From Candidatus Eisenbergiella stercoravium (GTDB lineage: Bacteria; Bacillota; Clostridia; Lachnospirales; Lachnospiraceae): DNA of 32,614 nucleotides. The stretch spans positions 1 to 32,614 of the forward strand of contig DXHY01000061.1 of the NCBI GenBank assembly GCA_019113175.1, given 5' to 3'. A program made the translations under genes and the position numbers. Below, one piece after another: positions 1-32,614 of the stretch (its first letter is position 1; every line of letters starts with the position of its first letter). The notes under the pieces were generated by a model, which was given only the letters and a program-made list of their open reading frames with translations, was not told the DNA's origin and ran no database searches.

Positions 1-9
1 CCATGCCGA

Positions 10-165
10 AGCGTTTTACGCTGAGGCACGCGCGCCGAACCTCCAGTTCGGCGCTGCGATAACGGGATTTGCGACGCTTCGGCGCAAATCCTGATTGAAA
101 AATGCGCTATCGAGCGCATTTTTCAATCTTCCCTCCATGCCAAAGTGCCGCGCTTCACAGCGCGT
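10..165. repeat. Train of consecutive short hairpins
   Basis: Five inverted repeats follow one another at the left edge: 10-22 (5-bp stem, TTT loop), 32-54 (9-bp stem GCGCCGAAC), 65-91 (9-bp stem GGATTTGCG), 93-128 (16-bp stem) and 150-165 (5-bp stem CGCGC, overlapping the stop of the glycosidase gene). All pairings are read directly from the sequence. The array may continue beyond the window. Its function is unknown. It could be a terminator cluster or a dispersed palindromic element. Confidence 0.55.
93..128 (-). terminator. Probable (bidirectional) terminator after the GH127 gene
   Basis: A perfect 16-bp stem with loop ATCG. It has the layout A-tract, GC-rich stem (TGCGCT/AGCGCA), T-tract, so it reads as an intrinsic terminator on either strand. 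It lies 26 bp past the stop of the minus-strand glycosidase gene and would end the permease-to-glycosidase transcript. Confidence 0.65.
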
Positions 166-1945
166 TCATCCAGACCCGCATATCCGTTTCTCCCCGGTTC
201 GCGAATCCATAGTAGGGGATCAGCGTGATTTCCGTTTCCTCCATCCGCCGCTCCCATTTTTCATAGAGCCCCGAGCCTGTCCTTCGGATCCATCCCTTCG
301 TTTTCAGAATGGGAAGGCCGAAATATTCGCTGTCCTCTTCCTCCGGCGCCGCCCCGGTATCCAGCCAGAGCTTATGCAGGCTCTCTTCCTGATCCAGACC
401 CTCCGCGCAGTAAACCACAGGCCCTCTCATGACCGCGGCCTTTCCGGCGTCCTCCCAGACATTTTCATTTGCCATCCGGTATTCCGGGGTCATATCAAAT
501 TCCACCGTAAACGCTTCCGCCTTCACACAGGCGTAGCCGTTCTCCATCGTCCATTCCCTGTCGATGGAAAAATGTCTGCACCAGCCGGGGATTCGAATCA
601 AGATACACTCCGTTCCCGCGGCGGATACCTCCACCCTGCCGGAAACCGGATAGTCCGTCTTCACCCTTACCGTCATGCCGCCGCAGGATAATTCGCTGTC
701 CGCAAACTGATGAATGCAGACCGTCCGCCCCTCCACGCTGTACAGAAGCCTTTCCAGAGAAGCGAGGGTCCTGTTCAGGTTCGGCGGGCAGCAGGAGCAG
801 GTAAAGACCTCCTGTCTCTGCGTGATGGGCAGCCTGACCTTTCCCAGCAGCTTCACCATCCCTTCGTCATACTCCAGCCTTTTTGCCAGCGTGATCTCCA
901 GCGGATTTTCATAAAAAAAGGCCTTTCCGTTCAGAGAGATCCCGGAAAGCATTCCGTTATAAAGTTCCCGCTCGATGACATCCGCATACACCGAAGAATG
1001 CTCCAGCCGAAGCATCCGCTCACAGAACAGGATCATGGCGATGGAAGCGCAGGTTTCCGCATAGGCCGTTTCATTGGGCAGATCATAATTTTCCGTAAAG
1101 CATTCGCCCGTATAGGTGGAGCCGACGCCTCCCGTCAGATACATTTTATGCCGCGTAATGTCAAGAAACAGGCCCCTGCAGGCCTCATGAAGCGCTTCAT
1201 CCTCCGTTTCCCGTGCGGCGTCTGCCATCGCCGTATAGAGATAGAGCGCACGGACGCAATGCCCCTGCGCGGTCTTCTGACTGCGCACGGGAAGGTGGTT
1301 CTGCCTCTGTCTGTCAAAGGGCGGCACGGTCCCTCTGGTGTTCAGAAAATACAGGCCAAGCTCCAGATATCTGCGTTCTCCCGTCACCCGGTACAGACGG
1401 ATGAGCGCGAGCTCGATCTCCTCATGGCCGGGCACGGAAAAGGCGGCCGATTTCTGTACATAAAAAATCTCATAAATATAGTCCGCATATCTGCACATGG
1501 CGTTTAAAAATCTTGTTTCCCCGCAGCACTCCCGGTATGCGGCGGCCGCTTCCATGAGATGTCCCGCGCAGTACAGCTCATGGGCGTCCTGGTCCGTGAA
1601 GCGCCTCCCGGGCTCCACTGTCATAAAATGAGTATTAAAATAGCCGCACGGCTCCTGGTTCTCCTCGATCCGGTCGATCAGCCATTCCAGCCGTTCTCTG
1701 ATCCAGGGGATCTCCTCCTTGCCCAGCAGATACGCTGCCGCCTCCATCCATTTCGCCACATCGGAGTCCCAGTACACATCCGGTTTATGCCCCATCCCTT
1801 CCTTCCAGTCACAGCGGAAGGCCCCTATCCTTCCCGTATCCGCGAACCGGTCCCAGACAGCGCGCATGGTGATCTCCCGGTTTTTGTCGCTCTGCTGTTT
1901 CCAGAAGCCTTCGCGCAGTCTGACTTTCCTGATCCATTCCTCCAT
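155..1945 (-). CDS. GH127 family beta-L-arabinofuranosidase
   Basis: Predicted to release terminal beta-L-arabinofuranose from plant-derived oligosaccharides in the cytoplasm (no signal peptide). The 596-residue product carries the metal-thiolate centre of the family. E297 and C299 lie in AYAETCAS, and C385-C386 in TCSCCPPN. E281 sits 16 residues before E297, the same spacing as the acid/base and zinc glutamates of Bifidobacterium HypBA1. C385 would be the nucleophile. The start was placed at the ATG at 1945 because AAAGGAG lies 6 nt upstream. Longer in-frame starts (1981 and beyond) lack a Shine-Dalgarno. It is the last gene of the permease/binding-protein unit, 128 bp after the binding-protein gene, which links it to an imported arabinoside. 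The family is clear. The exact linkage hydrolysed is inferred, and GH127 also contains other specificities. Confidence 0.87.
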   Translation of the reverse strand: MEEWIRKVRLREGFWKQQSDKNREITMRAVWDRFADTGRIGAFRCDWKEGMGHKPDVYWDSDVAKWMEAAAYLLGKEEIPWIRERLEWLIDRIEENQEPCGYFNTHFMTVEPGRRFTDQDAHELYCAGHLMEAAAAYRECCGETRFLNAMCRYADYIYEIFYVQKSAAFSVPGHEEIELALIRLYRVTGERRYLELGLYFLNTRGTVPPFDRQRQNHLPVRSQKTAQGHCVRALYLYTAMADAARETEDEALHEACRGLFLDITRHKMYLTGGVGSTYTGECFTENYDLPNETAYAETCASIAMILFCERMLRLEHSSVYADVIERELYNGMLSGISLNGKAFFYENPLEITLAKRLEYDEGMVKLLGKVRLPITQRQEVFTCSCCPPNLNRTLASLERLLYSVEGRTVCIHQFADSELSCGGMTVRVKTDYPVSGRVEVSAAGTECILIRIPGWCRHFSIDREWTMENGYACVKAEAFTVEFDMTPEYRMANENVWEDAGKAAVMRGPVVYCAEGLDQEESLHKLWLDTGAAPEEEDSEYFGLPILKTKGWIRRTGSGLYEKWERRMEETEITLIPYYGFANRGETDMRVWMNAL

Positions 1946-1993
1946 CTGCCTCTCCTTTTTCACCTGTTTCTTCTGTTTCATCGCCCCAACCCC

Positions 1994-2023
1994 CGGAGGG
2001 CCGGCCAAAAGGCCGGCCCTCCG
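1994..2023 (-). other. Strong intercistronic hairpin between binding protein and GH127 genes
   Basis: A perfect 13-bp, almost all G+C stem (CGGAGGGCCGGCC) with a 4-nt loop. No T-tract follows on the minus strand, so it is a poor terminator. Such structures after binding-protein genes often protect the upstream message from 3' decay and so raise binding-protein over downstream expression. That role is inferred here. Confidence 0.6.
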
Positions 2024-2073
2024 AAAGCTTCCGCATGCTCCGATGCCGCACGGGCGGCATGAACCATCTTTTT

Positions 2074-3756
2074 TTACTGGCTGTTCCACCTGTCATAGGA
2101 TGCCTGATAGACCTCAAGCACTTCGTTGATGCCCATCTGTTCCAGCGTCTGGCAGTAGCTGTCCCATTCGGTCTCAATGTCCGCCACGCCAGTGATGAAC
2201 TTGCCTTCCATTTCCTTATAGTAGGTCTTGATATCCGTCAGCCGGTTATCCAGCGTGTACTGCTCATCCTCCGTAAAGGTCAGAAGGTCCACAGGGAAAT
2301 ACAGGTCGGACTGATAAGGGATCACGTTATTCACAAAGCCCTGCTGTCTCGCCTTGCTGTTTCCTTCCGTTTCCGTCACCAGGCCGGCAAGAGCGTCCTG
2401 ACGTCCTGCGCCCTCCCAGATCAGTTCTCCATACTGATAATTGGTAAAAGCGCCGTCATACTCCTCCGGGCAGTGGAACACGTAGACGCCGGAGCCTTCC
2501 TCGCCGTAATCCCAGTCCACGCCTTCCATGCCATAGCAGAAGGATTCTCCATACAGGCCGCTTCCCTCCACTACCTCTTCCGTGGCGTACATGATATCGA
2601 ACATCCGGCAGAGCTCTTCCACATATTCGCTCTCGGCGTTCATATAGAAGCCGCCGTTGGGGAAATAAACGGATTTTCCGAGGATTTCCTGAGTGGAATC
2701 ATATTCCGAGGTCAGAGGAGCCATGCAGTCCAGATGGAAGGTTCTGTCCGCGAAATCGGAAGCCTCCAGGGAATTTCCCTCTCCTCCGCCGATGAACGCC
2801 ACCTTTCCGGATTTTGCCCGGTCAAACCGGACCGTCCCGTCCATGGTCAGATATTCCTGATCGATCAGTCCCTCTTCATACAGCTGGTTCATGTAGGTCA
2901 GATAAAGCTTCATCTGCTCGGAGGTACGGTTGAAGATCACCTTACCCGTGCCGTCATCGTCGAAGTTCATGTTGGTCAGAGGGCCGAAGGCAGCGAACAG
3001 CATGGGCCCCCAGTAGGATTCGTCGTTTGACAGATCCGGGATGAAGCTCGCTTCCCCGTTCTTTTCCTTCAGCACGGCCAGCGCGTCGTGGAATTCCTCT
3101 ACCGTCGTCGGCATGCTCAGGCCCGCCGCATCCAGCACGTCCGTTCTCACATAGGGCCTTGCCGAAGCCGTGGTCGCCGAAACTTCAATGCCGGGCAGGC
3201 TGTACATTTCCCCGTTGATCTCGATGGAAGCCTTTTTCGCGATGGGGTAGTCCTCAAAGGTCTGGACAAGGTTGGGCATCAGATCCAGATAATCCAGATA
3301 GTTGACGAACCTTCCGCCCACAACGCCATAATCGTTTACCATGCTGGAATCCAGATTATAATGGATGAAATCCGGCCAGTCGCCGCCCGCCAGATAGGTG
3401 GCCAGAGCGTCCGCGTCGATGACCTCCCATTCGATGTTGATCCCGGTCACTTCGGAAACCTTGTTCCACACCAGACGGTCGCTTCTGGTCGCGGTGTCCT
3501 TTCCAACCACCAGACCCGTCACGGTAATGGGCTCATCCACGATCGGATAAGTGCCGGCTTCCGCCGCGGCAGCCGTTTCCGCCGAAGCCTCCTGCGAAGC
3601 GGCCGTCTCCTCCCCGGAAGAGGCCTCCGAAGCGGCTTCCTGCGTTTCCGCCGCGGCCGGAGCAGACGAAGCGGTCTCTCCTCCGGTCTGTCCGCATGCG
3701 CCAAGGGACAGAACCATGGCCGCCGTCAGGATCAATGATACCAGTTTTTTCTTCAT
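2074..3756 (-). CDS. Carbohydrate ABC transporter substrate-binding lipoprotein (LplA/YtcQ type)
   Basis: Extracellular solute-binding protein of a carbohydrate importer. The 560-residue product begins with a lipoprotein signal: positive MKKK, a hydrophobic stretch, and the lipobox LGAC with C21 as the lipidated cysteine. A Ser/Ala/Glu/Thr-rich linker follows to about residue 65 and then a large periplasmic-binding-protein fold. The length (over 500) fits the LplA/YtcQ group that pairs with LplB and YtcP permeases, as it does here. The start at 3756 is preceded by AAAGGG; an upstream in-frame ATG at 3789 would bury the signal peptide. A GCCGC/GCGGC hairpin (3772-3787) lies just before the ribosome binding site. 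No ATPase gene is in the window, so a shared MsmX-type ATPase encoded elsewhere probably energises the transporter. The ligand is inferred from the neighbours only. Confidence 0.88.
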   Translation of the reverse strand: MKKKLVSLILTAAMVLSLGACGQTGGETASSAPAAAETQEAASEASSGEETAASQEASAETAAAAEAGTYPIVDEPITVTGLVVGKDTATRSDRLVWNKVSEVTGINIEWEVIDADALATYLAGGDWPDFIHYNLDSSMVNDYGVVGGRFVNYLDYLDLMPNLVQTFEDYPIAKKASIEINGEMYSLPGIEVSATTASARPYVRTDVLDAAGLSMPTTVEEFHDALAVLKEKNGEASFIPDLSNDESYWGPMLFAAFGPLTNMNFDDDGTGKVIFNRTSEQMKLYLTYMNQLYEEGLIDQEYLTMDGTVRFDRAKSGKVAFIGGGEGNSLEASDFADRTFHLDCMAPLTSEYDSTQEILGKSVYFPNGGFYMNAESEYVEELCRMFDIMYATEEVVEGSGLYGESFCYGMEGVDWDYGEEGSGVYVFHCPEEYDGAFTNYQYGELIWEGAGRQDALAGLVTETEGNSKARQQGFVNNVIPYQSDLYFPVDLLTFTEDEQYTLDNRLTDIKTYYKEMEGKFITGVADIETEWDSYCQTLEQMGINEVLEVYQASYDRWNSQ

Positions 3757-3824
3757 AACAACACCCTTTCCGCCGCTTTTTCGCGGCATTTTTTTGAATT
3801 AAATCCGGCTTTCTCAGGGCGAAG

Positions 3825-4712
3825 TCACCCCTTGACCGAGCCGATCATAACTCCCTTGTCAAAATATTTCTGCAGGAACGGATAGACGATCAAAAGCGGC
3901 AGCGAAGATACCACGATGACCGCGTAGCGCATCAGCGCTTCCAGATTGGCGAGCGTCTGCCCGTAGCCCGCCGCCTCCTCCATGTCCGCCTGCGTCTGCG
4001 CCAGGATCAGGATCCGCCGCAGAAATACCTGCAGAGGCTGTTTGGCGTCGTCCCGGATGTAGATCATGGCGTCAAAGTAGGAATTCCAGTGCACGACGGC
4101 AAAATACAGGACCATCACGCCCAGAAGCGCCTTCGACAGCGGCAGGATGATCTTCACAAACGTCCCGATCACGGAACAGCCGTCGATGGACGCCGCCTCC
4201 TCCAGTTCCACCGGCATGGAAGAAAAGAAGGAACGGCAGATGATACAGTTATAGGTATTGAAGGCTCCGAGAATGATGAGCACCAGCCTGCTGTTGTACA
4301 GGCCAAGGCTGTTCACCCACAGGAAGGTGGGGATCATTCCGCCTGAAAAGTACATGGTAATCATGAACAGCGTCATGAAAAAGCGGTTTCCCGGAACCGT
4401 TTTTTTCGACAGCACATATCCCGCCGGCACGGTGACGAGCAGATTCAGCAGGGTTCCGATCACCGTGTAAAAAATGGTATTGGCATAGCCGATCAGGATG
4501 TCCTGATTCTGAAAGATCTGCGCGTATCCGTCAAAGGTGATCCCCTTCGGCAGCAGCAGGACCTTTCCCGTCGCCACCATCTGCGGATCGCTGATGGAGC
4601 TGGACAGCACCAGGATCAGCGGATAGACGACGATAGCAAGCAGGAACAGGGCAATGATATGTACCACGACGTCAAACGGCGTCAGCTTTTTTCTTTTCGT
4701 TTTCCCGGTCAT
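3825..4712 (-). CDS. Carbohydrate ABC transporter permease (YtcP/LplC type)
   Basis: One of two membrane subunits of the sugar importer. The 295-residue protein has about six hydrophobic segments starting near residue 13, and the cytoplasmic EAA loop that docks the ATPase, seen as EEAASIDGCS followed by ILPL. It ends in the YFDKGVMIGSVKG tail typical of YtcP/LplC proteins. The ATG at 4712 has GGGGAGG 8 nt upstream. It lies 21 bp after the partner permease and 68 bp before the binding-protein gene, in one transcription unit. The family assignment is secure. Substrate specificity cannot be read from the permease. Confidence 0.9.
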   Translation of the reverse strand: MTGKTKRKKLTPFDVVVHIIALFLLAIVVYPLILVLSSSISDPQMVATGKVLLLPKGITFDGYAQIFQNQDILIGYANTIFYTVIGTLLNLLVTVPAGYVLSKKTVPGNRFFMTLFMITMYFSGGMIPTFLWVNSLGLYNSRLVLIILGAFNTYNCIICRSFFSSMPVELEEAASIDGCSVIGTFVKIILPLSKALLGVMVLYFAVVHWNSYFDAMIYIRDDAKQPLQVFLRRILILAQTQADMEEAAGYGQTLANLEALMRYAVIVVSSLPLLIVYPFLQKYFDKGVMIGSVKG

Positions 4713-4733
4713 TTTCTTTCCTCCCCTTCCGCC

Positions 4734-5669
4734 TTAAAAGAGACTCGTTTCGCTGTATTTTCTGGAAATCGCGTTGGCGATCAGCAGCATGACCACATTG
4801 ACCACGTTGTTGAAAAGTCCCACCGCCGTGGAAAAGCTGTAACTCGTATTGACGATACCCCGTTTATACACGTAGGTGGAGATCACCTCCGCCACCTCCA
4901 TGTTCAGATCGTTCTGAAGCAGATATACCTTTTCATAGCCCACGGAGGCGATATTGCCGATCTGCAGGATCAGCATGATGATGATCGTGGGAAGGATGCC
5001 CGGAATGTTAATATGAAGGATCCTCTGGAGCCGGGACGCGCCGTCGATGGACGCCGTCTCGTGCAGACACGGATCGATCCCGGAAAGCGCCGCGATGTAG
5101 ATGATGGCTCCCCATCCCATATCCTGCCACACGCCGGACCACACATACAGGTGCCTGAAATATTTCGGATCTCCAAGGAAGTACACGCTGTCCATTCCCA
5201 GCGCGTTCAGGATCGTATTGACCACTCCCATGGAAGGAGAAAACAATATGGTAATCATACCCACGATAACCACGGTGGAAATAAAGTGCGGCGCGTACAG
5301 CACGGTCTGCGTCACCCGCTTAAATCCTCCGCTCAGCTCGTTGACAACCAGCGCCACAAGGATCGGCACCGGGAACCCCACAAACAGCGTGTACAGGGAC
5401 AGGGCGAAGGTATTGCGGATCAGATTCCAGAAATAATATCCGTTGAAGAAATCCGTAAAATTCCGGAAGCCCACCCACCGGCTTCCCAGAATCCCCAAAG
5501 AAACCTTATAATCCTTGAACGCGATCTGCAGCCCGTACATCGGCGCGTAGCAGAAGATCAGCACGTAGATCACGGCGGGCAGGATCAGCAGATAATACTG
5601 CCTGCTTTTCCAGATCCGGCTTCTCAGAGGGATATTTGAGGAAACCGTTCGTTTTTTCTTTTTCATCAT
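4734..5669 (-). CDS. Carbohydrate ABC transporter permease (LplB/YteP type)
   Basis: First gene of the permease-binding protein-glycosidase unit and the second membrane subunit of the importer. The protein is 311 residues with the N-terminal LplB signature YYLLILPAVIYVLIFCYAPM, several further membrane segments, and an EAA loop (HETASIDGASRLQRI followed by NIPGI). The chosen start is the first of two adjacent ATG codons at 5669, with AAAGGAG 7 nt before it. A reading frame open further upstream would run into the promoter. A near-consensus promoter lies at 5719-5747, so this unit can be expressed separately from the regulator gene upstream. Confidence 0.9.
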   Translation of the reverse strand: MMKKKKRTVSSNIPLRSRIWKSRQYYLLILPAVIYVLIFCYAPMYGLQIAFKDYKVSLGILGSRWVGFRNFTDFFNGYYFWNLIRNTFALSLYTLFVGFPVPILVALVVNELSGGFKRVTQTVLYAPHFISTVVIVGMITILFSPSMGVVNTILNALGMDSVYFLGDPKYFRHLYVWSGVWQDMGWGAIIYIAALSGIDPCLHETASIDGASRLQRILHINIPGILPTIIIMLILQIGNIASVGYEKVYLLQNDLNMEVAEVISTYVYKRGIVNTSYSFSTAVGLFNNVVNVVMLLIANAISRKYSETSLF

Positions 5670-5718
5670 CCACCATCTCCTTTTCGTGATTTTGTATTGT
5701 TTTTCTCTTGTTAATGCG

Positions 5719-5747
5719 ATTATATTGTGCATATTTCGGCCGTTCAA
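5719..5747 (-). promoter_or_regulatory. Sigma-A type promoter of the permease unit
   Basis: On the minus strand TTGAAC (5747-5742), a 17-bp spacer and a perfect TATAAT (5724-5719). It lies about 50 bp before the permease start codon. The -35 box overlaps the inner copy of a direct repeat that may bind the local AraC regulator. Confidence 0.8.
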
Positions 5748-5808
5748 GAATACTTTTTTGCCATTTCAGGCACTTTGCATCAAAAGCAAAATTTTGAAGC
5801 GTACTTTT
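5743..5808. promoter_or_regulatory. Candidate AraC operator pair upstream of the permease promoter
   Basis: Two 15-bp direct repeats, TTCAAGAATACTTTT (5743-5757) and TTGAAGCGTACTTTT (5794-5808), match at 12 of 15 positions and start 51 bp apart, about five helical turns. The inner one covers the -35 box. The outer one overlaps GCAAAATTTTGAAG (5786-5799), which recurs with one mismatch upstream of the GH105 promoter. AraC proteins usually activate from two such half-sites. The assignment to this regulator is inferred. Confidence 0.5.
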
Positions 5809-5863
5809 ATGCGATCTGCCGCGCGTCCCGTCCGCCTTTCCCCAGTCCCTCCGACTTTTCATA

Positions 5864-5889
5864 GAAAAAAGAAACGGCCTCCGGCCGCA
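5864..5889 (-). terminator. Intrinsic terminator after the AraC regulator gene
   Basis: On the minus strand the short GC stem CGGCC/GGCCG (loop GGA) is followed by TTTCTTTTTTC. It lies about 55 bp past the regulator stop and before the permease promoter, and so separates the two units, at least in part. Confidence 0.6.
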
Positions 5890-5942
5890 TCGTTCTGCAG
5901 CCAGAAGCCGCCGCCTGCCGCTTCTGAAGCAGGCTGTCAATT

Positions 5943-7790
5943 TTATCCCTCCCGGAACCGGGTCGGGGAAACGCCAGTTGACGCTTTAAAAATTCTGGAA
6001 AAATAGTTGTCGTTGCCAAAGCCCGACAGGATGGAAATCTCCCGGATGGAGTAAGAGGTTGTCAGCAGCAGCTCCTTCGCGTAATCCAGGCGCTTCGCGT
6101 TCACGTATTCCGTAAAGCCGATTCCCACCTGACTTTTAAACATCCTGCTCAAGGTATAGCTGGAAATCTGAAAGGCGTCCGCCACCTGGGTCTGGCTGAG
6201 ATCCGTATCCCTGTAATGGGCTTCCAGATAGGCAAGGATCTCGTCCCTCTTCTTTTTCTGCTGCTCTTTCCTGGACTGCTGCGCCTTCTGATCCTCCAAT
6301 TCCAGAGTCAGCTTCGTCTCCCGTTCCTTCTTTTTTTCACAGCAGTACAGATAGCTGGAGCGGATCTCATCGGGAGATTCCACCACCTTTCCCGGATAAA
6401 AGGAATAATCCGAAACAAACCTCTCCCGGAACCTTCCTTCCATCCATACCTCCAGCTCCCCGGCATTCGCTTCTTTCAGAAAGGCGATGATGACGTTCTG
6501 ATCTTCCTCCTGCAGGTCGGTTACGAACAGCCTCGCGGAAAACTGTTTTTCCGCCTCTTTCGCAAACTGCGACGCCTCGCTGCTCAAAAGCACATGTCCC
6601 TCCAGAAGATAGACGCAGTAACCGGTCGCGGGCGCTCCCGCCACCAGGCGTTCCAGCTTTCCGGCAGACACCGGGACGCCATAAAGCAGATGGCTGACAA
6701 GAAGGTCCAGGACGAGCATTTCCTGCTCCTGAATCTTCACGCTCCTGTCATGCAGAGCGTTCTGGATCGTCTCGAACTCTCCTCCCTCATACTCCTCATA
6801 ATTCTCCATTCCCGCAAGCAGCCGGTGCACCGGACGGTATTCCATATACAGGGCCGCCACGCACAACGCCAGGAGAAACAGCACCAGAAACACGGACAGC
6901 AGACGCATATTCTGATAAAACTCCGTGATATTATTCTGCAGCGAGTCTTCCGTCACATACACGGCAAAGGAAAGGGGCAGCAGGCTGTTGCTGCTTTGAT
7001 ACAGCACCTTCTGCCTGATCCCGTGCGTCGTTCTCTCGGTTTCTTCCAGTCTGAGTTCCTCTGCCCCGGCCGCATCCCCAAAGGCGAGGAAAACCTGATC
7101 CGTCAGGCTGTTTAACACATAAAAGTATACGCCCTCCTCATCATAGCCCACATTCCACAGATCCTTATAATTCTGCGGGTCGATCACATAGAAGATCAGG
7201 GCTTTGTCTCCGCCGCTTCCCAGGGTGGTGCAGTAGCCCGCCAGCATTTTTCCCTCATGGCTGTCCGCGGTGTTCGTCGTCGCGAACACCATCTTCATCT
7301 GCCGGTAGTTCCCTTCGGAGAAAAAATGCATCGCCTGCTCAGCGTCTCCTCCATCCTGAAGCAGCGTGTTTTCCACATACTGCTTCAAAGACCGGTTTCC
7401 GCTTCTGGTGATCACGCTGTCTATTCCATAATAATAGATCCCCCAGTCGCTGATGTCGAAATTGGCATTCTCCTTCAGCTCCTCCACCGCCTCATAATAC
7501 CAGTAGGCGTTCTCCTGAAAGCTTTCCTCTCCCCGGAAAAAAGCACTGTCCGTCTTCCTGCTGCCCACACTCAGCCGGGACGCGTGATCCTTCAGCTCCG
7601 TCAGCTCCCTGTTGAAGCCGTTCATGAAGGACTCCGTCATCTTTTCATAATAGGCTTCATTCCCTTTTCGCATCTCTTCAAAGGAACGATTCCAGAAAAA
7701 CCAGGTAATCAGAATGACAGGAAGAGCAAGCATCAGAAAAATGATGAGGGTCAGCCGGTACAGATACCGATATCTTTTTCTTTTCATCAT
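5943..7790 (-). CDS. Membrane-anchored AraC-family transcriptional regulator
   Basis: Likely senses an extracellular sugar signal and activates the two promoters of this locus. In the 615-residue protein, membrane segment 1 (about 11-33) and membrane segment 2 (about 295-316) enclose a roughly 260-residue extracytoplasmic sensor region. A cytoplasmic linker follows with a Lys/Glu/Gln-rich, probably helical, stretch near 485-515, then a double helix-turn-helix AraC domain (516-615) containing SYSIREISILSGFGNDNYFS and ending FKASTGVSPTRFR. It resembles YesN-like regulators, but the receiver domain is absent and the sensor is built in. The ATG at 7790 overlaps the GH105 stop in ATGATGA, so translation is probably coupled. 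A second ATG at 7787 is equally possible. The inducer is unknown. Confidence 0.87.
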   Translation of the reverse strand: MMKRKRYRYLYRLTLIIFLMLALPVILITWFFWNRSFEEMRKGNEAYYEKMTESFMNGFNRELTELKDHASRLSVGSRKTDSAFFRGEESFQENAYWYYEAVEELKENANFDISDWGIYYYGIDSVITRSGNRSLKQYVENTLLQDGGDAEQAMHFFSEGNYRQMKMVFATTNTADSHEGKMLAGYCTTLGSGGDKALIFYVIDPQNYKDLWNVGYDEEGVYFYVLNSLTDQVFLAFGDAAGAEELRLEETERTTHGIRQKVLYQSSNSLLPLSFAVYVTEDSLQNNITEFYQNMRLLSVFLVLFLLALCVAALYMEYRPVHRLLAGMENYEEYEGGEFETIQNALHDRSVKIQEQEMLVLDLLVSHLLYGVPVSAGKLERLVAGAPATGYCVYLLEGHVLLSSEASQFAKEAEKQFSARLFVTDLQEEDQNVIIAFLKEANAGELEVWMEGRFRERFVSDYSFYPGKVVESPDEIRSSYLYCCEKKKERETKLTLELEDQKAQQSRKEQQKKKRDEILAYLEAHYRDTDLSQTQVADAFQISSYTLSRMFKSQVGIGFTEYVNAKRLDYAKELLLTTSYSIREISILSGFGNDNYFSRIFKASTGVSPTRFREG

Positions 7791-8806
7791 TCCGCCCGCA
7801 TTTCATAAATCAGTTCCCGGCATACCAGAAGGAAGGTTCCCACCGCATAATCATTCGTACATTCCTTTCTCACCGGGCCCGGAGCCGCCGCGACCGTCTG
7901 CACCCAGGCGATCCTTCCATCCTCCTGCACCGCTTCCTTCACCAGGGCATCAAATCCCCTTATGGCGCAGTCCCTGTAATCCTCCGGCAGGATCCCCAAC
8001 CGGATTCCCATCAGCATGCCAAGCACATTGAGCACCGTTCCGGAGGTTTCCGGCATGTCAAACTCCTGCGGAGAAAGGAGGCTCGTATGCCAGAAGCCAT
8101 CTTCCTGCTGGCAGCTTCGCAGAGCCTGAGCCATCCTGCGAAAGGTCTGTTCATATTCCCTGTAATAAGCGTGCTCCTCCGGAAGGATCTCGAGCGTCCT
8201 GGCAAGACCGGCGAATACCCAGCCGTTTCCCCGGGACCAGAATACCTTTTTCCCGTCCGCCGTCCGCGCCCGGTCCGGAAGATAGTTTTCATCCCGGAAC
8301 CACAGACCCTCCTGTTCGTCATACAGGCCCCGTTCTTTTTTCGTATTCAGAAACAGCCGGTACGCCTTATCGAACAATTTTTCCTCCTTCAGGCAGAGTC
8401 CCGCACGATTGTAAAAATGAAGGGCCATGTAGATGGCGTCTATCCACCACCAGTAATCATTCTGCGGATCCTGCGCCGTCCATTCCATGGTTTTTCTGAT
8501 ATGCTCCATGCTGCCCTTTACGCCGTATTTTTCCATCAGGTCCAGATAGGTCTCCCCGCAGCTTAAATCATCCGCGTTGGTCGCCTGATCCTGCGGATTT
8601 CTGTAAAAATTCCAGCCGTTGTTTTCTGCCCACCGGACGGCATATTCCAGATATTCCGGTTTTTTCAGAATCTCGTACGCCGCCATATTCCCCAGAAAAT
8701 AAGCGGCCCGCTCCCAGGCGCAGTCCCCCGTTTCCGGATTCTGCCCGATCCAGTAATCGTTCACCCGTTCCATCAGTGCGCAGAGCTCTTTTTCCGTTTT
8801 TGCCAT
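7787..8806 (-). CDS. GH105 family unsaturated uronyl hydrolase (YteR/YesR type)
   Basis: Predicted to remove the 4,5-unsaturated uronic acid left at the non-reducing end of oligosaccharides by pectin or related lyases, in the cytoplasm. The protein is 339 residues, near the family length, with an alpha/alpha-barrel pattern. Visible family motifs are NADDLSCGETY (78-87), WWWIDAIYMA with D123 as the likely catalytic aspartate, FWSRGNGWVFAGL (189-201) and PETSGT (252-257). The start at 8806 has AAGGGAGG 8 nt upstream; the in-frame ATG 27 bp earlier lacks one. It is the first gene after the promoter at 8859-8888 and overlaps the regulator gene by 4 bp. Specificity between rhamnogalacturonyl and other unsaturated glucuronyl substrates cannot be decided here. 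Confidence 0.85.
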   Translation of the reverse strand: MAKTEKELCALMERVNDYWIGQNPETGDCAWERAAYFLGNMAAYEILKKPEYLEYAVRWAENNGWNFYRNPQDQATNADDLSCGETYLDLMEKYGVKGSMEHIRKTMEWTAQDPQNDYWWWIDAIYMALHFYNRAGLCLKEEKLFDKAYRLFLNTKKERGLYDEQEGLWFRDENYLPDRARTADGKKVFWSRGNGWVFAGLARTLEILPEEHAYYREYEQTFRRMAQALRSCQQEDGFWHTSLLSPQEFDMPETSGTVLNVLGMLMGIRLGILPEDYRDCAIRGFDALVKEAVQEDGRIAWVQTVAAAPGPVRKECTNDYAVGTFLLVCRELIYEMRAE

Positions 8807-8858
8807 ACTGAAACCCTCCCTTTTCCGGTTCATCCCCGGTTCTGTTTTTCCTGTTTCT

Positions 8859-8888
8859 ACTATACCCCGGAATCCAGCTCCCCTTCAA
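8859..8888 (-). promoter_or_regulatory. Promoter of the GH105-regulator unit
   Basis: On the minus strand TTGAAG (8888-8883), an 18-bp spacer and TATAGT (8864-8859), about 50 bp before the GH105 start codon. Position and quality support a sigma-A promoter. Confidence 0.65.
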
Positions 8889-8943
8889 CCGCACAATTTT
8901 GTTTCTCCGTCAGTACCGGCTTTCTCCGTGCAAAATATTGAAG
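8884..8943. promoter_or_regulatory. Candidate AraC operator region upstream of the GH105 promoter
   Basis: GCAAAATATTGAAG (8930-8943) matches GCAAAATTTTGAAG at the permease promoter in 13 of 14 positions and on the same strand. It ends 41 bp from the -35 box, against 38 bp there. A weaker inner match (8884-8901, 12 of 18 to 5743-5760) covers the -35 box, again as at the permease promoter. The shared arrangement suggests one regulator for both promoters. Confidence 0.5.
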
Positions 8944-9003
8944 AAGGCTCCTTCTGCCGGGCAAGTACAGCGAGCGGCATGTCATAAGCTGTGCGTATCG
9001 CGA

Positions 9004-9038
9004 AATCGGATAGAGGAAGTTCCTTCCCCTATCCGATT
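9004..9038 (-). terminator. Hairpin after tex, possible terminator
   Basis: A 10-bp stem AATCGGATAG/CTATCCGATT extends inward by GGAA/TTCC after one mismatch. It lies about 45 bp past the tex stop on the minus strand. Only a short TTT follows, so termination is uncertain. The interval 8889-9083 otherwise holds the GH105 operator region and nothing coding. Confidence 0.45.
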
Positions 9039-9083
9039 GCTCCTTTTCCATATCCCTTTCCTGTCTCAGCGGCGCTTCCCTTC

Positions 9084-11612
9084 TCACTTTTTCTGTCTGT
9101 CCTTCGGCTTCGCCTCCTGATCCAGGCGCATGGTGAGGGAGATCCGCTTCTTCGCCACATCCACATCCAGAACCTTCACGTCCACCACGTCTCCCACGCT
9201 GACCGCCTCCAGCGGATGCTTAATGAAGCGGTCAGTGATCTGAGAAATGTGGACCAGGCCGTCCTGATGCACGCCGATATCCACGAAAGCGCCGAAATCG
9301 ATGACGTTCCTCACGGTTCCCTTCAGGATCATGCCGGGCTTTAAATCCTTCATATCCAGCACGTCACTTCTTAAGATCGGGGCGGGCATATCCTCTCTGG
9401 GATCTCTTGCGGGCTTCTCCAGCTCTTTTAAGATATCCGTCAGAGTGATCTCCCCGATGCCAAGCTCCTGCGCCAGCTTCGCCTTATCTCCGACTCTTCG
9501 CTCCAGGCCGGAAGCGGAGAGTCCGGAAGCGTTTTCCGGTCCATGCCCGGACTGCTCCGTCTGCGTTTTCGCCTGATTTCCGGCATCCTGCCGCGCCGCC
9601 TGCTTCTTCGCGTTCTGTCCGCCTTCTTCCAGAGAAATGCCTCCCATGGCCGCTGCGAGAGCCCGGCCCATGGCGGTGTTCGTGTTGCGGATCACCATCC
9701 GGCTGCCCTTTCTGTCAGAGCCGTTCTGTGCGGTTCCTCTGCCTCCCTGTCCTGCGGCATTGCCGGTTCCGCCGGAGGCTGCGCCCTTCGCATCGGTTCC
9801 GCCGCCTGCTCCGGCCGCCGTCCGTAAGCCGCTCTTTCCGTTCTTCTTCGCTGCGGCCGCCTGCGCCTGCAGCTTCTTCACATCATCAAACGTCATGCCC
9901 AGTCGGTCCAGAAGCTTCATGGTCGCCTCATAGGATTCCGGATGCACGCTGGTGGCGTCCAGAGGATTTTCCCCGTCCTGAATGCGCAGGAAGCCCGCGC
10001 ACTGCTCAAAGGCCTTCGGGCCCAGCTTGGGCACCTTGAGAAGCTGTTTCCGGTTGGTGAACCTGCCGTTGGCTTCTCTGTATTCCACAATATTTTTTGC
10101 GATGGTCTTCGTGATTCCTGAAATGTATTCCAATAGGGATGCGGAGGCCGTGTTCAGATCCACGCCCACCCGGTTCACGCAGTTCTCCACCACGCCCTCC
10201 AGCGCTTCCGACAGCTTTTTCTGGTTCATGTCGTGCTGGTACTGACCCACACCGATGGACTTGGGATCGATTTTTACCAGCTCCGCCAGCGGGTCCTGCA
10301 GGCGTCTCGCGATGGAGGCGGCGCTCCTCTGTCCCACGTCAAAATTGGGAAATTCCTCTGTGGCGAGCTTGCTCGCCGAATACACGGAAGCGCCCGCTTC
10401 ATTTACGATCACATACTGCACGGGTGTGGAAAGCTCCTTGATCAGTTCCACAATCACCTGCTCGGATTCCCGGGAAGCGGTTCCGTTTCCTACGGAAATC
10501 AGGGAAACGTGATATTTGTCAATGAGGCGCTTCAGCTCCTTCTTCGCTTCTTCCACCTTATTCTGGGGCGCCGTCGGATAAATCACCTTCGTATCCAGCA
10601 CCTTTCCCGTCTCGTCCACCACTGCCAGCTTACAGCCCGTGCGGAAGGCCGGGTCCCAGCCCAGCACCACCTTTCCCGCGATAGGCGGCTGCATGAGCAG
10701 CTGCTCCAGATTCTTTCCGAACACGGAAATGGCGCCGTCCTCCGCTTTCTCAGTCAGGTCGTTTCTGATTTCCCGCTCGATGGCAGGCGCGATCAGACGG
10801 TCATAGCTGTCCGCAATCGCCTCACGGAGCGCGGGTTCCGTGATGTTATTCTGCCTGGTGACGACCTTTTTGGCCAGATACTGCAGAATCCGCTCCTCGG
10901 GAGCCTCCACCTTCACGGTGAGGAATTTTTCCTTTTCTCCACGGTTTAGAGCCAGGATGCGGTGGCCTGCCGTCTTTTTCAGCGGCTCTTCATAATTATA
11001 ATAGGTCTCGTAAACGCTGGCAGCCTTCTCGTCCTTTGCCGTGCTGGTGAGTTTTCCTTCCTCAAAGGTGAGATTCCGGATGAAAATCCGGTAGTCCGCC
11101 TCATCGGAAATCATCTCCGCGATGATATCCTTCGCGCCCTGCAGCGCGTCCGCGGCGCTCTCCACGCCCTTTTCCTCACTCACATAAGCGGCGGCCTCCT
11201 CTTCCAGTGGACGGTCTGTCTCCTGCGCCAGAATGAGCTGCGCCAGTCTTTCCAGTCCCTTCTCCTTCGCCACGCTGGCACGGGTTCTTCTCTTGGGACG
11301 GTAAGGCCTGTAGAGGTCGTCCACCACCACCAGGGTCTCGGCCGCGAGGATCTTTTCCTTCAGCTCCTCCGTCAGCTTTCCCTGTTCTTCTATACTGGAT
11401 AAAACCTGTTCCTTCTTTTCTTCCAGATTTCTCAGGTAGTTCAGGCGTTCGTAAAGATCTCTTAACTGCTCGTCATTCAGAGAGCCCGTTGCTTCCTTAC
11501 GATAACGGGAAATGAAGGGAATCGTATTCCCCTCGTCGATCAGCTTTACCGCCGCTTCCACCTGCCATTTCTGAACCTTCAGTTCTTCTGTAAGCTTTCC
11601 TGTGATATCCAT
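9084..11612 (-). CDS. tex: Tex-family RNA-binding transcription accessory protein with a low-complexity insertion
   Basis: Cytoplasmic nucleic-acid-binding protein of the Tex/YhgF family. The 842 residues run in family order: N-terminal helical region (1-310), YqgF-like RNase H fold (about 315-440, starting VVLGWDPAFRTGCKLAVVD), helix-hairpin-helix region (about 485-560, SLLEYISGITKTIAKNIVEYR), and an S1 RNA-binding domain (about 757-829, GTVRNVIDFGAFVDIGVHQD). Most Tex proteins are roughly 710-780 residues. The excess is a Gly/Ala/Gln/Lys-rich, probably disordered insert at about 584-705, between the HhH and S1 regions. The ATG at 11612 has only a weak ribosome binding site (AGGAAA well upstream). 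It is monocistronic, with promoter and structured leader at 11672-11752. Confidence 0.93.
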   Translation of the reverse strand: MDITGKLTEELKVQKWQVEAAVKLIDEGNTIPFISRYRKEATGSLNDEQLRDLYERLNYLRNLEEKKEQVLSSIEEQGKLTEELKEKILAAETLVVVDDLYRPYRPKRRTRASVAKEKGLERLAQLILAQETDRPLEEEAAAYVSEEKGVESAADALQGAKDIIAEMISDEADYRIFIRNLTFEEGKLTSTAKDEKAASVYETYYNYEEPLKKTAGHRILALNRGEKEKFLTVKVEAPEERILQYLAKKVVTRQNNITEPALREAIADSYDRLIAPAIEREIRNDLTEKAEDGAISVFGKNLEQLLMQPPIAGKVVLGWDPAFRTGCKLAVVDETGKVLDTKVIYPTAPQNKVEEAKKELKRLIDKYHVSLISVGNGTASRESEQVIVELIKELSTPVQYVIVNEAGASVYSASKLATEEFPNFDVGQRSAASIARRLQDPLAELVKIDPKSIGVGQYQHDMNQKKLSEALEGVVENCVNRVGVDLNTASASLLEYISGITKTIAKNIVEYREANGRFTNRKQLLKVPKLGPKAFEQCAGFLRIQDGENPLDATSVHPESYEATMKLLDRLGMTFDDVKKLQAQAAAAKKNGKSGLRTAAGAGGGTDAKGAASGGTGNAAGQGGRGTAQNGSDRKGSRMVIRNTNTAMGRALAAAMGGISLEEGGQNAKKQAARQDAGNQAKTQTEQSGHGPENASGLSASGLERRVGDKAKLAQELGIGEITLTDILKELEKPARDPREDMPAPILRSDVLDMKDLKPGMILKGTVRNVIDFGAFVDIGVHQDGLVHISQITDRFIKHPLEAVSVGDVVDVKVLDVDVAKKRISLTMRLDQEAKPKDRQKK

Positions 11613-11671
11613 TTTCTGTCGTCTGTATTTCCTGTCCTGCAGACAGGATATCCCTTTCCTTTCATAAAAAT

Positions 11672-11722
11672 AAAAGAACCTCCCACCCTCTCCAGTCGCA
11701 GAGATGTGCGGGACGCTCTTTT
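11672..11722 (-). promoter_or_regulatory. Structured leader of tex, possible attenuator
   Basis: Directly after the tex -10 box the minus-strand leader can fold TCCCGC with GTGGGA and then runs into TTCTTTTATTTTT. At DNA level the outer arms AAAAGA/TCTTTT also pair. A hairpin plus T-run this close to the 5' end of a transcript could attenuate or could be a passive leader structure. No known riboswitch consensus fits. Confidence 0.35.
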
Positions 11723-11752
11723 ATTATAGTGGAAGGAGGCGCGTAATTTCAA
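11723..11752 (-). promoter_or_regulatory. Promoter of tex
   Basis: On the minus strand TTGAAA (11752-11747), an 18-bp spacer and a perfect TATAAT (11728-11723). The transcript would carry a leader of about 105 nt before the tex ATG. Confidence 0.75.
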
Positions 11753-11821
11753 GCTTCTTCCTTTTTTTCTTTCACTTCCTTTTTATTTCACTCTATAGTC
11801 GGGATTGTTACAGTTTACTCC

Positions 11822-11873
11822 GCGCCATTCGCAAAGCCGCGCTTCGCAGCTACCTTTGCTCATAAACGGGCGC
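11822..11873. repeat. Nested palindromic element in the tex/membrane protein intergenic region
   Basis: Outer arms GCGCC (11822-11826) and GGCGC (11869-11873) enclose inner arms GCAAAG (11831-11836) and CTTTGC (11854-11859). The core GCCGCGCTTCGCAGC (11836-11850) recurs with one change at 147-161, at the end of the GH127 gene. This suggests a small dispersed element. Apart from this and the two promoters, the 11613-11979 interval shows nothing else. Confidence 0.4.
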
Positions 11874-11890
11874 TTTCACACTTTTTTTAT

Positions 11891-11919
11891 TTGTCACATC
11901 TCCCCATGCGTGCTACAAT
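11891..11919 (+). promoter_or_regulatory. Promoter of the small membrane protein/DUF975 pair
   Basis: TTGTCA (11891-11896), a 17-bp spacer and TACAAT (11914-11919), about 60 bp before the start codon at 11980. Confidence 0.65.
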
Positions 11920-11979
11920 ATCTTTCATAAGCTTTTCCATAAAAATCAGAATTTGTGCCTTTTGCGCACGGAGGTAAAC

Positions 11980-12426
11980 ATGGACAATTATAACAACGGG
12001 CAGATCCCGCCCTGGCAGAACAACAATTCCGGCATTCCGCCGTATTATACGCCGCCGACCAGACATCCCGGAAGCTCCTTTGCAACCGCTTCCATGGTGC
12101 TCGGCATCCTGGCCATTCTCAGCGCATTTACGGGAACGGTTTTTCCTCCCATCATCTGCGGAGGACTTTCCATCATCCTGGCCCTTCTGTCCAAGGGAAA
12201 TGACAGGGCCATGCTTCCCAACGCGAAGGTCGGCGTTCTGACGGCCATACTCGGCCTGATCGTCAACGTCCTGATCGTGGCGAGCTCCTTTCTGCTGCTG
12301 TTCACCAATCCAAACATGCAGGAGGAATTTCATGACCAGCTGAATCAGTATTATGAGTATTTCTACGGGGAAAGCTTCGACGACGCCTGGGACGAAATAC
12401 AGGGGATCTACGGCGAAAGCCGGTAA
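11980..12426 (+). CDS. Small proline-rich, two-segment membrane protein (DUF4190-like)
   Basis: No function is recognised. The 148-residue protein has a polar Asn/Pro/Tyr-rich N-terminal tail (about 1-40, cytoplasmic or surface). Two hydrophobic regions follow (about 45-80, with a GxFxPxICGxxSIILALL-like hairpin, and about 94-117), then an acidic C-terminal tail rich in Glu, Asp and Tyr. This layout is seen in DUF4190-type proteins and similar Firmicutes membrane proteins. The ATG at 11980 has GGAGG 5 nt upstream; an ATG at 11953 has no such site. It lies 45 bp before the DUF975 gene, in the same unit. A role in the envelope is plausible from the topology only. Confidence 0.75.
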   Translation: MDNYNNGQIPPWQNNNSGIPPYYTPPTRHPGSSFATASMVLGILAILSAFTGTVFPPIICGGLSIILALLSKGNDRAMLPNAKVGVLTAILGLIVNVLIVASSFLLLFTNPNMQEEFHDQLNQYYEYFYGESFDDAWDEIQGIYGESR

Positions 12427-12471
12427 TGCCCTTTCTGTGGCGCCAATTTTACCAAAAGGAGAGAAACAAAT

Positions 12472-13203
12472 ATGGAAAGACATGCAACCTCAGCCGAGCT
12501 GAAGGCCAGGGCAAAGGGGCAGCTTCTTGGAAAATACGGAACCGTGATTCCCGCGATCCTCATCGTGGAGATCATCATGTTTGTGATCAGCAGCATCATC
12601 ACGTTTCCTCTGAATACACAGACCATACCGGGAATTATCATCAGTTTTATTATTGACTGTCTGTTGCAGCTTTTTGCGGGAATCTTCATCGCGGGGCAGA
12701 CCTATCTGTATCTGAACATTTCCTGCGGCGGAAACATCCGGGTCAGCGATGTGTTCTACGGCTTCACCCATCATCCGGATAAGGCCATCCTGATCCAGCT
12801 TTTCCAGCTTCTTCTGATGCTGGCGACTTTCGTGCCGCTGTTTCTCTTTCTGGCTCTGTGGATGGTGATCGACACGCTCTATATGCTGATTCCCATCACC
12901 GTCACTTTCTGCTTCGGACTGGCAGCATCCATCATCATCACGCTGATGTACTCACAGAGCTACTTCGTGATGCTGGATTTCCCGGATTTTTCCGCAGTTC
13001 AGTGCCTGCGCTTCAGCCGGAAGATCATGAAGGGGAACAAGGCGAGACGCTTTTATCTGGATGTGAGCTTTATCCCTCTGTATCTGCTGGGTTTCCTCAC
13101 CTGCTGCATCGGTCTGCTGTTCGTGATTCCCTATATGAACACCACCTACTCCAATTTCTATCTGGAGCTGATGAGCAAAAGGAATGGGCAGGGTTCTCAC
13201 TAA
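12472..13203 (+). CDS. DUF975 family integral membrane protein
   Basis: Integral membrane protein of unknown function. The 243-residue protein shows the DUF975 pattern. It starts with a helix of the type SAELKARAKGQLLGKYG and continues with about six hydrophobic segments. An amphipathic RFSRKIMKGNKARRFYLD region precedes the last pair of segments, and the C-terminus ends IPYMNTTYSNFYLELM, matching the family's PY-x-x-T-x-x-x-FY ending. The ATG at 12472 follows AAAGGAGAG. It sits 45 bp after the small membrane protein gene and ends 55 bp before a strong convergent terminator shared with prfB. Confidence 0.82.
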   Translation: MERHATSAELKARAKGQLLGKYGTVIPAILIVEIIMFVISSIITFPLNTQTIPGIIISFIIDCLLQLFAGIFIAGQTYLYLNISCGGNIRVSDVFYGFTHHPDKAILIQLFQLLLMLATFVPLFLFLALWMVIDTLYMLIPITVTFCFGLAASIIITLMYSQSYFVMLDFPDFSAVQCLRFSRKIMKGNKARRFYLDVSFIPLYLLGFLTCCIGLLFVIPYMNTTYSNFYLELMSKRNGQGSH

Positions 13204-13257
13204 TCATTAAAGATGTTCTTTCGCTGAACATGCTCCGCCCCAAACGTGCACCTACGG

Positions 13258-13300
13258 AAAAGCATCGGCCCATTACAATAATGGCCGATGCTTTATATTT
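13258..13300. terminator. Bidirectional terminator between the DUF975 gene and prfB
   Basis: A perfect 10-bp stem AGCATCGGCC/GGCCGATGCT (13261-13270, 13283-13292), with T-rich flanks on both strands (TTTATATTTTC on plus, TTTTCC on minus). Both convergent genes end next to it. Confidence 0.85.
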
Positions 13301-13301
13301 T

Positions 13302-14427
13302 CTATTCTTCTCCTTCAGCCTTCCCCGTGCTGATCCACTTGAGGTAGGCATTGATGAAGGGATCCAGGTCACCATCCATCACCGCGTCCACATTTCCCGT
13401 TTCATGGCCGGTTCTGTGATCCTTCACCATGGTATAGGGCTGGAAGACGTAGGAACGGATCTGGTTGCCCCAGCCGATTTCCTTCACCTCGCCGCGGATG
13501 CCGGAAAGCTTCTGCGCATTTTCCTCCTGCTTGAGCATGTACAGCTTCGCCTTCAGCATCTGCATGGCCTTATCCTTGTTCTGGAACTGGGAACGCTCGT
13601 TCTGGCACTGCACCACGATTCCGGTAGGAAGGTGGGTGATGCGGATGGCGGAGGATGTCTTGTTGATGTGCTGTCCGCCCGCGCCGCTGCTTCGGTAGGT
13701 ATCGATTCTCAGATCCTCATCGTTGATCTCCACATCCAGATCCTCTTCGATATTCGGCATAACGTCCAGCGATACGAAGGAGGTCTGCCGTTTTCCCTGA
13801 GCGTTGAAGGGAGAAATGCGCACCAGACGGTGTACGCCCTTTTCCGACTTGAGATAGCCGTAGGCGTTTTCTCCGTTCACCTGGAAGGTAACAGACTTGA
13901 TGCCCGCCTCATCGCCGTCCAGATAGTCCAGGACCTCCACGCTGAAGCCCTTTTTCTCAGCCCATCTGGTATACATGCGGTAGAGCATGCTACACCAGTC
14001 GCAGCTTTCCGTTCCGCCCGCTCCGGCGTTCAGCTTCAGGATCGCGTCGTTCTTGTCATACTCCCCTGTCAAAAGGGTACTGATGCGAAGCGTTTCCAGC
14101 TCGCCCGCAAAGGAATCCAGCTCGCCGCGGATCTCCTCGGCCATGCTTTCATCCCCTTCCTCGTTTCCCATCTCGATCAGGGTCTCAATATCCTCATACT
14201 GGGTTTCCAGACCGTTAATCTGATCCACCGTATCCTTGAGGTTTTTCAGTTCCTTCATCTTTTTGTTGGAATAATCGGGATTATCCCAGAAGCCTGGGGC
14301 TTCCATCTCCCGTTCCAGCTCTTCTATCCTCTTCGTCTTTTCAGCGAGGTTAAAGTGAATCCCTCACTTCCGCTAATGGAGTTTTGTAAGACTGTAATTC
14401 CTGCTTCATCTGATCGAGCAAGACCAT
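13302..14427 (-). CDS. prfB: Peptide chain release factor 2, made by +1 frameshift at a UAA codon
   Basis: RF2 releases peptides at UGA and UAA codons. The gene is in two frames. Codons 1-25 run from the ATG at 14427 (starting MVLLDQMKQEL) to TCA CTT, then TAA at 14352-14350. Skipping one T gives AAC CTC GCT GAA and continues as NLAEKTKRIEELEREMEAPG for a 374-residue protein of normal RF2 length. The SPF specificity motif (VRISPFN) and the GGQ catalytic motif (GAGGQHINKTS) are both present. The frameshift site has the usual CTT slip codon. However, the in-frame stop is TAA rather than the usual TGA, and the internal Shine-Dalgarno is only GAGGGA. GGTGGT precedes the ATG. It follows secA by 93 bp, a common Firmicutes order. 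The 14428-14520 gap shows no promoter or terminator. Confidence 0.92.
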
Positions 14428-14520
14428 TGCGAATCACCACCTTTTCTTTTTCAAACCTGTTCTGCCGGGGCATGCTTCATCCGCCTGCCGTCAGCGTTGT
14501 CTCTCTGCTTTCTTCCTCTG

Positions 14521-17088
14521 TTATTTATTCCTGCCGCAGCAGTTCTTATACTTCTTACCGCTTCCGCAGGGACAGGGATCATTGGGGTAAACCTTGGCCG
14601 CAGCCTTTTTCACGGGAGTTTTCGCCTTTGAGTCGTCCTTGTTGGTTCCCGTCACCTTAGCAACCTGTTCTCTTTCCACCTTCTGCTCCACACGAACATG
14701 GAAGAGCAGACGCAGGGTATCCTCCTGGATGCTTTCCGTCATGGCGTTGAACATCTCATAGCCGCTCATCTTATACTCCACCAGAGGATCCCTCTGGCCG
14801 TATGCCTGCAGGCCGATGCCCTGACGGAGCTGCTCCATATCGTCGATATGGGACATCCACTTGTTATCGATTACCTTCAGAAGCACCACGCGCTCCAGCT
14901 CACGGATCATCTCCGCCTGCGGGAACTCCGCTTCCTTATTTTCATACAGCTTGACGGCTTCTTCCTTCAGCTGCTGCTTCAGGCTGTTTTTCTTGGGCTT
15001 TGCCACCCGCTCCTTCGTGACCGGAGCCAGGGGGATGATCGGAAGCAGGAGGGAATTCAGCTCGGTGAAATTCCACTCGTCCACATCCGCATCCTCACCG
15101 ATCACCATATCCACGGTGTTGTCCACCGTATCCGTAATCATCTTGTAGATCACGTCGCGCATGCTCTCACCGTCCAGCACGCGGCGTCTTTCCGCATAGA
15201 TGATCTCACGCTGCTCATTCATCACCTGGTCGTACTCCAGCAGGTTCTTACGGATGCCGAAGTTATTGCCCTCGATCTTCTTCTGGGCGGATTCAATGGC
15301 ACCCGTGAGCATTTTGTGCTCGATCTCCTGGTTCTCCGGCACGCCCATCGCATTGAACATATTGATCAGGCGCTCGGAACCGAACAGGCGCATCAGGTCA
15401 TCTTCCAGTGAAATGTAGAACTTGGATTCGCCCGGATCTCCCTGACGGCCGCTTCGACCGCGCAGCTGGTTGTCGATACGTCTGGATTCGTGACGCTCCG
15501 TGCCGATGATCTTCAGACCACCCACTGCTCTCGCCTCATCGTCCAGCTTGATATCCGTACCACGGCCCGCCATGTTGGTGGCGATGGTGACCGCGCCATG
15601 AACACCGGCGTCCGCCACGATCTCCGCCTCAAGCTCATGGAATTTTGCGTTCAGCACCTTATGCGGAATGCCCTTCTTTTTCAGAAGGCCGGAAAGCTCT
15701 TCGGAAGCTTCGATGGTGATGGTGCCCACCAGCACGGGCTGGCCCTTCGCATGTGCCTCCTCCACCGCTTCCACGATGGCGTGAAGCTTTTCCTTTTTCG
15801 TCTTATATACGGCATCCTGATGATCGATTCTGCGCACCGGCTTGTTGGTGGGGATCTCCACCACGTCCATACCGTAAATATCGCGGAATTCCTTCTCCTC
15901 CGTCAGCGCCGTACCGGTCATGCCGGCTTTTTTCTCAAATTTATTGAAGAAGTTCTGGAAGGTGATGGTGGCAAGGGTCTTGCTCTCCCGCTTAACCTTC
16001 ACATGCTCCTTCGCCTCGATGGCCTGATGCAGTCCGTCCGAATAGCGCCGTCCCGGCATGATACGGCCGGTGAACTCATCCACGATCAGCACCTGGTCAT
16101 CCTTCACCACATAGTCCTTGTCACGGAACATCAGGTTGTTCGCCCGCAGCGCGAGGATGATGTTGTGCTGGATCTCCAGATTCTGCGGATCAGCCAGATT
16201 GTCAATCTGGAAGAATTTCTCCACCTTGGCCACACCGCGTTCGGTCAGGTTGACCACCTTATCCTTTTCATTGACGATGAAGTCTCCGGTTTCCTCCTGC
16301 TCCACGCCCATGATGGCGTCCAGCTTGGAGAGATCCTCCATATCCCTGCCCCGTTCCATCTGCTTGGCCAGAATGTCGCAGGCCTCATACAGTCTGGTGG
16401 ATTTGCCGCTCTGGCCGGAAATGATCAGAGGCGTTCTGGCCTCGTCGATGAGCACAGAGTCCACCTCATCGATGATGGCATAATGCAGATCTCTCAGAAC
16501 CAGCTGTTCCTTATAGATGACCATGTTGTCTCTCAGATAGTCGAAACCCAGTTCGTTGTTGGTCACGTAGGTGATATCCTTCGCGTACTCCGCGCGGCGT
16601 TCCTCCGACTTCATGCCGTTTAAGACACAGCCCACCTCCAGGCCGAGGAATTCATGCACGGCGCCCATCCAGGCCGCGTCACGGCTGGCCAGATAGTCGT
16701 TGACCGTAACCACATGCACGCCCTTGCCTTCCAGCGCATTCAGATAGGCGGGGAGGGTGGAAACCAGCGTCTTTCCTTCACCTGTCTTCATCTCCGCGAT
16801 ACGTCCCTGATGAAGGATGATACCTCCGATCAGCTGTACACGGAAGGGTTCCATGTTCAGGACACGCCGGGCAGCCTCACGCACTGTGGCATAAGCCTCA
16901 GGCAGTAGGTCGTCCAGAGTTTCTCCATCCGCAAGCCTCTTCTTGAATTCCTTCGTCTTGTCCTTCAGCGCATCATCGGAAAGCGCCATCATCTCAGGTC
17001 TCAGGGATTCTATTTTTTCCACAAGGGGTTCGATCCGCTTCAGCTCTCTCTGGCTGTGCGTACCGAAAACTTTTTGAATGATATTCAT
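14521..17088 (-). CDS. secA: Preprotein translocase ATPase SecA
   Basis: Motor that drives unfolded preproteins through SecYEG at the membrane. The 855-residue protein has Walker A MKTGEGKT (100-107), the DEVD Walker B region ([20 protein letters not shown]), helicase motifs [12 protein letters not shown] and [10 protein letters not shown], and a C-terminal zinc-binding SEC-C tail [15 protein letters not shown] that binds SecB or ribosomes in other bacteria. The length is typical. The ATG at 17088 is preceded by GGAGCAGGT. It is the first gene of the secA-prfB unit, with a promoter at 17226-17254 and a leader of about 130 nt. Confidence 0.97.
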
Positions 17089-17225
17089 CTTAATACCTGC
17101 TCCATTCTTGTTGTCCGCGTGCCTTGCGTCCGGGCATTCCTTTCATTCACCTTTCCCGGAATCCCTGAGGATCCATTCCCGGAAATTCCGGTGAAAAGCA
17201 AAGCTGTCTGCCCACACTTCTTTTT

Positions 17226-17254
17226 ATTTTAACAGAAAAGAACCTGTTATTCAA
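17226..17254 (-). promoter_or_regulatory. Promoter of secA-prfB
   Basis: On the minus strand TTGAAT (17254-17249), a 17-bp spacer and TAAAAT (17231-17226). The spacer is flanked by an AACAG/CTGTT inverted repeat, which may be chance. Between here and 17415 lies A+T-rich sequence with three similar AAATTCAT/AAATTTCAT words and nothing coding. Confidence 0.65.
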
Positions 17255-17415
17255 CTTTTATCTGCCATGCAGTCCGATTTTCAGGCCATTTCAGCTCCGT
17301 TTTGTTAACATTTACCATCCTGCCTTTTTCATTTCGTCCACCTTCAAAATTCATGCACAAAAATTTCATAAATCAATTGGTAAAATTCATCAAAAATGTA
17401 AGGCTGAAGCCACGA

Positions 17416-17447
17416 TATAGTATGTTACTGTACGGCCGGCATTAACT
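17416..17447 (+). promoter_or_regulatory. Candidate ribonucleic antiterminator (RAT) site before the LicT-like relic
   Basis: TGTTACTG (17423-17430) followed by GGCATTAACT (17438-17447) resembles the two arms of LicT/BglG target RNAs (TGTTACTG, then GGCAAAACCT-like). Its place just upstream of a relic of exactly that protein family supports the reading. The overlapping terminator expected of a working site was not found, so it is probably decayed too. A TATAGT at 17416-17421 lies too close to be the matching -10. Confidence 0.4.
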
Positions 17448-17968
17448 ATGCATGAATCACCGGAATGTTTCTGCATGTTAATGCCTTTTCTATCTTCAAA
17501 AAGCCGTCTCAGGCCGACACGCATCAGGCTTCCCGCAAAAAATAAAGCCACAGCATACAACGCTGCGAAATCGGAAAGGGGATCGGCTTTGGGAAAAAGG
17601 TCTCCGAACGTCTTGAAGCCCCGGAAGGCTGTACGGTCTATTCCCTTCAGGAAAAAACGGAACGCGGCAGCGCACAGGGTCTGATCCGGGAAATCGATCC
17701 GGTCTTTCTGGAAATTGCCGAACAGATATTAAAGGAAGGAGAACGGATCTTCAAAAAGATCGACTGGAACATTCTCTTCCCCATGGCGGATCACATCGCC
17801 TTTGCCGTCAAAAGAATCCGGAATGGGAAACAGATCAGCAATCCGCTGACCGGTGACATCGCCGCCCTGTTTCATATGGAGCAGCTGAAGCTGAACATGA
17901 ACGACTACATGTCCGTCAAAATTCCCGCCTCCTTCCACCTGGCTTCCGAAATCCGCTCCCGAGCCTGA
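17448..17968 (+). pseudogene. Decayed LicT/BglG-type transcriptional antiterminator
   Basis: Relic of a PTS-regulated RNA-binding antiterminator. From 17573 the frame reads GKGIGFGKKVSERLEAPEG, the hallmark end of the CAT RNA-binding domain. It continues with FLEIAEQILKEGERIF and the PRD1 signature ADHIAFAVKRIRNGK with its conserved histidine, then NPLTGDIAALF, and stops at 17966-17968. This frame has a TAA at 17543-17545 and no ATG, GTG or TTG before the PRD. The missing N-terminal part appears in another frame (KNKATAYNAAKSE at 17538-17576), so a frame change near 17545-17573 broke the gene. Intact proteins are about 280 residues with two PRDs. Here PRD1 is cut short and PRD2 is absent. No PTS or glucosidase gene is adjacent. 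Confidence 0.75.
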
Positions 17969-18004
17969 GCATATGGGAGACCGCCCGGAACCCGGCCATA
18001 CGCC

Positions 18005-18033
18005 TTGACCTTTACCAGTAAAAGTGTTACACT
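18005..18033 (+). promoter_or_regulatory. Promoter of ptb-buk
   Basis: TTGACC (18005-18010), a 17-bp spacer and TACACT (18028-18033), about 120 bp before the ptb start. The -10 box lies inside a perfect palindrome. Confidence 0.65.
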
Positions 18034-18037
18034 TTTA
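18019..18037. promoter_or_regulatory. Perfect 19-bp palindromic operator over the ptb -10 box
   Basis: TAAAAGTGT-T-ACACTTTTA: nine perfectly paired positions on each side of one central base, covering the -10 box of the ptb promoter. The position is right for a repressor. The binding protein is not known, and the site does not match Rex, CodY or CcpA consensus. Confidence 0.6.
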
Positions 18038-18153
18038 ACAATGGGTTTATCGGGAAATTTTTTCAGAAAATCCTGTCAGCTTCCGTTCTCCGGAGGCGCT
18101 TTCCCGGTTCCCTGATAACCATCCATAAATTATGATAAATGAGGTGCAGACAA

Positions 18154-19074
18154 ATGAGTACAAGTTTTGACGGACTGATTTCCAAGGTAAAGGAATGCGG
18201 ACAGAAGACCGTTTCCGTTGCTGTCGCACAGGACAGCGCTGTTCTGGAAGCCGTAAGGGCTGCCAAGGACCGTGGTATCGCCAATGCCGTTCTCGTAGGC
18301 GATGAAGAAAAGATCAGGGCGGTTGCCGCCAAAGACGGTATTGATATTTCCGATTTTGAGATTATTCATGAGCCGGATGAATGGACGGCCGCTCTGACCG
18401 CCGTAAAGCTTGCTCATGACGGAAAAGTGGACATGTATATGAAGGGCCTTCTGGAAACCAAGACCTTCTTAAAGAGCATTCTCGACAAGGAGGTTGGCCT
18501 TCGGACCGGCCATCCGCTTTCCCATGTATGCGTATTTGATATTCCCGGCATCGAACAGCTTCTGTTCTTCACGGACGTGGCCTTCATGACCTATCCCTCT
18601 CTGGAGGACAAGGTACATATCATCGAAAACACCGTAAAGGTAGCCCATGCCTGCGGCATTCCCAATCCGAAGGTGGCTCCTCTTGCCGCCGTGGAGGTGG
18701 TCAATCCCAAGATGCCCGTCACCGTAGAGGCTGCGGAACTGACCAAAATGAACGAAGAAGGCAAAATCACCGGATGCATCGTGGACGGACCTCTTTCTCT
18801 GGATCTGGCCATCGATCCGGAGGCTGCAAAGCATAAGGGTGCTACGAACCGCAAGATCCAGGGCGACGCCGACATTCTGCTGTTCCCTGATATCCATGCC
18901 GGCAATCTGGTCTACAAGGCCATCGTTCACATGGTGCCCGGCGTAAAGAACGGCTGCATTCTGACCGGAACCAAGGTTCCCGCCATTCTGACCAGCCGCT
19001 CCGACACCTTTGAGACCAAAGTGAATTCCATCGCCCTTGCCGCTGTGGTTGCGGAAAACCTGAACAAAGAATAA
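18154..19074 (+). CDS. ptb: Phosphate butyryltransferase
   Basis: Converts butyryl-CoA and phosphate to butyryl phosphate and CoA, the step before ATP formation by butyrate kinase. The 306-residue protein is of normal length for the PTA/PTB family, with the family pattern LVGDEEKIRAVA near the N-terminus, MKGLLETKTFLKSIL in the middle, and NLVYKAIVHMVPGVKNGCIL followed by TSRSDTFETKVNSIALA at the end. The ATG at 18154 has GAGGTG 8 nt upstream; an upstream in-frame ATG at 18139 lacks one. Pairing with buk 51 bp downstream separates it from phosphate acetyltransferase. Confidence 0.93.
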   Translation: MSTSFDGLISKVKECGQKTVSVAVAQDSAVLEAVRAAKDRGIANAVLVGDEEKIRAVAAKDGIDISDFEIIHEPDEWTAALTAVKLAHDGKVDMYMKGLLETKTFLKSILDKEVGLRTGHPLSHVCVFDIPGIEQLLFFTDVAFMTYPSLEDKVHIIENTVKVAHACGIPNPKVAPLAAVEVVNPKMPVTVEAAELTKMNEEGKITGCIVDGPLSLDLAIDPEAAKHKGATNRKIQGDADILLFPDIHAGNLVYKAIVHMVPGVKNGCILTGTKVPAILTSRSDTFETKVNSIALAAVVAENLNKE

Positions 19075-19093
19075 TAGAAAAACATGACCATAT

Positions 19094-19110
19094 GCCGTCC
19101 TTCGGACGGC
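19094..19110 (+). other. Hairpin between ptb and buk
   Basis: A perfect 7-bp stem GCCGTCC/GGACGGC with a TTC loop, directly before the buk ribosome binding site and without a T-run. It may influence mRNA processing or buk translation. No promoter is visible between the genes. Confidence 0.5.
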
Positions 19111-19125
19111 GGAAGGAGAGGTAAC

Positions 19126-20193
19126 ATGTCTTTTAAAAGCTTAATCATCAATCCCGGCTCCACCTCCACCAAGATCGGCGTATTTGAAGACGAGACTCTT
19201 CTCTTTGAAGAGACTCTGCGCCATCCCACGGAGGAGATTGCCAAATACGCTTCCATCATTGATCAGAAGGACTTCCGTAAGGATATCATCATGGACCTTC
19301 TGAAGGAGAAAAATTTTGATATTCATTCTCTGGATTTCATCGTGGGCCGCGGCGGCCTGCTGAAGCCCATCCCGGGCGGCACCTATAAGGTGAGCGACGA
19401 GCTGCTTCACGATCTCACCATCGGCTATCAGGGACAGCACGCTTCCAATCTGGGCGGCATCCTTGCCAGAGAGATCGGAGATTCCATCGGCGTTCCTTCC
19501 TTTATCGTGGATCCCGTTGTGGTGGACGAGCTGGAGCCCGTTGCCAGATACTCCGGCTGCCCTGAGCTTCCCAGAAGAAGTATTTTCCACGCGCTCAACC
19601 AGAAGGCTGTAGCGAGAAGATATGCCAAAGAATCCGGCATCCCCTATGAACAGCTCCGTCTGATCGTGGTACACATGGGCGGCGGCTGCTCCGTTGGTGC
19701 GCACAGAGACGGACGCATCGTTGACGTCAACAACATTCTTGACGGCGAAGGCGCCTTCTCCCCGGAACGCGCAGGAACGGTTCCTGCAGGTGATCTGGTG
19801 AAAATGTGCTTTTCCGGAAAATATACGGAAAAGGAAATCTACAAAAAGCTGGTTGGAAACGGCGGCTTCAATGCCTATGTGGGCACCAATGATGCCAGAG
19901 TCGTGCTGAAGGGCGCTGCGGAAGGTAAGAAGGAATATCAGGACGTTCTGGACGCTTTCCTGTATCAGATGGCAAAGGACATCGGCGCCATGGCAACAGT
20001 TCTGGAAGGAAAGGTTGATAAAATCATCCTGACCGGCGGTATCGCCTACTCTGATGTGATCTGCAACGATCTGAAGAGACGGGTCGGCTGGATTGCGGAC
20101 TTCGTTCTCTATCCCGGCGAAGACGAGCTTCTCGCTCTGGCACAGGGCGGCCTGCGCGTCATGAAGGGCGAAGAGGCGGCGAAGGAATACTAA
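19126..20193 (+). CDS. buk: Butyrate kinase
   Basis: Transfers phosphate from butyryl phosphate to ADP, giving butyrate and ATP. The 355-residue protein is the usual length of the acetate/butyrate kinase (ASKHA) family. The phosphate loop [16 protein letters not shown] lies at the N-terminus, [20 protein letters not shown] in the middle, and the adenosine site region [11 protein letters not shown] near the end. The NPGSTSTK form with ptb next to it marks it as butyrate rather than acetate kinase. The ATG at 19126 has GGAGAGG just upstream. The transcript ends at the terminator 20235-20275. Confidence 0.95.
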
Positions 20194-20234
20194 AAGCCTT
20201 CCGGCCCTGGCTGGAAATTCAGCAATATGAAAAC

Positions 20235-20275
20235 AAAAGGAACAGCGCCGGATACGACACCTCGCTGTTCCTTTT
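20235..20275. terminator. Bidirectional terminator between buk and the acyltransferase gene
   Basis: An 11-bp stem AAGGAACAGCG/CGCTGTTCCTT with T-runs on both strands (CTTTTTCTG on plus, CCTTTTGTTTTC on minus). It ends both convergent transcripts. Confidence 0.88.
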
Positions 20276-20292
20276 TCTGTTCTCTTCCGTTT

Positions 20293-21582
20293 TTATCTTC
20301 TCATACTCATCTTCCGTCTCAGGCCGGCGCTTCCGTCTCCGCCGCGCCGTCTTTCCCCGCTCCTGAAGCCTCCCTGTATTCTCCAGCCGTTTCGTTCCCC
20401 TGCGTTTCTGTGCGGAGTCCTTCTGGCCGGAAGGAAACTCCCCTCCCACCTCATAAGCGGCGACAGCAGACGCACAAGAGGCCTCCAGGATAAAAATACG
20501 ACCAGGCAGGCGCTGATCAGAAGTCCGCTGAACAGATCATGTTCAATCTCGTTGAACAGGCGGGTTTTGCTCATCAGCTTGATTAAAAAGCCATGGAGCA
20601 GATAGATTGACATGGTATTGGCGCCGATATGGGACAGGAAAGGAATTTTCCGTCCGGGAATACTCACCAGGAAAAAGACCAGCCAGAGCAGGGCTGCGCC
20701 GATGCTGAGAAGCCGGAAACGCCAGCTGTAATTTCCCGTCTCATAGGATACCGAGCCATACAGCCAGGCATACTTGATCTCATCCACATTATCCGTAATC
20801 ACATAGATCAGAACACACAGCAGAGCGCCGAGACAGAGCATGGCGGCCGGACGCGCTGCAGCTTTTTGAATTCTCTTTTTCAGGGAAGCTCCTGCAGAGC
20901 ACGCTTCTCTTTCTGCTTCCGTCTGTCCGGCAGACCGCATGGCCGGCTGTCCGGTCCGCATGAAAGATGCGTCGTCCGCCAAACTCCGGGAATCGGCCGG
21001 GAACCGCTTTGCTGTTTTCCTCCGGTCCGCCCACTCCCGATAATAGGCTCCCAGCAGGAAGTAGGGGAAAAACTCCACAATTCTGGAGAAGGACAGATAA
21101 TATCCCGCCTTGTTGTCAAAGCCGATCAGGATTCCTGCCAAAAATGCGGCTGTGAGCACCACAGCCTTTTTCCGCCAGGTAAAGCCGTTTCCCTGAACCA
21201 GCGGGAGCAGAAGGTTCCAGGCGATGCTGGCAAACAGATACCACAGAAGCCAGTAAGGCGTGGTAAACTGCACCTCCGCCTCCTTCTCCAGCACCAGATT
21301 TGCAAACAGGAGGTACAGGACCTGGAACACCACATAGGGATAGATCAGATGATTTCTGATTTTCTCCGGACTGTACCGGGCGAACACTCCCGAAATAAAA
21401 GCAAAAAGCGGCATATGAAAGGAATAGATAACCAGGTAGATAACCTTGAAGCTGTCGTTCTTTCCCATGAACAGCTCCAGCATATGCCCGAAAACCACTG
21501 TGAAAATCAGCAGGCATTTCAGGTTGTCCATCCTGTAATTCCGTTCCGCCGCTTTTGTTACCGCGATTGTCTGTTGTTTCAT
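20293..21582 (-). CDS. Acyltransferase family 3 membrane protein (OafA/fucose O-acetylase-like)
   Basis: Integral membrane enzyme that likely transfers an acyl group, often acetyl, to a surface polysaccharide or other envelope sugar. The 429-residue protein opens with the family signature RMDNLKCLLIFTVVFGHMLE containing the conserved histidine, and has about ten hydrophobic segments, including SFHMPLFAFISGVFAR and ANTMSIYLLHGFLIK. Two parts are unusual. A hydrophilic loop of about 60 residues follows ADRRKTAKRF, and an Arg/Gly-rich tail of about 45 residues follows LMRWEGSFLP. The ATG at 21582 follows AAAGAGGTG. A promoter at 21644-21672 overlaps the mtnA stop, so it can be expressed alone. 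The substrate is unknown. Confidence 0.82.
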   Translation of the reverse strand: MKQQTIAVTKAAERNYRMDNLKCLLIFTVVFGHMLELFMGKNDSFKVIYLVIYSFHMPLFAFISGVFARYSPEKIRNHLIYPYVVFQVLYLLFANLVLEKEAEVQFTTPYWLLWYLFASIAWNLLLPLVQGNGFTWRKKAVVLTAAFLAGILIGFDNKAGYYLSFSRIVEFFPYFLLGAYYREWADRRKTAKRFPADSRSLADDASFMRTGQPAMRSAGQTEAEREACSAGASLKKRIQKAAARPAAMLCLGALLCVLIYVITDNVDEIKYAWLYGSVSYETGNYSWRFRLLSIGAALLWLVFFLVSIPGRKIPFLSHIGANTMSIYLLHGFLIKLMSKTRLFNEIEHDLFSGLLISACLVVFLSWRPLVRLLSPLMRWEGSFLPARRTPHRNAGERNGWRIQGGFRSGERRRGGDGSAGLRRKMSMRR

Positions 21583-21643
21583 TCTGCAAGGCACCTCTTT
21601 GGGGGACTGATTTTTCTGCTGCGGCCCCTCTTAGACGAACCTC

Positions 21644-21672
21644 ACTATATTCCATTTTTTGAAAAAAGTCAA
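21644..21672 (-). promoter_or_regulatory. Promoter of the acyltransferase gene
   Basis: On the minus strand TTGACT (21672-21667), a 17-bp spacer and TATAGT (21649-21644). The -35 box overlaps the mtnA stop codon. Confidence 0.7.
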
Positions 21673-22745
21673 TCCCGCTTTCCCGGCAGCTTCCGGAACG
21701 CCTCTTCAAAAGGCGCGCGCAGGACGCCGTATTCGGTCACGATTCCGGTAATCAGGCTGTGATCGGTCACATCAAAGGCCGGATTGAAAATCTTTATGCC
21801 CTCCGGGGCCATCCGCTCCCGGTACCACATCTCGCTCACCTCTTCCGGCTTTCTCTCCTCGATGCGTATCTTGTCTCCCGTCGGCGTAGAAAGATCGATG
21901 GTTGAGGTCGGCGCGCACACATAGAAGGGAATTCCGTAATGTGCCGCCAGAATGGCCACGCCTGAAGTTCCGATCTTGTTTGCGGTATCCCCATTTGCCG
22001 CCACCCGGTCACAGCCCACGAATACAGCATTCACCCAGCCGTTCTTCATCACGGTGGACGCCATATTATCGCAGATCAGCGTCACATCCACGCCGGAGGA
22101 GAGCAGCTCAAATGCGGTCAGCCTCGCTCCCTGAAGCAGGGGCCGGGTCTCGTCCGCGTATACATGAAAGCCGTATCCACGCTCCTGTCCCAGATAGATG
22201 GGCGCGGTGGCAGTACCGTAGCGGACGGTGGCGAGCTGGCCCGCATTGCAGTGGGTGAGAATCCCATCCCCCTTCTTCACAAGCGTCAGGCCATATTCTC
22301 CGATCTTTCTGCACACACGGATATCCTCATCCCGAATCTCCTCGGCTTCCCTTTTCAGAAGGGAGACGATCTGCGGCACCGGACAGTCTGCGTTTTCCGT
22401 CACCACCCGCTCCATCCGGTTCAGCGCCCAGGAAAGGTTTACGGCCGTGGGACGGGAAGAGTCCAAATATTCCTTATTATTTCTGAATTCTGCAAGAAAT
22501 CTGTCATAATTTTCCTCTCTGCAGGCTTTTGCAAGGAGATAAATGCCAAATGCTGCCGTCACTCCGATAGCCGGCGCGCCGCGCACCTTCAGCAGATAAA
22601 TGGCATTCCAGATTTCCTCTGCTGTTTTTAAACGGATCAGCTCTGTTCTGCCGGGCAGAAGGGTCTGATCGATGATCACCACTGCGCTGTCCTCATCGTC
22701 CAGGCTGACCGTATCATAATCCATAATCGTCTTTTCTTTTTCCAA
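21669..22745 (-). CDS. mtnA: S-methyl-5-thioribose-1-phosphate isomerase
   Basis: Isomerises 5-methylthioribose-1-phosphate to methylthioribulose-1-phosphate in methionine salvage. Some bacteria use it with related 5-deoxyribose phosphates. The 358-residue protein has the family motifs [17 protein letters not shown] (51-67), the catalytic cysteine in [11 protein letters not shown] (C166) and the catalytic aspartate in [18 protein letters not shown] (D246). The start is probably TTG at 22745, with GAGGAAA 6-8 nt upstream; the ATG at 22724 has no good site. No other salvage genes are nearby. It lies 24 bp after the small membrane protein gene, in the degV unit. Confidence 0.93.
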
Positions 22746-22769
22746 AGCTGTTTCCTCATCTGTTTCTCA

Positions 22770-23024
22770 TCAGCGCAGGGGGCGTTCCCCTGAAATTCTG
22801 CGGTCCCGAAGCTCCAGCAGCGCCGTAACCGCAATAATCACAACAGACGCAGCCAGGCACAGGGAATCCAGCTTTTTCGCCAGACGCCTGTCCGCCGCAG
22901 CCCTGTGGGATGCTGCCCTGTGGGATGCTGCCCTTCTGGATGCTGTTCTGTTGGCTGACCTGTAGGATGCTGCCCTGTCGGCTGCTTTCCGGCCTTCTAT
23001 TTTTGTTCCGTAGATTTTTTCCAT
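22770..23024 (-). CDS. Small single-pass membrane protein with RAASH pentapeptide repeats
   Basis: Function not recognised. The 84-residue product has a basic N-terminal half built of five-residue repeats (RAASY, RSANR, TASRR, AASHR, AASHR, AAADR), then one hydrophobic segment LCLAASVVIIAVTALLEL, and a short basic tail. The repeats come from the 15-bp DNA tandem array at 22897-22983. The ATG at 23024 follows GGGAG. Spacings of 19 bp to the deacylase gene and 24 bp to mtnA place it in one unit. Basic repeats before a single membrane span suggest a cytoplasmic nucleic acid or phospholipid contact. A spurious ORF cannot be excluded, but the ribosome binding site and tight spacing favour a real gene. 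Confidence 0.6.
   Translation of the reverse strand: MEKIYGTKIEGRKAADRAASYRSANRTASRRAASHRAASHRAAADRRLAKKLDSLCLAASVVIIAVTALLELRDRRISGERPLR
22897..22983. repeat. 15-bp tandem repeat inside the small membrane protein gene
   Basis: About six imperfect units of GCTGCCCTGTGGGAT (plus-strand reading). Two adjacent units differ only at the first T and later units diverge; one is shortened to 12 bp. All indels are multiples of three, so the frame is kept. Confidence 0.75.
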
Positions 23025-23043
23025 GGCTTCTCCCTGCTTTCCC

Positions 23044-23526
23044 TTATGCGAGAATGTCCCCGAACTGTGCGCCGCAGGCCTTTGCCAGATCCTGAGGGGC
23101 CAGTTCAATCTGGGAACCGATCCGTCCGCCGCTGACAATCATGGAAGAAAGTGCTTCAGCGCTTTCATCGATCACGGTCCGGTACTGCTTTTTCATGGCG
23201 ACTGCGGTGCAGCCGCCGCGGATATAGCCTGTCACGGAATTGATCTCTTTTACATGGATCATGGAAACGGATTTTTCTCCCACGGCCCGGGCAGCCTTCT
23301 TCAGATCCAGCTCCGCCTCTATGGGGATGACAAAAACAAAATATTCTCTGGAAGCTCCCTGCGCCACCAGCGTTTTGTAGACCTTCTCATGGGGCAGCCC
23401 CAGCATATCCGCCACCTGCACGCCGTCTATGAATTCCTCACACTCATAAGTATAATGCGAATAGGGAATTTTCATGCGGTCCAGAATGCGCATGGCGTTG
23501 GTCTTGATTTCCTTATTCTTAGCCAT
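23044..23526 (-). CDS. ybaK: YbaK/EbsC-type Cys-tRNA(Pro) deacylase
   Basis: Trans-editing factor that hydrolyses Cys-tRNA(Pro) formed by prolyl-tRNA synthetase error. The 160-residue protein is of typical length, with NAMRILDRMKIPYSHYTYE at the start, the central VYKTLVAQG (the conserved lysine of the family lies here), and the glycine-rich NSVTGYIRGGCTAV near residues 100-115. The ATG at 23526 follows GGGAGGTAAGT; the longer open frame upstream overlaps degV and is not used. It lies 20 bp after degV. Related family members act on other tRNAs, so the exact substrate is inferred. Confidence 0.9.
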   Translation of the reverse strand: MAKNKEIKTNAMRILDRMKIPYSHYTYECEEFIDGVQVADMLGLPHEKVYKTLVAQGASREYFVFVIPIEAELDLKKAARAVGEKSVSMIHVKEINSVTGYIRGGCTAVAMKKQYRTVIDESAEALSSMIVSGGRIGSQIELAPQDLAKACGAQFGDILA

Positions 23527-23546
23527 ACTTACCTCCCAGTCCGTTC

Positions 23547-24434
23547 TTAAGCCTCTCTCTTCTTTCCCCAGAAAAACAGGGCAACCGTCCCCGGACCGGT
23601 GTGGCTTCCGATGGTGGTACCCACATAGTTGATTTCCACCCTGCCGTTCAGCTTCGGGAAGCGCTCCTCCACCAGACGTGCCACCTCTCTGGCATCTTCC
23701 ATGCAGGCGGACTGTGAAATGTAGCATTTTCCGGAATAATTCAGGCCGTCCTCGGCATTCTCTTCCATTTTATCGACAATCGCCTGGATCACCTTGCGCT
23801 TGCTTCTGATCTTGGCTCTGGGAATCAGCCTTCCCTGATCGTCCATGTTTAGAAGCGGGCAGATTCCCAGCATGCCGCCCACAAAACCGGCTGTTTTAGA
23901 GATTCTTCCGCCCTTGATGTAGAACTTCAGATCCGTGGAGAAAAACCAGTGATGCACGTTCAGACGGTGCTCCATCGCCCATTCATAAACCTGCTGTGCG
24001 CTCATTCCCTCATCCCGCAGGTCAGCCAGACGGTCCATCAGAAGTCCATAGCCGGAGGAAGCGCCGAGGGAATCCACCACATATATTTTCCTGCCGGGAT
24101 ATTTTTCTTCCAGTTCGGTCTTCGCCACATTCGCCGAATTGATCACACCCGAAATGCCGGAGGAAAGGCAGACGTGCACGATGTCCTTTCCTTCCTTCAG
24201 GAAGGGTTCAAAATAGGCTTCAAATTCTCCCGTATTCACCTGAGAGGTTTTAGTATCCGCTCCGTTATCCATGGCACGGTAAAAGGTCTCAAAATCCATG
24301 GATTTTCCGCAGTCATCCGGATATTCCTTTCCGTCCAGCTCATAATGGAAGCAGATATAGGAAATTCCTCTCTCCTGAAAATGCTCTGCCGTCAGATCTG
24401 CTGTAGAACAGCAGCTTAAACAAAAATCGCTCAT
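23547..24434 (-). CDS. DegV family fatty-acid-binding protein
   Basis: DegV proteins bind a fatty acid; several act as FakB subunits that present exogenous fatty acid to the kinase FakA. The 295-residue protein has the two-domain DegV pattern, with CCSTADLT at the start, TSQVNTGEFEAYFEPFLKEG, the lipid-headgroup motif VCLSSGISG, LKFYIKGGRISKT, and the C-terminal GTTIGSHTGPGTVALFFWG. The ATG at 24434 follows AAAGGAG. No FakA gene is in the window. It starts only 21 nt after the T-run of the etfA terminator, so a private promoter can hardly fit unless it lies within the etfA end. Expression may depend on read-through. Confidence 0.9.
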   Translation of the reverse strand: MSDFCLSCCSTADLTAEHFQERGISYICFHYELDGKEYPDDCGKSMDFETFYRAMDNGADTKTSQVNTGEFEAYFEPFLKEGKDIVHVCLSSGISGVINSANVAKTELEEKYPGRKIYVVDSLGASSGYGLLMDRLADLRDEGMSAQQVYEWAMEHRLNVHHWFFSTDLKFYIKGGRISKTAGFVGGMLGICPLLNMDDQGRLIPRAKIRSKRKVIQAIVDKMEENAEDGLNYSGKCYISQSACMEDAREVARLVEERFPKLNGRVEINYVGTTIGSHTGPGTVALFFWGKKREA

Positions 24435-24455
24435 CGTTCACTCCTTTCTTCCGTG

Positions 24456-24504
24456 AAAAAAGGACGCCGCCCTTGCGGCAATTCCCCGCTTTCCGGCAGC
24501 GTCC
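24456..24504 (-). terminator. Terminator of the butyrate operon
   Basis: On the minus strand GGACGC/GCGTCC arms (24504-24499, 24467-24462), with further pairing of TGCC to GGC inside, are followed by TTTTTTC. It lies 20 bp past the etfA stop. Confidence 0.75.
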
Positions 24505-24524
24505 CTCTGACATGCTGTTTCTTT

Positions 24525-25571
24525 TTACTTATTCTGCGCCTTAACCGCCTTGATCTGCTGGGTCAGGAGCGGAACGATCTTATTCAGGTCGCCCACGATT
24601 CCATAGTCAGCCACATCGAAAATGGGAGCGGTCTCGTCCTTGTTGATGGCGATAATCAGATCGGATTCCTCCATTCCTGCAAGATGCTGGATGGCGCCGG
24701 AAATACCGATGGCGAAGTACACATTCGGGCGAACGGTCTTACCGGTCTGTCCAACCTGCAGATCCTTCGGCTTCCAGCCTGCATCAACAACGGCACGGGA
24801 GCAGCTCACGGTACCGCCGATGGCTTCTGCCAGATCATCCAGAAGCTTGAAGTTCTCCGGGCTTCCAACACCGCGGCCGCCGGATACCAGGATCTTTGCG
24901 TCCATGATATCTACGGTGTCCACTACGGACTTCACGATGTCAAGGATCTCAACATACTTGTTGTCGGGAGTGAATCCGGGATTGAATTCCTCCACAACTG
25001 CCTTTGCGCCTTCCACTTTGGGCAGTTTCTGCATAACGCCGGGACGAACTGTAGCCATCTGAGGGCGGAAGTTCGGGCAGGCGATGGTAGCGATGGTATT
25101 ACCGCCGAATGCAGGACGGGTCATCAGCAGCTGATTGTGCTTCTGTTCCTGTCCGGGAACGGGATTCAGCGGGAAATCGCCGATCTCAAGCTGCGTGCAG
25201 TCTGCGGTCAGACCGGTGTGGATTCTCGCGGATACGCGGGGACCAAGATCGCGGCCGATGGCAGTTGCACCTACCAGCATGATTTCAGGTTTATACTTCT
25301 CAATTACGGATGCCAGAGCATGTGCGTAAGGCTCCGTTCTGTACTCCTTCAGTTCAGGATCGTCAACAACGATCACTCTGTCAGCGCCATAAGCGGCAAG
25401 ATCATCCGCAAGGCCCTTCACATCGGAACCGATCAGAACAGCGGTCACCTCGGTTCCAAGATCCTTTGCAAGTTCTTTTCCTTTGCCGATCAGCTCGTAA
25501 GCGATACCGCTCACCACGTTATCCACCTGCTGCGCAAAGACAAATACTCCCTTATATTCTTCTAAATTCAT
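24525..25571 (-). CDS. etfA: Electron transfer flavoprotein alpha subunit
   Basis: Large subunit of the Etf partner of butyryl-CoA dehydrogenase. In clostridia Bcd-EtfAB couples crotonyl-CoA reduction by NADH to ferredoxin reduction. The 348-residue protein has an N-terminal ETF fold starting GVFVFAQQVDN, and the C-terminal FAD-binding domain with LVSGGRGVGSPENF, QVGQTGKTVRPNVYFAIGISGAIQHLAGM and AINKDETAPIFDVADYGIVGD. The ATG at 25571 has AAGG directly before it and GGAAAAG further upstream. Last gene of the operon, 27 bp after etfB. Bifurcation is inferred from the family and operon. Confidence 0.96.
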   Translation of the reverse strand: MNLEEYKGVFVFAQQVDNVVSGIAYELIGKGKELAKDLGTEVTAVLIGSDVKGLADDLAAYGADRVIVVDDPELKEYRTEPYAHALASVIEKYKPEIMLVGATAIGRDLGPRVSARIHTGLTADCTQLEIGDFPLNPVPGQEQKHNQLLMTRPAFGGNTIATIACPNFRPQMATVRPGVMQKLPKVEGAKAVVEEFNPGFTPDNKYVEILDIVKSVVDTVDIMDAKILVSGGRGVGSPENFKLLDDLAEAIGGTVSCSRAVVDAGWKPKDLQVGQTGKTVRPNVYFAIGISGAIQHLAGMEESDLIIAINKDETAPIFDVADYGIVGDLNKIVPLLTQQIKAVKAQNK

Positions 25572-25598
25572 CCTTATTCACCACACTTTTCCTAAAAT

Positions 25599-26384
25599 TT
25601 AAATGATGTGCTTTTCCTGCAGTTTTTCAGTAATGAAAGAAGCTGCCTCATCCGGGGTATCGAAGGTGAACTTCTCACCGGCGCCCTTTCTCACCTTGTC
25701 AGATGCCTTCGCGATCTGGGTCGGGGATCCCTTCAGGCCCAGGTTGGAATCGTCCACATCCTTCAGGTCTGCTCTTCCCCAGACGGTGATCTCTTTCTTG
25801 AACGCATCAAAGATTCCGCCGGGAGTCATGTATCTGGGCTCGTTCAGCTCGCCCAGAGCAGTGATCAGGCAGGGCATTTTCGCCTTGAGCACATGATATC
25901 TGTCGTCAAACTGACGCTCTACGATCACGCTGTCCCCGTCAATCTTGATGTCCTGTGCATAGGAAATAACCGGGATTCCCAGATGCTCGGAAATCTGAGG
26001 ACCAACCTGTGCGGTATCGCCGTCGATTGCCTGACGTCCGGTGATGATCAGATCATACTCCAGGTTGCGGATCGCGCCTGCGATGGTCTGGGAGGTTGCC
26101 CAGGTATCTGCACCGCCCAGCACTCTGTCGGTTACCAGGATGCCGTTGTCAGCGCCCATTGCCAGAGCCTCACGCAGGACTTCTTCTGCCTTGGGAAGTC
26201 CCATGGTGATAACAGTAACCTCTGCGCCGTACTGATCCTTCAGTCTCAGAGCCGCTTCCAGACCGGCCTTGTCGTCCGGATTCATGATCGTCAGCATGGC
26301 AGCCCTGTCAAGCGTTCCGTCGGGTTTGAATTTCACGCCGCCCTTAGTATCAGGGACCTGCTTAATACAAACAACAATTTTCAT
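25599..26384 (-). CDS. etfB: Electron transfer flavoprotein beta subunit
   Basis: Small Etf subunit; in bifurcating complexes it holds the bifurcating FAD. The 261-residue protein starts MKIVVCIKQVPDT, with NPDDKAGLEAALRLKD, LITGRQAIDGDTAQVGPQI and a C-terminal region typical of the family. The start at 26384 has AAGGAGAG 8 nt upstream; an upstream in-frame ATG at 26438 overlaps the bcd end and has no site. It is 58 bp after bcd and 27 bp before etfA, the usual clostridial order. Confidence 0.96.
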   Translation of the reverse strand: MKIVVCIKQVPDTKGGVKFKPDGTLDRAAMLTIMNPDDKAGLEAALRLKDQYGAEVTVITMGLPKAEEVLREALAMGADNGILVTDRVLGGADTWATSQTIAGAIRNLEYDLIITGRQAIDGDTAQVGPQISEHLGIPVISYAQDIKIDGDSVIVERQFDDRYHVLKAKMPCLITALGELNEPRYMTPGGIFDAFKKEITVWGRADLKDVDDSNLGLKGSPTQIAKASDKVRKGAGEKFTFDTPDEAASFITEKLQEKHII

Positions 26385-26442
26385 TGTACTTTCTCTCCTT
26401 GTTTCTTTGTCTATTCTCAAACAAACAGCTAAACGCAATCGA

Positions 26443-27597
26443 TTATTTCAGCAGTGCGCCGGAGATAACCATTCTCTGAACCTCGCTGGTTCCTTCATAG
26501 ATCTCGGTGATCTTCGCGTCACGCATCATACGCTCCACGTCGTACTCTCTCGTGTAGCCGTAGCCGCCGTGCAGCTGAACCGCCTTGGTGGTAACTTCCA
26601 TTGCAACCTCTGCAGCGTACAGCTTCGCCTTTGCAGCTTCTACGGAATATACCTTCTGGGTAGCCTTTGCCATGGCAGCCTTATAAACCAGGAGCTGAGC
26701 GGCCTCAACCTTGGTAGCCATGTCAGCGATCTGGAACTGGGTGTTCTGGAATGCAGCGATGGAACGGCCGAACTGCTTTCTCTCCTTCACATAAGCGATG
26801 GTGTTCTCCAGAGCGCCTTCCGCAAGTCCGAGGGCCTGGGAAGCGATTCCGATACGTCCGCCGTCCAGAGTGTGCATGGCAATTCCGAAGCCCTTGCCTT
26901 CTGCGCCAAGCAGATTCTCCTTCGGGATTCTGCAGTCGGTGAAAATCAGCTCATAGGTGGAGGATCCGCGGATACCCATCTTCTTCTCCTTCGTTCCGAA
27001 GGTGAAGCCGGGCGTTCCCTTCTCCACGATGAAAGCGGAGATCAGTTTCTTCTTTCTGCCCTTCTTATCCTCGGTCACACCGGTCATTGCGAAGATCACG
27101 TATACATCCGCTTCCTTACCGTTGGTGATGAAGATCTTGGAGCCGTTTAATACCCACTCATCGCCGTCCAGAACAGCCTTGGTCTGTACGCCCTGAGCGT
27201 CGGTTCCGGCACCGGGCTCGGTCAGACCGAAAGCACCCAGCTTCTCACCCTTTGCAAGGGGAACCAGGTATTTCTGCTTCTGCTCTTCTGTTCCGTAGGT
27301 CAGGATCGGATCGCAGCACAGAGAGGTGTGCGCAGATACGATAACGCCTGTGGTGCCGCATACCTTGGAAAGCTCCTCGACGCACATAGCGTAGGTCAGA
27401 GGATCACAGCCCTGTCCGCCGTATTCCTTCGGGATCGGAATTCCGAGGAAGCCCAGCTTTGCCATCTTCTCAACGGTTCCTCTGGGGAAAGTTTCCGTCT
27501 CGTCAACCTCCTGAGCAAGAGGCTTTACTTCCTTTTCGGCAAAATCTCTGAAAAGAGTCCTCGCCATTTCATGCTCTTTGCTTAACGTAAAATCCAT
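26443..27597 (-). CDS. bcd: Butyryl-CoA dehydrogenase
   Basis: Reduces crotonyl-CoA to butyryl-CoA with electrons from EtfAB. The 384-residue FAD enzyme of the acyl-CoA dehydrogenase family carries [15 protein letters not shown] and [15 protein letters not shown] (FAD and substrate contacts), the [16 protein letters not shown] helix, [20 protein letters not shown], and the catalytic base E368 in [13 protein letters not shown]. The ATG at 27597 follows GGAGGAG. It lies 128 bp after hbd with a large hairpin between, and 58 bp before etfB. Operon context makes the butyryl-CoA specificity firm. Confidence 0.96.
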
Positions 27598-27668
27598 GAT
27601 TATTTACTCCTCCGTTTTATCTTTATTCCTGCAGGCCTTATAAAAGCCCTGTCGGATTTCACACAGCG

Positions 27669-27713
27669 GCAGGTCGCGGGAAGAAGGCCTTTGCACCCTT
27701 CCCCGCGGCCTGC
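27669..27713 (-). other. Intercistronic hairpin between hbd and bcd
   Basis: Imperfect long stem with GCAGG/CCTGC outer and CGCGGGAAG/CTTCCCCGCG inner arms (one bulged C). No T-run, so it is unlikely to terminate. It may mark an mRNA processing or stability point. The 27598-27725 gap shows no promoter. Confidence 0.5.
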
Positions 27714-27725
27714 CTGCGGGATGTA

Positions 27726-28565
27726 TTACCTGCTGTAGTCGTAGAAGCCCTTGCCGGTCTTCTGGCCGAGCTTGCCTCCGCGAACCATCTTACGAAGCAG
27801 CGGATGAGGACGGTACTTGGGATCTCCCGTCTCAGCCTGCAGAACCTCCATGATGGCAAGCACGATATCCAGACCGATCAGATCGCCCAGAGCCAGCGGT
27901 CCCATGGGATGATTTGCGCCCAGCTTCATGGCGGTATCGATATCCTCTACGGAAGCCACGCCGTCCGCATAGATGCCGATTGCTTCGTTGATCATGGGAA
28001 CCAGAATTCTGTTTACAACAAATCCGGCAGCCTCGTTCACCTGAACAGGGGTCTTTCCGATTTCCGTGGAGATCGCCTTGATCTTCTCAACCACTTCATC
28101 GGGGGTGTTCAGTCCTGCAATTACCTCAACCAGCTTCATAACAGGAGCGGGATTGAAGAAATGCATTCCGATTACGGGTCTGTCCAGGCCTGCTCCGATT
28201 TCCGTGATGGAAAGGGAAGAGGTGTTGGTTGCGAAGATGCAGTCCTTCTTGCAGATGTCCTGCAGCTCTTTAAAGGTCTGCTTCTTGATTTCCATGTTCT
28301 CAAGAGCAGCTTCCACGATCAGATCGCAGTCCGTGCAGATCGTCTTCACACCGGTCGTGATCTTTGCCAGGATGGCGTCAGCAGCCGCCTGCTCCATCTT
28401 TCCCTTGGCAACTCTCTTCTCCAGGCTCTTTGCGATCTTGTTCTTGCCGTTTGCGGCGAACTCTTCATTGATATCGCACAGGAAAACCTCATAGCCTTCG
28501 GTCTGGGCAAAAGCCTGCGCAATACCGGAACCCATGGTTCCTGCACCGATAATACCAACTTTCAT
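27726..28565 (-). CDS. hbd: 3-Hydroxybutyryl-CoA dehydrogenase
   Basis: Reduces acetoacetyl-CoA to 3-hydroxybutyryl-CoA with NAD(P)H. The 279-residue protein has the Rossmann motif [17 protein letters not shown] at 4-20, [19 protein letters not shown], the catalytic-histidine motif [19 protein letters not shown], and [18 protein letters not shown] at the C-terminal domain junction. It ends in [12 protein letters not shown]-like sequence as usual. The ATG at 28565 follows AGGAGGA. It lies 43 bp after crt in the operon. Confidence 0.96.
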
Positions 28566-28608
28566 GAATGTATCCTCCTAAATATATATGTTGAAATAAC
28601 AGGAAACC

Positions 28609-29385
28609 TTATTTATTCAGGAACTTCTCCACTTTTCTCTTCTCCAGGAAAGCGGCCATTCCTTCCTTCTGATCATAGGACTCGAAGCAGTCTCCGAACA
28701 GCTTCTCCTCGATCACGATGGCATCGTCCATCTCTGCATCCAGACCCTCATTAATGGCCTTCTTGCAGTTGCGGACAGCAATGGGAGCGTTCTTCGCGAT
28801 TCCGGCAGCCATCTTCTCAGCGGCAGCCATCAGCTCCTCCTGCGGATAAACCGCATTTACAAGGCCGATTCTGTACGCCTCGTCCGCCTTGATGTTTCTG
28901 GCGGTATAGATCATCTGCTTCGCCATTCCGGGGCCTACCAGACGGGCAAGCCTCTGGGTTCCTCCAAAGCCGGGGGTGATTCCAAGGCCAACCTCAGGCT
29001 GTCCGAACACCGCGTTGTCGGAGCAGATTCTGATATCGCAGCTCATGGAGATCTCGCAACCGCCGCCGAGAGCAAAGCCGTTCACCGCAGCGATCACCGG
29101 GATCGGGAAAGTCTCGATTTTGCGGAAAATATCATTTCCTTTCTTTCCGAAAGCTTCTCCCTCCGCCTTGGTCAGGGTGCTCATTTCCCCGATGTCAGCG
29201 CCCGCAACGAAGGACTTCTGTCCTGCGCCGGTCAGGATCAGGCATCTCACCTCATCCAGATTAACGGCATCAAGCGTCGCGTCCAGCTCTTCCAGAACCT
29301 GGGAATTCAGCGCGTTCAGAGCCTTTTCGCGGCTGATGGTGATGACCGCGTAGGAGCCTTTCTGTTCATACACAATGTAATCCAT
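28609..29385 (-). CDS. crt: 3-Hydroxybutyryl-CoA dehydratase (crotonase)
   Basis: Dehydrates 3-hydroxybutyryl-CoA to crotonyl-CoA. The 258-residue enoyl-CoA hydratase has the oxyanion-hole motifs SFVAGADIGEM and ALGGGCEISMSCD, and both catalytic glutamates expected (in GGGCE and FGQPEVGLG), followed by ITPGFGGTQRLARLVG. An ATG at 29394 abuts its AAAGAGG site, while the ATG at 29385 is 9 nt from it; the latter was chosen and the difference is three residues. Second gene of the operon, after a 169-bp gap containing a 9-bp stem hairpin. Confidence 0.95.
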   Translation of the reverse strand: MDYIVYEQKGSYAVITISREKALNALNSQVLEELDATLDAVNLDEVRCLILTGAGQKSFVAGADIGEMSTLTKAEGEAFGKKGNDIFRKIETFPIPVIAAVNGFALGGGCEISMSCDIRICSDNAVFGQPEVGLGITPGFGGTQRLARLVGPGMAKQMIYTARNIKADEAYRIGLVNAVYPQEELMAAAEKMAAGIAKNAPIAVRNCKKAINEGLDAEMDDAIVIEEKLFGDCFESYDQKEGMAAFLEKRKVEKFLNK

Positions 29386-29435
29386 GTCTTTCATCCTCTC
29401 TTTTCAAATCAGACTTTTGACTGTATGCGTGACGA

Positions 29436-29467
29436 ATGATTAGCTGGGCAGAACGCCGGCTAATCAT
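29436..29467 (-). other. Hairpin between thl and crt
   Basis: A perfect 9-bp stem ATGATTAGC/GCTAATCAT with a 14-nt loop, no T-run. It and smaller G+C-rich inverted repeats at 29510-29535 fill the unusually long thl-crt spacer. No promoter was convincing here. Confidence 0.5.
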
Positions 29468-29554
29468 CCGATTTAAAGAAACCGCTCCGCGCCAGAACCG
29501 CTTCCTGCTTCTGCAGGCGCCCGCTTCGGCGCTTTACGGCTTCCCGATATGCTG

Positions 29555-30736
29555 TTAGTCTCTCTCTACGATGGTGGCGCAGCCCATACCGCCGCCGATG
29601 CAAAGGGTTGCAAGACCCTTCTTCGCATCTCTCTTCACCATCTCATGAAGCAGCGTTACCAGAATACGGCAGCCGCTGGCTCCAACGGGATGTCCCAGAG
29701 CGATGGCACCGCCGTTCACGTTCAGCTTGTCCATGTTGATGTGAAGCTCCTTGCCAACGGCTACAGACTGAGCGGCAAACGCCTCGTTCGCCTCAATCAG
29801 ATCAAAGTCATCGATGGTCATTCCGGTTTTTGCCATGACCTTCTTCGTAGCAGCTACCGGTCCGATTCCCATGATGGCAGGATCCACACCCGCAAGCGCT
29901 CCGGCAACCCAGGTAGCCATGGGGGTAACTCCCAGTTCCTTCGCCTTCTCCTCGCTCATCACGATCACGGCAGCCGCGCCGTCGTTGATTCCGGAGGAAT
30001 TGGCAGCGGTCACGATACCGTCCTTCTTGAACGCAGGACGGAGCTTCGCGATGCTCTCTTTCGTGGTTCCCGGACGGGGACCTTCATCTTTATTGAAAAT
30101 AATGGTTTCCTTCTTCTTCTTCACTTCAACGGGAACGATCTCGTCGTCGAACTTTCCGGCTTCCTGTGCGGCAACCGTCTTCTGCTGGCTCCATGCGGCG
30201 AACTCGTCCAGTTCTTCTCTGGTCAGTCCCCATTTCTCACAGATGTTCTCAGCGGTGATACCCATGTGATACTGATTAAAGGCATCAGTCAGCGCATCGT
30301 TTACCATGGTATCCACCATGGTCGCATTTCCCATTCTGTATCCGTAACGTCCCTGCGGGATCGCGTAAGGAGCCATGGACATGTTCTCCATGCCGCCTGC
30401 AACCACCACGTCAGCCTCGCCTGCCAGAATCATCTGTGCGGCCTGGTTCACGCAGTTCAGTCCGGAACCGCATACAACGTTCATGGTAACGGCAGGAACC
30501 TCGATCGGCAGGCCTGCCTTGATGGATGCCTGACGAGCAACGTTCTGTCCCAGGCCTGCCTGGATAACGCAGCCCATATATACCTGATCCACTGCATCCG
30601 GAGCGACGCCCGCTCTCTTTAACGCTTCCTTGATGACGATCGCACCAAGCTCAGCCGCCGGAGTCGTGCTCAGGCTGCCGCCCATGGTTCCGATGGCCGT
30701 ACGGCATGCACCAGCCAAAACGATTTTCTTTGCCAT
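29555..30736 (-). CDS. thl: Acetyl-CoA C-acetyltransferase (thiolase)
   Basis: Condenses two acetyl-CoA to acetoacetyl-CoA, the entry step of butyrate synthesis. The 393-residue protein has the full catalytic set of biosynthetic thiolases: C89 in NVVCGSGL, H349 in [10 protein letters not shown] and C379 in LCIGGGMG. The family start [18 protein letters not shown] is present. The ATG at 30736 follows TGGAGGA. First gene of the thl-crt-hbd-bcd-etfB-etfA operon, with a strong promoter at 30829-30857 and a leader of about 85 nt that contains a Rex-like palindrome. Confidence 0.97.
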
Positions 30737-30796
30737 GTTCTTTCCTCCATTATTCTTTTCTGATAAAAATGCGGAATTATCGGGTTTTTGACCATA

Positions 30797-30814
30797 TTGT
30801 TAATTTTTTGTCAT
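30797..30814. promoter_or_regulatory. Candidate Rex operator in the thl leader
   Basis: TTGTTAATTTTTTGTCAT matches the Rex consensus TTGTTAA-N4-TTAACAA at 11 of 14 fixed positions, with a perfect left half. It lies about 8-25 nt downstream of the likely transcription start, where a repressor could block elongation. Rex is a known NADH-sensing repressor of these genes in clostridia. Confidence 0.4.
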
Positions 30815-30828
30815 TGCCCGTCGTTCTA

Positions 30829-30857
30829 ATTATAGCATAGGGGATTTTTAATGGCAA
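30829..30857 (-). promoter_or_regulatory. Promoter of the butyrate operon
   Basis: On the minus strand TTGCCA (30857-30852), a 17-bp spacer ending in TGC (extended -10) and a perfect TATAAT (30834-30829). It is among the strongest promoters in the window, as fits a main fermentation operon. Confidence 0.8.
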
Positions 30858-31026
30858 GGATTTTGTTTACGAAGCTTAAATTTTTATTATGAAGTGCCGT
30901 TTTTTTTATCCGGAAACGCGAAAAAAGCATGGACGCCTCGTTTTTCCTGAGGTAAAATAAACATGATTTTATTATTTGAATGTGTTTCAAGCGCAACCAA
31001 GAGGATTTTGCAGCAAAGAGGATTTT

Positions 31027-32298
31027 ATGGAGAAGAAAGAAGACAACAGTAACAAACAGACCCAAAAAGCGCACGTTTACTTGGAAACACACGGAGATTA
31101 CCGGATGCGGGAGCTGGACAACAGCGACCTGGAACAGTTTAACGCACTGTTGACCTATGCGTTTCAGGTGACCTCCTACGAGCTGCTCCAGACCGGCTGG
31201 GAGCAGGACGAATTCAAATCCGCCAAACGGCCCATGCTGGAAGAGGCTTATGTCCTGGGATGGTTTTACAAGGACCGGCTGGCATCCATGATCGTGGTTT
31301 ATTCCATGAAGGTGAACATACATGACAACATCATGGACATGGGCGGGATTACCGGCGTCGCCACCTATCCGGAATATACGGGCCGTGGACTGATCCATTC
31401 CCTGATGCGGCGGGCCATCAACTACATGCATGAGCAGCAATTCCCGATTTCCTTCCTTTATCCCTATTCCATTCCTTTTTACCGGAAAATGGGCTGGGAA
31501 ATCGTATCCGACAAGATCACCTTTACCATCAGGGATACCCAGCTTCCAAAGCCGCGCCCGGTAGACGGCATGGTGGAGCGGGTAAGTCTGGATTCCGAGG
31601 ATTATCACAACGTCCATTCCTACTTCGCCCTGCAGCGGCATGGTGCGCTGATCAGGGATAACCTTGCCTGGGACGAATACTGGCGCTGGGAAAATGACGA
31701 TATGATCGTCGCCGTCTATTACAGTAAAGAACATAAGCCTCTCGGCTATGTGGTCTACTACATTGCGAATGAGATCTTCCATATCAAGGAAATGGTCTAT
31801 CTGAATATCGAAGCGAATTACGGTCTCTGGAACTATATAACCGCACATTTTTCCATGATCACGAAGGTCGTGGGCGATAACTATTCAGGAGAACCGATGG
31901 CCTATCTGCTGGAGGACAGCGAGATCACGGAAAACATCTCCCCGTACATTATGGCGAGAATCATTGATGCTGAAACCTTTCTGCGGGAATATCCCTGGCA
32001 GGTTCAGCCGGAAGACTTCCGCATTCATTTCCGTGTTACGGACGAAATGGCTCCATGGAACGGCGGTGATTTTCTGGTTTCCTGGAAGGGCGGGGAAACT
32101 CACTGCGAACGTGTGGAAAACAACCAGTCCATCAATGTGGTGGATCTTGACATCAACACCCTGACCACTATGCTGATGGGATATAAGCGCCCCAGCTATC
32201 TGTATGAGCATGAGAAAATCAGAACGGAATACTACATGCTCACCTGGCTGGAACGTCTGATTCCGGTGGAAAAGCCTTATTTTTCAGACTATTTCTAA
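31027..32298 (+). CDS. Eis-like GNAT family N-acetyltransferase
   Basis: Predicted acetyl-CoA-dependent N-acetyltransferase of the Eis group (two GNAT folds plus a sterol-carrier-like domain). The 423-residue protein has the acetyl-CoA loop region GGITGVATYPEYTGRGLIHS near 105-125 and the Eis motif LYPYSIPFYRKMGWE. Its C-terminus EKPYFSDYF places the terminal carboxylate, catalytic in mycobacterial Eis, at the usual spot. The ATG at 31027 follows AAAGAGG. It diverges from the butyrate operon; the 30858-31026 interval is A+T-rich, with only weak promoter-like boxes (TAAAAT at 30953-30958). Mycobacterial Eis acetylates aminoglycosides. The substrate here is unknown and resistance should not be assumed. 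Confidence 0.88.
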   Translation: MEKKEDNSNKQTQKAHVYLETHGDYRMRELDNSDLEQFNALLTYAFQVTSYELLQTGWEQDEFKSAKRPMLEEAYVLGWFYKDRLASMIVVYSMKVNIHDNIMDMGGITGVATYPEYTGRGLIHSLMRRAINYMHEQQFPISFLYPYSIPFYRKMGWEIVSDKITFTIRDTQLPKPRPVDGMVERVSLDSEDYHNVHSYFALQRHGALIRDNLAWDEYWRWENDDMIVAVYYSKEHKPLGYVVYYIANEIFHIKEMVYLNIEANYGLWNYITAHFSMITKVVGDNYSGEPMAYLLEDSEITENISPYIMARIIDAETFLREYPWQVQPEDFRIHFRVTDEMAPWNGGDFLVSWKGGETHCERVENNQSINVVDLDINTLTTMLMGYKRPSYLYEHEKIRTEYYMLTWLERLIPVEKPYFSDYF

Positions 32299-32309
32299 AA
32301 AATTATTAT

Positions 32310-32352
32310 AATTAAAAAAGGGATATGGCCTGTACATATCCCTTTTTTAATT
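32310..32352. terminator. Terminator after the Eis-like gene
   Basis: A perfect 18-bp stem AATTAAAAAAGGGATATG and its complement with a 7-nt loop. The A-tract and T-tract are inside the stem, so it works on either strand. It lies 11 bp past the stop codon. Confidence 0.9.
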
Positions 32353-32403
32353 CTGTGAGTCATATCTCTCTGCGAAACAGACCCTTTAGATTTTTGGCAT
32401 GGC

Positions 32404-32437
32404 AAAAGCCCGGAAAACAATATGATTCCGGGCTTTT
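32404..32437. terminator. Second terminator-like hairpin
   Basis: A 12-bp stem AAAAGCCCGGAA/TTCCGGGCTTTT followed by TTCG on plus. There is no gene between it and the preceding terminator, so it may end a minus-strand transcript entering from the right edge. TTCCGGGCTTTTT recurs at 32540-32552. Confidence 0.75.
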
Positions 32438-32458
32438 TCGCTGTTTTTGTATGGTCGA

Positions 32459-32575
32459 TTATCTCTTGGAGAACTGAGGCGCACGACGTGCGGCTTTGAG
32501 ACCGTATTTCAATCGTCTGAGCGATGATTTTCCTTGATATTCCGGGCTTTTTTGAGCCTCGGCCCCTCGGTTGTC
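32459..32575 (-). other. Open stretch at the right edge, possible gene end or structured RNA
   Basis: A 38-codon stop-to-stop stretch on the minus strand ends in LKYGLKAARRAPQFSKR and a TAA at 32461-32459. It has no ATG or GTG and no ribosome binding site, and the same frame has a TAG just upstream. It lies directly before the hairpin at 32404-32437. It could be the decayed end of a gene beyond the window or a structured non-coding transcript (stems at 32480-32492 and 32540-32552). Function not recognised. Confidence 0.25.
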
Positions 32576-32614
32576 CTATTCCTTAACCAAAAAACAGGCC
32601 ACTTTTACGAGGGG

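What the first reader, a model, noticed from the sequence alone, without database searches (positions are those of the whole stretch)
14340..14375. prfB programmed frameshift uses UAA instead of UGA
Almost all autoregulated RF2 genes shift at CUU UGA C, because only RF2 reads UGA and scarce RF2 raises the shift rate. Here the site reads AGG GAT TCA CTT TAA C. The rest of RF2 follows perfectly in the +1 frame, so a shift is needed, but UAA is also read by RF1. The internal Shine-Dalgarno is weak too (GAGGGA). Autoregulation by RF2 level should be blunted, or the site may respond to total release factor activity.
Basis: partly seen in the sequence, partly recalled or inferred. Interest (0 to 1): 0.72.

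Follow-up and report, generated by a model that had tools for sequence, protein, structure and literature searches.

The report
Release-factor frameshift site with UAA stop
In this bacterium the gene for release factor 2 must be read through a deliberate reading-frame slip at the stop codon UAA rather than the usual UGA; relatives show this is a stable, repeatedly evolved variant, and a few of them have moved on to UAG, a stop codon that this factor is not known to read.

Summary
On the minus strand prfB reads ATG...AGG GAT TCA CTT TAA C and RF2 continues in the +1 frame. It is no sequencing error: 11 of 11 same-genus genomes with prfB (own included) carry CTT TAA C.

UAA here is in print as a 1.4% minority (Prince 2025). 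In this family UAA/UAG make up about 16% of pattern-matched shift sites (42 of ~262, one of them UAG); starred branches of an RF2 tree force at least 19 changes of the UAA label. UAG, absent from the 8,164 genes of that survey, occurs in six of seven prfB-bearing species of one genus, in one species of another (beside UGA and UAA congeners), and in one Prevotellaceae MAG.

The leader is under purifying selection; the 12-base motif is frozen in UGA, UAA and UAG genes but absent from 36 of 36 in-frame relatives. The stop also helps spell residue 26 (Asp, Asn, Ser), a predicted helix cap that covaries with residue 29, in in-frame relatives too. There D:N:S is 26:2:1, so UGA's lead in this family need not reflect RF2 sensing.

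The 'weak SD' is the family norm. Shifting and autoregulation were not measured.

The parts
14434..14443 (-). candidate ribosome binding site AAGGTGGTGA of prfB, 6 bases before the ATG
   Evidence: read directly; function inferred
14353..14427 (-). leader part of prfB, frame 0, 25 codons, MVLLDQMKQELQSYKTPLAEVRDSL
   Evidence: pN/pS 0.15 in the genus in frame 0, 1.14 and 7.8 in the other frames
14353..14370 (-). shift-site stimulator GAA GTG AGG GAT TCA and P-site codon CTT; GAA, AGG, GAT, TCA and CTT are nearly frozen at synonymous positions in the family
   Evidence: pairing with the 16S 3' tail is predicted only (tail letters seen in same-genus G006)
14350..14352 (-). in-frame stop codon UAA of the shift site (UGA in most bacteria)
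14349..14351 (-). AAC, first codon after the +1 shift, Asn26 of RF2 (predicted N-cap of helix 27-41)
13302..14351 (-). RF2 main part, +1 frame, 349 aa and stop
   Evidence: TIGR00020 540 bits
14340..14342 (-). codon of residue 29 (Glu, N3 of the same helix), the one other RF2 column that covaries strongly with the stop codon

Best explanation
This is a working +1 programmed frameshift site of prfB in which UAA replaces UGA. The ribosome reads 25 codons, an AGGGAUUC element pairs with the 16S tail (predicted), the P-site tRNA slips from CUU to UUU, and AAC is read as Asn26 of RF2 (inferred from the known prfB mechanism). At UAA both RF1 and RF2 can compete with the slip, so RF2 still acts on its own synthesis but shares control with RF1 (inferred). 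The last two stop bases plus C also encode residue 26 in the +1 frame, so stop identity is bound to protein structure: UGA-C gives Asp, UAA-C Asn, UAG-C Ser, each with a matching residue 29 in a helix-capping pair (covariation shown, structure predicted). In this family the stop has changed between UGA and UAA many times and in two genera also reads UAG (shown; direction inferred). The site keeps its other elements, so the frameshift outlives the loss of an RF2-only stop.
For: Genus: 11 of 11 prfB genes UAA. Family: 42 sites judged real with UAA or UAG in 397 genomes (50 genomes matched, 51 rows listed, 9 rows judged chance), against 221 of the 397 matching the UGA pattern. Tree of 105 RF2: 27 changes of the label; starred branches force at least 19 for UAA and 3 for UAG. 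Leader pN/pS 0.15 in the window's genus and 0.02 in the UAG genus, against 0.11 and 0.13 in RF2 codons 1-60, and 0.83-7.8 in the other frames. Codons of the commonest residue: GAA 95/95, AGG 93/93, GAT 96/97, TCA 96/98, CTT 98/98; AGGGATTCACTT in 0 of 36 in-frame relatives. Residue 29: N/G/S in 39 of 44 UGA rows, E/D/A/Q in 45 of 54 UAA rows, A in 7 of 7 UAG rows; 16 independent pairs, on average 14.3 one way and 0.0 against, median p 0.00012. The same coupling without a frameshift: N/G/S/T29 in 25 of 26 Asp26 rows and in 2 of 10 others (p 1e-5). Predicted helix 27-41 right after residue 26. RF2 residue 246 is Ser or Ala in 98 of 98; PMC5373646 (passages) reports that with the E. coli K-12 RF2 variant UAA is decoded mainly by RF1, but by both factors with the Ala246 form.
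Against: No measurement of frameshifting or of RF1/RF2 response exists here. Most of the genomes are drafts. Conservation shows that the shift is used, not that it is regulated. The 16S-tail test is only suggestive: 10 of 200 shuffled tails did as well (GUG context only), in the GUA context the pairing is weaker (-9.0 at 15 bases), and the exact tail was found in 1 of 10 genomes tried. Tree rows hold all 42 UAA/UAG sites but only 44 UGA rows, so shares must be taken.
Confidence: 0.85

Rival explanations
1. Relaxed regulation: the shift is efficient enough that the stop's identity hardly matters; RF2 autoregulation is weak or lost in this family, and the stop drifts among UGA, UAA and UAG under protein-level constraint on residue 26.
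For: Many switches (at least 19 for UAA); in 36 in-frame relatives D against N+S is 26:3, not different from about 220:42 for UGA against UAA+UAG (Fisher p 0.59); stop usage of UAA-site and UGA-site neighbourhoods is alike (TAA/TAG/TGA 141/55/68 of 264 and 141/66/56 of 263; chi-square p 0.34); UAG in 6 of 7 prfB genes of a genus.
Against: Stop, slip codon and stimulator are all retained, although a one-base deletion would do away with the need (such deletions arose as suppressors in PMC13245932, passages) and 36 of 41 relatives examined outside the pattern matches are in frame. UAG is very rare: 8 species in a scan of the 84,980-species collection, a lower bound because the pattern was strict. 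The in-frame control is small.
Confidence: 0.35
2. Adaptive rewiring: UAA senses the summed RF1 and RF2 activity and UAG senses RF1, so RF2 is made when RF1 is short and takes over the shared UAA codons.
For: Codon specificity of RF1 and RF2 (established); RF2 SPF in 98 of 98 rows, RF1 P-x-T stretch in 20 of 21 loci; UAG in 6 of 7 prfB genes of one genus.
Against: No link to stop usage in the sampled neighbourhoods; switches are frequent and patchy, as drift would be.
Confidence: 0.2
3. Sequencing error or decaying gene: the true base is TGA, or the gene is broken.
For: Only the draft status of the assembly (89 contigs).
Against: Same UAA in 11 of 11 congeners, low pN/pS on both sides of the site, matching residue 29.
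Confidence: 0.01
4. Internal start: RF2 is made from a start codon after the site and the leader is a separate short peptide.
For: An in-frame ATG lies at 14306, and this Met41 is invariant in the 28-row alignment.
Against: The leader matches the N-terminus of in-frame relatives nearly residue for residue and is under purifying selection; the slip motif is absent from 36 of 36 in-frame genes; RF2 from 14306 would lack residues 1-40, including the coupled residues 26 and 29.
Confidence: 0.03

Closest known systems
prfB +1 programmed ribosomal frameshift, UGA type (E. coli; 98.6% of the shift-type genes in PMC12421855)
   Same: Stop at codon 26, slip codon CTT, +4 C, purine-rich element at the same spacing, RF2 in the +1 frame
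   Different: Stop is UAA (UAG in a few relatives); stimulator AGGGATTCA with a predicted bulged 16S pairing instead of AGGGGG; residue 26 is Asn instead of Asp
prfB UAA-type shift sites (1.4% of 8,164 in PMC12421855; motif YTT_TRA_C in PMC3711429)
   Same: CTTTAAC; the window belongs to this described minority
   Different: Described there as not broadly fixed in particular clades; here in 11 of 11 prfB genes of a genus and, with UAG, about 16% of pattern-matched shift sites of the family
In-frame prfB without frameshift (36 relatives examined here; Actinomycetota in PMC12421855)
   Same: Leader and RF2 align nearly residue for residue; same coupling of residues 26 and 29
   Different: No stop, no AGGGATTCACTT motif (0 of 36)

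Membership tests
prfB +1 programmed frameshift | RF2 encoded downstream in the +1 frame | tested here: met
   TIGR00020 540 bits; SPF and GGQ
prfB +1 programmed frameshift | Slip codon, stop, then C (YTT TRA C) | tested here: met
   CTT TAA C
prfB +1 programmed frameshift | Internal Shine-Dalgarno-like element at fixed spacing | tested here: met
   AGGGATTCA, near-frozen in the family; pairing predicted only
prfB +1 programmed frameshift | Leader translated and conserved as protein | tested here: met
   pN/pS 0.15 in frame 0; translation itself not observed
prfB +1 programmed frameshift | Frameshifting occurs and responds to RF2 level | not testable with these tools
   needs reporter, ribosome profiling or mass spectrometry
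UGA-type (RF2-only stop) autoregulatory site | Stop codon read by RF2 alone | tested here: not met
   Stop is UAA

The most novel reading that the evidence does not exclude
In Lachnospiraceae the prfB frameshift has come loose from RF2 sensing. The stop codon is held mainly by the amino acid it helps to spell in the +1 frame (Asp, Asn or Ser as a helix cap), so UGA's predominance is no proof of RF2 autoregulation, and in UAG lineages RF2 synthesis is set by RF1 or not set by release factors at all.
Probability: 0.35. Interest if true: 0.8.

Novelty: new variant of a known kind. Interest (0 to 1): 0.6.

Why it matters
The prfB site is the textbook autoregulatory frameshift, and near-universal UGA is a main comparative argument that its purpose is RF2 autoregulation; a 2025 survey reports no UAG in 8,164 genes (PMC12421855, passages). 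UAG sites in most species of a genus, and one genus holding UGA, UAA and UAG at otherwise identical sites, are natural experiments that separate 'needs a frameshift' from 'senses RF2'. The link between stop identity and residue 26 adds a rival reason for UGA conservation (Asp) that surveys would have to exclude. The window's own UAA taken alone is a member of a known minority; the new variant is UAG.

Tried and rejected
Stop-usage or AT-bias cause: stop usage is alike (chi-square p 0.34), and UAA-site stretches are richer in GC3 (0.563 against 0.483). One search used 20 UAA stretches (19 of the 20 plus the window), one UAG stretch (the 20th), and 18 of the 20 regions (L170 and L172 were short filler regions and were dropped); ORFs were called naively.

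A conserved hairpin AAGTGA/TCACTT around the site was considered by eye only: the codon in its 5' arm varies (GTG, TTG, GTA, ATG, CTG, ATA, CTA) while the 3' arm stays fixed, so it was dropped. No covariation tool was run on it.

Altered codon reading in the UAG genus: SPF and GGQ are intact in 98 of 98 RF2. A standard RF1 P-x-T stretch was found in 20 of 21 loci checked; the exception, L114, is a 160-aa fragment. Four RF2 columns are private to the UAG rows of that genus or nearly so, one of them residue 26; the other three were not examined further.

Class level: 8 of 216 genomes match the shift pattern; one (G492) looks like chance, three lie in other families and are UGA, and the only UAA is the window's own. 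A survey round the Prevotellaceae UAG MAG failed, so that case (L138) rests on one MAG; it is a long branch and was left out.

My first claim that the 16S pairing is stronger than in E. coli compared 18 with 15 bases; at equal length it is slightly weaker. In some searches one in-frame row (L201) was skipped or misread because of an early Trp; the counts given are those.

Full report
WHAT IS THERE. The window's prfB lies on the minus strand, downstream of secA on the same strand (14521-17088). A 25-codon frame 0 from the ATG at 14427 ends CTT TAA C; RF2 continues in the +1 frame to 13302. The joined protein has 374 residues and, aligned with 27 in-frame relatives, has SPF at 205-207 and GGQ at 250-252. 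After TAA frame 0 closes within two codons, so only a +1 shift (or an internal start) can make RF2. The prfB search found one match over the cut-off and one RF1-level match in the genome.

IS IT REAL. Of 13 genomes of the genus (own included) 11 have a prfB match over the cut-off; all 11 carry AGGGATTCACTTTAAC. The two without are drafts of 81% completeness.

HOW COMMON. Among 397 genomes of the family a UAA/UAG pattern matched 50; of 51 listed rows I judged 9 to be chance by their letters, leaving 42 sites, 41 UAA and one UAG. The UGA pattern matched 221 of the same 397 (the listing was cut; seven listed rows look like chance, in genomes that also have a true row; G232, which has a UAA site, also matches, its row not listed). 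Taking 220, UAA/UAG make up about 16%. To see what the rest have, I looked at 42 genomes without a match (41 of them also unmatched; G062 matches): 41 have prfB, 36 in frame and 5 of the shift type (1 UAA, 4 UGA, one of these with +4 A). Prince et al. (PMC12421855; outline, abstract and passages) give 98.6% TGA, 1.4% TAA and no TAG in 8,164 genes, and call TAA poorly tolerated and not broadly fixed in particular clades. In Lachnospiraceae it is common and in places fixed at genus level.

UAG. One family hit, G295, reads CTT TAG C. Its genus has 8 genomes held: prfB over the cut-off was found in 7; 6 are UAG and 1 (G316, a 67% complete draft) is UAA; each of the 8 has an RF1-level match, one of them partial. 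A scan of the 84,980-species collection for UAG sites gave 34 stretches, of which 8 precede an RF2 frame of 339-350 aa with SPF and GGQ. The pattern was strict (+4 C, fixed Lys, Shine-Dalgarno letters), so this is a lower bound. Six of the 8 have the same RF2 as the six species above; two of those are titled Candidatus Fimimorpha. The other two are Lachnospiraceae MAG Th196P3bin150 (L131) and Prevotellaceae MAG Pc512_bin97 (L138). L131 matches G626, whose genus holds, in 5 of 6 genomes with a match, G625 and G628 UGA, G099 and G627 UAA, and G626 UAG, with the same site letters GCGGAAGTGAGGGATTCACTTTxxC and RF2 78.6-89.8% identical. In a third genus 3 of 3 are UAA. UAG ends 4 of 15 naive ORFs round prfB in G295. 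In the tree the UAG rows lie beside UAA rows: L131 with L163 (100/100), three Fimimorpha rows with L159 (96/85) and three with L106 (94/45, not well supported). A series UGA, UAA, UAG by single A/G steps is the natural reading; the tree is unrooted, so direction is inferred.

TREE. With the first 8 residues after the junction left out, 105 RF2 proteins need 27 changes of the stop label; starred branches force at least 19 for UAA and 3 for UAG (99 rows with L138 gave 28, 16 and 4). The rows hold all 42 sites but only 44 UGA rows.

FUNCTIONAL MARKS. Leader codons -24 to -5 have pN/pS 0.15 in the window's genus and 0.02 in the UAG genus, against 0.11 and 0.13 for RF2 codons 1-60, and 0.83-7.8 when the leader is read in the other frames; over all UAA and all UGA rows the leader has 0.40 and 0.41. 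Synonymous choice is near-frozen at GAA (95/95), AGG (93/93), GAT (96/97), TCA (96/98) and CTT (98/98), while most other codons vary. AGGGATTCA precedes CTT in 35 of 40 UGA, 49 of 51 UAA and 7 of 8 UAG rows, and AGGGATTCACTT occurs in 0 of 36 in-frame relatives. So UAA and UAG genes are held to the same shift motif as UGA genes.

STIMULATOR. Against the 16S tail GGAUCACCUCCUUUCU the window's site is predicted to form a duplex with one bulge. At 15 bases it gives -12.0 kcal/mol against -13.1 for the E. coli site; with the upstream GAA (18 bases) -15.1; in the GUA context -9.0 at 15 bases. Among 144 synonymous codings the native one has no better rival in the GUG, UUG, CUG and CUA contexts (74 of the 89 sites with the full motif), but 2 to 5 better ones in the GUA, AUG and AUA contexts (15 sites); in the GUG context 10 of 200 shuffled tails did as well. 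The tail letters occur four times in same-genus G006 and were not found in 9 other genomes, all drafts; a different tail there is not excluded. This is a prediction, and it leaves little ground for calling this site weaker than its UGA relatives.

THE CODON READ TWICE. The last two stop bases plus C are codon 26 in the +1 frame: GAC Asp, AAC Asn, AGC Ser. Over the whole of RF2 only residue 29 follows the stop strongly (total variation 0.84; next column 0.43). In one search UGA rows have N/G/S in 39 of 44, UAA rows E/D/A/Q in 45 of 54, UAG rows A in 7 of 7; 16 independent pairs go on average 14.3 one way and 0.0 against, median p 0.00012 (the smaller set: 13 pairs, at most one against). AlphaFold on the joined protein (28 rows, mean pLDDT 80, blocks round the site 81-89) puts helix 27-41 right after residue 26, so 26 would be N-cap and 29 N3; the capping-box idea is recalled knowledge. 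In 36 in-frame relatives the coupling holds without any frameshift: N/G/S/T29 in 25 of 26 Asp26 rows and in 2 of 10 others. Two readings follow. The residue spelled by the shifted codon is most simply taken to be present in the working protein of UAA and UAG species. And without any stop the D:N:S ratio is 26:2:1, not different from about 220:42 for UGA against UAA+UAG (p 0.59), so within this family UGA's lead needs no appeal to RF2 sensing. The control is small, and in-frame genes also have G (3), A (2), K (1) and H (1).

MECHANISM AND LIMITS. Shown: site, conservation, recurrence, coupling. Inferred: the shift itself, competition by RF1 and RF2 at UAA, and RF2 acting on UAA because residue 246 is Ser or Ala (98 of 98; the E. 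coli K-12 and B comparison is from passages of PMC5373646). Not known: the size of any feedback. I commit to a functional shift with shared RF1/RF2 control in the window, and hold relaxed regulation as the strongest rival.

PRINT. In searches (30 of 49 papers listed), 53 and 63 of the held library I saw no report of UAG at this site; I saw listings and starts of abstracts for most of these papers. Baranov 2002 is not held; Bekaert 2006 was not looked up. PMC13245932 (passages and one section) treats loss of autoregulation and speaks of an internal UGA in the passages I saw. PMC3711429 (passages) gives the motif as YTT_TRA_C. One search only traced the name Fimimorpha.

Noticed in passing
window 18139-20193 (+) and about 24.5-30.7 kb (-): Phosphate butyryltransferase and butyrate kinase side by side, and thiolase, enoyl-CoA hydratase, 3-hydroxyacyl-CoA dehydrogenase, acyl-CoA dehydrogenase and an electron transfer flavoprotein alpha-type subunit nearby: it looks like a butyrate pathway of the ptb-buk type.
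   Followed up: no
window 12858-14660 (+): A 600-aa open frame lies antisense to prfB and across the shift site; no NCBIfam match at E 1e-10. Probably a codon-composition effect.
   Followed up: partly
L224 (G155): A prfB site CTT TGA A, with +4 A instead of C (the other 104 of 105 tree rows have C), giving Glu26; its +1 frame also stays open further upstream than usual.
   Followed up: no
L138: Prevotellaceae MAG Pc512_bin97 with AGGAGGTGT CTT TAG C before a 339-aa RF2 frame: a possible unrelated UAG origin, resting on one MAG.
   Followed up: partly
G012:C2:187361-187927 and G004:C106:4637-4912: Extra weaker release-factor-like matches in two large genomes of the window's genus, possibly PrfH-like genes or fragments.
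   Followed up: no
leader codon -6 in the family: Where this residue is Glu (95 of 98 rows) its codon is always GAA, although it lies outside the classical Shine-Dalgarno; it may pair with the UUUC end of the 16S tail, but GAG would cost only 0.4 kcal/mol in the commonest context, so the freezing is not well explained.
   Followed up: partly
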